From Tellurirhabdus rosea (GTDB lineage Bacteria > Bacteroidota > Bacteroidia > Cytophagales > Spirosomataceae), in assembly GCF_026278345.1 (NCBI RefSeq), contig NZ_CP111085.1, positions 5,424,501 through 5,488,500 on the forward strand: DNA of 64,000 nucleotides, written 5' to 3'. Position numbers and translations under genes: made by a program. Below the pieces are notes generated by a model. The model saw only the letters and a list, made by a program, of their open reading frames with translations. It made no database searches and was not told the DNA's origin. Shown here piece by piece: positions 1 to 64,000 of this stretch (the first letter of the stretch is position 1; every line of letters begins with the position of its first letter).

Positions 1-370
1 CTTCCCGGCTGTCTTTATGACACAGCAGCAGAATGGTCGATGGCAACGGATTGCGGAGGTAGTCCAGCAGCAGTTCGTATTGCTTTTTATCGCGGAACCC
101 GCCGAGGTCCTGCGCCTCTTTGACAATAACAAGCTGTCGCTCCGCCATGAACGGGTACCGGCGGACCATGTTCAGCACCGCCCCGACATCGGTATCTTTT
201 CCGAAAACGACGAACTGATTGAAGCCTTTCTCCGCTTCCGGAATGGCATGGGATTCTACTTCATCCGCTATTTTTTCGATGTAGTACGGCTCGTCCCCAT
301 GCACCAGGTACACAGAGCTAAACTTCTTTTTTCGAATATCCTTGAGAATCTGCTCAATAGCGGGTGTCAT
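1..370 (-). CDS. holA: DNA polymerase III subunit delta, N-terminal part (cut by window edge)
   Basis: Clamp-loader delta subunit, which opens the sliding clamp during replication. Only the first ~123 residues are in the window; the gene continues past the left edge. The start is the ATG at 370 (MTPAIEQILKDIRKKKF), followed by the HolA opening VYLVHGDEPYYIEKI and later FMAERQLVIVKEAQDL and PSTILLLCHKDSRE, the pattern of the HolA N-terminal domain. It follows the ACP phosphodiesterase gene by 16 bp, so it is probably the distal part of the same leftward operon. Identification is by recognised family pattern; length cannot be checked. Confidence 0.85.
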   Translation of the reverse strand, partial: MTPAIEQILKDIRKKKFSSVYLVHGDEPYYIEKIADEVESHAIPEAEKGFNQFVVFGKDTDVGAVLNMVRRYPFMAERQLVIVKEAQDLGGFRDKKQYELLLDYLRNPLPSTILLLCHKDSRE

Positions 371-386
371 ACAAATGCAGCAAAAA

Positions 387-995
387 TCAATCGGGCGAGT
401 TGGCCGCCTCCTCTAACCAGCGGTCGCATTCCTGCTGAAGAACGGGGAAAAACGCCGCGAAACCATCGGCAAAAATAGCATAATTTGCGGTCAGGCAGAC
501 CATCGCCTGGTCCAGATGAGAAGGAAAAACCGTCCGGCGGGTCATGCCCCGGAGGGCGCGGTCGAGGCCGTCCAATGTCTGATAACCCACCAGCCAGTTT
601 CCCCGGATCATGTACTCGGCCAGCCGCTGGGCAGGTGGCGGCATTTTACCGGCACTTCGGGTCAAAACGGCGTAAAAGGAATCCACAAACGGTTCGAGCG
701 AAAGCCCGGTCCGGGTCTGAAAGGTTAAGGCCAGAAAATGGTCGTAGATCAGGTCGAGGGCTACGCCGGCGTACTTGTGGCAATACGGGTGGAGCAGCGT
801 TCTTAACCCGGCCGAAATCGGATGTTCATCCGTCAGGGTGTCGATCCGGCGATGCAGCCGGACTCCCTGCTGCCACGCCGCCGGTAACCCGTGCTTTTCG
901 TGGGCGGGATCGCCTTTGATGAAATCACCGATAAAATTACCGAGGATGATCGCCTCCTGCGGACCGGACAAAACAGTATGCGCCAGAATATTCAT
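387..995 (-). CDS. Acyl carrier protein phosphodiesterase (AcpH/DUF479 family)
   Basis: 202 residues, the usual size for this family. The opening MNILAHTVLSG..GNFIGDFIKG and the segment GVRLHRRIDTLTDEHP are typical of ACP phosphodiesterase, an HD-like metal hydrolase that removes the phosphopantetheine arm from acyl carrier protein (family knowledge). Conserved HRRID and DLIYDHFLA are the likely metal-site segments. The start ATG (993-995) overlaps the stop of the upstream dCMP deaminase gene in an ATGA arrangement, so the two are probably translationally coupled. Cytoplasmic; no signal peptide. The exact substrate in Bacteroidota is inferred. Confidence 0.8.
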   Translation of the reverse strand: MNILAHTVLSGPQEAIILGNFIGDFIKGDPAHEKHGLPAAWQQGVRLHRRIDTLTDEHPISAGLRTLLHPYCHKYAGVALDLIYDHFLALTFQTRTGLSLEPFVDSFYAVLTRSAGKMPPPAQRLAEYMIRGNWLVGYQTLDGLDRALRGMTRRTVFPSHLDQAMVCLTANYAIFADGFAAFFPVLQQECDRWLEEAANSPD

Positions 996-1522
996 AAATG
1001 CGGGTCGCCGATCGCAAAGGTTGCCTCGAAACCGGCCGAGGGCTGGTAGGCTTCCACCTGCACGCCGAATTTTCGTAAAAACTCGACTCCTTCGTCCACC
1101 CCGATTCCTTTGTAGCGGGCGTACGAATGCAAATAAATTACCTTGGCGATTTTCATGCTGTAAATAATCCGGGCGCAGGCGATGCAGGGCGACAGCGTCA
1201 CGTAGAGGGTCGCCCCTTCCACACTCGATCCGTTCTTGGCCGCATACAGAATCGCGTTCTGCTCCGCGTGCAGCGCCAGCGAACAGCTTCCCTTGGAATC
1301 CCGCGGGCAGCCGGTGTCCGGAAATTCCTCGTCACAGTTGTGCGTCCCGGCCGGCGGTCCGTTGTAACCAATGGAAATGATGCGTGTTTCCTTGGTTAAA
1401 ACGGCGCCGACCTGGGCCTTGATGCAATGCGAGCGCCGGGAAAGATTCACGGCCAGCTCCATAAAAATATCTTCAAAACGGGGCTTCAGCCGCTCGTCCG
1501 AATGTGAAAGCTCCTGATTCAA
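992..1522 (-). CDS. Deoxycytidylate (dCMP) deaminase
   Basis: 176 residues. Zinc-dependent cytidine-deaminase fold with the HAE motif at about residues 85-87 (LHAEQNAILYAAK) and the second zinc motif PCIAC at 112-116. The longer TGCPRDSKGSC insert before HAE is typical of dCMP deaminases (ComEB type) rather than free-nucleoside deaminases. It converts dCMP to dUMP for thymidylate synthesis. It lies in the leftward operon, 42 bp after aarF and overlapping the ACP phosphodiesterase by 4 bp. No start ambiguity was seen beyond the first ATG. Confidence 0.9.
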   Translation of the reverse strand: MNQELSHSDERLKPRFEDIFMELAVNLSRRSHCIKAQVGAVLTKETRIISIGYNGPPAGTHNCDEEFPDTGCPRDSKGSCSLALHAEQNAILYAAKNGSSVEGATLYVTLSPCIACARIIYSMKIAKVIYLHSYARYKGIGVDEGVEFLRKFGVQVEAYQPSAGFEATFAIGDPHL

Positions 1523-1564
1523 AGGGATACGATGGATCGTTAATGTAATTCCTATTCGATTTAC

Positions 1565-2899
1565 TCATTTATTCGATGCCATCAAAGCTTTGGACTGAAG
1601 CCACGAGGGTCGGTTGGTTACCACCCGGGCCTTCAATTCGTTCAGCAAAGAGTAGAGCCCGAAGTAGGTCCGGTTGATGTAAAGGCCGTGCTGCGAGCCG
1701 CGGGCGACCTTTGAATTTTTCAATTCTTCAACGCGGGATAATTCATCGGCGAAGGCGTACACGGAATCGAAGTAGGAATCGTCCCCAAAATCAAACTCCT
1801 GAACGCTGAACGGCTTGCCCAGCAGGTAGATCATCTGCTTGAACAGGTCCGAAAAGAACACCTGTTCCCGCGGGCTGTCTTCCGGAACGATGAATTCCAG
1901 GTTGCGGAAAATCTGCACGGTGGCCTCTTCTTCATCCAGCGTGTCGAAATTGATGAGCCGGAAGTAATTGTCGTAAAAGAAGTCAGGAATCACTTTTACG
2001 CATCCGAAGTCAATGACGCCCATGGTGCCGTCCGGCCGCATCAGAAAATTTCCGGGATGGGGGTCGGCATGCACCTGCCGAAGCTGGTGAATCTGGTGGT
2101 CGTAGAAGTCCCAGAGCAACTGCCCAACCCGGTCCCGAATTTCCTGGGACGGATTGGTCCGCAGAAAGTCCTTCAGGTGCAGGCCGTCCAGCCAGTCCAT
2201 CGTCAGAATGCGTTTACTGGAAAGTTCCGGGTAATAGGCCGGAAACACCAGCCCTTCGATATGCGAACAGGCGTTGGAAATTTCCACCGACCGGCGGAGT
2301 TCCAGTTCATAGTCCGTTTCTTCGAGCAGCTTGGACTCCACCTCCCCCATGTACCGGTCGATGTCCCGTTCGTTGAGACCCAGCAGGGAGATTGCCAGCG
2401 GTTTGGCGATCCGCAGGTCCGAACTGACGGAGTCGGCCACCCCGGGGTACTGCACCTTGACGGCCAGCTTTTTGCCGTCTTTAGTCGCCAGATGCACCTG
2501 GCCGATGGAGGCGGCATTGACAGCCCCCATCTCAAAGGTATCGAACAACTGCTGCGGCGATTTCCCGAAAAAGGTCCGGAACGTCTTCACGACCAGCGGC
2601 CCGGAAAGCGGCGGCGCCGAATACTGCGACATGGTGAACTTGTCGACGTAGGCCCGCGGCAAAATGTTGCGGTCCATGCTCAGCATCTGGGCCATTTTCA
2701 GCGCGCTGCCTTTCAGCTCGCTCAGGGTACTGTAAATATCGGCGGCGTTATCCTTGTGAAGTTCGTCCTTGGGCAGGTCAGGCTGCACCAGCTTTTTGCT
2801 GTAATGCTTGAGGTAGTTTCCCCCAACCTTAATACCCGCTTTCACAAACTGACTGGCCCGCGCAACCTTGGATGTGGGAATCTGATTTTGCTCTTTCAT
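1565..2899 (-). CDS. AarF/ABC1/UbiB-family atypical kinase
   Basis: 444 residues from the ATG at 2899 (MKEQNQIPTSKVARASQFV). The frame stays open upstream to a GTG at 2974, but that extension has no family character. ABC1/UbiB signatures are visible: the KxGQ-like segment here reads LKGSALKMAQMLSMD, the alanine-rich loop is AASIGQVHLA, the VAIK-like lysine is LAVKVQYPG, the catalytic segment is HADPHPGNFLM and the metal motif is VIDFGCVKV. UbiB-like kinases support isoprenoid-lipid or quinone metabolism. There is no C-terminal membrane pair. A TetR gene precedes it by about 75 bp, suggesting a co-regulated pair. Confidence 0.85.
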   Translation of the reverse strand: MKEQNQIPTSKVARASQFVKAGIKVGGNYLKHYSKKLVQPDLPKDELHKDNAADIYSTLSELKGSALKMAQMLSMDRNILPRAYVDKFTMSQYSAPPLSGPLVVKTFRTFFGKSPQQLFDTFEMGAVNAASIGQVHLATKDGKKLAVKVQYPGVADSVSSDLRIAKPLAISLLGLNERDIDRYMGEVESKLLEETDYELELRRSVEISNACSHIEGLVFPAYYPELSSKRILTMDWLDGLHLKDFLRTNPSQEIRDRVGQLLWDFYDHQIHQLRQVHADPHPGNFLMRPDGTMGVIDFGCVKVIPDFFYDNYFRLINFDTLDEEEATVQIFRNLEFIVPEDSPREQVFFSDLFKQMIYLLGKPFSVQEFDFGDDSYFDSVYAFADELSRVEELKNSKVARGSQHGLYINRTYFGLYSLLNELKARVVTNRPSWLQSKALMASNK

Positions 2900-2974
2900 G
2901 AGAAAAGGAGTGAAAGAGTGATCCGGCGAACAATGGAAAGGGCAGATTGGCCCATCACCCGTTCGCTGAATCAC

Positions 2975-3649
2975 TCATTTATTCTGGTAAATAAACTTAG
3001 CCAGGTCGAACAGCGAGTCCAATGGCGTACGGCCTATCAGATCGAAAGCGGTGTTGACGCTTTTTTCAATCGCCGTATCCGTCCGCTCGAAGCCTTTGCT
3101 GACATCATTGATCCAGAAATCGAGCAAAAACAGGGTTTGGGTCCAGAGGCCATCGACGTACCGGTCGCCGAGGAACGGCCGTGGTTCAACCTCTTTGCTT
3201 TCCCGGCCTTCGGCCAGCAGGTCGCGGGCAAAATCGTAAAACGCCTCCCGAAAAGGTTTCAGGATGGGGGAAGCGGCGGGGCGATTGGCCGCCCGTGCCC
3301 GAAGAACCGGATTCTGGGGTCGGGCCGTCTCGCGGAGGCGGCCGTAGCTGTACACCGCAAAGCTTCGCTGGGATTTGAGCACTTCAAACCAGGTGAAATA
3401 AAAAGCCAGCAGCTTTTCGCGAACCGAATAGGTCTGGTAAACGGCATCCTCTTCGACCGTCTGCCGGGCCTGGGTAAAAAATGCCAGCCAGACATCGGCT
3501 TCAATGGCTTCGAAGGAAGTGTATTCCTCGTAAAATTCCGCTTCGGTGAGCTTCAGTTTTTTGGCGAACTGGTAAACGGTAGGGGGCGGTGTGCCTTTTT
3601 CAAGTACAAATTCCGTGTATGCTTTACGGATTTTCTCGAGCTTTTCCAT
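2975..3649 (-). CDS. TetR-family transcriptional regulator
   Basis: 224 residues. The N-terminal ~60 residues (IRKAYTEFVLEKGTPPPTVYQFAKKLKLTEAEFYEEYTSFEAIEADVW) fit a TetR helix-turn-helix domain, with the usual Y..F..hx..W ending; the rest is an all-helical ligand/dimer domain. It is directly upstream of the AarF-like kinase (stop TGA at 2975-2977, next start at 2899) and 32 bp after yajQ. Target and ligand are unknown. The proline-rich recognition segment (TPPPTVYQFAKKL) is slightly unusual for TetR. Probably autoregulatory, but no operator was identified. Confidence 0.75.
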   Translation of the reverse strand: MEKLEKIRKAYTEFVLEKGTPPPTVYQFAKKLKLTEAEFYEEYTSFEAIEADVWLAFFTQARQTVEEDAVYQTYSVREKLLAFYFTWFEVLKSQRSFAVYSYGRLRETARPQNPVLRARAANRPAASPILKPFREAFYDFARDLLAEGRESKEVEPRPFLGDRYVDGLWTQTLFLLDFWINDVSKGFERTDTAIEKSVNTAFDLIGRTPLDSLFDLAKFIYQNK

Positions 3650-3681
3650 ACTGGAAAAACGTCCCGTTTCCTCAAAAAGTT

Positions 3682-4173
3682 TTAACTTTTCATATTAACA
3701 AACTGAAGCGGAAACTCCTGCACCATCCGCCTCAGCACAGCAATAACCGCCTGCAGTTCATCGATCTTTTTGCTGGTCACCCTAATCTGGTCATCCATCA
3801 TCTGGGCCGTCACTTTGGGGGCATTGTCCTTGATGATTTTCAGGACTTTACGCTGCTGCTCCTTGTCCAGTCCCTGCCGAACCTTTAGGTCTTTCTTGAG
3901 CCGGGTTCCGGCCTGCTCGGGTTCCACGCTGAAATCGATGCAGCGCCCATCCAGTCCCTGTTTGATGATCCGGCTTACCAGAATATCTTCGATGGAGCGC
4001 AGGCTCATTTCGTTGTCTGTCTCTACCCGGATGGCGGGCGCTTTTTTATCCAGTTCAACGACGGTTTTGCTATTTTTCAGATCATACCGGGTTGTAATTT
4101 CCTTGACAGCTACATTCACTGCATTGTCCAGGGTCTGCATATCGACTTTGCTAACGACATCAAAGGAGGCCAT
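3682..4173 (-). CDS. yajQ: YajQ-family nucleotide-binding protein
   Basis: 163 residues, the full family length. MASFDVVSKVDMQTLDNAVN, then TRYDLKNSK and the C-terminal KVTAQMMDDQIRVTSKKIDELQ are hallmark YajQ segments. The fold is two ferredoxin-like domains. Some homologues bind cyclic di-GMP and act as transcriptional cofactors; that role is family knowledge and not shown for this one. Cytoplasmic. It lies 33 bp after comEC and 32 bp before the tetR gene in the same leftward run. Confidence 0.92.
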   Translation of the reverse strand: MASFDVVSKVDMQTLDNAVNVAVKEITTRYDLKNSKTVVELDKKAPAIRVETDNEMSLRSIEDILVSRIIKQGLDGRCIDFSVEPEQAGTRLKKDLKVRQGLDKEQQRKVLKIIKDNAPKVTAQMMDDQIRVTSKKIDELQAVIAVLRRMVQEFPLQFVNMKS

Positions 4174-4206
4174 ACGAAGATTGAATTGTGGTCATGAGCG
4201 CGCAAG

Positions 4207-6297
4207 TTACTCAAAACGCGTTACAAAGGCACCGGTCTCCCGAGTCCAGAAAATAGACTTGAAACCCGCCGTCCGGGCCTGAATCATCAGCGACTCGGCC
4301 GTCCGGCGCCCGTTTGATTCATCCAGGATAATCGTCCGGGCACCCAGTCGCCCCGACAACTGCTTCCAGTCCCTGACCGCATTTTGAGTAACGACCAGAT
4401 AATCAAGCGGTATGGCTAACCTGACGTTGTTTCTGGCATAAGCACGCCCGATCACGCCGATCGTTTTCCCCCGACGCGCGATGATCTGGATGGACTGGTG
4501 ATGTAAGTCCAACTGGCTAAATGTTATCCCGCTTCCCGGCACCCCCAGGCTATCGAAAGTACCCTGCACGTTGAAGGTAAAGGCAGGGTCAGAGTCGGAA
4601 AAATGAATAATATGGAAAAATTCGGCCGTATTTCCCTGAATCAGATTAATCATGGGCTGCTTCCCGCCCGCATGAATGACCAAAATCCGCTGTTTTTCAC
4701 GCTGCCATTGAAGGCTCAAATTCAAAAAACTCAACACCACGCTAATCCCGATGGCCCACCAGATCAGTCCGGCCCTTCGCTCCATGACGATCAACAGCAG
4801 GCAGACGAGCAGACCCGCCAGCAAAATTAGTTCGAACCCCGTCAGGCGGAAAGGGCCGAGCACGGAGTACGGCAGGCGCTCGGTCAGCAGCACGACCTGA
4901 TTCAGCAGCCACATGCTTTTGGAAAGAAGAAATCCAATAACATCCGAAAGCCCGGTTATCCAGCCGGTCCCCAGTAACGCCATCGCCAGAATCAGGACGA
5001 GCGACGAAAGCGGAATGACCAGCGGATTTGCCAGCCAGAAGTAGGTCGGAAACTGGTGAAAATAATAGACCGCCAGCGGAAACGTAAACAACTGCGCCAC
5101 CAGAGCAACTGACGTCATTTCCCACAACCAGTTGGCCACCCGGTTTTTGAACACGAGGCTCTGGTACAACGGCTTTTGGCAGATCGCCAACCCTCCCACG
5201 GCCAGATACGACAATTGGAATCCCGCTGAGAAAAGTGCGTTGGGGTCAAACAGCAAAATCAGAAAAGCGGAAGCTGCCAGCGTATTGAGCAGGTTGTGTT
5301 GTCGATTCAGCAACTGAGCCAGCAGGAACAGGGAGAACATGCCAACCGACCGCAGAACCGGGGCCGAGAAACCGGTCATCAACGCGTAGAACCAGAGCGT
5401 GCCGGTCACCAGGATAAAAAAGAGCGCCTTCCCTCTCGGTTGCTTGCGCATCCAACCGAAGGCCGCACTTAACACCCAGAACAGGACGCCTACGTGCAGG
5501 CCGGAGACCGACAGCACGTGCACCGCACCCGCCGCGGAATAGGCCTGCTGCAAATCGGGGTCAATGGCATCGCGCACGCCCAGAATCATGGCCTTGACAA
5601 TAGCAAACTCCTGATTCCCTTTCAGATGGTGGGTAAACAGACTATCCGCCCACCCATTGATCCGGTAGGCGAACTGCACACTCCGGGAAGGTGGCTGCAG
5701 GCCGAGCAGTCGCCGTTGCGACGGCTTCAGGAAATGCCTGTGATAGATTTGCTGCGTTTCCAGAAAGGCCCGGTAATCAAACTGGCCGGGATTTCTGGGG
5801 CCTTCGACCCGTTCGGGAGACCCAGCAATCAGCCAGCGCTCCCCGTACCGGGGTGGCGTTGCGGCGGTCCGGCTGAGGTAGCTGAGAATCTGGCCGGAAG
5901 CATTCTGCCAGCCCCCGGCGGTCCTGACCCGTTCGACCCGCAGGACAAACCGGAAGCTTTTTTGCCGTTGCTCCGGCTGCGTCTGCACCCGGGCTTCGTA
6001 CGCGAGTACCCGCCCGGGAAGGTGTACAAGATGGTCGTCGGCCTGCCGCTCATCGTGTGCCATCGACACCAGAAAGCCCAGACTGCTCAGCAGCAGGAGA
6101 CCCGCCAAACCCGTCCGCCTGGCGCCGAATTTCTTTTTAAACAGCAGAAAGAGGTAAAGGAGGGCAAGAAGCAGGACCCCTCCTACCGGGTAAGCTCCAC
6201 CGATAGCCTTGGCCCCGGGAAAAACTGCGTAGCAGACAATCCCTGCCATCAAAGCCAGCACATACCGGAGGAAGGGCTGAGCGGACCAGCGTAGCAT
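4207..6297 (-). CDS. comEC: ComEC/Rec2 DNA-internalisation channel protein
   Basis: 696 residues from the ATG at 6297. The frame extends to an ATG at 6354, but the 6297 start forms a TGATG overlap with the GNAT stop (6297-6299), which favours it. It is a multi-spanning inner-membrane protein with an N-terminal DUF4131-like domain, then the ComEC core with the signature HVLSVSGLHVGVLFW followed by many hydrophobic helices. The family forms the inner-membrane channel for incoming single-stranded DNA in natural transformation. The C-terminal ~180 residues (after LSLQWQREKQRILVIHAGG) lack the HxHxDH motif of the beta-lactamase-like nuclease domain found in longer ComECs. Confidence 0.9.
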   Translation of the reverse strand: MLRWSAQPFLRYVLALMAGIVCYAVFPGAKAIGGAYPVGGVLLLALLYLFLLFKKKFGARRTGLAGLLLLSSLGFLVSMAHDERQADDHLVHLPGRVLAYEARVQTQPEQRQKSFRFVLRVERVRTAGGWQNASGQILSYLSRTAATPPRYGERWLIAGSPERVEGPRNPGQFDYRAFLETQQIYHRHFLKPSQRRLLGLQPPSRSVQFAYRINGWADSLFTHHLKGNQEFAIVKAMILGVRDAIDPDLQQAYSAAGAVHVLSVSGLHVGVLFWVLSAAFGWMRKQPRGKALFFILVTGTLWFYALMTGFSAPVLRSVGMFSLFLLAQLLNRQHNLLNTLAASAFLILLFDPNALFSAGFQLSYLAVGGLAICQKPLYQSLVFKNRVANWLWEMTSVALVAQLFTFPLAVYYFHQFPTYFWLANPLVIPLSSLVLILAMALLGTGWITGLSDVIGFLLSKSMWLLNQVVLLTERLPYSVLGPFRLTGFELILLAGLLVCLLLIVMERRAGLIWWAIGISVVLSFLNLSLQWQREKQRILVIHAGGKQPMINLIQGNTAEFFHIIHFSDSDPAFTFNVQGTFDSLGVPGSGITFSQLDLHHQSIQIIARRGKTIGVIGRAYARNNVRLAIPLDYLVVTQNAVRDWKQLSGRLGARTIILDESNGRRTAESLMIQARTAGFKSIFWTRETGAFVTRFE

Positions 6298-6749
6298 CAA
6301 TTTTTGGAGTAACGGTGGGTCGGAAGTACCATTTTGTAATGCTGTATCCCGCATTCATCGAACGAATCGCCTACCGGTTCAAAGCCAAAACCGGCATACA
6401 GCGGCATGGCCGTTACCTGAGCGTGAAGGTAAATTTTGCCCAGGGGTTCGGGCTGCTGGCTGAACACGTCCTCCAGAACAGAATGAACCAGTTCACGGCC
6501 TACGCCCTGTCCGCGGAACGCTTTCAGAACGGCAAACCGCTCCAGTTTGACCCCATTGGAGGTTGTCCGCCAGCGGGCCGTGCCGCAGGGTGTACCGTCC
6601 GAAAAGGCCAGAAAATGACGGCTGCTGGTTTCAAATTCATCGTACTCTTCCTCCGCCGGAACGTTCTGTTCCTGCACAAACACGGATTCGCGAATGGCGA
6701 ACACCGTTTTCAACTCTTCCGGATGGGTAACCTGTTGTACTGTAATCAT
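6297..6749 (-). CDS. GNAT-family N-acetyltransferase
   Basis: 150 residues. Acetyl-CoA-binding motif A is LERFAVLKAFRGQGVGREL (RGQGVG pyrophosphate loop), and the C-terminal YAGFGFEPVGDSFDECGIQHYKM is typical of the small ElaA/YjcF-like GNAT group. The substrate is unknown. It starts 11 bp after the metalloprotease stop, and its stop codon overlaps the comEC start as TGATG, so it is translationally coupled to comEC. Cytoplasmic. Confidence 0.88.
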   Translation of the reverse strand: MITVQQVTHPEELKTVFAIRESVFVQEQNVPAEEEYDEFETSSRHFLAFSDGTPCGTARWRTTSNGVKLERFAVLKAFRGQGVGRELVHSVLEDVFSQQPEPLGKIYLHAQVTAMPLYAGFGFEPVGDSFDECGIQHYKMVLPTHRYSKN

Positions 6750-6760
6750 TCAAAATCAAA

Positions 6761-8095
6761 TTAGTAGACAAGCAAACGGCGCGTGGCGGACTCCCCGGCT
6801 GTACGGACCTTGACGAAATAAACGCCGGGGCCCATCGAATGCAAGGGCAACGTAAGTTTTAAACCGGGATACTCTTTGAATTCCTGCTCCCTCACCAGCC
6901 TTCCGGCCACATCGACAATGGAAACGGTAAACGTCTGATAGCCAGCAAACTGAACGGTCAGCGTAGTTGGCAAGGCGGCCGATGTCGGATTGGGGCCCAG
7001 TGCGACCGTCAGCGTTTCTGTTTCGGGAAGCGCTTCCTGCGCCAGGACCAGTTTCCGGCGGCGGGGGCTCACCTCAAGCACCATCCGCATCCGCTCCCGC
7101 TGGTCGCCCGTAAACATATTCATGCAAACATCCGGCGAGTAATCCATGTAATTCTCAATCAAGTTTCGCGTCCGGACGCCGTTGCAGTTGGAGTACACCT
7201 CCCGGCAGGGAAGCGACTCAAAAGCCCGCTCGGTGGGAGGCGTATCGTCGCAGTAGTCATCTCCGCAAACTACATCTCCCCAGGTATGGATCAGCCCCAG
7301 CCAGTGGCCTACTTCGTGGGTCGTGGTCCGGCCATAGGCGTAGTAATTACTGGTCACCGTGCCGGTTCCCGTGCCAAAAACCCGGTAATCGATAATGACC
7401 CCGTCGGTCCGTTCGTCGGTCTCCTCTTCCAGTCCCTTGATCGAGGCCGCAGTAGGAAAATGGCCATAGCCCAGAAAAGAACCTTCCAGCGGCGCTACCC
7501 AGATGTTCAGATACCGGTCGCTCGGCCAGTACGCGATTTCCGAAAGCAGCAGATCGTCATTGTAGACATCGAATTCCCGCTTCTGGGTGTACAGATGCCG
7601 GGTAATCCCGGAGGTCGGACTGCCGTTGGGGTCTGTCCGGGCCAGAAAAAATTCAATGCCCGTGTCAGCTCCGATGGGGCTTGTGTTGTATCCGCGGGTG
7701 TTGAGAACCCGGCGATAATCTTCGTTGAGCACCCGGATCTGCGACAGAATCTGCTCGTCCGAAATATTCGGGTTATTGCTTCCGCCCAAGGCTCCGGAAG
7801 CGTTATTGTGAATCACGTGGACCACGACCGGGATGCGGTAGGCCACCTCTCCCACCCGGCTGGCGCGTGCCGCCCCGGCCTTTTCGGTCAGTGCTTCCTG
7901 AATCAACCGGTCCAGAGTCTGCCTTTGCTGCAGTCGTTGCGGGTTGCGCTGCTGCAGGCGTTGTTCGTACTGGACCGCGCCGCAGCGGGAAGCAGGCATT
8001 TCCCCGGTGAACGAAGCAGGCTGGGCCTGTAGCCCGCTAATTGCCAGCCACAAACCCAGCCCGGATAATAAAACTTTATTTTTCAGCCCGTTCAT
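6761..8095 (-). CDS. Secreted M43 zinc metalloprotease (cytophagalysin-like) with T9SS type A sorting domain
   Basis: 444 residues from the ATG at 8095 (MNGLKNKVLLSGLGLWLAIS), which begins a signal peptide ending near LQAQ; the frame is open further upstream but inside phoH. A propeptide-like region is followed by the pappalysin/M43 catalytic domain with HEVGHWLGLIH (HExxHxxGxxH) at about 260-270 and the Met-turn ENYMDYS at 314-320. Paired cysteines lie in VCGDDYCDDTPP. The last ~75 residues (ALGPNPTSAAL...GVYFVKVRT..TRRLLVY) are a type A T9SS sorting domain, so the enzyme is exported and probably surface-bound or released. The start overlaps the phoH 3' end by 20 bp. Confidence 0.9.
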   Translation of the reverse strand: MNGLKNKVLLSGLGLWLAISGLQAQPASFTGEMPASRCGAVQYEQRLQQRNPQRLQQRQTLDRLIQEALTEKAGAARASRVGEVAYRIPVVVHVIHNNASGALGGSNNPNISDEQILSQIRVLNEDYRRVLNTRGYNTSPIGADTGIEFFLARTDPNGSPTSGITRHLYTQKREFDVYNDDLLLSEIAYWPSDRYLNIWVAPLEGSFLGYGHFPTAASIKGLEEETDERTDGVIIDYRVFGTGTGTVTSNYYAYGRTTTHEVGHWLGLIHTWGDVVCGDDYCDDTPPTERAFESLPCREVYSNCNGVRTRNLIENYMDYSPDVCMNMFTGDQRERMRMVLEVSPRRRKLVLAQEALPETETLTVALGPNPTSAALPTTLTVQFAGYQTFTVSIVDVAGRLVREQEFKEYPGLKLTLPLHSMGPGVYFVKVRTAGESATRRLLVY

Positions 8096-9041
8096 ACGCG
8101 GTGATAATCTCTCTGACCAGCCGGTGACGCACCACATCGCGTCCATCCAGTTCAACGAACGTAATGCCCGGAATATTCTTCAAAATTTCAACCGCTTCGA
8201 TCAGACCCGAACGCTGGTTTTTCGGCAAGTCCACCTGGGAACGGTCCCCGGTAATGACCGCCTTCGAACTGGGGCCCATCCGGGTAAGGAACATCTTCAT
8301 CTGCATGGGCGTCGTGTTCTGGGCTTCGTCCAGCAGAATGAAAGCGTGGTTAAGCGTTCGTCCCCGCATGTAGGCCAGCGGCGCAATTTCGATGATCCGG
8401 TTTTCGATATAAAACTTCAGTTTTTCCGCCGGAATCATATCGTCCAGGGCGTCGTAAATGGGACGCAGGTATGGGTCGATTTTTTCCTTCAGATCACCCG
8501 GCAGAAAACCCAGGTTTTCGCCCGCTTCCACGGCGGGGCGCGTAATGATAATTTTCCGTACCTCCTTGTTTTTCAGGGCCTGCACCGCCAGCGCCACCGC
8601 CGTGTAGGTTTTACCCGTCCCGGCAGGCCCTACCGCAAAGACCAGATCACTTTTTCGGGCGGCCTCGACCAGACGCTGCTGGTTGGCCGTTTTGGCCCGG
8701 ACGATAATACCCCGGGTTCCGTACACCAGCACCTCATCGTCGTCCGGCTCGTTGACCACGACCGGGTTGCCCGGCTGCTCCCCTTTTGTTAAATAACTGC
8801 GAACGTTTTCATTCGACAGTTTGCCGTACCGCTGGTAATGTTCCAGAAGGGAATCCAGAATTTCGGTAATGCGGGTAATCTCAGGTGTGGTTCCTTTTAT
8901 TCGGATTTCGTTGCCGCGCGAGATGATTTTGCTCATCGGAAAGGCGGCAGCCACCTCCTTGATGTTGTTGTTCTCTACTCCGAGAAAGTCAATCAACGAA
9001 ACATTGTCGAGCGTGATTACTTTTTCTACCAAATCTTCCAA
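8076..9041 (-). CDS. PhoH-family ATPase
   Basis: 321 residues, normal length for PhoH-like proteins. It has an N-terminal KH-like segment (residues 30-90), then the ATPase with Walker A GPAGTGKT at 138-145 and Walker B FILLDEAQN near 235-242, plus the arginine-rich end GRDVVRHRLVREI. PhoH-like ATPases are linked to RNA metabolism and phosphate stress in other bacteria; the role here is not known. It is the first gene of the leftward run, divergent from dnaB across a 341 bp spacer. Confidence 0.93.
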   Translation of the reverse strand: MEDLVEKVITLDNVSLIDFLGVENNNIKEVAAAFPMSKIISRGNEIRIKGTTPEITRITEILDSLLEHYQRYGKLSNENVRSYLTKGEQPGNPVVVNEPDDDEVLVYGTRGIIVRAKTANQQRLVEAARKSDLVFAVGPAGTGKTYTAVALAVQALKNKEVRKIIITRPAVEAGENLGFLPGDLKEKIDPYLRPIYDALDDMIPAEKLKFYIENRIIEIAPLAYMRGRTLNHAFILLDEAQNTTPMQMKMFLTRMGPSSKAVITGDRSQVDLPKNQRSGLIEAVEILKNIPGITFVELDGRDVVRHRLVREIITAYERAEK

Positions 9042-9382
9042 TCGTTTTAGATAATTACTCTGTGAAATGCTGTCTTAAATTCAGGCAAAACTTTCTCCTA
9101 TACAACAAAAATTACGACAATTTATTTCCAAGCCTCAAAAGGAAATCCGGACGGGGAAAATGCCGGTCCTGTTTTCTGAAGGCCAAACCCGCGTTTTACC
9201 GACGCGGGACAACGTAGTTAAAAACCGGTTACAAAAAATTGTATTTGTTTTTCTATTTTAATCCACAAAATAGTTAGTTTAGACCCAATTAGTTAGCGTT
9301 AGTTATGCAGTATGAGTAGCAGATAGCCTTCCGTTATGGCTTTTCTTTTCTGGCTCTGATTGGTTATACTTGCGTACACCAT
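9042..9382. other. Divergent intergenic region phoH/dnaB
   Basis: 341 bp without a gene. It must hold the promoters of the leftward phoH run and of dnaB. It is AT-rich with short TTAGTTAG-type repeats around 9270-9305. The only promoter-like box seen near dnaB is TATACTTG at 9365-9372. No RNA gene or riboswitch was recognised. Confidence 0.5.
9365..9372 (+). promoter_or_regulatory. Candidate -7 box for dnaB (TATACTTG)
   Basis: Matches the Bacteroidota sigma-A -7 element TAnnTTTG at 7 of 8 positions. It lies only 10 bp before the annotated dnaB ATG, which would give an almost leaderless transcript, or indicates that the true start is the in-frame ATG at 9449. No convincing -33 TTG was seen. 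Confidence 0.25.
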
Positions 9383-11017
9383 ATGGAAAACGAACGCCCA
9401 CATAGCTCTTCCTACCGCAAGCCCATCGGTTCAGTTCGCGACCGGCGGATGTCGGACGGGAATAACCAATATCTCGCGCCCACTGGTTTTGGGAAGCTGC
9501 CTCCGCAGGCCGTTGACCTGGAGGAAGCCGTTTTAGGTGCCCTGATGATTGAAAAGGACGCCCTTTCGGCCGTCATCGACATTTTGAAGCCGGACAGCTT
9601 CTACAAAGAAGCGCACCAGCGGATTTATAATGCCATTCTGACTCTTTTTGGCAACTCGGAACCTGTCGATCTGCTGACGGTTACCAACCAGCTTCGCAAA
9701 ACGGGTGAAATTGAGTTTGTTGGCGGTCCGGTTTATATCACCGAACTGACCACCAAAGTTACTTCGGCCGCCAACATCGAATACCATTCCCGGATTATTA
9801 CCGAATCGGCCATCAAACGGGCCCTGATTTCGGCTTCCACCGAGATTCTCCGGGACGCTTACGAAGATTCTCAGGACGTCTTTACGCTTCTCGACAAGGT
9901 TGAAAAAACGCTGTTCCAGATTTCGGAGTCAAATATCCGGAAGAACTACGCGGACATGCGCTCCATCATGGGGCAGGCGCTGACCGAACTGGAACAGAAG
10001 AAAAACAACCGGGACGGTCTTACGGGCGTGCCTTCGGGCTTCTCCGCCCTCGACCGCGTCACGGCGGGCTGGCAGCGTTCCGAACTCATCATTCTGGCCG
10101 CCCGGCCGGGGATGGGTAAAACGGCTTTTGTGGTTTCAGCCCTCCGCAATGCCGCCGTGGACTTTGGGCAGCCCGTGGCTATTTTTTCGCTGGAGATGTC
10201 CTCGGTGCAGCTCGTCAACCGTCTGATCTCGGCCGAAGCCGAAATTGACAGCGAAAAAATCAAGAAAGGAAATCTGGCCCCGCACGAATGGGCGCAGTTG
10301 CACCATAAAATCCAGCGCCTGACCGAAGCGCCCATCTTTATCGACGATACGCCGGCTCTTTCGATCCTTGAACTCCGGGCCAAATGCCGCCGATTGAAAG
10401 CCCAGCACGATATTCAGATGGTCGTCATTGACTACCTTCAGCTGATGTCGGGCGACAGTACCAAAGGCGGCGGCAACCGGGAACAGGAGATTGCCTCTAT
10501 TTCCCGGGCACTCAAGAACCTGGCGAAAGAACTGAATGTCCCCGTCATTGCCCTGTCTCAGTTGAGCCGGGCCGTGGAAACGCGCGGCGGCGACAAAAAG
10601 CCCCAGCTCTCCGACCTTCGGGAATCCGGTTCCATCGAGCAGGATGCCGACATGGTTATCTTCCTGTACCGTCCGGAATACTACGGAATTACGGCGGACG
10701 AAGCGGGCAATCCGACCACCAGCATGGGCGAGGTCATCCTGGCCAAAAACCGAAGCGGCTCCCTCGATACCGTTCAGCTTCGCTTTATCGGGAAATACAC
10801 CAAGTTTGCGGATATGGACGGCTACTTCATGCCGCCCCAGAACGGCCCCGGCCCCGGCGGCTTTGCGCCTCCCGGCGGCGGTTTTGACAATTCCGTCTCG
10901 GGTCTCAGCAGCTTCGAAGCGCCTGCGCCCCCGGCGGGCGGCGTCATTAAGAGCCGTGCCAACAACCTTACCGGCGGCTTCGGCACCATCGACCCGAACC
11001 AGCCAACGCCGTTTTGA
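9383..11017 (+). CDS. dnaB: Replicative DNA helicase DnaB
   Basis: 544 residues. The N-terminal primase-interaction domain (LPPQAVDLEEAVLGALMIE) is followed by the RecA-like helicase with Walker A ARPGMGKTAF at about 240-249, Walker B VVIDYLQLM and the DnaB segment QLSRAVETRGGDKKPQLSDL with RESGSIEQDAD. No intein is present. The C-terminal ~60 residues are rich in Gly and Pro and low in complexity. The start is the first ATG; an ATG 22 codons on (MSDGNNQYLAP) is an alternative. It is convergent with rlmD, with a strong inverted repeat between them. Confidence 0.96.
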   Translation: MENERPHSSSYRKPIGSVRDRRMSDGNNQYLAPTGFGKLPPQAVDLEEAVLGALMIEKDALSAVIDILKPDSFYKEAHQRIYNAILTLFGNSEPVDLLTVTNQLRKTGEIEFVGGPVYITELTTKVTSAANIEYHSRIITESAIKRALISASTEILRDAYEDSQDVFTLLDKVEKTLFQISESNIRKNYADMRSIMGQALTELEQKKNNRDGLTGVPSGFSALDRVTAGWQRSELIILAARPGMGKTAFVVSALRNAAVDFGQPVAIFSLEMSSVQLVNRLISAEAEIDSEKIKKGNLAPHEWAQLHHKIQRLTEAPIFIDDTPALSILELRAKCRRLKAQHDIQMVVIDYLQLMSGDSTKGGGNREQEIASISRALKNLAKELNVPVIALSQLSRAVETRGGDKKPQLSDLRESGSIEQDADMVIFLYRPEYYGITADEAGNPTTSMGEVILAKNRSGSLDTVQLRFIGKYTKFADMDGYFMPPQNGPGPGGFAPPGGGFDNSVSGLSSFEAPAPPAGGVIKSRANNLTGGFGTIDPNQPTPF

Positions 11018-11018
11018 A

Positions 11019-11078
11019 AAGGTTGAATTTTGAATGGACTTTGCCTCTCTTAACAGAGTCCATTCAAAATTCAACCTT
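11019..11078. terminator. 22-bp perfect inverted repeat between convergent dnaB and rlmD
   Basis: Arms 11019-11040 and 11057-11078 are exact reverse complements (AAGGTTGAATTTTGAATGGA plus CT), with a 16-base loop. It sits just after the dnaB stop and 17 bp before the end of rlmD. It is probably a bidirectional terminator, although it is AT-rich and lacks a clean T-run. Confidence 0.65.
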
Positions 11079-11095
11079 CAACATTCAGTATTCCT

Positions 11096-12511
11096 TCACT
11101 TTCTCTTCTCCAGCCGGACGACATTCTCCACGTGGTGCGTGTGGGGGAACATGTCTACCGGCTGCACGCCCGTTACTTCGTAGAGTTCATCCAGAATTGC
11201 CAGGTCTCTTGCCTGCGTGGCGGAGTTGCAGCTGACGTACACAATGCGCTGGGGCGCCGCCTGGAGCAGGTTGCGCGTCACCGGCTCGTCCATGCCGGCC
11301 CGCGGCGGGTCCGTTATGACCACATCCGGACGGCCATACTGGTTCAGCAGCTCGGGCGTCAGCAGTTTCTGCATATCCCCGGCCAGAAACTCCGCGTTGC
11401 GGATTCCGTTCACCTGGGCGTTGATGCGGGCGTCTTCCACCGCGGCCTCCACGTACTCGATGCCGAGCACGTGCTGCGCCTGACGGGCCACAAACAGCGC
11501 GATTGTCCCGGTGCCCGTGTAAAGGTCGTAGACCCGCTCCTGTCCGGTAAGACCCGCCCATTCCCGGGTTATTTTGTAAAGCTCGTAAGCCTGGTCCGAG
11601 TTGGTCTGGTAAAACGATTTCGCTCCGATCCGGAAGGTCAGGTCCTCCATCCGCTCTTCGATGAACGGGCTTCCGTGGACATTGATCACCTCCTGGTCCT
11701 GATACGAATCGTTCTTCTTCGTGTTCAGGATATAATTCAGGGATTTGATTTCGGGAAACGTGCTTTTCAGAAAGTCGAGCAGGGCGGCAATCTGTTCGGG
11801 GTCGTTCTGCGCCACCTGCACGGTAACCATAATCTGCCCGGTTGATGCCGTTCGGATAATCAGCGTCCGGAGAAACCCTTCGTGCGTTTTCAGATTATAG
11901 AGCGTCAGTCCGTTTTGAACGACGTAATCGGCCACCGCCAGCCGAATGGCGTTCGAGGGGTCCGGCTGCAGATAGCACCGCTCGATGGGAAGGACTTTGT
12001 CGAACCGCTTGGGCACGTGAAATCCAACCGCCCGTTTGTCGAGCTGAGCGCCCGACTGGATATCCGCATCGGTCAGCCACCGGCCGTCGGCGCAGGTGAA
12101 TTCCAGTTTGTTGCGGTAATAAGTCGTCTCGGCCGAAGCCAGGGCTTCGGGAATTTCGGGCAACTGGACTTTGCCGATTCGGGTCAGGTGATCGACCACC
12201 TGCTGGCGTTTGAACCGAAGCTGTTCCTCGTACTTGATATGCTGCCATTTACACCCGCCGCAGACACCAAAATGCTGACAGAACGGCTGTGTGCGGACAT
12301 CCGAGAATTCATGAATCCGTTCCGCGACGGCTTCGCGGTACTGCTTTTTCTGATTGACAATCCGAATATCGACGACATCTCCGGGAGCCACGGCGCCCTC
12401 CACAAAGATCACTCCTTCCGACGTCCGGACGAGGCATTTCCCCTCCGCCGCCACGTCGTCAATCCGGACGCGCTCCAGGCGTTCGTCCGGCTTCCTGTAT
12501 TTTTTACGCAT
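11096..12511 (-). CDS. rlmD: 23S rRNA (uracil-C5)-methyltransferase RlmD (RumA/TrmA family)
   Basis: 471 residues. An N-terminal TRAM domain (RVRIDDVAAEGKCLVRTSEGVIFVEG) is followed by the iron-sulphur cysteines C78, C84 and C87 (CQHFGVCGGCKWQH) plus a later Cys in ERCYLQP. The SAM-binding segment is VYDLYTGTGTIALF and the catalytic cysteine motif is VYVSCNSATQARDL. It methylates C5 of a 23S rRNA uridine (U1939 in E. coli); TrmA-like tRNA activity cannot be excluded from sequence alone, but the TRAM and Fe-S combination fits the RlmD/RlmCD group. Confidence 0.92.
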   Translation of the reverse strand: MRKKYRKPDERLERVRIDDVAAEGKCLVRTSEGVIFVEGAVAPGDVVDIRIVNQKKQYREAVAERIHEFSDVRTQPFCQHFGVCGGCKWQHIKYEEQLRFKRQQVVDHLTRIGKVQLPEIPEALASAETTYYRNKLEFTCADGRWLTDADIQSGAQLDKRAVGFHVPKRFDKVLPIERCYLQPDPSNAIRLAVADYVVQNGLTLYNLKTHEGFLRTLIIRTASTGQIMVTVQVAQNDPEQIAALLDFLKSTFPEIKSLNYILNTKKNDSYQDQEVINVHGSPFIEERMEDLTFRIGAKSFYQTNSDQAYELYKITREWAGLTGQERVYDLYTGTGTIALFVARQAQHVLGIEYVEAAVEDARINAQVNGIRNAEFLAGDMQKLLTPELLNQYGRPDVVITDPPRAGMDEPVTRNLLQAAPQRIVYVSCNSATQARDLAILDELYEVTGVQPVDMFPHTHHVENVVRLEKRK

Positions 12512-12570
12512 AATTTCAAAAATTCCGTAAATTAAGCACGCTCTTTGCGCAACTCCTATCCTCTTCCTGA

Positions 12571-14823
12571 ATGAAACAACTTTATTTTTTCTTCCTTTGG
12601 TTCATCCGAGGAGCGTGTTTAGTGGGCGGACTCCCTGCTCTGGCAACGCATATCGTGGGAGGCGAGCTGGAAATGCAGTACGTTGGACCCAATGGCCGGG
12701 ACTTTGTCAATTACCAGTTCAACCTGAATCTTTACTTCGACGCCCAGTTTGGCAATCCCCAGGCGGAAGACCCAGTCGTGACCGTTTTCTTCTTCCGAAA
12801 GTCGGATAACGCCCTGATGGGTGAAGCCATCCTGCCCCGCACAACCACCAGCATGGTCAACTACACCAATCCGGACTGTGCCAACTCGACCCTGCAGACA
12901 CGCTTCATCCGCTACGGCTCCGAAATCGGCCTTAACGTCCGGACCTTCAACGACCCTTCGGGCTATTACGTGGTCTGGGAACGCTGCTGCCGCAACAGTG
13001 CGATCAACAACATCCAGGACCCGGGCGGTGCTGGTTCTACTTTTTATCTGGAATTTCCGGCGATTACCCGGGACGGCAACAATTTTGTCAACTCCTCCCC
13101 GGTTTTCGGACTGGCGAAGGGCGATTACATCTGCGTCAACCGGCCGTTCACCTTTGATTTCGGCGCCCGCGACCCGGACCGGGACAGCCTCATCTACCGG
13201 CTGGTCACGCCGTACAACGGTTTCAGTAGCCGGAATAATCCCAGCCCGCAGACTGCGACTGGCAGTTCCTCCTACCCGGAAGTCCGCTGGGCGGCGGGCA
13301 TCGGCCTCGGCCAGATCATCCCCGGTCCGCAGCCGCTTCAGGTGAATCCGCGCACCGGCCTGCTGACCGTGACCGCCAACCGGACCGGTCTGTATGTGTT
13401 CTGCGTACAGGTTGAGGAATACCGGAAAGACGCCTCCGGCCAGTACCGCCGCATTGGACTGGTCCGCCGGGATTTTCAGCTGAAAGTAATCGAATGTCCT
13501 TCCAACGCCGCTCCGCGGCTGTTGATGCGGCAGACGGGGCAGGCCGCCTTTTATCGGGAAGGAAGTCTGGTGACGCTTTCCCGCAACGACAACAAATGTT
13601 TTGACCTCCTCATCACCGACCGGGACGGGAATCAGCGGATTCGTCTGCTGCCGCTCGGGAACCAACCGGGGATTACGCTTCAGAATTCGGAGGTTTTTAT
13701 CCGGATGCCCGGGGATACGGCCCGCACCCAGGTCTGTTTTGACCGCTGTCTGGCCCCGCCCGACGGGCGGACCGTGACCATCAATCTGCTGGCCGTTGAC
13801 GATGGATGCCCGCAGGGGCTGGAGGATACGCTCCAAATCCGCCTACAGATTGAGCCGGACCCGAACGCGGTGCCCGACGCCACCACCGACCTGCCCAACC
13901 AGCGGGCTACGGCCGTCGTCGGCAAGGCGCTTTCGTTCAATGTGTTCGGCAATGACCTGGACCGCGACCAGATTACGCTGGTGGCCGTCGGGCGCGGCTT
14001 TACGCTGGCGCAGGCGGGCATGAGCTTTGCTTCGGTTTCGGGCACGGGCTCCGTCACGCAGGTTTTCCGCTGGACTCCGCAGTGCGGCCAGGTTCGCAGC
14101 AATGAATACGTGATTGACTTTATCGTGACGGACCAGCGATGTAACGGCAGCCAGCGGGATACCGTTACGGTCCGGCTGGCGGCCCTTCCCGAGAACAGCA
14201 ATAAACCCGAGGTGCGGACCACCCTGCCCAACCCCGTCATTGAATTAACGCTGAACCCCGAAGCGCCGCAGGAGGCCTCCGTCGCCTTCGACGCCATCGC
14301 CAACGACAAAGACCCGGATGTGCTGAAGCTGAGTGCCCAGGGCAGGGGTTTTGACTGGAAATCCGTCGGCATGCAGTTTCAGGAGAAGTCGGGCCAGGGG
14401 CCGCTGACCTCTCCTTTTGCCTGGACGCCCGAGTGCCGCGTTATGAACGGCAAGTCCGAAGCCCGGTTTGAAATGGACTTTCTGACCGAAGACAACAGCT
14501 GCCTGCCCAACCGGTTCGATACAACCCGGGTCACGATTATCCTGAAAGACCGAAGCAGTAATTTTGAGATTACCGTTCCCAACGTCTTTACGCCGAACAA
14601 TGACGGCAAAAACGACGCGTTTTCGGTGCCTGAACTGCCGCAATCGACCTGCTCCGAACAGTTTGAACGGGTTGAAATCTACAATCGGTGGGGCACCAAA
14701 GTCTACGCCTCCACCAGCCGCCTTTTTCGCTGGGACGGCCTCGGCTTCCCCACGGGCCAGTACTTCTATCTGATCAAATACACCCGCCAGGCGTTCAGGG
14801 GTCCGGTCACGCTTCTGCGCTAA
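12571..14823 (+). CDS. Secreted protein with T9SS type B (gliding-motility C-terminal) sorting domain
   Basis: 750 residues with an N-terminal signal peptide (MKQLYFFFLWFIRGACLVGG..ALATH). The mature start HIVGGELEMQYVG is common in large Cytophagales surface proteins. The middle holds Ig/cadherin-like segments with repeated NDxDxDxx-type loops (FNVFGNDLDRDQITLVAVGRGF and FDAIANDKDPDVLKLSAQGRGF are two copies of one repeat, about residues 448-475 and 570-595). The last ~85 residues (VPNVFTPNNDGKNDAFSV..IYNRWGTKVY..WDG) are a CHU_C/type B sorting domain. Likely surface-exposed or secreted; the ligand or function is unknown. Confidence 0.88.
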   Translation: MKQLYFFFLWFIRGACLVGGLPALATHIVGGELEMQYVGPNGRDFVNYQFNLNLYFDAQFGNPQAEDPVVTVFFFRKSDNALMGEAILPRTTTSMVNYTNPDCANSTLQTRFIRYGSEIGLNVRTFNDPSGYYVVWERCCRNSAINNIQDPGGAGSTFYLEFPAITRDGNNFVNSSPVFGLAKGDYICVNRPFTFDFGARDPDRDSLIYRLVTPYNGFSSRNNPSPQTATGSSSYPEVRWAAGIGLGQIIPGPQPLQVNPRTGLLTVTANRTGLYVFCVQVEEYRKDASGQYRRIGLVRRDFQLKVIECPSNAAPRLLMRQTGQAAFYREGSLVTLSRNDNKCFDLLITDRDGNQRIRLLPLGNQPGITLQNSEVFIRMPGDTARTQVCFDRCLAPPDGRTVTINLLAVDDGCPQGLEDTLQIRLQIEPDPNAVPDATTDLPNQRATAVVGKALSFNVFGNDLDRDQITLVAVGRGFTLAQAGMSFASVSGTGSVTQVFRWTPQCGQVRSNEYVIDFIVTDQRCNGSQRDTVTVRLAALPENSNKPEVRTTLPNPVIELTLNPEAPQEASVAFDAIANDKDPDVLKLSAQGRGFDWKSVGMQFQEKSGQGPLTSPFAWTPECRVMNGKSEARFEMDFLTEDNSCLPNRFDTTRVTIILKDRSSNFEITVPNVFTPNNDGKNDAFSVPELPQSTCSEQFERVEIYNRWGTKVYASTSRLFRWDGLGFPTGQYFYLIKYTRQAFRGPVTLLR

Positions 14824-14862
14824 CAACAAAAAAGTCCGCTGAAGAGCGGACTTTTTTGTTGT
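14823..14862 (+). terminator. Rho-independent terminator, bidirectional
   Basis: Perfect 18-bp inverted repeat (14823-14840 and 14845-14862, core AAGTCCGCT/AGCGGACTT) with a 4-base loop GAAG and T-rich flanks on both strands. It starts at the stop codon of the T9SS protein and serves the convergent CHRD gene too. Confidence 0.9.
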
Positions 14863-14875
14863 GATTGGTTTTTCC

Positions 14876-15313
14876 TTAAAAATCTTTGAGCCGGATATTG
14901 CCGCGGATGGGTCCGAGGTTGACGTAGGTCATGCCGCCGAAGAGCATGTTTTCCTGTGCCTGGTTCAGTTGAACCGTACCCGAGATCGGTGCCGTCGTCG
15001 TGGTAAAGGTCGTGATTGCGGGACCAACCTGCGAATTATAGTCAGTGAAGTAATAAAGGCCGCCCGTCGTCGGTGCCGGAGTTACCCCGGAGTAATTGAC
15101 CTGGTACTGGAGCTGTCTGGTTACTTTATTGTAAGTCCCCGTGAACGTCCCCGTTCCGGTGGAAGTATTCGCTGGGATTTGCTGTGCTCCGTTGATGGTG
15201 GCGGTCAGGTCGACGGTATCCCGCTTGTCCGGAGCATCCTTATCTTCACAGGCAGTAAAAGTCAGCAGCACGGCAAGCAGAGCGGGGAAGAAAAACGCAA
15301 ACGTTCTTTTCAT
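14876..15313 (-). CDS. CHRD-domain lipoprotein
   Basis: 145 residues from the ATG at 15313 (MKRTFAFFFPALLAVLLTFTAC). The signal peptide ends in a lipobox (LTFTAC), so it is an exported lipoprotein. The remainder (TATINGAQQIPANTSTGTG.. to ..NPxG-less end VNLGPIRGNIRLK) fits the CHRD domain named after chordin. The domain occurs in many bacterial secreted proteins; its function is unknown. Convergent with the upstream T9SS gene, sharing a terminator. Confidence 0.8.
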   Translation of the reverse strand: MKRTFAFFFPALLAVLLTFTACEDKDAPDKRDTVDLTATINGAQQIPANTSTGTGTFTGTYNKVTRQLQYQVNYSGVTPAPTTGGLYYFTDYNSQVGPAITTFTTTTAPISGTVQLNQAQENMLFGGMTYVNLGPIRGNIRLKDF

Positions 15314-15499
15314 AATGGGTGAAATTAATAGGATCACAACTAATGCTGCGCAATAATACTAACTTTGCAGCAATTCCAACACGGCATCTGGAGCCGTTTT
15401 GCATACATAACTGAATTTAAGGCCAATGTTTCTTTCCGGGCCCGGCATATTTTATTGTTTGGCCTAAAACAGTCGGTCTTCTGTTAAAAAGTACCCTCC

Positions 15500-16309
15500 A
15501 TGACGGATAAAGTTGTATTGATTACCGGCTCATCCACCGGCATTGGCAAGGCGCTTGCTTTTGCCTTTGGACGCGAAGGAGCCCGCATTGTCCTTTGTGC
15601 CCGCCGCCTGGACTCCCTGGAGGCCGCCAGCCGCGAGCTCTCCGCGGCCGGTATTGACCATCTGGCGCTACCCGCCGACGTGAGCGTGGAAGCTGAGGTG
15701 AAACACCTCGTTGAGGAAACGATCCGCTACTACGGGCGTCTGGACATTCTGATCAACAACGCGGGCATCTCCATGCGCTCGATGTTTGAAGACCTGGACC
15801 CCGAGGTGATCCGCAAGGTCATGGACATCAATTTTATGGGCACCGTCTACGCAACGCACCACGCTCTGCCCCATATCAAAAAAACAAAAGGTTCGATCGT
15901 CGGCATATCGTCGATTGCCGGCTACCGCGGCCTCCCCGTCCGGACCGGCTATTCGGCTTCCAAATTTGCCGTCAACGGCTTTCTGGAGGCGCTGCGTACC
16001 GAATTGCTGCATAGCGGGGTGCATGTCTTGCTGGCCTGCCCGGGTTTCACGGCTTCCAACATTCGGTTTGCGGCCCTCGATAAGGAAGGAAATGCCAGCG
16101 GAGAGACGATGCGCGACGAAAGCAACATGATGAGCGCCGAAGAATGCGCCGACCACATCCTGCGGGCGGTCAAAAAGCGGAAGCGCGATCTGGTGCTGAC
16201 CGCCCAGGGAAAGCTGACGGTTTTCCTCAACAAATGGCTGCCGGCGCTGACCGACAAACTCGTTTACAACACGCTGGCCAAGGAGAAAGACTCGCCGCTC
16301 CGGCGCTGA
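15500..16309 (+). CDS. Short-chain dehydrogenase/reductase (SDR)
   Basis: 269 residues. It has the Rossmann glycine motif TGSSTGIG at about residues 10-17, NNAG near 88-91, the catalytic Ser in GISSIAG and YSASK (YxxxK) at about 153-157. The C-terminal tail after residue 225 is basic (KKRKRDLVLTAQGKLTVFLNKWL), as in membrane-associated SDRs related to DhrS7-like enzymes. Substrate unknown. It stands alone between a 186 bp upstream spacer and a terminator. Confidence 0.88.
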   Translation: MTDKVVLITGSSTGIGKALAFAFGREGARIVLCARRLDSLEAASRELSAAGIDHLALPADVSVEAEVKHLVEETIRYYGRLDILINNAGISMRSMFEDLDPEVIRKVMDINFMGTVYATHHALPHIKKTKGSIVGISSIAGYRGLPVRTGYSASKFAVNGFLEALRTELLHSGVHVLLACPGFTASNIRFAALDKEGNASGETMRDESNMMSAEECADHILRAVKKRKRDLVLTAQGKLTVFLNKWLPALTDKLVYNTLAKEKDSPLRR

Positions 16310-16330
16310 ATAGAAGGTTTTCTGGCTTTC

Positions 16331-16365
16331 AAGGGCAACTCACAGTAGACGGGTTGCCTTTTTTT
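16331..16365 (+). terminator. Rho-independent terminator after the SDR gene
   Basis: Short stem GGCAAC/GTTGCC followed by seven T. It sits between the convergent SDR and SH3-domain genes. Confidence 0.5.
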
Positions 16366-17098
16366 ACACCCGCCAGACGGCATCCTGACGAACGTAGTAC
16401 AGGCCATTGTTCCAGTACACGCGCAGCCACACGTCCTGCCCGCCCAGAATATTCACTTTGTTGCCTTTGCCAATGACGCCCACCACGGGAGCCGCCGCCG
16501 AGGGTTGCTGCCGGAGATAGACGGCGTTCCGGTTGATGATTCCCGATTGGTAGCGTTCGGGCAGATTGACCAGCATGAGCAGACCGATGAGGTAGAAGAA
16601 CACGATCCATTTGTGTTCACGGCGGATGGTTTCCTGCCTTCGGTATTTCGTCCAGAAGACCCCGAACACATAAAAACCGAGGACCAGCAGCAGAATGATG
16701 AAATACGAACTGTATTGCTTGTAAAAGAGGTAAAAATAGTTCAGGTCGTCGGCTTCGTAACCGGACAAGTTGTTCTCCAGCGCCACTTCGTTCATTTTAC
16801 GCAGGACGGCCTCGTTGGGCAGTCGGTCGAAATAACGCTGCAGATAAAACAATTGCCGGGGAACATCCTGTTGTTTCTCAAAAATAAAAGCCTGTTTCAG
16901 CAGCAGCGGGTCGGTTGGCGGAAACCCTTTCTGCTCGTATTGCGCATACAAACGCCCGGCCTGCCGGTACTCGCCGAGCCGGAAGAGCGAATCGGCTTTT
17001 TTTAGTAAATCCTCTGGGCGCTGAGCGACAGCAAATTGTGTCAGCCAAAGCAGAATAAATGAAAAAAATGCACTTTTTTTACCGAACAAAGCTTGCAT
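16364..17098 (-). CDS. TPR and SH3-domain membrane protein (BatE-like)
   Basis: 244 residues. Signal peptide to about residue 25 (..LTQFAVAQ), then a short TPR-like helical region (LLKKADSLFRLGEYRQAGRLYAQYEQKG), two transmembrane helices (near 131-151 YFIILLLVLGFYVFGVFW and 166-181 WIVFFYLIGLLMLVNL), and a C-terminal bacterial SH3 domain (NAVYLRQQPSAAAPVVGVI..VWLRVYWNNGLYYV). The architecture resembles BatE of Bacteroidota Bat operons, but no other bat genes are nearby, so I name only the architecture. Divergent from the tRNA-Lys array. Confidence 0.7.
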   Translation of the reverse strand: MQALFGKKSAFFSFILLWLTQFAVAQRPEDLLKKADSLFRLGEYRQAGRLYAQYEQKGFPPTDPLLLKQAFIFEKQQDVPRQLFYLQRYFDRLPNEAVLRKMNEVALENNLSGYEADDLNYFYLFYKQYSSYFIILLLVLGFYVFGVFWTKYRRQETIRREHKWIVFFYLIGLLMLVNLPERYQSGIINRNAVYLRQQPSAAAPVVGVIGKGNKVNILGGQDVWLRVYWNNGLYYVRQDAVWRV

Positions 17099-17115
17099 AG
17101 AGCATCTAAAAGGCC

Positions 17116-17123
17116 TACTTTTG
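17116..17123 (+). promoter_or_regulatory. Promoter of the tRNA-Lys array (TACTTTTG)
   Basis: Perfect TAnnTTTG -7 element with a TTG at 17093-17095, 20 bp upstream, overlapping the start of the divergent SH3 gene. About 50 bp before the first tRNA. Confidence 0.65.
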
Positions 17124-17174
17124 CACTCGCAATTCGGGAAAGAAATAACGCTAACCCAAACGGCAAATATACAA

Positions 17175-17250
17175 GATCTGGTAGCTCAGTTGGTAGAGCA
17201 ATACACTTTTAATGTATGGGTCCTGGGTTCGAGTCCCAGCCGGATCACCA
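17175..17250 (+). tRNA. tRNA-Lys (anticodon UUU), copy 1
   Basis: 76 bases with encoded CCA. Cloverleaf checked: acceptor GATCTGG/CCGGATC, D stem GCTC/GAGC, anticodon stem ATACA/TGTAT with loop CTTTTAA (anticodon TTT), T arm CTGGG-TTCGAGT-CCCAG. Confidence 0.97.
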
Positions 17251-17311
17251 AAAGTAACCTAATTAAAGTGCAAAAGTTCGCTTCGCGAAGCGGACTCCGC
17301 AAACAGACCTT

Positions 17312-17387
17312 GATCTGGTAGCTCAGTTGGTAGAGCAATACACTTTTAATGTATGGGTCCTGGGTTCGAGTCCCAGCCGGATCACCA
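17312..17387 (+). tRNA. tRNA-Lys (anticodon UUU), copy 2
   Basis: Base-for-base identical to copy 1, including the encoded CCA. Start-to-start distance from copy 1 is 137 bp. Confidence 0.97.
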
Positions 17388-17449
17388 AAAAGTAACCTAA
17401 TTAAAGTACAGTGTTCGCTTCACGAAGCGAACTTCTGCAGACAGATCCT

Positions 17450-17525
17450 GATCTGGTAGCTCAGTTGGTAGAGCAATACACTTTTAATGTATGGGTCCTG
17501 GGTTCGAGTCCCAGCCGGATCACCA
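17450..17525 (+). tRNA. tRNA-Lys (anticodon UUU), copy 3
   Basis: Identical to copies 1 and 2, CCA encoded. 138 bp from copy 2. Confidence 0.97.
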
Positions 17526-17587
17526 AAAAGTAACCTAATTAAAGTACAGTGTTCGCTTCACGAAGCGAACTTCTGCAGACAGATCCT

Positions 17588-17660
17588 GATCTGGTAGCTC
17601 AGTTGGTAGAGCAATACACTTTTAATGTATGGGTCCTGGGTTCGAGTCCCAGCCGGATCA
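17588..17660 (+). tRNA. tRNA-Lys (anticodon UUU), copy 4, no encoded CCA
   Basis: Identical through the discriminator A at 17660, but followed by CAACAG instead of CCA, so its CCA must be added by tRNA nucleotidyltransferase. 138 bp from copy 3. Confidence 0.97.
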
Positions 17661-17666
17661 CAACAG

Positions 17667-17690
17667 AAGCCGCTTCGAGCGGCTTTTTTG
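17667..17690 (+). terminator. Terminator of the tRNA-Lys array
   Basis: Stem AAGCCGCT/AGCGGCTT with a 3-base loop and a T6 run, directly after the fourth tRNA. Confidence 0.88.
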
Positions 17691-17766
17691 TTTTACCCCA
17701 AACCGACCCGGATTCAAACAAAGACAGTTTTGCGGCGTTTTAGGAACGGTCAAGTTCCCTAAATCG

Positions 17767-18303
17767 ATGACACAAAAACTGATCTTCCTTCTGTTGACCG
17801 GATTGGTGTGGGCCTGCAGTTCCGTGCGGGTGGTCGACACCAAGGCCGATAACGGATTTTCGCTTGCTAGGTACAAGACGTATAATTTCTATTCGGTCGA
17901 AACCACCGGCGATTCCGGACGCGTTTCAATCCGGCCGCAAGTGGACCGGCTGAAAGAAGCCATTACCCGCGAACTGGAAAGCCGTGGTCTGCGCCGGGCG
18001 GCCCAGCCCGACTTGCTGGTCAACATCGGCCTCAACGTGGCGGAGAAGGTTCAGACGCGGCAAACCTCCCTCCTGACCGACCCGCCGAACTACATCGGCC
18101 AGCGCCGGTACACCTGGCGTTCGCGTGAGGTGGAAGTGGGGCGCTACAAGCAGGGAACGGTCGATATTCATCTGGTGGACCGGTCCCGCAACGAAATGGT
18201 CTGGCAGGGTGTGGCGGAAGGCGTCATTCCCGATAAGCCGGACAAGCGCCAGAAACGGGCCAATGAAAGCATGGCCAAACTGTTCGAAAAGGTTCCTCAA
18301 TAA
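17767..18303 (+). CDS. DUF4136 lipoprotein
   Basis: 178 residues from the ATG at 17767; the frame is open into the tRNA upstream but that part is not coding. Signal peptide MTQKLIFLLLTGLVWAC with the lipobox Cys at residue 17. The body (YKTYNFYSVETTG..ITRELESRGLRRAAQPDLLVNIGLNV..TVDIHLVDRSRNEMVWQG) is the DUF4136 pattern of envelope lipoproteins, function unknown. Single-gene unit ending in a shared bidirectional terminator. Confidence 0.85.
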   Translation: MTQKLIFLLLTGLVWACSSVRVVDTKADNGFSLARYKTYNFYSVETTGDSGRVSIRPQVDRLKEAITRELESRGLRRAAQPDLLVNIGLNVAEKVQTRQTSLLTDPPNYIGQRRYTWRSREVEVGRYKQGTVDIHLVDRSRNEMVWQGVAEGVIPDKPDKRQKRANESMAKLFEKVPQ

Positions 18304-18304
18304 A

Positions 18305-18328
18305 AAAAGCGGCGCTAAGGCCGCTTTT
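18305..18328. terminator. Bidirectional terminator between DUF4136 and DUF3127 genes
   Basis: Stem AAAAGCGGC/GCCGCTTTT with a 6-base loop, A-run on the left and T-run on the right, between convergent genes. Confidence 0.82.
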
Positions 18329-18331
18329 CCA

Positions 18332-18730
18332 TTAGAAGGGTAATTCGCTATCGTCTTCTCCAATAAAATTGGGCGGGGGTGATGCCGCCGAACGGCTGCT
18401 TCCGGAAGAAGCGCCAGCCGGGGCGCTGTATTCAGCCGGTGCAGACGAGGTCTCGCCTTCGGCTGCCTCAATGCGCCACGCTTTGACGTCGGTATACCAG
18501 CGGTCGTTATACTCGCGGGACTCCAGGCTGAACATCACCCGGATGCTGTCGCCGGGGGCGTACATCTTCAGATCGGCCGCTTTTTCACCCCAAACCGTCA
18601 GGCAAACTTGCTTGGGAAACTGGTCAACTGTCTCGATGACAAAGTTCTGTTTAACCCAGGTTCCGTTTTTCCCCTGTCCTGTCTGCTCCGGCAGGACCTT
18701 GACTAATTTTCCGATTAATTCGAGTGCCAT
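18332..18730 (-). CDS. DUF3127 protein with SSB-like C-terminal tail
   Basis: 132 residues. Residues 1-~92 (ALELIGKLVKVLPEQTGQGKNGTW..QVCLTVWGEKAADLKMYAPGD..NDRWYTDVKAW) match the Bacteroidota DUF3127 domain, an OB-fold-like small domain. It is followed by a Ser/Ala/Pro-rich linker and the end IGEDDSELPF, which copies the acidic, Phe-terminated tip of single-strand DNA-binding proteins. This suggests a DNA-binding or SSB-partner-recruiting role; that is inference. Cytoplasmic. Confidence 0.8.
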   Translation of the reverse strand: MALELIGKLVKVLPEQTGQGKNGTWVKQNFVIETVDQFPKQVCLTVWGEKAADLKMYAPGDSIRVMFSLESREYNDRWYTDVKAWRIEAAEGETSSAPAEYSAPAGASSGSSRSAASPPPNFIGEDDSELPF

Positions 18731-19131
18731 TATACTGTCAAATAAACCTGTTCCGACAACCCTGCCGCAACTGCTATTAGGTTACAATTTACGACTTTCT
18801 AGCGGAAATTCCTGCAAAATCCTACAAAACGTTGCCTCTTCTCCGGCAGGATTTTTCATAAAAACCGGCCAGGCCCCAAAAAAACACTGGCTCCTCTTTC
18901 CCGAGAAGAGCCAGGTCCAGTGCTAACCTATGATAAACAGCTCTATGTTCAATTCTCCTGACTGTCTGTCTGGAAAGAAGCATGTCCTGTTATAATGAGT
19001 AAAGAAAACAGGCGGACGTATATACTCTGTGATTCTATAAATTTTCTCAGAAAACGCTGTATTTGGCCTTAAAACATAAAAAATGATGAACGTGGATATT
19101 GGTTTTATCATTTGTTAGACCTACTTTTGCA
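18731..19131. other. Intergenic region DUF3127 / tRNA-Leu
   Basis: About 400 bp with no convincing gene. It holds a hairpin with a minus-strand T-run (18885-18922) and a weak plus-strand stem TCCTGC/GCAGGA followed by T5 near 18807-18857. A 62-codon minus-strand frame at 18923-19111 starts with ATG but resembles nothing. AT-rich towards the tRNA promoter. Confidence 0.45.
18885..18922 (-). terminator. Orphan hairpin with minus-strand T-run
   Basis: CACTGG/CCAGTG outer stem with an inner GGCTC..GAGCC stem; on the minus strand it is followed by a run of T. It looks like a terminator, yet no supported gene ends here on that strand. Confidence 0.45.
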
Positions 19132-19139
19132 CCACCAAA
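19132..19139 (+). promoter_or_regulatory. Promoter of tRNA-Leu (TACTTTTG)
   Basis: Perfect TAnnTTTG -7 element with TTTG at 19111-19114, 17 bp upstream. 20 bp before the tRNA. Confidence 0.62.
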
Positions 19140-19159
19140 TCGGGAAACAAACCGAACAC

Positions 19160-19241
19160 GTCCATGTGGTGAAATTGGTAGACACGCCATCTTGAGGGGG
19201 TGGTGCCGTAAGGTGTGAGGGTTCGAATCCCTCCGTGGACA
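19160..19241 (+). tRNA. tRNA-Leu (anticodon GAG)
   Basis: Class II tRNA with a long variable arm. Acceptor GTCCATG/CGTGGAC, anticodon stem CCATC/GGTGG around TTGAGGG (anticodon GAG), variable arm TGCCGTAAGGTG, T arm AGGG-TTCGAAT-CCCT. CCA is not encoded (A then CTG). Confidence 0.95.
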
Positions 19242-19247
19242 CTGAGA

Positions 19248-19280
19248 AGCCCTGCAAACAAATGTTTGCAGGGCTTTTTT
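19248..19280 (+). terminator. Terminator of tRNA-Leu
   Basis: 13-bp perfect stem AGCCCTGCAAACA/TGTTTGCAGGGCT, 2-base loop, T6 run. Confidence 0.9.
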
Positions 19281-19295
19281 GTGCCTGTGCCAAAT

Positions 19296-19336
19296 CGCAA
19301 AAGAAAACCGGCCTTTTTCGGGGCCGGTTTTTTGCG
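19296..19336 (-). terminator. Terminator of the deoxynucleoside kinase gene
   Basis: AAAACCGGCC/GGCCGGTTTT stem extended by CGCAA/TTGCG; T-rich on the minus strand, 17 bp past the kinase stop. Confidence 0.75.
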
Positions 19337-19352
19337 TTCAAAAGAGATTTAT

Positions 19353-19970
19353 CTAAACCGAAACGTTCGTCAGGGTTGCGTCCACTTGCCGGATGATGGC
19401 CTGCAGGTCTTCCGGACGAGCCGCGTAGTCCACCTGACTGACGTCGATCACGAGCAGATTGCCGGCGGTGTAGCCGTCGATAAAATCCTCGTAATGCCGG
19501 TTCAGGTTGCCGAGGTATTCCTCGCTGATCGACTTTTCGAAGTCCCGTCCGCGTTTTTGAATCTGGGACGTGAGTTTGGGAAGGTCGGCCCGGAGGTAGA
19601 TCATCAGGTCCGGCGGACGAACCAGCGCCAGCATGTTGTCAAACAGGGTCCGGTACGTCAGGTAATCCCGCTCCGTCATCAGACCGCTGTCGAAAAGGTT
19701 CTTGGCAAAAATAAAGGCGTCTTCGTAAATGGTCCGGTCCTGCACCACGCTCCGTCCGGACTCCCTAATCCGGATGACCTGCTCGAACCGGCTGTTCAGA
19801 AAATAGATCTGGAGGTTGAACGACCAGCGCTCCATATCCTCGTAAAAGTCTTTCAGGTAGGGATTGCCTTCTACGGCCTCTTCCAGCACGTCCCAGCCGT
19901 AATGCTGAGCCAACAATCTGGCCAGTGTGGTCTTACCGGCTCCAATATTTCCCGTAATGGCAATGTGCAT
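19353..19970 (-). CDS. Deoxynucleoside kinase (dNK/dGK/dAK family)
   Basis: 205 residues. P-loop ITGNIGAGKTTLA at residues 5-17, the family motif EEAVEGNPYLKDFYEDMERW, the catalytic DRT-type motif VVQDRTIYEDAFIFA, and a lid region KRGRDFEKSISEEYL. It phosphorylates deoxynucleosides for dNTP salvage; the base preference (dA/dG versus dC) cannot be read reliably here. Cytoplasmic, single gene, divergent from trhO. Confidence 0.92.
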   Translation of the reverse strand: MHIAITGNIGAGKTTLARLLAQHYGWDVLEEAVEGNPYLKDFYEDMERWSFNLQIYFLNSRFEQVIRIRESGRSVVQDRTIYEDAFIFAKNLFDSGLMTERDYLTYRTLFDNMLALVRPPDLMIYLRADLPKLTSQIQKRGRDFEKSISEEYLGNLNRHYEDFIDGYTAGNLLVIDVSQVDYAARPEDLQAIIRQVDATLTNVSV

Positions 19971-20109
19971 ATGTACAAGTTTAATAGAACAAGGGTCGCG
20001 AAAATCGCAAATCCCGGCTCATTTTCCTATAACCGTCTGTGATTTTAATCAGGTTCCGCCAGTCGTGCAAGTCAGCCGGTACCATGAACCCCTTTCCGGC
20101 CAGAATCGT

Positions 20110-20117
20110 TATCTTTG
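20110..20117 (+). promoter_or_regulatory. Candidate promoter of trhO (TATCTTTG)
   Basis: Perfect TAnnTTTG box, 32 bp before the trhO start. No clear -33 TTG. Confidence 0.5.
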
Positions 20118-20149
20118 CGCATTCATTGCCCATTCTGTTAACATTGCGT

Positions 20150-21106
20150 ATGAAACCGTACCGCGTTCTGCTTTACTACTTCTATACTCCCCTTGAAAAC
20201 CCTGAACAGTTCCGGGATGAGCACCATCTCCTGTGCCTGCAACTCAACCTCCTGGGCCGCATTATTGTTGCCCCCGAGGGCCTGAACGGAACGGTGTCCG
20301 GACTGGCGGCCGACTGCGAAGCGTACATGCGGATTGTCGCGTCCGACCCCCGTTTTGCCGGGATTGATTTTAAGGTGGAAGAACACGATACGCATGCCTT
20401 CCAGAAGCTCCATGTGCGCCTGAAAGAGGAGATTGTCAATTCGGACCTGCCGGTAGACCCGCGCCGCGAAACGGGCAAGCACCTCGAACCCGCCGAGTTC
20501 CGGCAGATGCTCGACGACGAAGACGTGGTTCTGGTCGATATGCGGTCCAACTACGAACATGCCGTGGGGCGCTTCAAAGGCGCGGTCACGTTCGATATGG
20601 AGAACCTGCGCGAACTGCCGGAGCACATCCATGAGATCGAACATCTGAAAAACAAGAAAGTCATTACCTACTGCACCGGCGGCATCAAATGCGAAAAAGC
20701 GAGTGCTTACCTTCTGCAGCAGGGCTTCAAGGATGTCTACCAGCTGCACGGCGGGATCATCAAATACGGCCAGGAAGAAGGCGGACAGGATTTTGAAGGC
20801 AAATGCTACGTGTTCGACAACCGCATAGCCGTCGATGTCAACAAGGTCAATCCGAAGGTGATTTCGACCTGCTTCCGCTGCGGTACCGAAACGGCCCGCA
20901 TGATCAACTGCGCCAGCCCCTCGTGCAACAACCACGTGGCCATGTGCGAAGAATGCGGCTGGGAACACCAGGGCACCTGCGCGGATGCCTGCAAGGCGGA
21001 CCCTCACCTCCGCGCTTACGACGGAACGGGGTATTACAGCAAAAAAACGGAAGGCTACACGCCTCTTCAGGGATACATCAGTCGGAAATCGCTGGCCCTG
21101 AAATAA
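20150..21106 (+). CDS. trhO: tRNA uridine(34) hydroxylase TrhO (rhodanese-like, YceA family)
   Basis: 318 residues from the ATG at 20150 (MKPYRVLLYYFYTPLENPEQF); upstream codons in the same frame lie before the promoter box. An N-terminal acylphosphatase-like domain is followed by a rhodanese domain with the active-site Cys in TYCTGGIKCEKA and then a Cys-rich zinc-like tail (CFRCGTET..CASPSCNN..CEECGWEHQGTC). TrhO makes 5-hydroxyuridine at the tRNA wobble position using O2. A long inverted repeat follows. Confidence 0.93.
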   Translation: MKPYRVLLYYFYTPLENPEQFRDEHHLLCLQLNLLGRIIVAPEGLNGTVSGLAADCEAYMRIVASDPRFAGIDFKVEEHDTHAFQKLHVRLKEEIVNSDLPVDPRRETGKHLEPAEFRQMLDDEDVVLVDMRSNYEHAVGRFKGAVTFDMENLRELPEHIHEIEHLKNKKVITYCTGGIKCEKASAYLLQQGFKDVYQLHGGIIKYGQEEGGQDFEGKCYVFDNRIAVDVNKVNPKVISTCFRCGTETARMINCASPSCNNHVAMCEECGWEHQGTCADACKADPHLRAYDGTGYYSKKTEGYTPLQGYISRKSLALK

Positions 21107-21127
21107 GCCGGTGGCGTCTGCGCCCGG

Positions 21128-21185
21128 GACGCGGATTGGATTGAGACAGGCGGCGCCGGCCGCGAAAATCAATCCAATCCGCGTC
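21128..21185 (+). terminator. 17-bp perfect inverted repeat after trhO
   Basis: Arms 21128-21144 (GACGCGGATTGGATTGA) and 21169-21185 are exact reverse complements; 24-base GC-rich loop, followed by TTTTGCGTTTT. Likely terminator. Confidence 0.75.
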
Positions 21186-21245
21186 TTTTGCGTTTTAATG
21201 GTATACAAAGTTCCCGTCTGATAAAGTCCAGACGACCGCAATTTG

Positions 21246-21253
21246 TACCTTTG
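21246..21253 (+). promoter_or_regulatory. Candidate promoter of surE-GH3 (TACCTTTG)
   Basis: Perfect TAnnTTTG box ending 27 bp before the surE ATG. Confidence 0.55.
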
Positions 21254-21280
21254 CCCTCTCACACATTTAAACAACAAACC

Positions 21281-22096
21281 ATGTCGGAACGCAAACCGCT
21301 GATTCTGGTATCGAATGATGATGGCATTACGGCCCACGGCATTCGTACGCTGGTCGAACTGATGAAACAACTGGGAGAAGTCGTCGTTGTAGCCCCCAAC
21401 AGCCCCCAGTCGGGCATGGGTCACGCCATCACGATCGCCTCGCCCCTGCGCCTGTATAAAACGGACATTTTTGATGATATTCCGGCCTACGAATGCTCCG
21501 GCACTCCGGCCGACTGCGTAAAGCTGGGAAAAAACCATGTGCTGGCCGACCGGAAACCGGACCTGGTGGTGAGCGGAATCAACCACGGCAGCAACACTTC
21601 CATCAGCGTGCTGTATTCGGGAACGATGTCGGCGGCCATCGAGGCGGCCATTGAGGGTATTCCGGCCATTGGCTTTTCACTCTGTGATTTTTCCCGGGAA
21701 GCCGATTTTTCCCATGTGCACGATCACGTGCTGAAAATCGCCTCCATGGTGCTGACGAACGGCCTGCCCAAAGGGGTGGCTCTGAACGTGAACTTTCCGG
21801 CCAAATCAGACGAACCGCTGCGCGAAATCCGCATCTGCCGCCAGGCCAACGCCAAATGGCAGGAGCAGTTTGATCACCGCCGGGACCCGCACGGCCGCGG
21901 CTACTTCTGGCTGGCCGGTAACTTCGTCAATTTTGACACGGGCAAGGACACCGATGAGTTTGCGCTGTCGGAGAACTGCACTTCGGTGGTGCCCTGCCAG
22001 TACGACCTGACCAGCTACGAAACGATCCGGCAAATGCAGACTTGGGACTTGAGCGGGGTGCCGCATCCGTTCGGAGAACAGGCCGTCGATCAATAA
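21281..22096 (+). CDS. surE: 5'/3'-nucleotidase SurE
   Basis: 271 residues from the ATG at 21281 (MSERKPLILVSNDDGITAHG). Metal-binding SNDDG at residues 11-15, APNSPQSGMGHAIT, the SGTPADCV loop and SGINHGSNTS are the SurE signatures. It is a survival-protein phosphatase acting on nucleoside 5'- and 3'-monophosphates. A GH3-family gene starts 48 bp downstream on the same strand, probably in one transcript. Confidence 0.95.
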   Translation: MSERKPLILVSNDDGITAHGIRTLVELMKQLGEVVVVAPNSPQSGMGHAITIASPLRLYKTDIFDDIPAYECSGTPADCVKLGKNHVLADRKPDLVVSGINHGSNTSISVLYSGTMSAAIEAAIEGIPAIGFSLCDFSREADFSHVHDHVLKIASMVLTNGLPKGVALNVNFPAKSDEPLREIRICRQANAKWQEQFDHRRDPHGRGYFWLAGNFVNFDTGKDTDEFALSENCTSVVPCQYDLTSYETIRQMQTWDLSGVPHPFGEQAVDQ

Positions 22097-22144
22097 ACCA
22101 AAGCTTCTGTAACACGTCACCAACAACTTGCAAACCAGATAATT

Positions 22145-23740
22145 ATGGCAATATTAGGCAGTCTGCTAAAGCGGGGCATCAAGCTGACAAATGTCGTTCA
22201 GCGGAAAAAGCTGAATCCGGCCAAAATGCAGAAAAAGACCTTTTCCAAACTGGTTGCCAAAGCACGGTATACTGAAATAGGAAAGAAATACGGATTCGAG
22301 GAAGTGCTGAGCGCCGCCCTTTTCGAGGATGACAAATCCTATTACCGCCTTTTTTCGAAGAACGTCCCGATCTACGATTACAATAAAATTTACGAGGAGT
22401 GGTGGAACCGGACGCTGGAGGGCGAAAAGGACATTACCTGGCCGGGCCGGGTGAATTATTTTGCCCTTAGCTCCGGAACGTCGGAGGCCGCTTCGAAGTA
22501 CATTCCCGTGACCAAGTCCATGTCGAAGGCCATTCAGAAGACGAGCATTCGACAGATTCTGACGCTGGGCCGCTACCCCAGCCTGCCTTCGACGGTCTAC
22601 GAAAAAGGCTACCTGATGCTGGGCGGGAGTACCAACCTAACGTTCCGTGGCAACCACTTTGAAGGCGACCTCAGCGGCATCACGGCCAGCCAGATTCCAT
22701 TCTGGTTTCAGCGGTTCTACAAGCCCGGCAAAGAAATCGCGCAGGAACGCGATTGGGCCGTTAAACTCGACGAAATCACCGAACAGGCGGCCCAGTGGGA
22801 CATCGGTTTTGTGGTGGGCGTACCGGCCTGGATCCAGTTGCTGATGGAGAAAATCATCGCCCATTACAAAGTCAGAAACATCCACGAAATCTGGCCGAAT
22901 CTGGAGGTTTTTTGCCACGGCGGTGTTTCTTTTGAACCTTATAAACAAGGCTTCGAAAAGCTGCTGGGGCGCCCGATTACCTACATCGAAACGTACCTGG
23001 CTTCGGAGGGATTCATTGCCTACCAGACCCATCCGAATGCCGACGGCATGCAGCTGGTGCTCGACAACGGCATTTTCTTCGAATTTATCCCGTTTACGGA
23101 GGAGAACTTCAGCGCCGACGGCGAACTGCTCGGCAAGCCCAAAACGCTGATGATTGACGAAGTAGAAGAAGGCCGGGACTATGCGCTGCTGCTGTCTACC
23201 TGCTCGGGCGCCTGGCGATACATGATCGGCGACACCATCCGCTTTACCTCAAAAGCGCACAGCGAAATCGTGATCACCGGCCGGACCAAGCATTTTCTCA
23301 GCCTTTGCGGGGAGCATCTGTCGGTGGACAACATGAACAAAGCCGTTGAACTGGCCTCGCATGAACTGGGCATCACCGTCCGGGAGTTTACGGTGGCCGG
23401 TATCAGGTATGACCCGCTTTTTGCGCACCACTGGTACGTCGGAACGGACGATCCGGTCGATCCCGAAACGCTTCGGCAGGTGATCGATCAGAAGCTGAAA
23501 GAACTCAACGACGATTATACCGTCGAACGCCGCCACGCGCTGCGGGATGTCTTCCTGACGGTTCTTCCCTCGTCCACGTTTTACAAATGGATGGAATCCA
23601 AGGGGAAAATGGGCGGGCAGCATAAATTTCCCCGCGTTCTGAAAAAGACCCTTATCAGCGACTGGGAGGTCTTCCTGGCCACCAAAGGCGTTCAGATCGA
23701 AGCCGACCGGAAAGTCAGAGCCGAGGGGTTGAATGATTGA
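22145..23740 (+). CDS. GH3-family acyl-adenylase-like protein
   Basis: 531 residues. It matches the GH3 auxin-responsive-promoter family: the ATP loop SSGTSEAASKYIPVT near residues 109-123, WPNLEVFCHGGVSF, YIETYLASEGFIAYQ, the central YMIGDTIRF and the hinge VITGRTKHFLSLCGEHLS. Plant GH3 enzymes conjugate amino acids to acyl acids by adenylation; bacterial members have no settled role. The C-terminal lysine segment (SKGKMGGQHKFPRVL) is kept, so an active enzyme is likely. Downstream of surE; its stop lies within a long inverted repeat. Confidence 0.88.
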   Translation: MAILGSLLKRGIKLTNVVQRKKLNPAKMQKKTFSKLVAKARYTEIGKKYGFEEVLSAALFEDDKSYYRLFSKNVPIYDYNKIYEEWWNRTLEGEKDITWPGRVNYFALSSGTSEAASKYIPVTKSMSKAIQKTSIRQILTLGRYPSLPSTVYEKGYLMLGGSTNLTFRGNHFEGDLSGITASQIPFWFQRFYKPGKEIAQERDWAVKLDEITEQAAQWDIGFVVGVPAWIQLLMEKIIAHYKVRNIHEIWPNLEVFCHGGVSFEPYKQGFEKLLGRPITYIETYLASEGFIAYQTHPNADGMQLVLDNGIFFEFIPFTEENFSADGELLGKPKTLMIDEVEEGRDYALLLSTCSGAWRYMIGDTIRFTSKAHSEIVITGRTKHFLSLCGEHLSVDNMNKAVELASHELGITVREFTVAGIRYDPLFAHHWYVGTDDPVDPETLRQVIDQKLKELNDDYTVERRHALRDVFLTVLPSSTFYKWMESKGKMGGQHKFPRVLKKTLISDWEVFLATKGVQIEADRKVRAEGLND

Positions 23741-23825
23741 ATGTTGAATGAAAGAATGATTGATTGGCATCGCACATTCCAGCACTGCGGAGCAAATCAA
23801 TCATTCTTTCATTCAATATTCAATC
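23735..23825. terminator. 31-bp near-perfect inverted repeat overlapping two stop codons
   Basis: Arms 23735-23765 and 23795-23825 match except one base (GATTGAATGTTGAATGAAAG... against GATTGAATATTGAATGAAAG...), 29-base loop. It includes the stops of the GH3 and LysE genes. Bidirectional terminator or other paired RNA structure. Confidence 0.65.
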
Positions 23826-24458
23826 CTTAATCAGCGCCACCACGGGTTCCCACAGCCGGGACCAGGCGAGTTGCAGGGCGATGCCGATGAAAACGATGCC
23901 GGTTGTTTTGTTGAACCAGAAAGCGACCCGCGGCGTGAAGAATCGCTTGAGTTTGTGCGCGGACACAGCAATCGCCGATTCGGTCAGGAAGATGCTGAGG
24001 ACGCTGGCCAGGAGAAAAACAACCCGCTCGTTGAGGCTGTAATGAAGTGATTTGTCCAGGTAGGCTGCCAGCGCTACCCAGGTGATGAAATTGATCGGAT
24101 TTAAGCCGTTCAGCAGGAAACCGGTCGAGAAATAATAGACAAAATTGCCGAACCGCGTTTTGGGATAAGCAAGTCGCGGCGTTCCCCGGAAGAGGTTGGC
24201 CATGCCGATCGCCAGCAGAAAAACAACTCCAACGGCCGTCACGTAGTATTCAAAACCTTCTACTCTGGGCAGAAAAGCCGTTCCGAACAGGGCGCAGACA
24301 ATCAACACCAGATCACAGACGATCACGCCCAGCGCGATTTTAACACCAGCCCGGTAGCCATTGTCGACACTATTCTGCAAAAGGGAAAAAAAGACCGTGC
24401 CGAAGGTCATACACAAGGGTATGCCGGTAGCCAGTCCGTAGAAAAAAGCTTCAACCAT
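23820..24458 (-). CDS. LysE-family transporter
   Basis: 212 residues with about six hydrophobic helices. FFYGLATGIPLCMTFGTVFF at the start and STGFLLNGLNPINFITWVAL in the middle follow the LysE/RhtB pattern (GxxxGxx..NPxxxxxW). Inner-membrane amino-acid or small-solute exporter, substrate unknown. It is 3 bp after a Nudix hydrolase gene, so the two form an operon. The stop overlaps the right arm of the long inverted repeat. Confidence 0.88.
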   Translation of the reverse strand: MVEAFFYGLATGIPLCMTFGTVFFSLLQNSVDNGYRAGVKIALGVIVCDLVLIVCALFGTAFLPRVEGFEYYVTAVGVVFLLAIGMANLFRGTPRLAYPKTRFGNFVYYFSTGFLLNGLNPINFITWVALAAYLDKSLHYSLNERVVFLLASVLSIFLTESAIAVSAHKLKRFFTPRVAFWFNKTTGIVFIGIALQLAWSRLWEPVVALIKD

Positions 24459-24461
24459 AGG

Positions 24462-25010
24462 TCAGAGTTGTTTCAGTCGCGCGACCATCAGAAGGGCACA
24501 CACACTGAGCGCATCCGTTATTTGGCTCTTCATGACCATCTCCACCGCCTCGGTGAGCGGCACCCGCTTGATTTGCAGCTGCTCCGTTTCTTCGGGCGCG
24601 TGCTCTCCCTGTACGAGGTCTTCCGCAATGAAAAGGAACCCTTCCTCGTCGGTCGCGGAGTTGGAGGTGTGAATCCGTCCGATTTTTGTCCATTTTCCCG
24701 CCACCAGCCCGGTTTCTTCCTGCAATTCGCGTTTGGCAGACTCCAGAATATCCGTTCCCAGCGGCGAGCCGCCCTCCGGCACTTCCCACGAATACTCTTC
24801 CAGCGGGTAGCGGTACTGCCCAACCAGATACGTATAGCCTGCTTCGTCAATGGGAACGACCACCACGGCTTTGTTGCGGAAGCTGACAACGCCGTAAATC
24901 CCGGGCGTGCCGGACGGCGTTACTACCTCTTCATGCCTGATCTGAAGCCAGTTATTCGAGTAAACAACGTTGCTGGTTAGCGTTTTCCAGGGGTTTTCGG
25001 TTGGATTCAT
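24462..25010 (-). CDS. Nudix hydrolase (ADP-ribose pyrophosphatase-like)
   Basis: 182 residues from the ATG at 25010 (MNPTENPWKTLTSNVVYSNN). The Nudix box reads EGGSPLGTDILESAKREL followed by QEETGL, near residues 86-108; REL-x-EE-x-GL is intact, but the first acidic position of the consensus is shifted or absent. The region before it (YLVGQYRYPLEEYSWEVPEGG) matches ADP-ribose/sugar-nucleotide pyrophosphatases. First gene of a two-gene unit with lysE-like; divergent from the CDF gene. Confidence 0.87.
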   Translation of the reverse strand: MNPTENPWKTLTSNVVYSNNWLQIRHEEVVTPSGTPGIYGVVSFRNKAVVVVPIDEAGYTYLVGQYRYPLEEYSWEVPEGGSPLGTDILESAKRELQEETGLVAGKWTKIGRIHTSNSATDEEGFLFIAEDLVQGEHAPEETEQLQIKRVPLTEAVEMVMKSQITDALSVCALLMVARLKQL

Positions 25011-25046
25011 GGCCGTAAAGGTACGGAGAAATCCTGTATGGTTTTG

Positions 25047-25054
25047 TACCTTTG
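25047..25054 (+). promoter_or_regulatory. Candidate promoter of the CDF gene (TACCTTTG)
   Basis: Perfect TAnnTTTG box, 31 bp before the ATG. The same small spacer has TACCTTTA on the minus strand (25016-25023) for the divergent Nudix gene. Confidence 0.5.
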
Positions 25055-25085
25055 CGGGCTTCAACAACAATCCCCTTCCTCCGGT

Positions 25086-26108
25086 ATGAATTCCGTCCAG
25101 CGGACAAAATATAAGTGGATGAGCATCTCCCTCAGCCTGAGCCTGGTGCTGATGCTCCTAAAATTTACGGCCTGGTGGCTGACCGGCTCTACCGCCATCC
25201 TGACGGATGCCCTCGAATCGATCATCAACGTCGTTGCCAGCGGGTTTGCGCTCTACAGCATTTATCTGGCGGGCCAGCCGCGCGACCGCAACCATCCGTA
25301 CGGGCACGGGAAGATTGAGTTTTTCTCTTCCGGCTTCGAAGGTGCCCTGATTCTTTCGGCCGGCATTTTTATTGGTATTCAGGCGGTTCGTTCTTACTTC
25401 GCCCCGCACCCGATCCAAAACCTGGACTCGGGACTCTGGCTGATTGCCATCACCACGGCGGCCAATGCACTGGTGGGCTGGCTGTTGGTGCGAAACGGTC
25501 GGCTCACCAATTCCATTACGCTGATCGCTGACGGCCGCCACCTCCTCACCGACAGCCTCAGCAGCTTGTTCGTTGTTCTGGGGATCGGTGCGATCATGTT
25601 GACCGGCCAGCTCTGGATCGACAGCGCCCTGTCGCTTCTGCTGTCGCTCATCATTACGTTTAACGGCTTTACGCTCATCCGCGCGTCGGTGGCCGGACTG
25701 ATGGACGAAACGGATCTGGACCTCCTGCAGCGGATCATTTCCATTCTGAACCAGCATAAGCACCCCGACTGGATCGATGTCCATAACCTTCGCGTACAGC
25801 GCTACGGAGCCGATCTGCACATCGACTGTCACCTGACCATGCCGTATTACTGGGATTTAACGCGGGTTCATACCGAAGTTCAGCACTTCGAAGCGGTGAT
25901 GAAACGGGAGAGCGACGGGGAGGTGGAAATTTTCGTCCATGCCGATCCGTGCCTTCAGGACTGCTGTCATTACTGCCATGTCGCCGACTGCCCGGTTCGG
26001 GGTCATGCCTTTGTTCGTGATATTCAATGGACTGTAGCCAACATTTCCAGCAATCAGAAGCATTTCGAGTCTGCATCGCACTATGTAACCGAAAAGAAAT
26101 CAGAATAA
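25086..26108 (+). CDS. Cation diffusion facilitator (CDF) metal transporter
   Basis: 340 residues from the ATG at 25086 (MNSVQRTKYKWMSISL). Six transmembrane helices with the site-A segments STAILTDALESIINV (TM2) and IADGRHLLTDSLSS (TM5, HxxxD), and a cytoplasmic metal-sensing domain with HIDCHLTMPYYWDLTRVHTE and VEIFVHADPC. It ends in a Cys/His cluster (CLQDCCHYCHVADCPVRGH) that may bind metal. Proton-driven export of Zn2+ or a similar ion is likely; specificity cannot be read. Confidence 0.92.
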   Translation: MNSVQRTKYKWMSISLSLSLVLMLLKFTAWWLTGSTAILTDALESIINVVASGFALYSIYLAGQPRDRNHPYGHGKIEFFSSGFEGALILSAGIFIGIQAVRSYFAPHPIQNLDSGLWLIAITTAANALVGWLLVRNGRLTNSITLIADGRHLLTDSLSSLFVVLGIGAIMLTGQLWIDSALSLLLSLIITFNGFTLIRASVAGLMDETDLDLLQRIISILNQHKHPDWIDVHNLRVQRYGADLHIDCHLTMPYYWDLTRVHTEVQHFEAVMKRESDGEVEIFVHADPCLQDCCHYCHVADCPVRGHAFVRDIQWTVANISSNQKHFESASHYVTEKKSE

Positions 26109-26212
26109 ATTATCAAATTCTCTTGACATAGGTAGATTAATTTGTAATTTACGGTGAAATTTTAGTGTTTCCCTTAGAGAGATACTTAATTCAGGTTGTA
26201 TTCATAACCAGA

Positions 26213-26246
26213 AAGGCTGTCCGCATCATTCGGGCGGCCTTTTTCT
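26213..26246 (+). terminator. Terminator downstream of the CDF gene
   Basis: GGCTGTCCG/CGGGCGGCC stem (two G-U pairs), 7-base loop, T5 then CTTTT. Confidence 0.7.
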
Positions 26247-26323
26247 TTTGGAGTAGCCGGGATTCTGAATATCTGCTATTTTTACGCGAAAAGAAGCCAT
26301 TTACACCCCATAACCTATTTACT

Positions 26324-27256
26324 ATGCAAAACCGCCGTTCTTTCCTCAAACAGTTCGGAGCTTTGTCCGTCGCGGCTCTTACCTTCCCCCCGCTCGCGGA
26401 GGCAGCCGCCAAAAAATCGTTCTTCGAAATCTCCCTCGCGGAATGGTCGCTTCATAAAGCACTGTTTGACAAGAAGATAACCAACCTTGATTTTCCGGGT
26501 CTGGCCAAAAAAGAATTTGGAATCGAGATTGTCGAGTACGTCAACCAGTTTTTCAAGGACAAGGCCCAGGATTCGGCTTACCTCAAGGAACTGATGATGC
26601 GCTGCAAAGACAATGGGGTACGCAACCACCTGATTATGATCGACGGGGAAGGCGGCCTGGCCGAAACAGACGCCGGTACGCGGAACCAGGCGGTCGAGAA
26701 TCACAAAAAATGGGTGGAGTGCGCTAAAACACTGGGCTGCAAAACCATCCGGGTCAACTCGTTTGGCCGCGGAAGTCGGGAGGAGGTGGCCAAAGCGGCG
26801 GTCGAGGGACTGGGCAAGCTCGGCGAATTCGCCAAGCCTTTCGGTATCAATGTAATCGTCGAAAACCACGGTGGCTACTCTTCGGACGGACAGTGGCTGG
26901 TCGGCGTCATGAAGCAGGTCAATATGAAAAACGTCGGTACGCTGCCTGATTTCGGCAACTTCTGCATCAAACGCTCCGACGGCACCGAATGGGGCGGAAA
27001 GTGTGTCGAAGAGTACGACCGCTACAAAGGAGTAGCCGAGATGATGCCGTTTGCCAAAGGGGTCAGCGCCAAGGCCTATGACTTCGACGCCAGCGGAAAC
27101 TGCCTGGATACGGACTACAACCGGATGCTCAAAATTGTGAAAGACAGTGGGTTCAAAGGCATCGTCGGCATCGAGTTCGAAGGCAGTAAGCTCGACGAAT
27201 ACGAAGGCATCAAAAAGACCAAAGCCCTGCTGGACCGGGTGGGACCGATGGTTTGA
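26324..27256 (+). CDS. Tat-exported sugar phosphate isomerase/epimerase-like TIM-barrel protein
   Basis: 310 residues from the ATG at 26324 ([20 protein letters not shown]). The NRRSFLK..G..AALTF..AEA start is a twin-arginine signal. The body is an AP-endonuclease-2/xylose-isomerase-like barrel: [48 protein letters not shown] and [10 protein letters not shown], with metal-ligand candidates E, D and H in those strands. It probably acts on a sugar or polyol in the periplasm; the substrate is unknown. A long hairpin follows. Confidence 0.85.
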
Positions 27257-27263
27257 TCGAATT

Positions 27264-27356
27264 AAAAGTTAAAAATTAAGAGGTAAAAGTAGGCTCCGCT
27301 AAGTCAGAAATCTGAATCAGCGGAGCCCTACTTTTACCTCTTAATTTTTAACTTTT
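27264..27356. terminator. 37-bp near-perfect inverted repeat between convergent genes
   Basis: Arms 27264-27300 and 27319-27356 pair throughout with a single one-base bulge; an AT-rich outer part (AAAAGTTAAAAATTAAGAGG) and a GC core (CTCCGCT/AGCGGAG), 18-base loop. Between the epimerase-like gene and the pterin-cluster SDR. Confidence 0.75.
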
Positions 27357-28060
27357 CACTTCAATGTTCCCATTCCGCCGTCGACGCCGATGACCTGGCC
27401 GGTGATCCAGGTGGCCTGGTCGGAGAGCAGGAAGGCAGCCATGGCGGCGATGTCTTCCGGTTGCCCGACCCGACCGAGCGGATGGCGTTTATTGGCGGCA
27501 TCCCGCCGTTCGCCTTCGAGCAAGTTGACGGCCAGCGGGGTATCGGTCAGGGACGGGGCCAGGGCATTGACCCGAATCTGGTAGGGAGCAAACTCGGACG
27601 CCAGCGATTTCGCCAGCCCCTCCACGGCGGATTTGGCAACCGAAACGGACGAATGCAGGCCCATGCCTACTTTGGCGGCTACTGTGCTAAACAGAACCAC
27701 ACTGGCATTTTTGGGCTTTTTGAGGGCAGTAAAGGCCGCTTTGATCGCGTCAACCGCCCCCAGTACATTGATTTGGAGGTCAGTCTGATAATCATCCGGC
27801 TGCAAACGCTGAAACGGCTTCAGATTGATGGTGCCCGGACAGTACACCAGGCCATGCAGCGTGTCCGGCAGCGTGGCGAACGTGTCCCCTGCCGGCTGGC
27901 TGACATCCCAGGTAAAATGCTGCGACTGAACGCCTTCCGGCTGACGGCGACCGGCCGTGATGAGGGTCGCGCCCTGTTCCTGCAGGTGTAAAGCGAGCGC
28001 ATGGCCGATACCCGAACTGGCGCCGATGATCAGAATGGTTTTTCCGGAAAATAGGGTCAT
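27356..28060 (-). CDS. SDR-family protein of the pterin cluster, catalytic Tyr absent
   Basis: 234 residues from the ATG at 28060 (MTLFSGKTILIIGASSGIGH). Cofactor loop GASSGIG near residues 13-19 and the C-terminal ITGQVIGVDGGMG are normal SDR features. The usual YxxxK reads VSVAK (HSSVSVAKSAVEGLAKS), so the general-acid tyrosine is a valine, and the NNAG motif is replaced by YCPGTIN. Atypical SDRs of this kind may be reductases with altered chemistry. It lies 82 bp after folE; with folE and queD/PTPS it could act on a pterin, by analogy to sepiapterin reductase, but this is inference. Confidence 0.82.
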   Translation of the reverse strand: MTLFSGKTILIIGASSGIGHALALHLQEQGATLITAGRRQPEGVQSQHFTWDVSQPAGDTFATLPDTLHGLVYCPGTINLKPFQRLQPDDYQTDLQINVLGAVDAIKAAFTALKKPKNASVVLFSTVAAKVGMGLHSSVSVAKSAVEGLAKSLASEFAPYQIRVNALAPSLTDTPLAVNLLEGERRDAANKRHPLGRVGQPEDIAAMAAFLLSDQATWITGQVIGVDGGMGTLK

Positions 28061-28142
28061 AAAAAAACAAAGAATAATGGAGTTGGAGGCGTCCCTCCCA
28101 CTCATTAATCTTTGTTCATTAAAAATGTTTTGCCAAATCCTG

Positions 28143-28874
28143 TTAAACTGCCGGTGATGGCGTGCTGATGTGCTTAAGGAACTCGCTCCGAACGGATTCT
28201 TCAGCGAATTTTCCGCTGTAATGTACCGTAACGGTTGAGCTGGCAATGTCGTTGACACCGCGGGTAGACACGCACAGGTGACGCGCGTCGATGACGACCG
28301 CCACGTCCTCGGTCTGCAAAACCTCTTTCAGTTCGGCCGCAATCTGCATCGTCAAACGCTCCTGCACCTGCGGACGCTTGGCGTAGTACTGCACAATCCG
28401 GTTCAGCTTCGACAGCCCGATTACTTTCCCGCTCGATATATAGGCCACGTGGGCTTTCCCGATGATGGGGACAAAATGGTGTTCGCAGGTGGAATGCACC
28501 GTAATGTCTTTTTCCACCAGCATCTGGTTGTACTGATACCGGTTTTCGAACAGGGTTGCGCTGGGTTTGTTGGCCGGGTTAAGGCCTTTGAACGTTTCCT
28601 GAACGTACATTTTAGCCACCCGCCGGGGTGTGCCGGACAGGCTGTCGTCGGTCAGGTCCAGTCCCAGAATATTCATGATTTCCCGGAAGTGCTTTTCGAT
28701 GAGTTCGATTTTCAAATCGTCGTCCAGGGCAAAGGCGTCTTCCCGCAGGGGCGTTTCATACGAAGTACCGACGTGTTCTTCGCCGATTTCTTCCAGGCTC
28801 AGGCCGTGGTGATGGCCGTTGTGGCCGTTTTTTCCGTTAGGCGGGGTATTCAACGAAGTTCCGTTCGGTTTCAT
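28143..28874 (-). CDS. folE: GTP cyclohydrolase I
   Basis: 243 residues from the ATG at 28874. A Gly/Asn/His-rich N-terminal extension (about 45 residues, NGKNGHNGHHHG) precedes the catalytic domain: TPRRVAKMYVQETFKGL, zinc-site HSTCEHHFVPIIGKAHVAYI and the C-terminal CVSTRGVNDIASSTVT with a zinc Cys. It makes dihydroneopterin triphosphate from GTP, the first step of folate and pterin synthesis. Its start overlaps the end of the queD-like gene by 38 bp, indicating co-translation. Confidence 0.95.
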   Translation of the reverse strand: MKPNGTSLNTPPNGKNGHNGHHHGLSLEEIGEEHVGTSYETPLREDAFALDDDLKIELIEKHFREIMNILGLDLTDDSLSGTPRRVAKMYVQETFKGLNPANKPSATLFENRYQYNQMLVEKDITVHSTCEHHFVPIIGKAHVAYISSGKVIGLSKLNRIVQYYAKRPQVQERLTMQIAAELKEVLQTEDVAVVIDARHLCVSTRGVNDIASSTVTVHYSGKFAEESVRSEFLKHISTPSPAV

Positions 28875-29253
28875 AAAGACGAATTTTAAGGTCATAGGCG
28901 GCGTCGATGCGCTCGCGCAGTTTCTCGTATATCACCACCGCAATGTTTTCGGCGGTCGGGTTCAGGTTCTGAAACTCTTCGGTGTCCTGATTCAGATTTC
29001 GGTGGTCGAAACGATCGGTTACCTGCTCCCGAATAAGGTCGCTCAGGAGTTTCATGTCGTATACGTAACCCGTACCCGGATCAATTTCCCCGGTCACCTG
29101 AACAATCAGTTCATAGTTATGACCGTGAAAATTCGGATTATTGCATTTTCCAAAAACGCGTTGGTTTTCTTCATCGTTCCAGGCTGGATTGTGAAGACGA
29201 TGCGCCGCGTTAAAGTGTTCCCTGCGGAACACCGCTACCCGTTTGCTTGTCAT
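28837..29253 (-). CDS. queD: 6-pyruvoyl-tetrahydropterin synthase / 6-carboxytetrahydropterin synthase (QueD family)
   Basis: 138 residues. Zinc histidines lie in REHFNAAHRLH and NFHGHNYELIV; the GKCNNPNFHGHNY segment and the later LNQDTEEFQNLNPTAENIAVVIYE are family signatures. The proposed catalytic Cys is C36 in FGKCNNP. It works on dihydroneopterin triphosphate, leading to queuosine (QueD) or a tetrahydropterin (PTPS); sequence alone does not decide. First gene of the folE/SDR run. Confidence 0.9.
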   Translation of the reverse strand: MTSKRVAVFRREHFNAAHRLHNPAWNDEENQRVFGKCNNPNFHGHNYELIVQVTGEIDPGTGYVYDMKLLSDLIREQVTDRFDHRNLNQDTEEFQNLNPTAENIAVVIYEKLRERIDAAYDLKIRLYETERNFVEYPA

Positions 29254-29605
29254 TGAACGTAGAAACCGTTTGGCTTCGGATTGGTGTAAAATTCAGCAAC
29301 TCAACTGTCGTCAGAAAGGTTGTCTGCAACACAGCTTGAGCCGTCAGGCGGTAGGATTAGCCGGTAATTCGTCGCGCCTTCGGGTAAGTGTCACGCAAAG
29401 CTAACAGGCTGCCCGGGCAATTTGTTCAAAGTTTACACCAAAAAGTTAAACAAAACCGACAGCCTCATTTAATGAACAGATAGCCAGCCTTTTCTGTTCC
29501 CCAAATTTTTTGCCGGAAGCCAACGGCGTGAAAGATTGAAGACCAAAAATTTTTAAACTTTTTTAAAATCTATTTCTTTGCTACATATCTTTTCAAATTC
29601 ATAAA
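29254..29605. other. Intergenic region queD / sugar transporter
   Basis: 352 bp between divergent genes. No ORF or RNA gene was recognised. The stretch 29440-29605 is AT-rich with runs of A and T. The nearest promoter-like box is TTTCTTTG at 29573-29580 (7 of 8 to TAnnTTTG), 25 bp before the transporter ATG. Confidence 0.4.
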
Positions 29606-30832
29606 ATGACTCCAACTGCCCCCTCGACCCAAACCAGAAGCTTTCTGGGCCCTCTGCTCATCATTGGCGCCCTGTTTTTTATTTTTGGATTTGTTACCTG
29701 GGTCAACAGCGTGTTGATTGCCTTCTTCAAGCAGGCGTTCAATCTGAGCACCTTCGGCTCGAATCTGGTGGCCTTCGCCTTTTTCATTTCCTACACCCTG
29801 ATGGCCATTCCATCCTCCCAGGTGCTCAAAAAGACCGGTTTCAAGAATGGCATGTCGGTGGGACTGCTGGTGATGGCCGTTGGGACCCTGATTTTTGTGC
29901 CCGCCGCCAACGCCGTTTCCTATCCGCTGTTTCTGGTCGGCCTCTTCCTGATCGGCATCGGCCTGACGGTGCTGCAAACCGCCTCCAACCCGTACGTGAC
30001 CATTCTGGGGCCGCGGGAAAGCGCAGCGCAGCGGATCAGCTTCATGGGCATTGCCAACAAAATGGCGGGCATCATCAGTCAGTATATCTTTGGGGGCCTG
30101 CTGCTGACCGGCGCCAACGTCGTTTCGGGAGCCGCCAGCCTGCAAAAGGTAGTTACGCCCTACCTGATTCTGACCGGCGTGCTGGTGGTGCTGGCTCTGC
30201 TGATTCGTTTTTCAAGCCTGCCCGAAGTTTCCGAAGAGCAGGATGATCTCCCGGCGTCCGAAGCGACCCAGCACAGCAGTGTATGGGCTTATCCGAATCT
30301 GGTCCTCGGGGTGCTGGCCCTGTTCTGCTACGTCGGCGTGGAAGTCATTGCGGGCGATACCATCATCAACTACGGCAAGGCGCTGGGCTTCAACAACGAC
30401 GAGGCCAAATACTTTACGACCTACACGCTTTACGGCCTGCTGGCGGGCTATGTGGCCGGGATCATCCTGATTCCGAAAGTAATCTCGCAGCAAACGGCTC
30501 TCCGTTTCGGCGCGATCTGGGGACTGGTGCTGACGACCGCCGCCCTGCTCACCGATGGATTCTCTTCCGTACTGAGCATCGCGCTGATGGGCTTCGGCCT
30601 CGCCCCCATCTGGCCCGCGGTATGGCCTCTGGCGCTTAACCGGCTCGGACGGTTTACCAAAATCGGCTCGGCTCTGCTGATTATGGGAATTTCGGGCGGA
30701 GCCCTGCTGCCGCTGCTGCACGGCTACCTGACCGACGAAGTAAGTCCGAAGATAGCTTACGCCATGCTCCTGCCGCTGTTTGGCTTTATTCTTTACTACG
30801 CCGTTTCGGGTTACAAGAAAACCCGCTGGTAA
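29606..30832 (+). CDS. Sugar MFS transporter (FucP/GluP type)
   Basis: 408 residues, 12 predicted helices. ALFFIFGFVTWVNSVLIAFFK at residues 22-42 is the FucP/glucose-galactose transporter start, and LTVLQTASNPYVTILGPRESAAQR is the conserved segment after TM4. It imports a monosaccharide (fucose, glucose/galactose or similar) with protons or sodium across the inner membrane. A GHMP kinase gene follows after a hairpin, so the pair may import and phosphorylate the same sugar. Confidence 0.92.
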   Translation: MTPTAPSTQTRSFLGPLLIIGALFFIFGFVTWVNSVLIAFFKQAFNLSTFGSNLVAFAFFISYTLMAIPSSQVLKKTGFKNGMSVGLLVMAVGTLIFVPAANAVSYPLFLVGLFLIGIGLTVLQTASNPYVTILGPRESAAQRISFMGIANKMAGIISQYIFGGLLLTGANVVSGAASLQKVVTPYLILTGVLVVLALLIRFSSLPEVSEEQDDLPASEATQHSSVWAYPNLVLGVLALFCYVGVEVIAGDTIINYGKALGFNNDEAKYFTTYTLYGLLAGYVAGIILIPKVISQQTALRFGAIWGLVLTTAALLTDGFSSVLSIALMGFGLAPIWPAVWPLALNRLGRFTKIGSALLIMGISGGALLPLLHGYLTDEVSPKIAYAMLLPLFGFILYYAVSGYKKTRW

Positions 30833-30839
30833 TTTTACG

Positions 30840-30872
30840 GCACGCGAAGCCTAGAAACCCGGCCTCGCGTGC
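30840..30872 (+). terminator. Hairpin between transporter and GHMP kinase
   Basis: GCACGCGA/TCGCGTGC stem plus GCC/GGC, 9-base loop, followed by TTTCTTCTTTT and then the kinase ATG at 30884. It could terminate or attenuate, lowering kinase expression relative to the transporter. Confidence 0.65.
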
Positions 30873-30883
30873 TTTCTTCTTTT

Positions 30884-31972
30884 ATGAACGCTCTGACCGC
30901 TTCCACGCCCGGCCGAATCTGCCTTTTCGGCGAGCACCTTGATTACCTCGGCCTGCCCGTCATTGCCGCCGCCATTTCCCGGCGCGTTTCCATCACGGGC
31001 ACCCGCCGCGCCGACCGGCACACAATCATCGAACTGCCCGACATCCGCAGCCGCGTTGAGTTCGATTTTACGGACGAGCCGCTGGCCTACGGGCAGGAAC
31101 GCGACTATTTCCGGTCGGCCTACAACGTGTTGCTGAAACACGACTTCACCTTTTCAAAAGGCGTGGAAGGCACCGTGCGGGGCAATATTCCGCTGAATTC
31201 GGGCACCTCCAGTTCCACGGCCCTCGTTACGTCCTGGATTCATTTTCTGGTTCAAATGAGCGACCGGCCCCGGCCTTTGAGTCGGCGCCGGGTGGCCGAA
31301 CTGGCCCATGAGGCCGAGGTGCAGGAATTTGGCGAACCGGGCGGAACGATGGACCATTATGCCACGGCCCTGGGCAATGTCATTTATCTGGAGACGGAGC
31401 CTGCGGTTCGCATCGAGGAACTTCGTCCCAAACTCGGGGCCTTCGTCCTGGGAGATTCGCAGGAGCCGAAAGACACCATCGGGATTCTCCGCCGCGTCCG
31501 AAACGGGGTTCAGGAAATCGTCAGAAAGGTTCAGGAGCTGAATCCGGACTTTTCCCTGCACCTGACCGACACCCTTGAACTGGATAATTTCAGCCGAATG
31601 TTGTCCGAAGACGAGTTCCGGCTGCTGTCGGGGACCGTCGCCAACCGGGATTTGCTGCGGGAAGCCCGGCAGGTGCTGGAAGCCGCCGACCTTAACCATG
31701 TCCGGCTGGGCGAACTGCTGACCCAGCATCAGAACGTGTTGCGAACTGCCCAGCAGATTTCAACGCCCAAAATCGACCGGATGATTGACGCTGCGCTGGG
31801 GGCCGGGGCACTGGGGGCCAAAATTAACGGTTCGGGCGGCGGGGGCTGCATGTTTGCCTATGCGCCCGGTCATGCCGCCAGTGTGGCCGAGGCCATTGAG
31901 CGGGAAGGCGGACTGGCCTACATCATCAACATTGACCAGGGAACGCTGGCCGAACCGACAGTCATCCCCTGA
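30884..31972 (+). CDS. GHMP-family kinase, galactokinase-like
   Basis: 362 residues from the ATG at 30884 (MNALTASTPGRICLFGEHLD); a GTG at 30869 lies inside the hairpin and is unlikely. GRICLFGEHLDYLGLPV is the N-terminal substrate motif (compare GRVNLIGEHTDY of galactokinases), LNSGTSSSTAL is the ATP-binding motif 2, and KINGSGGGGCMFAYAPG is motif 3. Kinase for a sugar or sugar-like alcohol; the missing Thr of the galactokinase signature makes galactose uncertain. Genetic neighbour of a sugar importer. Confidence 0.82.
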   Translation: MNALTASTPGRICLFGEHLDYLGLPVIAAAISRRVSITGTRRADRHTIIELPDIRSRVEFDFTDEPLAYGQERDYFRSAYNVLLKHDFTFSKGVEGTVRGNIPLNSGTSSSTALVTSWIHFLVQMSDRPRPLSRRRVAELAHEAEVQEFGEPGGTMDHYATALGNVIYLETEPAVRIEELRPKLGAFVLGDSQEPKDTIGILRRVRNGVQEIVRKVQELNPDFSLHLTDTLELDNFSRMLSEDEFRLLSGTVANRDLLREARQVLEAADLNHVRLGELLTQHQNVLRTAQQISTPKIDRMIDAALGAGALGAKINGSGGGGCMFAYAPGHAASVAEAIEREGGLAYIINIDQGTLAEPTVIP

Positions 31973-32103
31973 CTTCGCCAATCGGACGACGGGTAGTGGA
32001 GTGTTGAAGCACGGAGCGCCGCTTCCGGGCTTTCTTTCCGGAGGACGCCGGGCATAATCGGCAATCGGGTGGGTAGCCGGAAACGTCTTGCCTATTTATT
32101 TCG

Positions 32104-32111
32104 TTACCTTT
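32104..32111 (+). promoter_or_regulatory. Candidate promoter of ispG (TACCTTTG)
   Basis: Perfect TAnnTTTG box ending 29 bp before the ispG ATG. Confidence 0.55.
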
Positions 32112-32140
32112 GCAGATAGTTTTGACGAAATCAAGCCTGT

Positions 32141-34138
32141 ATGGACGTTCTCGCTCCGCAACCAACACTCACCACCAACCCGATTCTGTACTGCAACTCG
32201 CTGACCGAGTATTCACGTCGTAAAACCGTTTCGGTGACCATCGGCGACCTTCCTATGGGATCGGACTTCCCGATTCGCGTGCAATCCATGACTACCGTCG
32301 ATACGATGGACACGCTGGGATCGGTCGAACAGTGCATTCGGATGATTGAAGCAGGCTGCGAATACATCCGCATCACGGCCCCGAGCGTCAAGGAAGCCCA
32401 GAATCTGGACAATATCCGGAAAGAACTGCGGCTGCGCGGCTACAAAACGCCGCTGATCGCCGACATTCACTTCACGCCCAATGCCGCCGAACTGGCCGCC
32501 CGGATCGTGGAGAAAGTACGGATCAACCCCGGCAATTACGCCGACCGCAAACGGTTTGAGTTTATCGACTATACCGACGCCTCCTACGCCGCCGAACTGG
32601 AACGCATCCGCGAAAAATTCCTGCCGCTGGTCCGGATCTGTAAGGAATACGGCACGGCCATGCGCATCGGGACCAACCACGGCTCGCTTTCTGACCGGAT
32701 TCTGAGTCGCTACGGCGATACGCCCGTCGGGATGGTGGAATCGGCCCTTGAATTTCTCCGCATCTGCGAGGACGAAAACTACTACAACATTGTCCTTTCC
32801 ATGAAATCCAGCAACCCGCAGGTGATGGTGCAGGCGTATCGCCTGCTGGTTCAGCGACTGGAAGAGGAAAAGCTGAAACCGTATCCCCTACACCTCGGCG
32901 TGACTGAAGCCGGAGAGGCCGAGGACGGACGCATCAAATCCGCCGTGGGCATTGGCACCCTGCTGGAAGATGGACTTGGCGACACGGTTCGGGTGTCGCT
33001 GACGGAAGATCCCGAATTTGAGGCCCCGGTGGCCCGCGCGCTGATCGAGCGGTACACCCAGCGGGCGGCCGGCAGCCAGCCCATTCCCGAAATCAGGAAT
33101 TATCCGATCAATCCGTTCGTCTATACCCGCCGGGCCAGCCACGAAGCCGGTAATCTGGGGGGCAGCAACGTTCCCCGCGTCATTGCCGACTTTAGCCAAA
33201 CGCCCGTTGAGAAACACGAAGACCTCCGTCCGGTCGGCCACTTTTACCTGCCCCTGCCGGATAAATGGCGAATGAACGACCTGGGCGTCGATTTCATCTA
33301 TACCGGTTCCCGGCCCGCGGCATTCATGCTGCCGAATGGACTGAAAGAAATTCTGGATTATGCCGTCTGGCGTACGCTCGACGATAAAAAAAGCAAATAT
33401 CCCCTACTGACGGCCGACGAGCTGCGGCAGGCCGATACGCTGGACAGCACCCTCAACTTTGTCCGGTACGAAGCGCCGACCCTGCCGGACGAACTGGCCG
33501 AAGTCCTCCGGGCGAACCCCTCGGTGGTGCTGCTGGCCGAAACGGCCAACGCGCACGGCATGCCCGCCCTTCGCCGCCTGTTTGTGGACCTGCTCGGTCG
33601 CGGCCTCACCAACCCGGTCGTGATACGGCGTACGTACGGCGACATTCCCCGGGCGGACCTGCCGCTATTTGCCGCCACGGATGCCGGTGGACTGCTCATC
33701 GACGGACTTGGCGACGGAATTATGCTCGCCGAAACGGCCCAACCGGACGAAGCGGCGTTGAAAAGCCTGAACGACCTGTCTTTTGGTATTCTGCAGGCCG
33801 CCCGCACGCGCATCACCAAAACGGAATACATTTCCTGCCCCTCCTGCGGCCGGACCCTGTTCGACCTCCAGGAAACCACCGCGATGATCCGGAAGCGGAC
33901 CGATCATTTGAAAGGCGTCAAAATTGGCATTATGGGCTGTATCGTCAACGGGCCGGGCGAGATGGCCGATGCCGATTACGGGTACGTGGGAATCGGCAAA
34001 GACAAGATTGCGCTTTACCGGGGCCAACAGGTCATCAAGAAGTCCGTCACGGCCGACCGGGCAGTTGATGAACTCATCGAACTCATCCGGGAAGACGGTC
34101 GCTGGCTGGAACCGGAAAGCCCCGGCGCGGAAGGCTAA
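32141..34138 (+). CDS. ispG: 4-hydroxy-3-methylbut-2-enyl diphosphate synthase IspG, long (insert-containing) form
   Basis: 665 residues, much longer than the ~370 of E. coli. The TIM-barrel domain (residues ~20-280, IGDLPMGSDFPIRVQSMTT, VRINPGNYADRK, RIGTNHGSLSDRI) and the C-terminal iron-sulphur domain with CPSCGRTLFDLQ and IMGCIVNGPGEMADADYGYVG are separated by a ~270-residue central insert, the form known from Bacteroidota, Chlamydiae and plants. Penultimate step of the MEP isoprenoid pathway; needs a [4Fe-4S] cluster and an electron donor. Confidence 0.95.
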   Translation: MDVLAPQPTLTTNPILYCNSLTEYSRRKTVSVTIGDLPMGSDFPIRVQSMTTVDTMDTLGSVEQCIRMIEAGCEYIRITAPSVKEAQNLDNIRKELRLRGYKTPLIADIHFTPNAAELAARIVEKVRINPGNYADRKRFEFIDYTDASYAAELERIREKFLPLVRICKEYGTAMRIGTNHGSLSDRILSRYGDTPVGMVESALEFLRICEDENYYNIVLSMKSSNPQVMVQAYRLLVQRLEEEKLKPYPLHLGVTEAGEAEDGRIKSAVGIGTLLEDGLGDTVRVSLTEDPEFEAPVARALIERYTQRAAGSQPIPEIRNYPINPFVYTRRASHEAGNLGGSNVPRVIADFSQTPVEKHEDLRPVGHFYLPLPDKWRMNDLGVDFIYTGSRPAAFMLPNGLKEILDYAVWRTLDDKKSKYPLLTADELRQADTLDSTLNFVRYEAPTLPDELAEVLRANPSVVLLAETANAHGMPALRRLFVDLLGRGLTNPVVIRRTYGDIPRADLPLFAATDAGGLLIDGLGDGIMLAETAQPDEAALKSLNDLSFGILQAARTRITKTEYISCPSCGRTLFDLQETTAMIRKRTDHLKGVKIGIMGCIVNGPGEMADADYGYVGIGKDKIALYRGQQVIKKSVTADRAVDELIELIREDGRWLEPESPGAEG

Positions 34139-34140
34139 CC

Positions 34141-34183
34141 GAAAGCCGAAAGTTTTTTGGAAAACTTAAAACTTTTGGCTTTC
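34141..34183 (+). terminator. Terminator of ispG
   Basis: Arms GAAAGCCGAAAGTTTT (34141-34156) and 34168-34183 pair with one G-U, 11-base loop. Confidence 0.7.
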
Positions 34184-34224
34184 TCAATTTATTACACCTC
34201 CAACCCCCTAACGATTTTCCTTCT

Positions 34225-34413
34225 ATGTCACGAATTGGTCAATATTTCAAGATAGGCGACGTGTTCCGGTATTTCATCCGGGTTTTTCAGAAACCCGATC
34301 CGAACGCCCCCACCAACATCAACCTCCGGACGATGCACATTATCAACCGGATTTCTATTCTGATGTTTCTGTTCTGTATCCTGGTGATGCTGTACCGGGC
34401 CTTCATCCGATGA
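34225..34413 (+). CDS. Small single-span membrane protein, Bacteroidota-type
   Basis: 62 residues. N-terminal IGQYFKIGDVFRYFIRVFQK, then NLRTMHIINRISILMFLFCILVMLYRAFIR with one C-terminal transmembrane helix (about 44-60). It resembles a small conserved Bacteroidota family (possibly DUF6728, from memory and not checked). Its stop overlaps the next ATG as ATGA (34410-34413), which supports its being a real, coupled gene. Function unknown. Confidence 0.7.
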   Translation: MSRIGQYFKIGDVFRYFIRVFQKPDPNAPTNINLRTMHIINRISILMFLFCILVMLYRAFIR

Positions 34414-34766
34414 ATGTAGAAGAACTGCGGCTGTATTGCCTGGCCAAGCCCGGGGTGACGGAAAGCCTGCCTTTTGGGGAGGACACCCTTGTTTTCAAAG
34501 TAGGCGGGAAAATCTTTGCCCTGACCGGTCTGGACGCCAACCCGCCCTCCATCAACCTGAAATGCAATCCGGAACGGGCCGTTGAGCTTCGTGAGCAGTT
34601 TGAAGCGGTGCGGCCCGGTTACCACATGAACAAGACCCACTGGAACACCGTCATCGTCGATGGATCGATCCGGCAGGCCGATTTGCGGGAGTGGATTGAT
34701 CACTCGTATGAACTTGTCCGGCAAAGTCTGCCGAAATCGGTTCGGGTTACGCTGGAAAATGAGTGA
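34410..34766 (+). CDS. MmcQ/YjbR family protein
   Basis: 118 residues. MNVEELRLYCLAKPGVTESLPFGEDTLVFKVGGKIFALTGL is the standard opening of this CyaY-like, double-wing DNA-binding fold; GYHMNKTHWNTVIVDGSI is the second conserved segment. Molecular role unknown. Translationally coupled to the preceding small membrane protein. Confidence 0.9.
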   Translation: MNVEELRLYCLAKPGVTESLPFGEDTLVFKVGGKIFALTGLDANPPSINLKCNPERAVELREQFEAVRPGYHMNKTHWNTVIVDGSIRQADLREWIDHSYELVRQSLPKSVRVTLENE

Positions 34767-34828
34767 GTGTTTTGACTCTGTGCGCTGATTTTGGTATTTT
34801 CGTTGACTCCTGAGAACCGACCTGAGTT

Positions 34829-35380
34829 ATGGAAGTAGCGCTCCTTTGTTTGTTATTTATTCCTTATCTGGTCATCCGGTATTACTTTATCGACCATGAT
34901 ACACCGGCAGAGAAAGATCTGGCCCGGTTTGCCAAAGGGATTCGGCTGATCAAGAGCCGTCAGTACGACGACGCGCTTTTGTATTTCGACAAGGCCGTCA
35001 AAGAGAATCCCAAGTCAGCCATTGCCCTCGCCATGCGCGGCAAATGCCACCTCATGCAGGACAATCCGTATTCGGCGTTGTACGACATTACGCAGGCCCT
35101 GGCCCTGGATAATACGTTCGCCGAAAGCTATCTCGACCGGGGCATGGCCTTCTATACCCTGGGCCACTACCAGGAATCGTTTCTGGAATTTGATAAAGGC
35201 GTCTGGTTTACCCGCGGGCAGGACCCCAATGCCTACCGGTGGCGCGCCTTGTCCCGCATTCAGTTGCAGCAGATCCAGCAGGCCGAAAATGATCTGCGGC
35301 GGGCCGTCAATCTGGGGGACGAAAACTCGGTTTACCTGCTCAGACAACCTCCTTTCACCCGGGCCGTTCCTTCCCGGTGA
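34829..35380 (+). CDS. Membrane-anchored TPR protein
   Basis: 183 residues. N-terminal hydrophobic anchor (VALLCLLFIPYLVIRYYF, residues 2-19), then about three tetratricopeptide repeats (IRLIKSRQYDDALLYFDKAV; AMRGKCHLMQDNPYSALYD; YLDRGMAFYTLGHYQESFLE) from residue 36 to about 165. Probably a protein-interaction scaffold facing the cytoplasm or periplasm. Partners unknown. Ends at a strong terminator. Confidence 0.75.
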   Translation: MEVALLCLLFIPYLVIRYYFIDHDTPAEKDLARFAKGIRLIKSRQYDDALLYFDKAVKENPKSAIALAMRGKCHLMQDNPYSALYDITQALALDNTFAESYLDRGMAFYTLGHYQESFLEFDKGVWFTRGQDPNAYRWRALSRIQLQQIQQAENDLRRAVNLGDENSVYLLRQPPFTRAVPSR

Positions 35381-35382
35381 AC

Positions 35383-35416
35383 AAAAAATCCCCGGTTGGC
35401 CAACCGGGGATTTTTT
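35383..35416. terminator. Perfect 34-bp palindromic bidirectional terminator
   Basis: Arms 35383-35399 and 35400-35416 (AAAAAATCCCCGGTTGG and its exact complement), A6 and T6 at the ends; serves the convergent TPR and thioredoxin-fold genes. Confidence 0.92.
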
Positions 35417-36614
35417 ATTGTAGTTGCGAAATCTGTTCCGTGTTTCGGCGGGTGTCCAGCTTCGCGGACTTCGCCGTTTCGAGCGCTTTCTGAGCCGCCT
35501 TCAGACCGTCCGCTTTCCGTCCGGCCCGGCGGTAAGCTTCGGCCAGTTCGAAATACAGCTCCGCCTGGTCTTTCGGACTGGTGGCCTGCGAGATAGCCTT
35601 GTTGGCCCACTTCGTGACCGTCGGGACATCGCTGGCGTCGGTGCTTTTTCCGTTAAACAGGCGAATGACGTACAGGTATTCGGGCACCGAAAAATTGTTC
35701 TGGGTAGCGTGGGCATCCATCCGCTGAACGGCTTTAGCCGTTTGCCCGGCCCGGAAATAGGCGTTTACCTCAGGCAGCAACGTCCGGTTGCTCGCCACCT
35801 GCGGACTGATGCCGATCTGCACGAGCTGCTCCCGGATTTTCTGGATTTTGGGGGCCGGGTACTGGTTGCCGCGGCTGCTGTAGAGCGAACTCATCAGGAT
35901 ATTCTCGGCGGTTTGCCTGACCAGATCGGCCCCGTATTTGGGCGCGTATTGACCCAGGTTACCAGCCATATACTGAAATAGCGGGTTGTCCACGTCCATA
36001 ATCAGTTTCTGCAGCACCAGCCAGTTTGTCTGATTGGCGTACGAGTTGGCCGGAACCTGGCGGACATACTCGTTCATGAGCCGGATGTTGGTCGCCGTAT
36101 CCGACGTCACGCGGGCATACATCCCGTAATCGATCAGAAAGTTGGCGGACCGTTCGCCGCTGTTATACCGCTGCTGGTACCCGGCGGCGCGGGCGGTCGG
36201 CGTAAGGGCATTCATGCCGTGACGGATGACTTCGTCCGCCGCATTGTTGCTCATGGCCATGTGCACCAGATCGCCCTGCGGGCTGAAATACAGAAAAAGC
36301 GGCAGGGACGGCACAAAGAGCCGGCTTTTTTTCAGGAAATTCTGCGTTTCGGGCTTCGTCACGTCAAACTTTACCGACACGAATTTCTCGTTGTAGTATT
36401 TCCCAACCCGGCTGTCGTTGAAGGTCGGAATAAAGCTCTGGCAAACGTGGCAGGTGGGGGAATAGATTTCGACAAACAGGGGTTTGCGCGCTTTTCGGGC
36501 CGCATCGAAGGCCGCAGCGACCGTGGCCGGCCGGAACTGAATGCCTCCTTTCTGCGCAAGAGCCGGAGCAAACATCAAAAACCAGAGCAGGGTTACGGCG
36601 GCAAGTCTTCTCAT
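35415..36614 (-). CDS. Secreted thioredoxin-fold protein with C-terminal helical repeats
   Basis: 399 residues. Signal peptide to about residue 20 (..LMFAPALAQ), thioredoxin-like domain with active-site CHVC in EIYSPTCHVCQSFIP (about residues 54-57) and the cis-Pro segment VPSLPLFLYFSPQGD, then a ~250-residue helical region with TPR-like ends (AELYFELAEAYRRAGRKADGLKAAQKAL). Periplasmic thiol reductase/oxidase or disulphide carrier by analogy; the partner is unknown. The stop lies inside the palindromic terminator. Confidence 0.82.
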   Translation of the reverse strand: MRRLAAVTLLWFLMFAPALAQKGGIQFRPATVAAAFDAARKARKPLFVEIYSPTCHVCQSFIPTFNDSRVGKYYNEKFVSVKFDVTKPETQNFLKKSRLFVPSLPLFLYFSPQGDLVHMAMSNNAADEVIRHGMNALTPTARAAGYQQRYNSGERSANFLIDYGMYARVTSDTATNIRLMNEYVRQVPANSYANQTNWLVLQKLIMDVDNPLFQYMAGNLGQYAPKYGADLVRQTAENILMSSLYSSRGNQYPAPKIQKIREQLVQIGISPQVASNRTLLPEVNAYFRAGQTAKAVQRMDAHATQNNFSVPEYLYVIRLFNGKSTDASDVPTVTKWANKAISQATSPKDQAELYFELAEAYRRAGRKADGLKAAQKALETAKSAKLDTRRNTEQISQLQ

Positions 36615-36642
36615 AAAATGGGCTTATTGAGGAAAAAAGAAC

Positions 36643-36681
36643 AGGTTTATCGGGTATAGATGCCCTATACCCGATAAACCT
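36643..36681. terminator. 17-bp perfect inverted repeat, terminator of gldC
   Basis: Arms AGGTTTATCGGGTATAG (36643-36659) and 36665-36681, 5-base loop, 18 bp beyond the gldC stop. Confidence 0.75.
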
Positions 36682-36698
36682 TAAATCACACTCAATTA

Positions 36699-37046
36699 TT
36701 ATTTCTGTTGCTGAGCTTTGTATTCGTCTTCGACCCGTTTGCTCATCGTGCGGCACACATTGTCGATTTCGTCGGCCATTTGCTGGTCGCCGGTGGCCGT
36801 TACAATGGTGTCGGCGAGGCTGCCGATTACTTCGATCAGGAAGCGTTTCATATCCGTCACTTCCATTTCCTTCGTCCACAGGTTGAGCCGGAGGGTACTC
36901 CGGTGGTAGTGGTCCCAGATGGCTACGGCGATGGCCTTTGTATCGCTCAGTCCTTCGTTGGGGTTATCCGTGGCATTCCAGTAAATTTTCTCCGGAATGT
37001 TCTGATTGTCCAGTTCGACGGTAAAATGAATGTCTGATTTTTTCAT
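36699..37046 (-). CDS. gldC: Gliding motility protein GldC
   Basis: 115 residues. MKKSDIHFTVELDNQNIPEKIYWNATD and the WDHYHRSTLRLNLWTKEMEVTDMKRF segment match GldC of Flavobacterium johnsoniae-type gliders. A small cytoplasmic protein needed for efficient gliding, probably an accessory to GldB/GldD-type envelope functions; no other gld genes are in the window. A perfect promoter box lies only 5 bp before the ATG. Confidence 0.88.
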   Translation of the reverse strand: MKKSDIHFTVELDNQNIPEKIYWNATDNPNEGLSDTKAIAVAIWDHYHRSTLRLNLWTKEMEVTDMKRFLIEVIGSLADTIVTATGDQQMADEIDNVCRTMSKRVEDEYKAQQQK

Positions 37047-37051
37047 AGCCG

Positions 37052-37059
37052 CAAAAGTA
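37052..37059 (-). promoter_or_regulatory. Promoter box at gldC (TACTTTTG)
   Basis: Perfect TAnnTTTG on the minus strand with only 5 bp between it and the ATG, implying a leaderless or near-leaderless gldC mRNA. Confidence 0.5.
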
Positions 37060-37106
37060 CGAAGGAAGAGGCAAAGTGACTACGGGACGAACGGAAAAGG
37101 AACGAA

Positions 37107-37157
37107 GTGGCCGGGTGACGAAGCGTGGCAGAAAAGCCTGTCCCGTCAACCGGCCAC
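37107..37157 (-). terminator. Inverted repeat after the DUF4197 gene
   Basis: Arms GTGGCCGGGTGAC (37107-37119) and 37145-37157 pair at 12 of 13; no clear T-run, so terminator function is uncertain. Confidence 0.4.
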
Positions 37158-37163
37158 CCGGCC

Positions 37164-37913
37164 TTAACTGCCAAACACCCGCCGCAGCAGATCGTTCACG
37201 CGGGCGGCCGGGTTCTTGCGAATCTCCCGCTCTTCCTGCTCAATGAGGGTAAACATGCCGTCCACGGCCCTGGTGGTGGCGTAACGGGTGATGTCCGGGT
37301 CCGCTTTTTTGGCGACGAACGGGAGCCGGTTGTAGGTGTTGACGATGTCGGCGTAATGCTGCGAGGCATTGTTCTTTTTAAGCGCTTTTTCGATCACCGG
37401 CGTAAAGGCGGTCACCAGCTGGCTGGTGGTGGTGCGTTTCAGGTATTGCGTAGCCGCGTTGGGCTCTCCGCGAAGAATCCCGACCGCATCCTGAATGGTC
37501 ATCTGCGTCAGCGCGGTCAGAAAGATGGGCTTAGCTTCCTTGGCCGCGTCCTCTGCCGAACGGTTCAGTTCCATGATAAAACTGTCCACCTGCTTTCCCA
37601 GGCCCACCTGGCGCAGTCGTTTCTCCACCTGCTGGGCCTCCGGCGGCATGATGATCTTGATCAGCGGGTTCTTGTAATATCCGTCCACGGCCGAGGCCTT
37701 ATCGGCCCCTTTGTTGATCCCGATCCGCAGCGCTTCCTTCAGGCCGCTGGCAATTTCGCTGCTGGTCACCCCGCCCGACGACGTGCTTTTGGTGACCTGT
37801 TCGAGAATCCGTCCAAAGCCGGTTTGCCGACGGGGCTGCGCCGTGTCGGTCTGGCCAAATGCTGCAAAAGAGGCCGCCGTCAGCAGGGCAACCAGGAATC
37901 CGTTTCTTTTCAT
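37164..37913 (-). CDS. DUF4197 secreted protein
   Basis: 249 residues. Signal peptide MKRNGFLVALLTAASFAAFG, then the DUF4197 pattern: SSGGVTSSEIASGLKEALRIG, YYKNPLIKIIMPPEAQQVEKRLRQVGLG and ITRYATTRAVDGMFTLIEQEEREIRKNP. An all-helical periplasmic protein of unknown role, found widely in Bacteroidota and Proteobacteria. Single gene. Confidence 0.88.
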   Translation of the reverse strand: MKRNGFLVALLTAASFAAFGQTDTAQPRRQTGFGRILEQVTKSTSSGGVTSSEIASGLKEALRIGINKGADKASAVDGYYKNPLIKIIMPPEAQQVEKRLRQVGLGKQVDSFIMELNRSAEDAAKEAKPIFLTALTQMTIQDAVGILRGEPNAATQYLKRTTTSQLVTAFTPVIEKALKKNNASQHYADIVNTYNRLPFVAKKADPDITRYATTRAVDGMFTLIEQEEREIRKNPAARVNDLLRRVFGS

Positions 37914-38092
37914 TTCTTCTTGTTCTCTAACTAGTGAATCCGGTCAGGACACCTCCAAAATCGTTTTTTTACGTACTTTTGAGCCATATCCTGTTCATAC
38001 GTAACCGACTAAATACCGGCCGCGTTTGCCAATTAGACGCAAAAAACAGGCAAAAGTAAAGTCAATCCCGGCCGCAGTCCCGTAAAATTTTC

Positions 38093-39340
38093 ATGAAAAC
38101 CATAACGGCAGAAGTTATTACAATTGGTGACGAAATTCTGTTTGGTCAGATTACCGACACCAACACCCAGTGGATCAGCGCCGAACTGACTAAAATCGGA
38201 ATCCGGACCGTTCGGAAATCCTCGGTCGGCGACACCCGGGAGGCCATTCTGGAAATTTTACAGGAATCCACCGAACGGGTCGATGTCGTGATCCTGACCG
38301 GCGGCCTGGGCCCCACCAAGGACGACATCACCAAACAAACGCTCTGTCAGTTTTTCGGCACCGAACTGGCCCTCAACGAGGACGCCCTGGCTTTCGTGAC
38401 GGACTTCTTCGCCCGCCGGGGCCGCGCGATGACGGACCTGAACCGGATGCAGGCCGCCCTGCCTACCAACGCCACCTATGTTCCTAACGACTGGGGCACG
38501 GCGCCCGGTATGTGGTTCGAGGAAAACAACACCGTTTACGTTTCCCTGCCCGGGGTGCCGTTTGAAATGAAAAACCTGATGGAACACCGCGTGATTCCCC
38601 TGCTGAAAAAGCATTTTGAAACGCCGGAAATCTATCACCGCATCATCCGGACGGCGGGCATCGGCGAATCGTTTCTTGCCGAGACGATCGCCGACTGGGA
38701 GGACGCCCTTCCCCCCCACATCCGCCTGGCCTACCTGCCCAGTTTCGGACAGGTGAAACTTCGCCTGACGGCTACCGGTGCCGACCGGACGGCACTCCAG
38801 GCCGAGGTAGCCGAGCAGGAACGCCGGGTCTTACCGCTGATTGAACCGTATGTTTATGGCTTCGACGACGACGAACTGGAAACCGTCATCGGGCGGCTGC
38901 TGGTCGAAAAAGGCTGGTCCCTGGCTACCGCCGAAAGCTGCACGGGCGGCTACGTAGCGAGCCGGATTACGAGCATTCCGGGGTCGTCGGCTTATTATTG
39001 GGGAAGCGTGGTCAGTTACAGCAACGAGGTAAAAATCCGGCAGTTGGGCGTTCGTCCGGAGACGCTGGCCGCCCACGGAGCCGTCAGCGAACAGACCGTT
39101 CGGGAGATGGCCGAAGGCGTTCGGCAGGTGCTGGGCACTGAGGTGGGCATCTCCACCAGCGGCATCGCCGGACCCGACGGCGGCACCCCGGACAAGCCCG
39201 TCGGCACCATCTGGATTGCCGTTTCAACGGCGCAGAAAACGGTTACCCGCCTGCTCCGGCTGGGTCAGTTCCGCGAATGGAACATCCAGCACACCAACGT
39301 CCAGGTGCTCAATCTGCTGCGACAGACTTTGATGGAATAA
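38093..39340 (+). CDS. cinA: CinA: nicotinamide-nucleotide amidase / competence-damage protein
   Basis: 415 residues. The N-terminal MoaB-like domain (AEVITIGDEILFGQITDTN, ILTGGLGPTKDDITK) and the C-terminal PncC amidase domain (TAESCTGGYVASRITSIPGSS, TSGIAGPDGGTPDKPVGTIW) are both complete. It deamidates NMN in pyridine-nucleotide recycling; the N-terminal part can hydrolyse ADP-ribose in some species. The E2 gene starts 45 bp downstream, possibly co-transcribed. A TACTTTTG box at 37974-37981 is a possible distant promoter. Confidence 0.95.
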   Translation: MKTITAEVITIGDEILFGQITDTNTQWISAELTKIGIRTVRKSSVGDTREAILEILQESTERVDVVILTGGLGPTKDDITKQTLCQFFGTELALNEDALAFVTDFFARRGRAMTDLNRMQAALPTNATYVPNDWGTAPGMWFEENNTVYVSLPGVPFEMKNLMEHRVIPLLKKHFETPEIYHRIIRTAGIGESFLAETIADWEDALPPHIRLAYLPSFGQVKLRLTATGADRTALQAEVAEQERRVLPLIEPYVYGFDDDELETVIGRLLVEKGWSLATAESCTGGYVASRITSIPGSSAYYWGSVVSYSNEVKIRQLGVRPETLAAHGAVSEQTVREMAEGVRQVLGTEVGISTSGIAGPDGGTPDKPVGTIWIAVSTAQKTVTRLLRLGQFREWNIQHTNVQVLNLLRQTLME

Positions 39341-39385
39341 CCTACTTCACAACAAACCATACGAGACGCCTTTAACTTTACCAAC

Positions 39386-40753
39386 ATGGCACTAATTGAA
39401 TTGAAAATGCCCAGTATGGGCGAAAGCATCATGGAATGCACGGTCATCCAGTGGCTCAAAAAGCCCGGCGACCGCATCGAAACGGATGATTCTATTCTGG
39501 AAGTAGCAACGGATAAAGTAGATACCGAAGTACCGGCCTCCAGCAGCGGTATTCTTAAAGAATGGCTGGTCAAGGACGGCGACGTGGTGGCGATTGGCAG
39601 CCCGATTGCCCGCGTTGAAACCGAAGCCGGGGCGGAAGCGGCCGACGATACGCCCGCCGCCCCGGCCCCGGCCGCCGTTACCGAGACGGCCGAGCAGGAT
39701 GTAGCGAGCGTGGCCGCCCAGCTGGAAGCCGACATCAGTACCCTCTCGCCGCGCAACCCCGACATCCGGACCGACGCTGAGGCAACTCCGGCCGGCAGCC
39801 GTTTTTACTCGCCGCTGGTGCTCAGCATCGCCCGTACGGAAGGGATTTCGCAGGAAGAACTGGCCCGGATTGCGGGCAGCGGTGCGGAACACCGGGTGAC
39901 CAAGAAAGATATTCTGGCTTACGTGGAGCAGCGGAAGGCGCAGCCGGCACCGCCGCCCGCCGCCGAAGTCAAACCCGCGCCCCAGCCGCAGCCCGTACAG
40001 GCACCCGTACCGCAACCCGCCAAGGCGGTGTCCCTTAACGGCCAGACCGACATTGTGCAGATGGACCGGATGCGGAAAATGATCGCCGAGCGGATGGTCG
40101 AATCCAAACGGGTGTCGCCGCACGTCACCTCCTTCGTTGAGACCGATATGACCGTGGCCGCCCAATGGCGCGAACGGGTCAAAAAGCCGTTTCAGCAGCA
40201 ATACGGCGAGAACATCACCTTCACGCCTATCCTGCTGGAAGCCGTCATTAAAGCGCTGCGGGATTTCCCGATGATCAACGTTTCGGTGGACGGCGACCGC
40301 ATTCTGGTCAAGAAAAACATCAACGTCGGCATGGCGGTGGCCCTTCCGAGCGGGAATCTCATTGTGCCGGTCATTCACGACGCGGATCAGTACAACCTGG
40401 TTGGGCTGACCCGGAAAGTGAACGACCTGACGCGCCGCGCCCGCGAAAACAAGCTGACGGCGGACGACCTGGCTAACGGCACCTATACCGTTTCGAACAT
40501 CGGCACCTTCGGCAACATCATGGGAACGCCAATCATCCTCCAGCCGCAGGTGGCGATCATGGCCTTTGGTGCAATCCAGAAAAAACCCGCCGTCATCGAA
40601 ACGCCCCAGGGCGACCTGATTGGTATCCGGCAGAAGATGTTTATCTCCCACAGCTACGACCACCGGGTGGTGGATGGCTCGCTGGGCGGCCAGTTCGTCA
40701 AACGGGTTTCCGACTATCTGGAAGGTTTTGATCCGGACCGGGGACTGGTTTAA
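39386..40753 (+). CDS. 2-oxo acid dehydrogenase E2 (dihydrolipoyl acyltransferase)
   Basis: 455 residues. Lipoyl domain with the modified lysine K44 in EVATDKVDTEV, an Ala/Pro-rich linker, a peripheral-subunit-binding domain (YSPLVLSIARTEGISQEELA..RVTKKDILAYV, about residues 145-190), a second Ala/Pro linker, and the catalytic domain ending in SHSYDHRVVDGSLGGQFV (HxxxDG). Probably the branched-chain or a general 2-oxoacid complex; E1 and E3 are not adjacent, so the substrate is open. Cytoplasmic. Confidence 0.93.
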   Translation: MALIELKMPSMGESIMECTVIQWLKKPGDRIETDDSILEVATDKVDTEVPASSSGILKEWLVKDGDVVAIGSPIARVETEAGAEAADDTPAAPAPAAVTETAEQDVASVAAQLEADISTLSPRNPDIRTDAEATPAGSRFYSPLVLSIARTEGISQEELARIAGSGAEHRVTKKDILAYVEQRKAQPAPPPAAEVKPAPQPQPVQAPVPQPAKAVSLNGQTDIVQMDRMRKMIAERMVESKRVSPHVTSFVETDMTVAAQWRERVKKPFQQQYGENITFTPILLEAVIKALRDFPMINVSVDGDRILVKKNINVGMAVALPSGNLIVPVIHDADQYNLVGLTRKVNDLTRRARENKLTADDLANGTYTVSNIGTFGNIMGTPIILQPQVAIMAFGAIQKKPAVIETPQGDLIGIRQKMFISHSYDHRVVDGSLGGQFVKRVSDYLEGFDPDRGLV

Positions 40754-40814
40754 GAATTCCGGTTAAACCGGGACCGTTCAGGAACAGATCCGAACTCTCC
40801 CGTTCGCTGCTGGT

Positions 40815-40842
40815 TGGATAAGACGTTTCCATGTCTTATCCA
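40815..40842 (+). promoter_or_regulatory. Hairpin directly before the start codon of the barrel gene
   Basis: Perfect 10-bp repeat TGGATAAGAC/GTCTTATCCA with an 8-base loop; the ATG follows 3 bases later at 40845. No T-run, so it may be a translation-control structure rather than a terminator for the E2 gene. Confidence 0.4.
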
Positions 40843-40844
40843 CC

Positions 40845-41591
40845 ATGCAGCGATTTTTTATTGCCCTTGCTTTTCTGACGGGTTTTCTAAATTCCGTCAA
40901 GGCCCAGCAGAACATCTTCAACGTCCCGACTTCCGAGCTTACCCGCCGCCATCAGTTCATTATTCAGCAGCAGATCAACGTATCGGGGCAGGAATTGCAG
41001 TCGAACACCACCTTTAGCTACGGAATCGGGCGCAATCTGGAGCTGGGTTTCAACCTGTTCAACGTAAAGGGCCATACGCGCCCCCTGGGACTGGAATCCA
41101 ACTCCGACCCGCAGAAAGAACCCCTCAGTCCGTTTGTCCTGCTCAACGCGCAGAAAGGCTTTTACCTGACCGAATGGCTCAGTCTCGGCGTCGGGGGTCA
41201 GTACGGCTTTCATTTTCCGGAGAACAACGACGTCCGGGTTGGGGCCTATGCGTACGGGAACCTGATTACGGAGTTGCCCAAACTGAACACCCGCCTGATT
41301 ACCGGCCTGTACCATGCCGACCGGACGTTGTTTGGACCGGGCTACCGAAACGATTTTTTTCTGCGTCCGCCCGGCCTGGGTATCCAACTGGGGTTTGAGC
41401 AGCCCCTGTTTCATAACAAACTGCTGCTGGTGGCGGATTATATGGGAGGTACGCATTCGTACGGAGCCGCTACCGCCGGGCTGGATTTTCGGATTCAGAA
41501 GAAGCTGGAACTCGCCGTCGGCTACCAGTTTCCCAACCCGTACAGCGCGGCTTCGGAAGGCCTAATTTTTCAGTTTACGCTCCTGCCGTAA
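40845..41591 (+). CDS. Outer-membrane beta-barrel protein
   Basis: 248 residues. Signal peptide to about residue 20 (..GFLNSVKAQ), then alternating beta-strand segments (TFSYGIGRNLELGFNLFNV; LSLGVGGQYGFHF; VRVGAYAYGNLI; LAVGYQFPNPYS) ending in FQFTLLP, typical of a small outer-membrane barrel with a C-terminal beta signal. No named family was recognised. Preceded by a hairpin adjacent to the start. Confidence 0.65.
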   Translation: MQRFFIALAFLTGFLNSVKAQQNIFNVPTSELTRRHQFIIQQQINVSGQELQSNTTFSYGIGRNLELGFNLFNVKGHTRPLGLESNSDPQKEPLSPFVLLNAQKGFYLTEWLSLGVGGQYGFHFPENNDVRVGAYAYGNLITELPKLNTRLITGLYHADRTLFGPGYRNDFFLRPPGLGIQLGFEQPLFHNKLLLVADYMGGTHSYGAATAGLDFRIQKKLELAVGYQFPNPYSAASEGLIFQFTLLP

Positions 41592-41612
41592 GCACCGGCC
41601 GGTCGGAAGTCT

Positions 41613-41620
41613 TACTTTTG
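41613..41620 (+). promoter_or_regulatory. Candidate promoter of the deoxyribonucleotidase gene (TACTTTTG)
   Basis: Perfect TAnnTTTG box ending 25 bp before the ATG. Confidence 0.55.
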
Positions 41621-41645
41621 CGCAACAATAGAATTGACAACCTGA

Positions 41646-42173
41646 ATGAAACCACGCATTGCCATTGATATGGACGATGTCCTCGCCGACACGACCGGCA
41701 AGTTCATCGACATCTACCGCCGCGACTTCGACCCGGTTGTGGCACCCGAACGATTCCGGGAGAAATCGTTTCACGAGTTGCTCGATCAGGAAACCTACGG
41801 TCGGCTTTTCCGCTACGTGCACGACCGGGGCTTCTTCACCGACATCGAGGTGATGGAAGGGGCTATCGACGTTACGCGGGCGCTGATGGAAAAATACGAT
41901 TTGTTCGTCACAACGGCGGCGATGGAGTTTCGGAATTCGTTCGAAGAAAAATACGACTGGCTGATGCGGCACTTTTCGCATATTCCGTGGCAGAACTGGG
42001 TATTTCTGGGCGACAAAAGCATCATCCGGGCCGAGTACATGATCGACGACCTGCCGCGCAATCTCCTGACATTTGAGGGCGAAGGGTTGCTTTTTCACGC
42101 CCCGCACAACACGGACGACAACGAGTTTCGGCGGGTCCGGTCGTGGGACGAAATCGCCGGGCTGCTACTCTGA
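41646..42173 (+). CDS. 5'(3')-deoxyribonucleotidase (HAD superfamily, NT5C type)
   Basis: 175 residues. HAD motif I IDMDDVLADT at residues 7-16 (nucleophile D9 and acid D11), motif II in LFVTTAAMEF, motif III/IV in FLGDKSIIRAEYMIDDLPRN. NT5C-like enzymes dephosphorylate deoxyribonucleoside monophosphates and balance dNTP pools. Cytoplasmic; single-gene unit with its own promoter box and terminator. Confidence 0.9.
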   Translation: MKPRIAIDMDDVLADTTGKFIDIYRRDFDPVVAPERFREKSFHELLDQETYGRLFRYVHDRGFFTDIEVMEGAIDVTRALMEKYDLFVTTAAMEFRNSFEEKYDWLMRHFSHIPWQNWVFLGDKSIIRAEYMIDDLPRNLLTFEGEGLLFHAPHNTDDNEFRRVRSWDEIAGLLL

Positions 42174-42188
42174 GTCCGGTAGAAATAG

Positions 42189-42230
42189 AAACGCCGGTGC
42201 CCTTTCTGGAAGGACACCGGCGTTTTTTTA
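42189..42230 (+). terminator. Terminator between the nucleotidase and desaturase genes
   Basis: AAACGCCGGTG/CACCGGCGTTT stem with a T7 run; usable by both convergent genes. Confidence 0.88.
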
Positions 42231-42246
42231 GTTGGGAAGCCGATAT

Positions 42247-43044
42247 TTACTTGACCTCTACCTGTCGTTCGTGACCCGTCTCGAATTCCGGGCTGACCAC
42301 CTTGGCCGGGCGCATTTTGATGATGCCTGCTTTCGACAGCAGCCGGATGATCGGATACGTCGGGTCGAATTCCCACCAGCGGGCCCCAAAATTGGCATCG
42401 TTGGGACGTTTGTGGTGGTTGTTCTGGAACAGTTCGCCCATCATCAGCAGGTCGAAGACCAGCGAATTTTTGGATCTATCGTGGTTATCGAAGTTGGCGT
42501 AGCCGTATTTGTGTCCGCTCCAGTTGACGATGGCACCGTGGATAGGCCCCATTAGGAAGTGAATCGGCAGCAGGAAGAAAAACGCCCAGTGCATATCCAG
42601 ATAGAGGAAAGCGAAGACGTAAAAAAGACCGTACAGAACGCCCCACCCGACCCGGGAAACCCAGGAATCCCCGATTCTCTCGATCAGGTGCCACTCCGGA
42701 TAATTCCGGTCGAACTGCCGCTCGACGGGCCGTTTGCGGTGCAGAACGGCGTTGTAGAGATCCTTTGTTTTCCACATCATCGTAAAAATGTTCTTCGTAT
42801 GATGCGGCGAATGAGGGTCTTTTGGCGTATCGCTGAACGCGTGGTGCATCCGGTGCAGGACCGCGTAAGCCCGGGGGCTCAGGTACGACGACCCCTGCGA
42901 GAGGTACGTCAAAAAATAGAAAAAGCGCTCCCACACCTTGCTCATGGTGAACATTTTATGGGCAGCATAGCGGTGCAGGAAGAAGGTCTGGCAAAAAAGA
43001 GACAGATACCAGTGCGCCAGAAAGACAAAAATGACAATTGCCAC
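42247..43044 (-). CDS. Acyl-CoA/fatty acid desaturase
   Basis: 265 residues from a GTG at 43044 (MAIVIFVFLAHWYLSLF). The frame opens to a TTG at 43107, but a perfect promoter box (43105-43112) covers that codon, so the later start is chosen; no ATG lies between. Three histidine boxes are present: HRYAAH (first), HRMHH (second) and QNNHH (third), the di-iron ligands of membrane delta-9 type desaturases. Four or so hydrophobic helices. Introduces a double bond into acyl chains for membrane fluidity. Confidence 0.88.
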   Translation of the reverse strand: MAIVIFVFLAHWYLSLFCQTFFLHRYAAHKMFTMSKVWERFFYFLTYLSQGSSYLSPRAYAVLHRMHHAFSDTPKDPHSPHHTKNIFTMMWKTKDLYNAVLHRKRPVERQFDRNYPEWHLIERIGDSWVSRVGWGVLYGLFYVFAFLYLDMHWAFFFLLPIHFLMGPIHGAIVNWSGHKYGYANFDNHDRSKNSLVFDLLMMGELFQNNHHKRPNDANFGARWWEFDPTYPIIRLLSKAGIIKMRPAKVVSPEFETGHERQVEVK

Positions 43045-43104
43045 AGGGACTAAGAGGGTTAATTGTACAGAACTAAAGACAAATAAGATTGCAGGGCAGA
43101 TAAG

Positions 43105-43112
43105 CAAAGTTA
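43105..43112 (-). promoter_or_regulatory. Candidate promoter of the desaturase gene (TAACTTTG)
   Basis: Perfect TAnnTTTG on the minus strand, 60 bp before the GTG start. Confidence 0.5.
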
Positions 43113-43171
43113 CCTATTTTACAACAAAGTCGGCCCGAATGTTTTACTTTTTATAAATTTTTCGGGTTGGC

Positions 43172-43831
43172 TCAGTACACCGTCGTGGCGTACTGGAGCA
43201 GGTTGGCGCCCATCCGCAGGGCCTGCTGACGGACCTCTTCCGGGTCATTATGTACGCTCTGGTCTTCCCAGCCGTTGCCCAGATCGCATTCGAAGCTATA
43301 ATAGCACACCAGCCGACCTTCCCATATGAGGCCAAAACCCTGCGGGGCCTTGCCGTCGTGTTCGTGTACTTTTGGAAGGCCGTTGGCAAAGCGAAACTTC
43401 TGGTTGTAGACCGGATGGTTGAACGGAAGTTCGATAAACGAAAGCTCCGGAAACACTTTTTTCATCTCGCGGCGGATAAATTTGTCCAGCCCATAGTTGT
43501 CGTCGATATGCAGAAAGCCGCCCGACATCAGGTAGCGGCGCAGGTTCTGCGCCTCGGCATCGGTAAATACGACGTTTCCGTGACCGGTCATATGCACGAA
43601 CGGGTACGAAAAAAGCTCTGGGCTGCCCACCTCCACAATATCCTCTTCCGGAAAGATATTCATCCGCAGGTTTGAATTGGCAAACCGGATCAGGTTTGGC
43701 AACGACGTTTTGTTGGCGTACCAGTCGCCGCCGCCGCCGTACTTCAGTTTGGCAATTTTGTACGAATACTGAGCTGAAGCCGCCGTAGGCAGGCCAATCG
43801 CAAGGAGCAGAAAGAATAGTAGTCGTTTCAT
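43172..43831 (-). CDS. DUF4159 secreted protein
   Basis: 219 residues. Signal peptide MKRLLFFLLLAIGLPTAASA, then the DUF4159 pattern: YGGGGDWYANKTSLPNLIRF, LFSYPFVHMTGHGNVVFTD, LMSGGFLHIDDNYGLDKFI and GLIWEGRLVCYYSFECDLGNGW. The fold is related to glutamine-amidotransferase-like domains; no enzyme activity is known. It starts 9 bp after rsmE, so it is the last gene of that run. Confidence 0.87.
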   Translation of the reverse strand: MKRLLFFLLLAIGLPTAASAQYSYKIAKLKYGGGGDWYANKTSLPNLIRFANSNLRMNIFPEEDIVEVGSPELFSYPFVHMTGHGNVVFTDAEAQNLRRYLMSGGFLHIDDNYGLDKFIRREMKKVFPELSFIELPFNHPVYNQKFRFANGLPKVHEHDGKAPQGFGLIWEGRLVCYYSFECDLGNGWEDQSVHNDPEEVRQQALRMGANLLQYATTVY

Positions 43832-43840
43832 GCGTAACGC

Positions 43841-44539
43841 TTATAACTCATTCACCAGATGCACGGTATGACAGGCGGCAAAGGCCGCCGTTTCGGTCCG
43901 CAGGCGGGTCTTCCCCAGCGTCACCGGCTTGAAACCTGACTGTAGGGCGGCCGCCAGCTCGTCTTTCGAAAAATCCCCTTCCGGTCCGATCAGCACCAGC
44001 ACGGAACCGGCAGGTCGGGCGGCTTTCAGCAGGTGGGGCGTCGGATTCTCCTCGTCCAGATGAGCTATGAACCGCTGATCGGCCGATAAGTTTAGGACTT
44101 CCCGAAAATGTTCCAGAAAAGCAAGGGCCGGCAGACGATTCTGAAGCGACTGTTTCATGGCCGCCACGGCAATCTTTTCGACCCGGTCCATTTTCAGCAC
44201 GCGCCGTTCGGAGTGTTTGCCCACAAAAAACGTCAGGCTGTCGATACCAATTTCGACAGCCTTCTCGACAAACCATTCTATTCGGTCGAGATTTTTTGTG
44301 GGAGCCACCGCCAGATGAATCTGGTACGGGCGAACCGGGTCCGTATGCTGCTGCAAAATACGGAAGGTACACCGACGCGGGTCGGCTGTTTCTATAACGC
44401 ACGCGAGCCGATTTCCTTGCCCATCCGTCACCTCGATCGGGTCACCCTTTTTCAACCGGAGTGTCTTGACGCAGTGCCGGGATTCTTCCTCCCCCAGAAA
44501 AGGCTCTGATAACGCATTAGGCTGGTAAAACAGGGGCAT
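43841..44539 (-). CDS. rsmE: 16S rRNA (uracil(1498)-N3)-methyltransferase
   Basis: 232 residues from the ATG at 44539, which overlaps the upstream stop as TGATG. N-terminal PUA-like domain (LGEEESRHCVKTLRLKKGDPIEVTDGQG), then the SPOUT trefoil-knot methyltransferase with IHLAVAPTKNLDRIEWFVEKAVEIG, SVLVLIGPEGDFSKDELAA and VTLGKTRLRTETAAFAA. It methylates U1498 in the 16S rRNA decoding centre. Translationally coupled to the acidic protein gene upstream. Confidence 0.95.
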   Translation of the reverse strand: MPLFYQPNALSEPFLGEEESRHCVKTLRLKKGDPIEVTDGQGNRLACVIETADPRRCTFRILQQHTDPVRPYQIHLAVAPTKNLDRIEWFVEKAVEIGIDSLTFFVGKHSERRVLKMDRVEKIAVAAMKQSLQNRLPALAFLEHFREVLNLSADQRFIAHLDEENPTPHLLKAARPAGSVLVLIGPEGDFSKDELAAALQSGFKPVTLGKTRLRTETAAFAACHTVHLVNEL

Positions 44540-45102
44540 CAATCTTCTTCTTCGCTTTTGAACGAATACAGGGTGTTGTCCAGTTGGACGGTCTGGTTGT
44601 TATAATCGTCAATAAACTTGAGAATGACCTCATCCGTAATTTCGTCCACGTTCAGGCTCACATCCAGGCCAATGCCGTATTCAAAGTCCCGGTCGATTTC
44701 CAGATATTCCTGAACCTGAACGGCTTCGGTTTCCTCCAGTTCCTCGATGAGTTCGGTCACGTACAGTTCAATTTCTTCGTCCAGTTCCGGATTGATCTTG
44801 TAATTCGGCTTTCGGTCTTCCGGGGCCACGTACTGCGGAAATGATTTTTTGGCCTTTTCGACGGCCATTTCATAGACCAGACTGCTGTGGTGCAGGCGGA
44901 GCGTGTAGATGATCGCGTCACAAATTACTTCCTGCCCGTTTTCATTTCCCACAAACTGGATGTGAACGCATTCGCCCGATTCCAGCATATCCACCTCCTC
45001 GTCTTCTACCTGCACATAAGGTTTCCCTTCGTTCTGGATTTCTTCTTTGAGAAGCTGGATTTCTTCCGGCTCGTAGCCTTTGTTTTTGTACGTCGCTGCC
45101 AT
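44539..45102 (-). CDS. Conserved acidic protein of unknown function coupled to rsmE
   Basis: 187 residues, strongly acidic (Glu/Asp-rich in YEPEEIQLLKEEIQNEG, DEEIELYVTELIEELEETEA and the SEEED terminus). No signal peptide or membrane segment. A central segment, VHIQFVGNENGQEVICDAIIYTLRLHHSSLVYEMA, looks like a folded beta/alpha core. I do not recognise the family. The stop overlaps the rsmE start (TGATG), suggesting co-translation and possibly a ribosome-related role, which is inference. Confidence 0.72.
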   Translation of the reverse strand: MAATYKNKGYEPEEIQLLKEEIQNEGKPYVQVEDEEVDMLESGECVHIQFVGNENGQEVICDAIIYTLRLHHSSLVYEMAVEKAKKSFPQYVAPEDRKPNYKINPELDEEIELYVTELIEELEETEAVQVQEYLEIDRDFEYGIGLDVSLNVDEITDEVILKFIDDYNNQTVQLDNTLYSFKSEEED

Positions 45103-45209
45103 GAGTGATGCGTTATTTTGTTGTCTATTCCGGAGTAGAACACAATTTCCGGGCTGCAGTTCACCAAAATGTCAAAACTACTGACTCCAGCCCGAAATCT
45201 CAACACTTT

Positions 45210-46397
45210 TCAGGCCCGCACCACCGACCCTGCCTGGTACTGCCGGACCACGGTCTGGGTGGCAAAATCGACGGCGAGCGGCAGGGCGGACAGGTTTGTG
45301 TTGAGAAGCTGGTCCTCTTTGCGGTGAATGTGAGGCATTTGTCCGTGCTCATCGAGGGCCGACAGGGTAATCGCCGGGATGCCCTCCCGCACAAACCAGA
45401 CCGTATCAAAATCGGCCGTATGCCAGGCACCAATGCTCACCTGCCCCCGAAAATTACGCTCACCCGCAATTTTCTGCGCCTGCCGAAAGAGGTCGTTGTC
45501 GTAACGGATGGACTCCACTGTGCCCGTTTTTTTGATCAGGTTCAGTTTGCCGTTCCCGAGCGTGTCGAAATTAATGACAAATGTCCGGTGGCGGGGCCAT
45601 TCCTGAATGTGGCTTTCCAGGTACTGCCGGGCCCCGATCATCCCCACCTCCTCGGCGCCGGTCAGGACGACTTCCAGGTCAAGTCCCGGTAGTCCGCACT
45701 GGCGGAGGCGCTCGGCGGTGGCCAGTGCCGCCGCCACGCCGGTAGCATTGTCGCTGGCGCCGTTGGTATAGCCGTTGAGCCAGTAGCCAAGCGTCCCGAG
45801 CAACGCCTGGAGTAGGAAATACCCGGCCAGTGCGTAGCGAATCGAAAGGAGATACTCGTTTTCCAGATCAAAAAGGTTCACCACGACCAGCCCGCTGGCC
45901 AGCAGCATCAGCAGGAGAGAAACGATCAGAGATGACCGAAAACCCCTTACCTGCCCAGAACTGTACAGCAGGGAAACGGGCGCGGTATCGTAATGGGCCA
46001 TTAGAATCACCTTCATCGCCGGCTCCGCCCCTTCTCCGGAGTCGCGCCACCGGCCGATTACATTATGCGATTGAACCAGCGGAGGCAGCAGAACGACGGG
46101 CGAAAAACGCCAGTTGAAGTAAAGCCATGCCGCGACCGTGCTGGCCCAGGTTATCAGGATGGAAAACGTTTTCAGGTACGGCAGTCCGATCAGTCCCAGC
46201 AGCAGTCCGCCGATGAGCCAGTAGACAACGGAGACGTAGGTTCGCGGAGTCTGGAAGGATTCGGTCACGACCTCCGCCCGCTGTTCCCGGAGTGCTTCCG
46301 TTAAAATCTCGCGGGCCACCCCTTCATACCGGGTGCCCGCCCCCCGGTGGGGAAGTTTAGTCAAGTCACGCAAAAAGGATTCAATCGAAAAGGCCAT
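45210..46397 (-). CDS. Membrane M28-family peptidase
   Basis: 395 residues. Two N-terminal transmembrane helices (about 56-95), then an M28 aminopeptidase-like domain: first zinc ligand in VILMAHYDTAP, bridging Asp in GASDNATGVAAAL, Glu pair in VLTGAEEVGMIG, Asp in VINFDTLGNG, last His in QMPHIHRKEDQL. Unusually, about 80 residues with two more hydrophobic helices lie between the MAHYDT and GASDN motifs. Probably an exopeptidase anchored in the inner membrane. Single gene. Confidence 0.87.
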   Translation of the reverse strand: MAFSIESFLRDLTKLPHRGAGTRYEGVAREILTEALREQRAEVVTESFQTPRTYVSVVYWLIGGLLLGLIGLPYLKTFSILITWASTVAAWLYFNWRFSPVVLLPPLVQSHNVIGRWRDSGEGAEPAMKVILMAHYDTAPVSLLYSSGQVRGFRSSLIVSLLLMLLASGLVVVNLFDLENEYLLSIRYALAGYFLLQALLGTLGYWLNGYTNGASDNATGVAAALATAERLRQCGLPGLDLEVVLTGAEEVGMIGARQYLESHIQEWPRHRTFVINFDTLGNGKLNLIKKTGTVESIRYDNDLFRQAQKIAGERNFRGQVSIGAWHTADFDTVWFVREGIPAITLSALDEHGQMPHIHRKEDQLLNTNLSALPLAVDFATQTVVRQYQAGSVVRA

Positions 46398-46526
46398 ACT
46401 TTACGGTTCCGGTTATACGAACAGAGCGCTTTGTTGAGAACGAATGTAAGCCAAAAAACAGATTAACGGCCAATCATTTGTAACTGATTTTGTTCAGTCG
46501 CAAACCAAGTAAACGATATAAAAACG

Positions 46527-46554
46527 AAAAAGCCGGTATGAATACCGGCTTTTT
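46527..46554 (-). terminator. Terminator of the SGNH esterase gene
   Basis: Perfect AAAAAGCCGGTA/TACCGGCTTTTT stem, TGAA loop, 14 bp beyond the stop. Confidence 0.88.
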
Positions 46555-46567
46555 ACGATTGTGTGGT

Positions 46568-49486
46568 TTATTTCTTTACAAACCGCAGGACTTTTAATAA
46601 GCGCCCCGCCTGGCTGATTCTTAGGAAATAGATTCCAGGAGCTGTCGAGCCTACGCTAAGCGTAGCCGATTGGTCCAGAAAACCGGGCGTGGTGACAGGT
46701 CCCATGACCTGCCCGGAACTGTTTGTTACGCTAAACGAAAGCTGTCCGGGCTGGTATCCGGCAGGAATAGCCAGCGTCAATTCTTTTTCTACCGGGTTGG
46801 GGAATATCCGGAAATCAGAAATTTCGGCCGTTCCGGTCCTGCCTTTTTCTTTGCTCGCCAGTCGCCCTCCATTAGCGCAGGTATACTGCCGGGTGCTCAT
46901 GGTAAACAACTGGGCTGAACCCGCAAAACGGGCCACGACCGTATGCTGTCCGGAGGTCTTGTAAACCGACGGTATGGCGAACTCAAAGCCATGCAGACCA
47001 TTATCATTGAGGTAAGCGCCTACGTCTGTCCGAAGTTTGTCCGCGGTCAGTGTACCGGCCAGTTGTCCATCAATGTACAGATCGACACCAATTGACGTAT
47101 TGGGCTTTGCCCGGTCGGCCGCCCAGCCCGTAATCCGGTCGCAGGAAGCATGATCCAGGTGACCTTCAGGCTGTTGATAAGCCGCAGGGGTCGGAGCTGG
47201 GGAGGGCGTCACGGGTGAATCGGTAGCCGGCGCCGTGCAGCCCCCCACCGTCTGGCCGCTGTTGCTCAGTTCCCGGCTGCTGCCGCTATAACGCACCTGA
47301 ATGGTCTGGTTGCTGTTGCGGCGGAAAGGGGCCGGAATCACAAACTCATAGCCATGCAGCCCGTTGTCATTCAGGTATGCGCCCACGTCCGCCCGGGGCC
47401 GATCAGCGACCACTGTCCCGGCCAGCTGACCATTGACATACACCTCTACGCTTATCGAAACGTTGGGCCGTGAACGGTCCGCCGCCCAGCCCGTTACCCG
47501 CTCGCAGGAAGCGATGTCCAGAAATCCTTCCGGACGCTGGTAATCACCTGTAGGTGCCGGAACCGGCGTGGGAGTCGGGGTAGGAGTTGGAGTAGCCTCT
47601 GACGGGGGTGCCTGGCACCCCCCTACTGTCTGGCCGCTGTTGCTCAGTTCCCGGCTACTCCCCGAAAAACGCACCTGAATCTGCTGGTTTCCTGCCCTGC
47701 GGTAGGCATTCGGGATTACAAACTCATAGCCATGCAACCCGTTGTCATTCAGGTATGCGCCCACGTCCGAGCGTATCTTATCGGCCCTCACCGTGCCGGC
47801 CAATTGACCATTTACGTACACATCGACACTAACCGATACATTCGGCTGGGATCGGTCAGCGGCCCATCCTGTCACCCGGTCGCAAAAACCATTGTCCAGA
47901 AAACCCTCCGGCTGTCGGTAGTTGTCCGTTGCCGAAGGGGCCGGAGCCGGGGAGGGCGTCACGGGTGAATCGGTAGCCGGCGCCGTGCAGCCCCCCACCG
48001 TCTGACCGCTGTTGCTCAGTTCCCGGCTGCTGCCGCTGTAACGCACCTGAATGGTCTGGTTGCCGTTGCGGCGGAAAGGGGCCGGAATCACAAACTCATA
48101 GCCATGCAGCCCGTTGTCATTCAGGTATGCGCCCACGTCCGCCCGCGGCCGATCAGCGACCACTGTCCCGGCCAGCTGACCATTGACATACACCTCTACG
48201 CTTACCGAAACGTTGGGCCGTGAACGGTCCGCCGCCCAGCCCGTTACCCGCTCGCAGGAAACCATCTCGACAAAGCCCTCCGGCGCTGCTGTTCCTGTCG
48301 GGTTTGGCGGGGTGGGTGTACCGGGCACAGCAGCGGTGCTCGTATACCCCGGCTGCCACGGCTGGGAAGTGTTCAGGAAGCCGGTGTTGGTAACGGCATC
48401 TGCCCACAACTGAGCGGCGCGGCGTTTTCCCTCATCGTTCAAATGAACCTGATCCGGTCGGTGCTGTGGCTCCAGTCCGGTATCATAATCCGGTCCGGGA
48501 AAACAGTTGGGTTCAGCGGCCATGCGGTTCTGCGCCTGCCGAATGGCCCAGCGGGGGTCCGTGGTAATATAGGGGGTCTGCCGGTTCACCATCACGGCCA
48601 ATGCCCCATAGTTCAAATCTACACGCGCCTGGTTGACCCAGGTCCGGTAGTATTGCAGCACCTCATCAACGTTTGTGTTGGCATGGTCGTTCTGCCCCTG
48701 GTCGGACAGGATTCCGCGAACCCCAATATCACGTATGTACTTCGTCAGCGTATTTTTTACGTTGATGTAGGGCATCCGAATATCCCAGCGGACAAAACCG
48801 TGTTCGAACCATTGCCCCTGTGATGATTTCGCCCAGTGTTCAAGACTCGTTCCCCCAAATGCCGCATTGAAAATCAAAACCGGTACGTTTAAACGCTGCG
48901 CCAGATGCTGTCCAAAAGCTCCCCAGAAGTGAGCGCTGTGCCCAAACGGTCCGATGCGGGCACCCTCTCCGAGCTGTGCATACGGCGGATTGGTTAGGTA
49001 CTGGGGATCGGCGGTACTCTCGTAAATTTGTGACAGAGGTTGTTGGATGTGATTCACCCGGTCGTCAGAAGCGGCTTCAATGGGGTTTTCATCTCCTTGG
49101 GCCACGGAATGCCCCGCCACCAGGAACACCTCTCCCACGCCAATGCGCTCGACCAGCGTGGTACCCAGTGGCGTTCCGTTGCTGCTGACGGCTCTCAGTT
49201 CGAGATTGTACCATCCGCCGCTCGCTGTGACGCCTCCCGAAAACTGGCCGCTTTCGACGGTATTGTCGATACTTTGCCAATCAATTGTGGTTTGATTGCT
49301 CCGATTAAAGAGGCGTACTTCCACCCTACCCGATTCCGAGGGACAGGTACCTCTTACCTGAATGACGGCCTCATTCTGGTTATTGCGCTGAAAAACAGTG
49401 CGCGAAGAAGGAAAACTTATCGACATCTGGGCATAAACCAGAGACGACAATAAACAGAGTAAAATACAGGTTGCGGTGCGTTGCAT
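46568..49486 (-). CDS. Secreted SGNH/sialate O-acetylesterase-like protein with four repeat modules and T9SS type A sorting domain
   Basis: 972 residues from the ATG at 49486 (MQRTATCILLCLLSSLVYAQ, signal peptide). Residues ~20-115 form a beta-sandwich; ~120-375 form an SGNH esterase with GHSVAQG (nucleophile Ser) near 125-131 and the Asp/His pair in HRPDQVHLND near 342-351. Four ~100-residue modules follow at about 402-501, 526-624, 652-751 and 773-871 (each PEGF/H..C(E/D)R(V/I)TGWAADR..PN...YLNDNGLHG(Y/F)EF), joined by Pro/Thr linkers. The last ~80 residues (FRIFPNPVEKEL..GIYFLRIS) are a type A sorting domain. Likely a surface polysaccharide-processing enzyme. Confidence 0.87.
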   Translation of the reverse strand: MQRTATCILLCLLSSLVYAQMSISFPSSRTVFQRNNQNEAVIQVRGTCPSESGRVEVRLFNRSNQTTIDWQSIDNTVESGQFSGGVTASGGWYNLELRAVSSNGTPLGTTLVERIGVGEVFLVAGHSVAQGDENPIEAASDDRVNHIQQPLSQIYESTADPQYLTNPPYAQLGEGARIGPFGHSAHFWGAFGQHLAQRLNVPVLIFNAAFGGTSLEHWAKSSQGQWFEHGFVRWDIRMPYINVKNTLTKYIRDIGVRGILSDQGQNDHANTNVDEVLQYYRTWVNQARVDLNYGALAVMVNRQTPYITTDPRWAIRQAQNRMAAEPNCFPGPDYDTGLEPQHRPDQVHLNDEGKRRAAQLWADAVTNTGFLNTSQPWQPGYTSTAAVPGTPTPPNPTGTAAPEGFVEMVSCERVTGWAADRSRPNVSVSVEVYVNGQLAGTVVADRPRADVGAYLNDNGLHGYEFVIPAPFRRNGNQTIQVRYSGSSRELSNSGQTVGGCTAPATDSPVTPSPAPAPSATDNYRQPEGFLDNGFCDRVTGWAADRSQPNVSVSVDVYVNGQLAGTVRADKIRSDVGAYLNDNGLHGYEFVIPNAYRRAGNQQIQVRFSGSSRELSNSGQTVGGCQAPPSEATPTPTPTPTPVPAPTGDYQRPEGFLDIASCERVTGWAADRSRPNVSISVEVYVNGQLAGTVVADRPRADVGAYLNDNGLHGYEFVIPAPFRRNSNQTIQVRYSGSSRELSNSGQTVGGCTAPATDSPVTPSPAPTPAAYQQPEGHLDHASCDRITGWAADRAKPNTSIGVDLYIDGQLAGTLTADKLRTDVGAYLNDNGLHGFEFAIPSVYKTSGQHTVVARFAGSAQLFTMSTRQYTCANGGRLASKEKGRTGTAEISDFRIFPNPVEKELTLAIPAGYQPGQLSFSVTNSSGQVMGPVTTPGFLDQSATLSVGSTAPGIYFLRISQAGRLLKVLRFVKK
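46874..48283 (-). repeat. Four ~300-bp tandem coding repeats in the esterase gene
   Basis: Modules on the minus strand at 47984-48283 (A), 47615-47911 (B), 47234-47533 (C) and 46874-47170 (D), spaced 363-380 bp. A and C are almost identical at DNA level over 300 bases at an offset of exactly 750 bp; B and D are more diverged. Confidence 0.9.
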
Positions 49487-49639
49487 AACGCTTAATGTTA
49501 GCTTGTACAAGTTTCCATGTCAAACTTAACAAAAAGCCTTCCCAGGAGCTAAAATGAGCGTTTTTGTTACCATAAAATTTATCATACGTTCATATATTTT
49601 ACTTCAATCGCCTTCTCTTCCCGCCGTTGCGGGGTATAA

Positions 49640-49679
49640 AAAACAAAAAGTCGCCCGGTGCCGGGCGACTTTTTGTTTT
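49640..49679 (-). terminator. Terminator of the GSIII gene
   Basis: 19-bp perfect stem (49640-49658 and 49661-49679; core AAAGTCGCCCGG) with a 2-base loop, T-rich on both strands, 15 bp past the GSIII stop. Confidence 0.9.
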
Positions 49680-49694
49680 CCAAAACTTATGCGT

Positions 49695-51884
49695 TTACTT
49701 GATAAACAGCATCTCCCGGTATTTGACGAGCGGCCAATCTTCATCGTCGATCACCAGTTCCAGTTTATCCACATGGTACCGGATTTTGTCGAAGAAGTCT
49801 TTCACCTCCGTGGCATAGATGCGGGCCGTTTCGTGCGTGTTGGACGTATTGTTGGCCCGCTTCCGGGTTTCGGTCATTTCCTCCACCCCGTTCTTGATAG
49901 CCACCACCCGGGTAGAAATTTCCCGAATAATGTCCTTTACCGGCTCGGCTTCGGCCGTCATGCCAATATCGACCAGGGCTTTGGCCGTTTCGGCCAGTTT
50001 GTTCTGGTATTTCAGGGCCGTCGAAACGACATGGTTCATGGCCAGATCGCCCACCACCCGGGACTCGATCTGCACATTCTTGATGTACTTTTCGAGTTCA
50101 ATTTCGTACCGGGCTTCCACTTCGCGGTGGTTCAGCACGCCCACCCGTTCGAAGAGGCTGATCGATTCCGGCTTGGTATATACGCCCAGGGCCTCCGGCG
50201 TCGATTTGATGTTGGACAGTCCGCGACGAGCCGCTTCCTCCACCCACTCGTCCGAATAGCCGTTGCCTTCGAACAGAATGCGCTTCGTCTCGCGGTAGTA
50301 TTGCTTCAGAATATCGACAACGGCCAGTTCTTTCTTCTCGCCATTAGCCAGACGGGCATCCAGTTCAATTTTGAACTTGGCCAGCTGGTCGGCGACAATG
50401 GTGTTGAGCACAATCATCGTCGAAGCCGAGTTGGCTCCGCCGCCCACGGCCCGGAATTCGAACTTGTTGCCGGTGAAGGCAAATGGTGAGGTCCGGTTGC
50501 GGTCGGTATTGTCGCGGAGCAGCGACGGAATGCGGTTGATGCCGAGCTTGTAATAGACGTTATCACCCTTCTGCAGCGAAATCTCCGACTTATTTTCCAG
50601 GTCTTCGAGCGCCTTGGTCAGGGTTTCGCCGAGGAAAACCGACATGATGGCCGGGGGCGCTTCGTTGGCCCCGAGGCGGAACTCGTTGCCGGCGGAAGCG
50701 ATGGAAGCCCGGAGCAGATCGGCATTGTCGTGAACCGCCTTGACGACGTTTACGACAAACGTCAGGAAGCGCAGGCTTTCTTTCGGCTTCGTGCTGGGAC
50801 CGAGCAGGTTGACGCCGGTATCGGTCCCCATCGACCAGTTGTTGTGCTTACCCGAGCCGTTGATTCCCGCGAACGGTTTTTCGTGGAAAAGGACTTTGAA
50901 GCTGTGCCGTTCGGCCACTTTCTCCATCAGGTCCATCAGCAGGGCGTTGTGGTCGATGGCCAGGTTCACCTCTTCAAAGGTCGGAGCTACTTCAAACTGC
51001 CCCGGAGCCACTTCGTTGTGGCGCGTACGCACCGGAATGCCCAGTTTCATGGCTTCAAATTCGAAATCGACCATGAAGGCGTTCACCCGCGGGGGAATCG
51101 TTCCGAAATAGTGGTCCTCCAGCTGTTGGCCGCGCGCGGGGGAATGCCCGAAAACGGTACGGCCCGCCATCACCAGGTCCGGGCGAGCCAGAAACAGCGC
51201 CTTGTCGACCAGAAAATATTCCTGCTCAGCTCCGAGCGTAGGCGTTACTTTCGATACGTTGCGGTCGAAGAACTGGCAGACCGCCGTGGCGGCCTTGTCG
51301 AGGGCGTGCACCGCTTTCAGCAACGGCGTTTTGTAGTCGAGGGCTTCGCCCGTGTACGAGATAAAGACAGAAGGAATGCAGAGCGTTTTGCCGCCGGCCC
51401 CGTTGTCCATCAGGAAAGCCGGTGAGCCCGGGTCCCAGCCCGTATAGCCGCGTGCTTCAAAGGTATTGCGCAGTCCGCCGCTCGGGAACGAAGAAGCGTC
51501 CGGCTCCTGCTGAACGAGGGCCGAAGCCTTAAATTTTTCAATGGCTTTGCCTTCCATCGTAATGTCGAAGAAGGCGTCGTGTTTTTCGGCCGTCGAACCG
51601 GTGAGCGGCTGAAACCAGTGGGTGTAGTGGGTAGCGCCTTTCGACGTAGCCCAGGATTTCATGGCATTGGCCACTTCATCGGCGATATCCCGGTCAATTT
51701 TGCCGCCCGTTTCGATGGCCTGCGTCATTTTCAGGTATGCTTCCGGAGAAAGCAGGGCGCGCATCACTTCGTTATTGAATACGTGCGAAGCGTAGAAGTC
51801 CGATACGCGGTCAGCCGGTGGCGCCACCGGCAGCGCATGGCGGGCCTGTGCAATTTCTAAGGCTTTGAAGCGGAAATTAGACAT
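49695..51884 (-). CDS. Glutamine synthetase type III
   Basis: 729 residues, the GSIII size. Segments typical of Bacteroidota GSIII: THYTHWFQPLTGSTAEKHDAF near the N-terminus, PTLGAEQEYFLVDKALF, KPFAGINGSGKHNNWSMGTD and NRTSPFAFTGNKFEFRAVGG. It makes glutamine from glutamate, ammonia and ATP; a large multimeric cytoplasmic enzyme. Another glutamine synthetase (type II) lies just upstream on the same strand. A TATGTTTG box at 51922-51929 probably drives it separately. Confidence 0.95.
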   Translation of the reverse strand: MSNFRFKALEIAQARHALPVAPPADRVSDFYASHVFNNEVMRALLSPEAYLKMTQAIETGGKIDRDIADEVANAMKSWATSKGATHYTHWFQPLTGSTAEKHDAFFDITMEGKAIEKFKASALVQQEPDASSFPSGGLRNTFEARGYTGWDPGSPAFLMDNGAGGKTLCIPSVFISYTGEALDYKTPLLKAVHALDKAATAVCQFFDRNVSKVTPTLGAEQEYFLVDKALFLARPDLVMAGRTVFGHSPARGQQLEDHYFGTIPPRVNAFMVDFEFEAMKLGIPVRTRHNEVAPGQFEVAPTFEEVNLAIDHNALLMDLMEKVAERHSFKVLFHEKPFAGINGSGKHNNWSMGTDTGVNLLGPSTKPKESLRFLTFVVNVVKAVHDNADLLRASIASAGNEFRLGANEAPPAIMSVFLGETLTKALEDLENKSEISLQKGDNVYYKLGINRIPSLLRDNTDRNRTSPFAFTGNKFEFRAVGGGANSASTMIVLNTIVADQLAKFKIELDARLANGEKKELAVVDILKQYYRETKRILFEGNGYSDEWVEEAARRGLSNIKSTPEALGVYTKPESISLFERVGVLNHREVEARYEIELEKYIKNVQIESRVVGDLAMNHVVSTALKYQNKLAETAKALVDIGMTAEAEPVKDIIREISTRVVAIKNGVEEMTETRKRANNTSNTHETARIYATEVKDFFDKIRYHVDKLELVIDDEDWPLVKYREMLFIK

Positions 51885-51921
51885 GAGGGATGATTTGTGG
51901 TTTTTGAGTCAATAACGGCAC

Positions 51922-51929
51922 CAAACATA
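51922..51929 (-). promoter_or_regulatory. Candidate promoter of GSIII (TATGTTTG)
   Basis: Perfect TAnnTTTG on the minus strand, 37 bp before the ATG. No clear -33 element. Confidence 0.5.
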
Positions 51930-52000
51930 CGTAGTTTCAGCTTCTTTCCCAGAAAATCGCTTTGTTTTTTAACTGATATTTAAGAAAAACGGCATAAAAC

Positions 52001-52037
52001 ACAAAGTCCGCCTTCCTAATTGGAAGGCGGACTTTGT
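52001..52037 (-). terminator. Terminator of the GSII gene
   Basis: 16-bp perfect stem ACAAAGTCCGCCTTCC and complement, 5-base loop, about 40 bp past the stop. Confidence 0.82.
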
Positions 52038-52077
52038 AAGAAAAATCAAATATTAGGGATTCCTAACAAACTCAGGA

Positions 52078-53106
52078 TTAGTTCTCCACCATAACATCAG
52101 CCGACTTAACGGTCTTGATGATCCGGGCTGCCACTTTGTAGGGGTCAGCGGCGGAGTTGGGGCGACGGTCTTCCAGCCAGCCTTTCCAGCCGCGGTCAAC
52201 CGTAGCGATGGGGATACGGATCGAAGCACCGCGGTCCGATACGCCGTACGAGAACTTGTCGATTGACTGGGTTTCGTGCTTGCCCGTCAGACGCATGTGG
52301 TTGTCGGCACCGTAGACGTCGATGTGTTCTTTCACCACCGGAGCAAACGCTTCGCAGATGGTAGCGTACACCTCCTTGCTGCCGCAGGTACGCAGAACGC
52401 CGTTCGAGAAGTTGGCGTGCATGCCTGAACCGTTCCAGTCGGTGTCGCCCAGGGGCTTGCAGTGCCAGTTGATGGAAACGTTATATTTTTCGCCGATGCG
52501 CTCCAGCAGGTAACGCGCTACCCAAACCTGGTCACCGGCGGCTTTTGCTCCTTTGGCAAAAATCTGGAACTCCCACTGGCCCGTTGCTACTTCGGCGTTG
52601 ATGCCTTCCACGTTCAGACCGGCATCGAGGCAGACATCCAGGTGCTCCTCTACGATGTGACGGCCAAACGCGTTTTTAGCGCCTACTGAGCAGTAGTAAG
52701 GGCCCTGCGGGCGTTTCGGGAAGCCTTCTGCCGGGAAGCCCATCGGCTTGTCGATGGCCTCGTCCCACAGGAAGTATTCCTGCTCAAATCCAAACCAGAA
52801 ATCGTTATCGTCGTCGTCGATGGTTGCCCGCCCGTTCGACTCGTGGGCCGTACCGTCCGAGTTCAGAACTTCGCACATCACCAGGTATCCGTTCTTGCGC
52901 TGCGGGTCCGGGCAGATGAACACCGGCTTCAGCAGGCAGTCTGAAGAACCACCCGGGGCCTGCTCGGTTGACGAGCCGTCGAAAGACCACATTTCGCAGT
53001 CTTCCAGAGTTCCGGAGAAGTCGCTAACGATTTTGGTTTTTGAACGGAGGCTTTGCGTGGGCTTGTAGCCATCGAGCCAGATGTACTCGAGCTTGGACTT
53101 AACCAT
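52078..53106 (-). CDS. Glutamine synthetase type II (eukaryote-like)
   Basis: 342 residues from the ATG at 53106 (MVKSKLEYIWLDGYKPTQSL). The length and the segments LEYIWLDGY, EMWSFDGSSTEQAPGGSSDC, FGFEQEYFLWD, GINAEVATGQWEFQI and SDRGASIRIP belong to GSII, the family of eukaryotes and some bacteria, shorter than GSI (~470) and GSIII (~730). Same reaction as its neighbour. GSII is not subject to adenylylation. A promoter box with matching -33 TTTG lies upstream. Confidence 0.95.
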   Translation of the reverse strand: MVKSKLEYIWLDGYKPTQSLRSKTKIVSDFSGTLEDCEMWSFDGSSTEQAPGGSSDCLLKPVFICPDPQRKNGYLVMCEVLNSDGTAHESNGRATIDDDDNDFWFGFEQEYFLWDEAIDKPMGFPAEGFPKRPQGPYYCSVGAKNAFGRHIVEEHLDVCLDAGLNVEGINAEVATGQWEFQIFAKGAKAAGDQVWVARYLLERIGEKYNVSINWHCKPLGDTDWNGSGMHANFSNGVLRTCGSKEVYATICEAFAPVVKEHIDVYGADNHMRLTGKHETQSIDKFSYGVSDRGASIRIPIATVDRGWKGWLEDRRPNSAADPYKVAARIIKTVKSADVMVEN

Positions 53107-53157
53107 GATTAGGATACGTTTATTCGGTTTATACAGGTAACGACTGATTCTGTTGAA

Positions 53158-53190
53158 CAAATGTAAGTCCGTTTGCCAAATAAATGCAAA
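53158..53190 (-). promoter_or_regulatory. Candidate promoter of GSII (TTTG-N21-TACATTTG)
   Basis: Minus-strand TACATTTG at 53158-53165 with TTTG at 53187-53190, 21 bp upstream; 51 bp before the ATG. Confidence 0.55.
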
Positions 53191-53509
53191 GCATTTTTGC
53201 TTTTTCTTTATATCCCCTATTTTTTTTACAAAAATTTCACAATAATCATTGGCAAACTACAATAATATCAACAAAAACCTGCATTATAGGACCCATGCAA
53301 TCTGAAACTCCTTTTTCAGAATTACACATATATTTCTACCAAAAGACCGGTTTTATACACCTAGATTTTTCGTTTTCATCTATTACTATTCCCACGAACG
53401 TCTTTTCCGCTACAACCTCTCTGTCCTCTCCCAATCCGCCTTTCCCTAAATCAGTACGATTATTGTACGGTCAGCGAACGAACGGACGTGAAATAACCGT
53501 TACGTATAG

Positions 53510-53517
53510 TACTTTTG
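53510..53517 (+). promoter_or_regulatory. Candidate promoter of the LTA-synthase-like gene (TACTTTTG)
   Basis: Perfect TAnnTTTG box ending 32 bp before the chosen ATG at 53550; this decides the start. Confidence 0.55.
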
Positions 53518-53549
53518 TCGTTAACATTACCGTAACATGGCTTATCCTT

Positions 53550-55379
53550 ATGCGTAGTCGCATCAGCTGGCTCGCCGCTTATTTCCTGTTATGGGGCGCC
53601 TGGTTTGAGGGGTCCCGGCTTGTTTTTCTTTGGTATCAGTTCGTGCAGCAGAACGGGGCCGACCCCGCCAACTGGCTGCCGATTCTGGGGCACGGCCTCC
53701 GCATGGACCTTTCGGTGGCCGGTTACCTGACGCTGCTGCCGGGTTTCTGGCTGGCGTTTGCCCCCGCCCGCTGGCTTTTTCCGGTGATCCGGCCTTACTC
53801 GTCCCTGATGGTTATCGTGGTCAGCTTCCTCACTACGGTCGATCTGGAATTATACCGGGCCTGGGGATTCCGGCTCGATACCACTCCCCTGCGCTATCTC
53901 AGCACGCCCAATGAAGCGTTTGCATCCATCGGCTCATCGCCGCTGGGCTGGCTGGCGTTCATCCTGATTCTGCTGACTATAACGGGCGCGGCCCTGTTCC
54001 TGACGGTCAACCGGTGGTTCTCCCGGCAGCCCGGCATCGCGTACAGGTCACCCTTTGAAGCCGTTCCGCTGGTGCTGGCCACCGCCGGACTGATTATTCC
54101 CATCCGCGGCGGACTGCAACTGGCACCGATGAACGTGAGCGCGGTTTATTTCTCCCGGAGTTTGTTCGACAATCACGCGGCGATCAATCCGCAGTGGAAT
54201 TTCATTTTTTCGGTGCTCGAACGACCGGCGGACAATGTCAATCCGTTTGCCTTTTTACCGGAAAATCAGGCCCGGCAGAATGTCCAGCACCTGTATGAGT
54301 TCGGTGCCCGGGCCAAGCCGGTGCTCAAAACCCGAAAGCCGAACATTGTCCTGATTATCTGGGAAAGCCTGACGGCGAAAGCCGTGGCGGGTCTCGGCGG
54401 ACGGACCGGCATCACGCCGCAGTTTGAACGCCTGAGTCAGGAAGGGCTGCTGTTCAGCCAGTTGTACGCCAGCGGCGACCGGAGTGATAAAGGGCTGGTG
54501 GCGGTCCTGAGCGGCTTTCCCGCCCAGCCCACGGCCTCCATCATGACCATTCCGGGGAAAGCCGCCAAATTGCCCACCCTGAGCCAGCACCTCAAAAAAG
54601 CGGGCTACGAAACGTCCTTTTATTACGGGGGTGAAACCGAATTTGCCAACATCAAATCGTACCTGCTCAACAGCCAGTACGACCGCATTGTGTCCAAAGC
54701 GGATTTCAACTCCTCCGACTGGAATTCCAAGTGGGGCGCCCACGACCATGTGGTCTACGACCGGCTCCTCCAGGATTTGAACAGGCAGCAAAAGCCTTTT
54801 TTTGCCACGTTCTTCACCCTGAGCAGTCACGAACCGTTCGAAACGCCCGTTCCCACCGTAATTTCCGGAGCGGATGAGGAGTCCCGCTTTCTGAACGCGA
54901 TGCACTACGCGGACCAAAGCTTTGGCCGGTTCATCGAGGAGGCCAAAAAGCAGCCCTGGTGGGACAATACGCTGATTGTTGTCGTCGCCGACCACGGGCA
55001 CCGGCTTCCGGTCCTCTCGCCCGACAAAGTGGCCAATTTTCACATTCCCATGCTCTGGCTGGGCGGCGCCCTGAAAGCTTCATCCAAAGTAATCGGCAAT
55101 ACCGGCTCCCAGACCGACCTGGCCGCTACGCTTCTGAACCAGTTGCGGCTGGATGGGTCGGCCTTCCGTTTCAGCCGGGACCTGCTGGCTCCGTGCAGCC
55201 GTCCGTTTGCCTATTTCGCCTTCAACAACGGCTTCGGGCTGGTTCAACCGGACCGCTGGCTGATTTTTGATAACGAAAGCCGTCAGGTCAGTTCCTCCCG
55301 GGGTAAGGTTACGCAGGAAGATGTGGAAGTCGGCGAAGCGTATGAAGCCATTTCGTACGGTGAATTTTTAATCAAATAA
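53550..55379 (+). CDS. LTA synthase-family sulfatase (phosphoglycerol transferase-like)
   Basis: 609 residues from the ATG at 53550 (MRSRISWLAAYFLLWGAWFE). About five N-terminal transmembrane helices (to ~residue 190), then a periplasmic alkaline-phosphatase-fold domain: metal site NIVLIIWESLTAK, nucleophile region in SGDRSDKGLVAVLSG (the Thr/Ser nucleophile appears as Ser-Asp-Lys-Gly), THEY-like SSHEPFE and VVVADHGHRLP with the last metal ligands. It probably transfers a phosphoglycerol or phosphoethanolamine group onto an envelope glycan or lipid; substrate unknown. Confidence 0.88.
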   Translation: MRSRISWLAAYFLLWGAWFEGSRLVFLWYQFVQQNGADPANWLPILGHGLRMDLSVAGYLTLLPGFWLAFAPARWLFPVIRPYSSLMVIVVSFLTTVDLELYRAWGFRLDTTPLRYLSTPNEAFASIGSSPLGWLAFILILLTITGAALFLTVNRWFSRQPGIAYRSPFEAVPLVLATAGLIIPIRGGLQLAPMNVSAVYFSRSLFDNHAAINPQWNFIFSVLERPADNVNPFAFLPENQARQNVQHLYEFGARAKPVLKTRKPNIVLIIWESLTAKAVAGLGGRTGITPQFERLSQEGLLFSQLYASGDRSDKGLVAVLSGFPAQPTASIMTIPGKAAKLPTLSQHLKKAGYETSFYYGGETEFANIKSYLLNSQYDRIVSKADFNSSDWNSKWGAHDHVVYDRLLQDLNRQQKPFFATFFTLSSHEPFETPVPTVISGADEESRFLNAMHYADQSFGRFIEEAKKQPWWDNTLIVVVADHGHRLPVLSPDKVANFHIPMLWLGGALKASSKVIGNTGSQTDLAATLLNQLRLDGSAFRFSRDLLAPCSRPFAYFAFNNGFGLVQPDRWLIFDNESRQVSSSRGKVTQEDVEVGEAYEAISYGEFLIK

Positions 55380-55434
55380 TCCGGTTGGATAAGAGGAAGC
55401 CGGATAAAGCTTCGTTCAATCCGCCTGATATTCG

Positions 55435-55442
55435 TATTTTTG
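55435..55442 (+). promoter_or_regulatory. Candidate promoter of mtaB (TATTTTTG)
   Basis: Perfect TAnnTTTG, 17 bp before the ATG at 55460 and 8 bp before an alternative ATG at 55451. Confidence 0.5.
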
Positions 55443-55459
55443 CAGGATAAATGCCTGAG

Positions 55460-56788
55460 ATGAAAAAAGTTGCATTTTATACACTGGGTTGCAAACTGAA
55501 TTTCTCCGAATCCTCTACCCTGGCCCGCATGCTGGAAGATCTGGGGTACGAACGGGTGGAATTCAACCAGCAGCCGGATGTTTTTATCATAAACACCTGC
55601 TCGGTGACGGACAATGCCGACAAAAAATGCCGGAAAATTGTTCGCGAGGCGCAGAAGATCAATCCCGAAGGCTACGTCGCTATTCTGGGCTGTTATGCCC
55701 AATTGAAACCGCAGGAAATCGCCGAAATTCCGGGCGTCGATGCCGTTCTGGGCGCTTCTGAGAAGTTTCGCCTGCACGAACTGCTGCCGACCTTTGTGAA
55801 GGCGACCAGCGGGACGGCCCAGGTTTATAATTCGCCCATCGAGGAAGCGCTGGAGTACCACGCCTCCTACTCGCTCAACGACCGGACCCGGACCTTTCTG
55901 AAAGTTCAGGACGGCTGTGATTACCCCTGCGCGTACTGCACCATTCCGCTGGCCCGGGGCCGGAGTCGGTCCGACAGCATCGCGAATGTGGTTCGGGCGG
56001 CGGGCGAAATCGCGGCCCGGGGCGTCAGGGAAATCGTTCTGACGGGCGTCAATATCGGTGATTTTGGCCTCGTCAATGGTGAGCGGGTCGAAACCTTTCT
56101 GGACCTGATCCGGGCGCTGGACGAAGTGGACGGCATTGAGCGCTTTCGCATTTCATCCATCGAGCCCAACCTGCTGACGGACGAAGTGATTGCCTTTGTC
56201 GCCCAGTCGAAGCGCTTTGTGCCGCATTTCCACGTGCCGCTGCAATCGGGTTCCAATAAAGTACTGGGGCTGATGCGCCGCCGTTACCGCCGGGAACTGT
56301 ACGCCGACCGGGTGGCGCAGATCAAACGGCTGATGCCGGACGCCTGCATCGGGGTGGATGTCATCGTCGGGCACCCGGGCGAAACGGACGAGTTGTTCCG
56401 GGAAACCTACCAGTTTCTGAACGAGCTGGACATTTCCTACCTGCACGTCTTTACCTACTCGGAGCGGCCCAACACGCTGGCCCTGGACATCCGGCCGGTG
56501 GTGCCGGGCTCCAAGCGGGCGGAGCGGTCAAAAATGCTGCATATTCTCTCGGACAAAAAGCGGCGGGCCTTTTACGAAACCCAGTTGAACCGGACAGCGA
56601 CCGTTCTATTTGAAGAAGACGTTGAAAACGGGCAGATGCAGGGTTTTACCGAGAACTACGTTCGAGTCACGGCCAAGTACGATCCGCTGCTGATTAACGA
56701 ACTTAAACAGATTCGGATGACGGCCATCAACCCGGCGGGCCTGATGGAAGCCGAAGAAATAATGACCGATATGGTGGTGCATCATTAG
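55460..56788 (+). CDS. mtaB: tRNA (N6-threonylcarbamoyladenosine(37)-C2)-methylthiotransferase MtaB
   Basis: 442 residues from the ATG at 55460 (MKKVAFYTLGCKLNFSES); an ATG at 55451 would add three residues but sits very near the promoter box. The UPF0004 domain cysteines are C11, C47 and C78 (TLGCK, NTCSV, LGCYAQ). The radical-SAM motif CDYPCAYC lies at about 153-160, and a C-terminal TRAM domain ends the protein. It adds a methylthio group to t6A37 in tRNAs reading ANN codons. Two 4Fe-4S clusters. Confidence 0.94.
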   Translation: MKKVAFYTLGCKLNFSESSTLARMLEDLGYERVEFNQQPDVFIINTCSVTDNADKKCRKIVREAQKINPEGYVAILGCYAQLKPQEIAEIPGVDAVLGASEKFRLHELLPTFVKATSGTAQVYNSPIEEALEYHASYSLNDRTRTFLKVQDGCDYPCAYCTIPLARGRSRSDSIANVVRAAGEIAARGVREIVLTGVNIGDFGLVNGERVETFLDLIRALDEVDGIERFRISSIEPNLLTDEVIAFVAQSKRFVPHFHVPLQSGSNKVLGLMRRRYRRELYADRVAQIKRLMPDACIGVDVIVGHPGETDELFRETYQFLNELDISYLHVFTYSERPNTLALDIRPVVPGSKRAERSKMLHILSDKKRRAFYETQLNRTATVLFEEDVENGQMQGFTENYVRVTAKYDPLLINELKQIRMTAINPAGLMEAEEIMTDMVVHH

Positions 56789-56814
56789 TCGTGCCCCACT
56801 AAATCAACGTTGGG

Positions 56815-56845
56815 ATAAGGCAGGATTTTCTGAATCCTGCCTTAT
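56815..56845. terminator. Bidirectional terminator between mtaB and the flippase gene
   Basis: 13-bp stem ATAAGGCAGGATT/AATCCTGCCTTAT, TTCTG loop; the right arm overlaps the last bases of the flippase gene. Confidence 0.85.
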
Positions 56846-58215
56846 TTCGTTAAGGCGGAAGAGGCCGGCTCGGCCTTTTCTTTTTTGAGGCCTTTGTCCA
56901 ACAGTTCCCGGACAAAGAACAGCCCCTGCGCCCCGATGGATCTCAGGGTCAACGGCACCTTATGCTGGTTGGCGTGATGAAGTCCGATCAGGATTCCGCT
57001 GCCAAACGTCACGATGGAAACGGCGGCGACGGCTTCGGGAGTCGGAAAGAGCCAAAGGGCCAGACAGTCTCCCACGACATTGATCGCCAGCATGCCGAAC
57101 ATCTTGATCAGATTGGCTTTCGGCTTGCCGATGGCATCCAGGGTGACGCCCAGATACCGATCCAGCGGCAGCAGCAGACTGTAAACCATAAAGATTCGCA
57201 CCAGCGGGGCCGCAGCTTTGTACTGCGCCCCAGCCAGCCAGACGACCAGATAATCGGCCAGCAGAAAGCCCAGTGCGGCAACGGGCACCAGGCAGATGAC
57301 CAGTCCGCCCGCTTCCCGGGCCACCATCCGGCTCAGGACGCGCGGCGTGTCGTGGTGAAACGCTTTGACAATCGCCGGAATGGAAGCCGACACCACGCTC
57401 CGGAGCGGTACTTCGATAATCTGAATCAGGCGCAGCGGAATGGAATACAGCGCGATGGCTTCCGGCCCCACAAAGAACCGCAGCAGGTAAATGTCCGAAT
57501 TCCGCAGCAGGCTCGACCCCAGCAGCGCGCCGATGCTGAACTTGCCGTAGCGGTAAAAGTGCTTCCGTTCCTGAAGGGTGCCCCGGGTGACGGACTGGGG
57601 AAGACACCAGCCGGCTCCAATCGAGAGCAAACTCAAACCGGCCGTCAGACCGAGGTTGGCCAGCATCATTTTCTCCTGCGTGATTCCGCCGCGGAACTGC
57701 ATCCCGGCCAGAATCACAATCATGATGGCCGGGTACAGCACCTTCTGAATCTGCATCGGCCGAAACCGGGAACGAACCAGCAGCATCCAGCTGGATATAT
57801 TTCCGGGAATGGAAACCATGATCGACAGTGCGAGCCACCCCAGTGCTTTTCCGTCGATGGGAATCCAGGTCTGGCCGACCAGCACCACCGCCGTTCCGAG
57901 CAGCACGCCCACGGCGCTGAACAGGAGGTTGATCTGCCAGACGGCTCCCTCCCAGCGCCGGAACCCTTTCTCCGAAGTAGAAGCCGCTCCCTGCTGAAGC
58001 AGGGCGTTGTACATCAACCCCGTCCGGACCGTATCGAAAAGCGTGTAGATCGTATACAGGTAAATAAACCCGCCCAGGGCCGAGGTGGACATCCAGCGGG
58101 CCTGGAGCGTAAAGGAAAGCAGGCTGAGTACTGTCGCGACCCCGTTGCCGAGCAGGGAAAGGACGACGTTGCTGTTCAGCAGTTTCCGGATGGACTCAAG
58201 CGGCAACTTCTTCAT
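56842..58215 (-). CDS. Polysaccharide/oligosaccharide flippase (Wzx-like, MATE/MOP superfamily)
   Basis: 457 residues, about 12-14 hydrophobic helices. ..LLGNGVATVLSLLSFTLQARWMSTSALGGFIYLYTIYTLFD at the start and YGKFSIGALLGSSLLRNSDIYLLRFFVGPEAIALYSIPLRLI in the middle follow the polysaccharide-export flippase pattern. It moves lipid-linked glycan across the inner membrane. Its start overlaps the end of a family-2 glycosyltransferase by 20 bp, so the two form an operon for a surface glycan. Confidence 0.87.
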   Translation of the reverse strand: MKKLPLESIRKLLNSNVVLSLLGNGVATVLSLLSFTLQARWMSTSALGGFIYLYTIYTLFDTVRTGLMYNALLQQGAASTSEKGFRRWEGAVWQINLLFSAVGVLLGTAVVLVGQTWIPIDGKALGWLALSIMVSIPGNISSWMLLVRSRFRPMQIQKVLYPAIMIVILAGMQFRGGITQEKMMLANLGLTAGLSLLSIGAGWCLPQSVTRGTLQERKHFYRYGKFSIGALLGSSLLRNSDIYLLRFFVGPEAIALYSIPLRLIQIIEVPLRSVVSASIPAIVKAFHHDTPRVLSRMVAREAGGLVICLVPVAALGFLLADYLVVWLAGAQYKAAAPLVRIFMVYSLLLPLDRYLGVTLDAIGKPKANLIKMFGMLAINVVGDCLALWLFPTPEAVAAVSIVTFGSGILIGLHHANQHKVPLTLRSIGAQGLFFVRELLDKGLKKEKAEPASSALTK

Positions 58216-59026
58216 CCACCGTTCCTCCAGCCTTCACTTCATTCACCGGAGGCAGTCCTCCCTGCCGGACAATCGCCCGGGCTTTCGCGTATTTTTTCCA
58301 GGAGTGTCGGAACGCAAAAAGGCCCAGTCGCCAGCCCAGCGCCCCGTCCAGAAAACCTTTGTGGAGCAGGTACCACCGAACCCAGAGTGCCAGCGGCACG
58401 GCAACCTGATGGAACAGGCTGAGGCTGCGCTTGTTGCGAATCAGGTCCACGGCGGCCAGACTGCTGTATTTCTCCAGTTTCCGCTCCAGTTCCTCCCGGG
58501 TTTCGAAGGTATAATGGCTCACCGAACCCCGCAAATCCTGCTTCCGCTCGTAGCCTCTCGGACTTTCGTGCAGGTGCGCCGGACGCCGAAAATCCACCTT
58601 CTGGCGGTTCAGCAGACGGACGGTTGTATCCGGGCTCGTCACCGGGTAAAGGCAATGGACCGGCTGTCCGGCCACAAACCAGTGGCGCTGGATGGCGTAA
58701 GCATCTTCCGTAAAACCGGTTTTCTTCAATTCCTGAATATGAGCCAGCAGTTCCTGATCGGGAATTTCGTCTGAGTCGAGCGAAAAAACGTAGTCGTAGC
58801 GGCAGTTATCGATGGCAAATTGACGCTGAGCGCTGAAATTGTCGAGGGGGCGGGACAAAAAACGGCCGTTCCAACGGGCCACGATATCCGCCGTGGCATC
58901 CGTGCTGCCGCTGTCAAGAATGACCAGATCGTCGGCCACGACGCTGACGGCCTCCAGCACCTTGTGCAGGTACTTTTCGCTGTTATGTGTTAGGATATAG
59001 ACCGATAACTTGCTTTTAACGGACAT
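58196..59026 (-). CDS. Glycosyltransferase family 2
   Basis: 276 residues. GT-A fold: SVYILTHNSEKYLHKVLEAVSVV at the N-terminus, DLVILDSGSTDATADIVARW, FSAQRQFAIDNCRYDYVFSLDSDEIPD with the DxD motif (DSDE), and the LRG..HYTFETREELERKLEKYSSLAA segment seen in LPS-core type transferases of the WaaE/KdtX group. It adds a sugar to a lipid-linked or LPS glycan. Upstream of, and overlapping, the flippase gene. Confidence 0.9.
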   Translation of the reverse strand: MSVKSKLSVYILTHNSEKYLHKVLEAVSVVADDLVILDSGSTDATADIVARWNGRFLSRPLDNFSAQRQFAIDNCRYDYVFSLDSDEIPDQELLAHIQELKKTGFTEDAYAIQRHWFVAGQPVHCLYPVTSPDTTVRLLNRQKVDFRRPAHLHESPRGYERKQDLRGSVSHYTFETREELERKLEKYSSLAAVDLIRNKRSLSLFHQVAVPLALWVRWYLLHKGFLDGALGWRLGLFAFRHSWKKYAKARAIVRQGGLPPVNEVKAGGTVDEEVAA

Positions 59027-59130
59027 TGGTTACGATGATTTTATCTGACCATCCGTCTGCAAATATCAGTCCATTCCCTTTCCAAAGTGTCCTGCGTTTT
59101 GGAAAAGCCCCCATTTAGCAGACACATGTT

Positions 59131-59169
59131 AAAAAGAAAAGAGCTGCCCGCCAACCGGCAGACAGCTCT
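59131..59169 (-). terminator. Terminator downstream of amt
   Basis: AGAGCTG/CAGCTCT outer stem with an inner GCC/GGC core; T-rich on the minus strand. Confidence 0.65.
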
Positions 59170-59254
59170 ATCGAGTACAACAAAACCACAGTCGCACTGC
59201 ATACTCTACTACGAAAGATGCAACCCTGTGGCTCTGTCGCCGTATCGTTAAGAC

Positions 59255-60589
59255 CTAGGCATCAACCAGATATTCGTCGTGCTGGCTGACGTCCAGACCT
59301 ACTTTTTCGTCTTCTTCAGAAACGCGCAGCGGCAGGATCGCGTTGGTGATCACCAGCAGCAGGTACGACATTCCGAAAGCAAAGGCCGACACAATGAGGA
59401 GGGCCTTCATGTGCTGGAAGAACAGTTCAAATTCGCCGAAAGCCAGACCTTCCACCGCAACGGCTGAGTTTACGGCTTTGGTAGCGAAGATGCCCGTCAT
59501 GACCATGCCGGTCATACCGCCTACCCCGTGGCAGGGGAATACGTCCAGCGTGTCGTCCAGGTTTGATTTAGAGCGCAGGTGAGCCACAAAGTTGGAAACC
59601 AGGGCGGCAATCGTACCGATAAAGATGGAGGTCGGGATGGTTACAAAACCCGCAGCCGGCGTAATGGCCACCAGACCAACGACCGCACCGATTGCGAAGC
59701 CAAGGGCAGAAACCTTCTTGCCGCGGGCCGCGTCGAACAGCACCCAGGCCAGACCGGCCGCCGCTGCCGCCGTATTGGTCGTTGCAAAGGCCGAAGCCGC
59801 CAGCGCCGAAGCGCCTACCGCCGAACCGGCGTTGAAACCAAACCAGCCGAACCACAGCAGACCCGTACCCAGCAGCACGAACGGAATGTTGGCGGGGGGC
59901 AGGAAGTTGGCTTCCTCGTGTGACTTACGACGCTTCAGGTAAATGGCACCGGCCAGAGCTGCCCAGCCCGCCGACATGTGTACTACCGTACCCCCGGCGA
60001 AATCCAGAACGCCCATCTTGAACAGGAAGCCGTCCGGATGCCAGGTCCAGTGCGCCAGCGGAGTATAAACCAGCAGGCTGAAAAGTATCATGAACAGGAC
60101 GTAAGACCGGAAGTTGATCCGCTCAGCCATTGAACCCGTTACCAGTGCGGGCGTAATGACGGCGAACTTCAGTTGGAAGAAGGCGAACACCACCAGAGGA
60201 ATGGTCGCGGCCAGGCTCCAGGGCTTGCCGTCGAGCACGCCGTTGAACATGAAGAACGTGGCCGGATTACCTATAAAACCACCAATTGATTCACCAAAAG
60301 CAAGGCTAAAGCCGCACACCACCCACAGAATGCTGATGACACCCATCGCGATAAAGCTCTGGAGCATGGTCGAAATAACGTTTTTGCTGTTCACCATGCC
60401 GCCGTAGAAGTAAGCCAGACCGGGGGTCATGAGCAGAACGAGGGCAGACGAGACGAGCATCCAGGCGGTATCACCGGAATTGATTCCTTCGGTTACGATT
60501 TGGCCCGGAACGGCATTAAACTGAGGCAGGATGCCCAGTACGCTGATGAGCAGCAGTACCAGGAGAGGGAGGTAAGAGGATTTTTTCAT
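59255..60589 (-). CDS. amt: Ammonium transporter (Amt/MEP/Rh family)
   Basis: 444 residues from the ATG at 60589 (MKKSSYLPLLVLLLISVLG); an N-terminal helix that may be a cleaved signal is followed by 11 transmembrane helices. DTAWMLVSSALVLLMTPGLAYFYGGMV is the Amt signature start, DFAGGTVVHMSAGWAALAGA the central motif, and HGVGGMTGMVMTGIFA the second pore-histidine region. A C-terminal regulatory tail (ISEEDEKVGLDVSQHDEYLV-like) is present. It imports NH4+/NH3. No glnK gene is adjacent; instead an outer-membrane barrel gene precedes it by 123 bp. Confidence 0.95.
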   Translation of the reverse strand: MKKSSYLPLLVLLLISVLGILPQFNAVPGQIVTEGINSGDTAWMLVSSALVLLMTPGLAYFYGGMVNSKNVISTMLQSFIAMGVISILWVVCGFSLAFGESIGGFIGNPATFFMFNGVLDGKPWSLAATIPLVVFAFFQLKFAVITPALVTGSMAERINFRSYVLFMILFSLLVYTPLAHWTWHPDGFLFKMGVLDFAGGTVVHMSAGWAALAGAIYLKRRKSHEEANFLPPANIPFVLLGTGLLWFGWFGFNAGSAVGASALAASAFATTNTAAAAAGLAWVLFDAARGKKVSALGFAIGAVVGLVAITPAAGFVTIPTSIFIGTIAALVSNFVAHLRSKSNLDDTLDVFPCHGVGGMTGMVMTGIFATKAVNSAVAVEGLAFGEFELFFQHMKALLIVSAFAFGMSYLLLVITNAILPLRVSEEDEKVGLDVSQHDEYLVDA

Positions 60590-60712
60590 GGCAAGAATCA
60601 ACTGGTTTTGATTGTACTAATGATAAGTCCGTTTACGTATGGGTTGGTGGCTGATCGTGGTGAAGTGTAATCTGACTTTGGGTTATCCGATAAAACGACC
60701 AGCCACCTTTTT

Positions 60713-61903
60713 TTAGAATTTGTAGATGAACGCCAGACCCACCGTGGACTGGGACGACTTCGTAAAGTTGCCGTCCTTGTCTTCGAACTGGAGCTGCCGC
60801 TCAGCACCGCGAACGTCCGGCTTCGCGTAGCTGTCCAGACGGAACTCCGGTTTGATGAGCAGATGGCCCGAAGCGGCCGTGATAACGCCCGTCAGTGTGA
60901 CGGAATTTACGTTCGTACCTTCCCCCAGACGGTTCCGCAGAGCGCGGGCGCCGCTGGTGTTGTCAAAGTATTCGTAGCGGGCACCCAGGGAGAAGTTGCT
61001 CGACACGGCGTAGTTGGAGTAGAGCGCAACGCCGCCCCAGCCCGATTTGCCGTCTTTCACCGGGGCAAAGCCCTGGATGTCTTTTTTCTGCGAGCCAACG
61101 GCCGCGTTCAGGCCGAGGAAGAACTTCTCGGTGATCTGGTAGGTGGTCGTCAGGTCGAACAGGGCGTACGAACCGCTCACTTTGCCGAGCGAGTCATCCG
61201 AAGCTTCGTTGCTGACGATCCCGTTCAGGTAAACGTTCCAGCCGGAAGCAGGCGACACAAAGAACTGACCGATCAGGCCCTTTGCCCGGTTGTTGTCGTT
61301 GAGGTTGTCCACGTTGTTGACCAGACCCAGCATCAGGGACGATTTATCGCTGAAGGCATAGGTCCCTTTGACGCCGATATGGTAGAAAGGACCGTTGTTG
61401 AAGAGGTTCGACAGCGAGTAGTTGTAGTTGACCGGGGCGTCGATCACCTCGTAGCCAATGTGCGTGCCGAACTGACCGGCGGTGATGCTGAGCTTGTCGG
61501 TGGCTTTCCAGTTAAAATAAGCCTGTTTGATGGCCAGGGCCGTGGTGCCCCGTCCGAGCGGCCCGATCAGGTTGCCGTACTGGCCGAGGTCGGCGTTCGG
61601 ACCGAAGGTGAGGTCAACTACGACGTCGGACTTGTCGTTGCTGTAACCGATTTTGGTTTGTACCAGGCCGAGGGAAAACTGGCCGGCGGTGATGTCGAAA
61701 GCCCGGGCGTTGGAAGCTCCCAGGTTGCTGCGGCTCTTGGGTTTGTTCAGGTTGCCGAGGTAATAGCTGTCAATATAACCGGAGAAGGTGAACTTCCCCT
61801 TGTTTTCTTCTTCTTTGGGCTTAGCGGAATCTACAGTTACGTCCTGAGCTCCCGAAAGCAGGGAGGTAAGCATAAAGCCTACTAGTAATAAAGGTTTTTT
61901 CAT
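60713..61903 (-). CDS. Outer-membrane beta-barrel (porin-like) protein upstream of amt
   Basis: 396 residues from the ATG at 61903 (MKKPLLLVGFMLTSLLSGAQ, signal peptide). The mature part begins with an acidic stretch, then KGKFTFSGYIDSYYLGNLNKP, and continues as a 14- to 18-strand barrel pattern (LSITAGQFGTHIGYEVIDAP, SSLMLGLVNNVDNLND, FSLGARYEYFDNTS), ending STVGLAFIYKF with an aromatic last residue as expected for barrels. Position next to amt suggests it lets nitrogen compounds across the outer membrane; inferred from context only. Confidence 0.78.
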   Translation of the reverse strand: MKKPLLLVGFMLTSLLSGAQDVTVDSAKPKEEENKGKFTFSGYIDSYYLGNLNKPKSRSNLGASNARAFDITAGQFSLGLVQTKIGYSNDKSDVVVDLTFGPNADLGQYGNLIGPLGRGTTALAIKQAYFNWKATDKLSITAGQFGTHIGYEVIDAPVNYNYSLSNLFNNGPFYHIGVKGTYAFSDKSSLMLGLVNNVDNLNDNNRAKGLIGQFFVSPASGWNVYLNGIVSNEASDDSLGKVSGSYALFDLTTTYQITEKFFLGLNAAVGSQKKDIQGFAPVKDGKSGWGGVALYSNYAVSSNFSLGARYEYFDNTSGARALRNRLGEGTNVNSVTLTGVITAASGHLLIKPEFRLDSYAKPDVRGAERQLQFEDKDGNFTKSSQSTVGLAFIYKF

Positions 61904-62218
61904 AATAAAACTTTGGTTGTAGGTAGCAGATTGCGAATAATGTTTTGTCGGAACAAATATTAATAATACAATTTTATAAATCAAGCATGGAGTCAAAAAA
62001 GAAGGAAACTTTCTTACTTTTTACATGTTTATCTAAAAATTATCCCTATTCCAGAACCTGTTTTTCCATATTCGAACACTTTTCTTTGACTTTTCCCTTT
62101 TTTAAAAACTTAAAACCTAAACCATCATATAAAATCCATCCAATCGGCAATTTTTCACAATCCTTGCCATAGTGAAATTTTTTCAACCATTAATGCTATA
62201 CAGATAAGGCCATAAAAA
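61904..62218. other. Intergenic region between ferredoxin and barrel genes
   Basis: About 315 bp, very AT-rich, with homopolymer A and T runs. It contains the likely promoter of the barrel/amt unit (minus-strand AATATTTG at 61953-61960, 7 of 8 to consensus). No ORF or RNA gene recognised. Confidence 0.45.
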
Positions 62219-62242
62219 AAGCCCCGCCAGCTGGCGGGGCTT
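62213..62242 (-). terminator. Terminator of the ferredoxin gene
   Basis: AAGCCCCGCCAG/CTGGCGGGGCTT palindrome followed on the minus strand by a T7 run. Confidence 0.92.
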
Positions 62243-62263
62243 CCTATTGAGGACGGTATTTAT

Positions 62264-62632
<369 letters not shown>

Positions 62633-62778
62633 TTAACGATTAGAAATCGATAAGCAGAAGGCCTGTTTCGGAAAGCGGCCGCTCTGTATGTGAATTTATG
62701 CTATTTATTTCGCCCGGTTTCTGGGCGCTTATTAAACAACAAATATAATTATTTAAAGGTTGACGCCAAACTTAATTT

Positions 62779-62786
62779 TAATTTTG
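62779..62786 (+). promoter_or_regulatory. Candidate promoter of the acyl-CoA reductase gene (TAATTTTG)
   Basis: Perfect TAnnTTTG with TTG at 62760-62762, 16 bp upstream; 40 bp before the ATG. Confidence 0.5.
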
Positions 62787-62826
62787 GGGGTTGAATACCA
62801 ACATACTGCTTATCATAATTTATTAT

Positions 62827-63846
62827 ATGCTATTACCGCAAAGAATAGAGGCTTTTGTTCAGCTGGGTAACTTCCTGAGAGACAAGGATAATCAACCGGA
62901 AATTCAGGAGGCGGCCGAACGCGCCCGCGGCGGCAATCCCTGGTTTACGGTCGAGAACAGTCTCCAGGCACTGGCAGCATTGGCCGGTACTTTTCTGACC
63001 CGGGAGGCTCTGACGCAGTGGACCTCAAACTATTCACCAGAACCCTCCGTAAGCCGTTCTGTAGGCGTGGTCATGGCCGGTAACATTCCGGCGGTCGGTT
63101 TTCATGACCTTCTGAGCATTCTCATCAGCGGACACCGGGCCCTGCTGAAGCCAAGCTCCCAGGATATTGCACTTATCCAATTTTTAATAAAAAAAATAAC
63201 AGGAATCAGCCCGGAACTGGGCGAACGGGTCCGCTTCGTGGAACGCATCAACGAAGCCGAAGCCTACATCGCAACCGGGAGCGACAACACGGCCCGGTAC
63301 TTCGAACAGTACTTTGCCAAAAAGCCGCATATCATCCGCAAGAACCGCAGTTCCGTGGCCCTTCTGGACGGACAGGAAACGCCGGACGACTTCAGGGCAC
63401 TCGGCCACGATATTCTGGACTACTTCGGACTGGGCTGCCGGAACGTGTCTACCCTGCTCGTTCCGCAGGACTATGATTATACCGCCCTGCTCGATACGCT
63501 GATGCCGATGGCGCCGACCTACGTCAACCACCATAAATACGTCAACAACTACGATTACAACAAGTCGATTTACCTCGTCAACGGCGTGCCCCATCTGGAC
63601 AACGGATTCCTGCTGCTGACCGAAAACCCGGGGCTGGTTTCGCCCATTTCGGTGGTTTACTGCCAGCCGTATGCTTCTCCCGAAGCCGCCGCCCAGTGGC
63701 TGGCCGAACGGAGCCACAAAATTCAGGTGATCGCCTCCCGGCAGGGAACGTTTCCCGGCAGCGTCCCGTTCGGACAAACCCAGCGGCCCGGCCTGACGGA
63801 CTATGCCGACGGAGTGGACACGATGCGCTTCCTCGAAAGCCTCTGA
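62827..63846 (+). CDS. LuxC-like acyl-CoA reductase
   Basis: 339 residues from the ATG at 62827 (MLLPQRIEAFVQLGNFLRD). It belongs to the aldehyde-dehydrogenase superfamily branch of LuxC: GVVMAGNIPAVGFHDLLSILISGHRALLKPSSQD (cofactor region, ~80-115) and the active-site Cys in YFGLGCRNVSTLLVP (~200-214). Family members reduce acyl-CoA to aldehyde with NADPH; the natural acyl chain here is unknown. No luxD/luxE partners are nearby, so bioluminescence is not implied. Confidence 0.9.
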   Translation: MLLPQRIEAFVQLGNFLRDKDNQPEIQEAAERARGGNPWFTVENSLQALAALAGTFLTREALTQWTSNYSPEPSVSRSVGVVMAGNIPAVGFHDLLSILISGHRALLKPSSQDIALIQFLIKKITGISPELGERVRFVERINEAEAYIATGSDNTARYFEQYFAKKPHIIRKNRSSVALLDGQETPDDFRALGHDILDYFGLGCRNVSTLLVPQDYDYTALLDTLMPMAPTYVNHHKYVNNYDYNKSIYLVNGVPHLDNGFLLLTENPGLVSPISVVYCQPYASPEAAAQWLAERSHKIQVIASRQGTFPGSVPFGQTQRPGLTDYADGVDTMRFLESL

Positions 63847-63868
63847 GCCGAATCATCCCGCAGAAAAA

Positions 63869-63890
63869 AGCCGACCCGCCAGAGTCGGCT
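63869..63890 (-). terminator. Terminator of the right-edge gene
   Basis: AGCCGAC/GTCGGCT stem, 8-base loop, T6 run on the minus strand; 13 bp past a minus-strand stop. Confidence 0.7.
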
Positions 63891-63903
63891 CATTCGGAGA
63901 AGG

Positions 63904-64000
63904 TCAATCCTTCTCCTTTTTCTTTTTCAGGACCGCGATGGGCTGCTGCGACTGGACATTCAAATCCAGTTTGCGGACCGGATTGCGCAACCCAATCACG
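63904..64000 (-). CDS. C-terminal end of an unidentified gene (cut by window edge)
   Basis: Minus-strand frame open from the right edge to a TGA at 63904-63906, encoding about 31 residues that end AVLKKKKEKD. The lysine-rich tail and the terminator immediately after it support a real gene end. Too short to identify. Confidence 0.5.
   Translation of the reverse strand, partial: VIGLRNPVRKLDLNVQSQQPIAVLKKKKEKD

Follow-up and report, generated by a model that had tools for sequence, protein, structure and literature searches.

Within the 64-kb stretch of DNA that was analysed (the window), one gene raises the question of how two repeat modules that do not adjoin each other came to be nearly identical at the DNA level, with a diverged module lying between them. 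The listed start of this gene is a TTG and the true start is unsure, an ATG being present 8 codons further in. The gene and the parts of its product are as follows.

46568..49510, minus strand: ORF of 980 aa, made up of an esterase, four modules and a sorting tail
48392..49132, minus strand: SASA (PF03629) carbohydrate esterase domain, residues 127-373 (E 3.2e-9, 37.1 bits, Pfam cut-off 24.8)
47987..48283, minus strand: module M1, residues 410-508
47615..47911, minus strand: module M2, residues 534-632, the skipped one
47237..47533, minus strand: module M3, residues 660-758
46877..47170, minus strand: module M4, residues 781-878, the most diverged, adjoining the sorting tail
46571..46807, minus strand: T9SS type A sorting domain, residues 902-980 (TIGR04183 29.9 bits, cut-off 23; PF18962 28.4, cut-off 27)

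The product is a predicted SASA carbohydrate esterase, its PF03629 domain scoring above the Pfam cut-off, and a predicted T9SS type A cargo, as it carries the C-terminal sorting domain. The modules M1 to M4 are 99, 99, 99 and 98 residues long and are joined by Pro/Thr-rich linkers; M3 and M1, numbered here in protein order, are modules A and C of the preliminary description, which followed ascending coordinates. The term esterase repeat modules used there is a loose one, as the catalytic domain is N-terminal and the repeats come after it. The whole-protein scans also returned DUF3126 from Pfam (25.1, cut-off 25; no single stretch passes alone) and GxPGS_dom from NCBIfam (19.3 bits, under the cut-off of 45).

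The two blocks of 300 bases reported to be near-identical at an offset of 750 bp, 47211-47510 and 47961-48260, were confirmed to align ungapped with 5 mismatches. The best ungapped segment at this offset (scoring +1/-3) pairs 47181-47510 with 47931-48260, giving a shared tract of 330 bp with 8 mismatches, and the reading frame is intact through the modules that bear it. The two copies of the tract and the module starts lying outside it are the following.

47931..48260, minus strand: shared tract, copy 1, within M1 and the first part of the M1-M2 linker (330 bp, 8 mismatches)
47181..47510, minus strand: shared tract, copy 2, within M3 and the first part of the M3-M4 linker (330 bp, 8 mismatches)
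47511..47533, minus strand: start of M3 outside the tract, 23 nt (7, 5 and 9 mismatches in 23 against M1, M2 and M4)
48261..48283, minus strand: start of M1 outside the tract, 23 nt (7, 7 and 13 mismatches in 23 against M2, M3 and M4)

The sharp stop that had been noticed at one end was also borne out: after CTCGCAGGAA, 7 of 23 nt mismatch outside the tract, compared with 5 of 300 inside it (Fisher P 2e-6). The opposite end fades within the Pro-rich linker, about 30 bp past the limit first given, and the length of the tract amounts to 0.44 of the offset (330/750 bp). A scan of the whole 64 kb at offsets of 20-5000, with a 300-bp window and at least 210 identities as the criterion, returned four offsets, namely 138 (257 identities), 372 (227), 378 (229) and 750 (295, the strongest), and those of 372 and 378 represent modules of the same esterase gene. 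The offset of 138 represents tRNA-Lys copies; four tandem tRNA-Lys (TTT) genes lie at 17175-17661 of the window and repeat every 138 bp (3.5 copies, 96% matches).

Comparison of whole modules indicated a DNA identity of 96.0% for M1-M3, with 76.1% for M1-M2 and 76.8% for M2-M3, and identities with M4 of 60.2% for M1, 62.2% for M3 and 62.9% for M2. The corresponding dS was 0.085 for M1-M3 and 0.998-1.56 for the remaining five pairs (1.14-1.56 for those with M4), and over the module body (codons 9-99) it was 0.045 for M1-M3, 1.13 for M1-M2 and 1.01 for M2-M3. Thus, the equal synonymous divergence among the four modules that would have spoken against a recent exchange was not found, the dS of the M1-M3 body being 0.045 against about 1 or more. 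At the five sites where M1 and M3 differ, M2 has the base of M3 at two, that of M1 at two and neither at one, indicating that both copies have mutated since and that the direction of transfer is not readable.

These results make it quite likely that, in this putative secreted esterase and its four tandem modules of predicted Ig-like fold, either M1 or M3 recently had its body overwritten in a non-reciprocal exchange that spared M2. The exchange would be a gene conversion, or a repair that used the wrong module as the template, by which the body of M1 or M3 and the first part of the linker following it would be replaced with the sequence of the other, and M2, situated between the two, would be left in place. 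A single conversion event would presumably have made the tract, with RecA-type homologous pairing as its agent. The near-identity is confined to a tract inside a longer diverged homology, a mark of intragenic conversion. The 23-nt edge of M3 is too different from the other three modules to have been copied from them recently: its origin as a copy of the age of the tract has a P of 7e-8 from M1, 3e-5 from M2 and 7e-11 from M4. This is suggestive of both copies predating the event: M3 (or M1, if that was the recipient) would have existed beforehand, with only its body and the linker start overwritten. A search of the same genome for a donor gave, apart from the gene itself, a best match of 53% protein identity and hence no outside donor. 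Against conversion stand the shortness of the 23-nt edge and the lack of a strain or near species showing the earlier state among the genomes compared, as the sole other genome of the genus (G001) is distant, with a module DNA identity of 49-58%, and has its homologue at a different place. A permutation test on run length was not significant for M1-M3 (P 0.49), because the two match at 127 of the 139 variable sites and few differing sites lie inside the module; it is the 23-nt edge and the linkers that carry the case for conversion.

The explanation most in need of weighing is duplication, in which unequal exchange inserted a copy of M1 between M2 and M4, or in which a unit of two modules was doubled and part of it was replaced afterwards. 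Whole-unit copying is indeed common in the module family, the ratio of identity to offset being 0.91-1.83 in L029 (modules 2-3), L102, L123, L140, L158 and L150, and ABAB arrays exist in it. In the window gene, however, the identity spans less than one whole repeat offset (330/750, 0.44), M2 and M4 are just 62.9% identical, the first 23 nt of M3 are not derived from a recent copy of any other module, and at least two events would be needed. Duplication is therefore improbable here, and the conversion of an existing module is favoured by the foreign 23-nt edge together with identity over 330 of the 750 bp. Gene conversion or unequal recombination skipping a module had both been proposed from the start; the former is now the better supported, by the contrast in dS, the edge and a tract much shorter than the offset, and the latter is less likely because it would copy the whole 750-bp unit and because M2 and M4 are not alike.

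Purifying selection on the protein or on codons, which would hold M1 and M3 alike without any exchange, has the conserved fold of the module family in its favour, yet it has almost nothing to recommend it at this locus, since M1 and M2 share 82% of their residues with a dS of about 1.06, and since the M1-M3 body dS of 0.045 gives way to 7 mismatches in 23 nt immediately outside, an abrupt edge that contradicts such an explanation. Repeats of this length can be mis-assembled, and one copy of the tract might have been filled in from the other. Such an assembly artefact is very unlikely, given a genome assembled as one contig of 5,582,807 bases (5.58 Mb; 99.93% complete), five sites of difference between the copies, different flanks and linkers, and an open frame. 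On these grounds, dimer duplication, selection without exchange and an assembly artefact were all rejected for the window gene; the observation is right, and its reading as conversion is probably right.

The statement that the intervening module and M4 are diverged was upheld by the identities of 60-77% but needs a qualification, in that M2 itself reads as a mosaic carrying short stretches near-identical to M1 and M3.

47738..47769, minus strand: a stretch of 32 nt that M2 shares exactly with both M1 and M3, module columns 143-174
47628..47656, minus strand: a stretch of 29 nt that M2 shares exactly with M3, module columns 256-284, of which 23 are also identical to M1

When the 139 variable sites were shuffled, the longest shared run had a P of 0.0003 for M2-M3 and 0.004 for M1-M2. 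Against M1 and M3, the synonymous sites of M2 are saturated over codons 9-47, whereas only 4 mismatches occur in 57 nt at codons 48-66 and 2-3 in 30 at codons 84-93. Over codons 48-66, M4 shows 13-14 differences in 57 nt from the other modules, most of them synonymous, and its synonymous sites are saturated there, indicating that the likeness of M2 is not explained by protein conservation alone. Older and shorter exchanges involving M2 have probably happened too.

The genus was represented by two genomes, that of the window and G001, with one genome per species. The homologue in G001 (L029 883-4995, minus strand, 1370 aa) has four units, each consisting of a He_PIG Ig-like domain and one module; its repeat unit is about 660 bp, and the last module is the most diverged, as in the window gene. 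Modules 2 and 3 of L029 are 98.9% identical over 0.99 of the offset, which indicates tandem copying. An attempt to establish orthology by synteny failed, as the 729-aa ORF that neighbours the window gene has its counterpart at 3.64 Mb of G001 and the esterase homologue is at 4.43 Mb; the G001 gene, not being at the syntenic place, is therefore termed a homologue only. Another frame of G001 (L036, 988 aa) has two touching modules of a distant type with a DNA identity of 76.5%. A tree built from the protein sequences of 35 modules places M1 with M3 (98/96) and M2 next to this pair (97/98), and it sets the four modules of G001 apart as a separate group (98/99). A scan of genome contigs with the protein gave two loci, one in a Rudanella MAG (33%) and one weak match.

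A parallel to the window gene was found in the L066 and L067 esterases (frames of 1137 and 1141 aa in genomes G090 and G099), in which an Ig stretch of 206 aa lies between modules 1 and 2 and the identity of these two modules extends over 0.40 and 0.42 of the 915-bp offset. In L066, the Ig-like stretches that follow module 1 and module 2 have a protein identity of only 59%. The dS between modules 1 and 2 within a gene is 0.015 and 0.030, whereas that between the two species, L066 versus L067, is 0.266, 0.244 and 0.351 for modules 1, 2 and 3. As judged from these substitution rates, the pair represents concerted evolution at the level of the module. The protein tree is less tidy, L067_m1 grouping with the L066 modules and not with L067_m2, and the parallel is clear in dS but not in this tree. 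Homogenised modules that do not touch recur in the module family; some genes owe them to conversion and others to the copying of two-module units in tandem.

To place the module itself, it was sought by profile, scoring the best 25 or 13 candidates per genome, so that absence from a genome is no proof. With profile A1 (best 25 candidates scored; E 1e-6), 73 of the 200 genomes sampled from the bacterial family gave a match, and with a second profile (best 13; 1e-10) 31 of 390 genomes from the order did so, the 31 listed all falling within that family. In the genus g17 the module family seems to be greatly expanded, with up to 160 first-look candidates in one genome, of which the best 25 were scored. 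Searching of 12 module rows singly gave only weak Pfam matches, one Big_3_5 (7.5e-4) and one Big_7 (0.0066), and no NCBIfam family, and neither the whole protein nor the module profile had a match among the PDB sequences. Structure prediction gave a best model with a pLDDT of 84.9 (the other four, 58-72), which is all-beta with one short helix and resembles the Ig/FN3-like sandwiches of glycosidases and biofilm proteins. The best match of this model by VIA-align had a Z of 9.0 (5z1a, rmsd 1.9, 73 aligned), 17 of 998 chains reaching a Z of at least 8, and Foldseek gave none at E 0.001. The module is thus one without a confident Pfam or NCBIfam match that models as an Ig-like sandwich, and it may serve as a spacer or in weak sugar binding. 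Among the titles and abstract openings covered, most subscription journals being outside their scope, nothing was recognised as this module family or as an alternation within a single family.

For module likeness, we surveyed 82 loci (81 and the window) with 389 modules and 89 ORFs having at least two modules. The loci came from high-scoring or array-rich genomes, are therefore non-random and include many mutual homologues, and L102 and L123 may be one locus split over two contig ends. The survey excluded L037 and L009 (no module found), L010, L113 (the longer L154 being used instead), L141/L142, the shorter or other loci L001-L028, L038-L065 and L071-L100, and pairs with fewer than 60 aligned codons. 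A DNA identity of at least 90% was found in 0 of 177 touching pairs (those with a gap of at most 50 residues; maximum 86.0) and in 65 of 193 pairs two apart, and it occurred in 8 of 101 consecutive pairs with a longer gap and in 154 of 804 pairs three or more apart. Counted by ORF, the values were 0/31 for touching, 8/55 for longer-gap consecutive, 9/47 for two apart and 8/34 for three or more apart, giving a Fisher P of 0.0096 for touching versus two apart and 0.046 for touching versus gapped neighbours, with related ORFs counted as independent. When only genomes of one or two contigs were considered, the counts were 0/83 for touching and 36/78 for two apart.

Most of the highly identical pairs at lag 2 came from homologous genes of the genus g32, to which eight of the ten genomes with many or several matches in an array search belong (the other two are g5). 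In L143-L147 and L149 of g32, two module classes alternate (ABAB), touching neighbours having a DNA identity of 50-66% and modules two apart up to 92-100%, depending on the array. The arrays of L143, L144, L146 and L147 contain 10-22 modules with a lag-2 identity up to 100%. The preliminary description suggested that the number of modules may vary between strains; in this different gene of another genus, the homologues L146 and L147 have near-identical N-termini and 10 versus 12 modules, the difference being one two-module unit. L148 has a longer repeat period, and L150, L151 and L158 are irregular or partial. In L150 and L158, the arrays so tested, the identity spans more than one offset, which indicates tandem copying of a dimer, unlike the short tract of the window. 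Permutation of module order was not significant for the window (0.49), L145 (0.12), L148 (0.21), L150 (0.52) or L158 (0.62).

Much of the contrast between touching and two-apart pairs can be put down to shared descent and to the expansion of dimers, and a neutral account is available, in which only the two-module register recombines once A and B have diverged. It may also be, although we consider it rather doubtful, that exchange is frequent but selection against misfolding keeps touching modules divergent, so that homogenisation survives only between modules that do not touch. If this were true, arrays would gain and lose length in two-module steps and still obey the neighbour-divergence rule, with the window as the minimal case.

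Taken alone, the window event is an ordinary one, representing one more intragenic conversion, in a module family without a confident database match. Its value is as a lead to the wider pattern of identical non-touching modules, which is the part worth following: natural arrays exist that reach a DNA identity of 100% between modules two apart but not between touching ones (0 of 177 at 90% or more). If the neutral account, the expansion of a diverged two-module unit, were excluded, such arrays could test the limits that misfolding sets on the evolution of repeat proteins.

Among known systems, that of paralogous prokaryotic sequences which evolve in concert through gene conversion is outlined in PMC6053082, in which long-lasting cases are called rare. 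The window tract and, with a test on orthologues, L066/L067 resemble those systems in that copies within a genome are more alike than orthologues, but the units here are domains inside one gene and not the paralogous genes outlined there. The periscope proteins presented in PMC8201768 have neighbouring domains that are highly identical (82-100% in SHIRT arrays) and so break the neighbour-divergence rule. The present proteins are similar to them in being surface-exposed or secreted, in having stalk arrays of similar domains and in a DNA likeness that permits intragenic recombination. They differ from the periscope proteins in that the touching neighbours surveyed are at most 86% identical in DNA, the likeness occurring two apart or across another domain; adjacent highly identical repeats, by which periscope proteins are recognised, are absent from the window gene (M1-M2 76.1%, M2-M3 76.8%, M3-M4 62.2%). 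The g32 ABAB arrays are similar to the E-G5 arrays of SasG/Aap, as introduced in the same source, in alternating two unlike units and varying in repeat number, although E and G5 are different domains and A and B are members of a single module family. The window gene itself is no regular ABAB array. The rule that tandem domains diverge from their neighbours, proposed in PMC4660218 as a means of avoiding stable misfolds, agrees with the divergence of touching, predicted Ig-like modules observed here, a pattern that also has a neutral explanation. Hypothetically, avoidance of like neighbours by selection would place these arrays in line with PMC4660218 and in contrast with the periscope proteins of PMC8201768.
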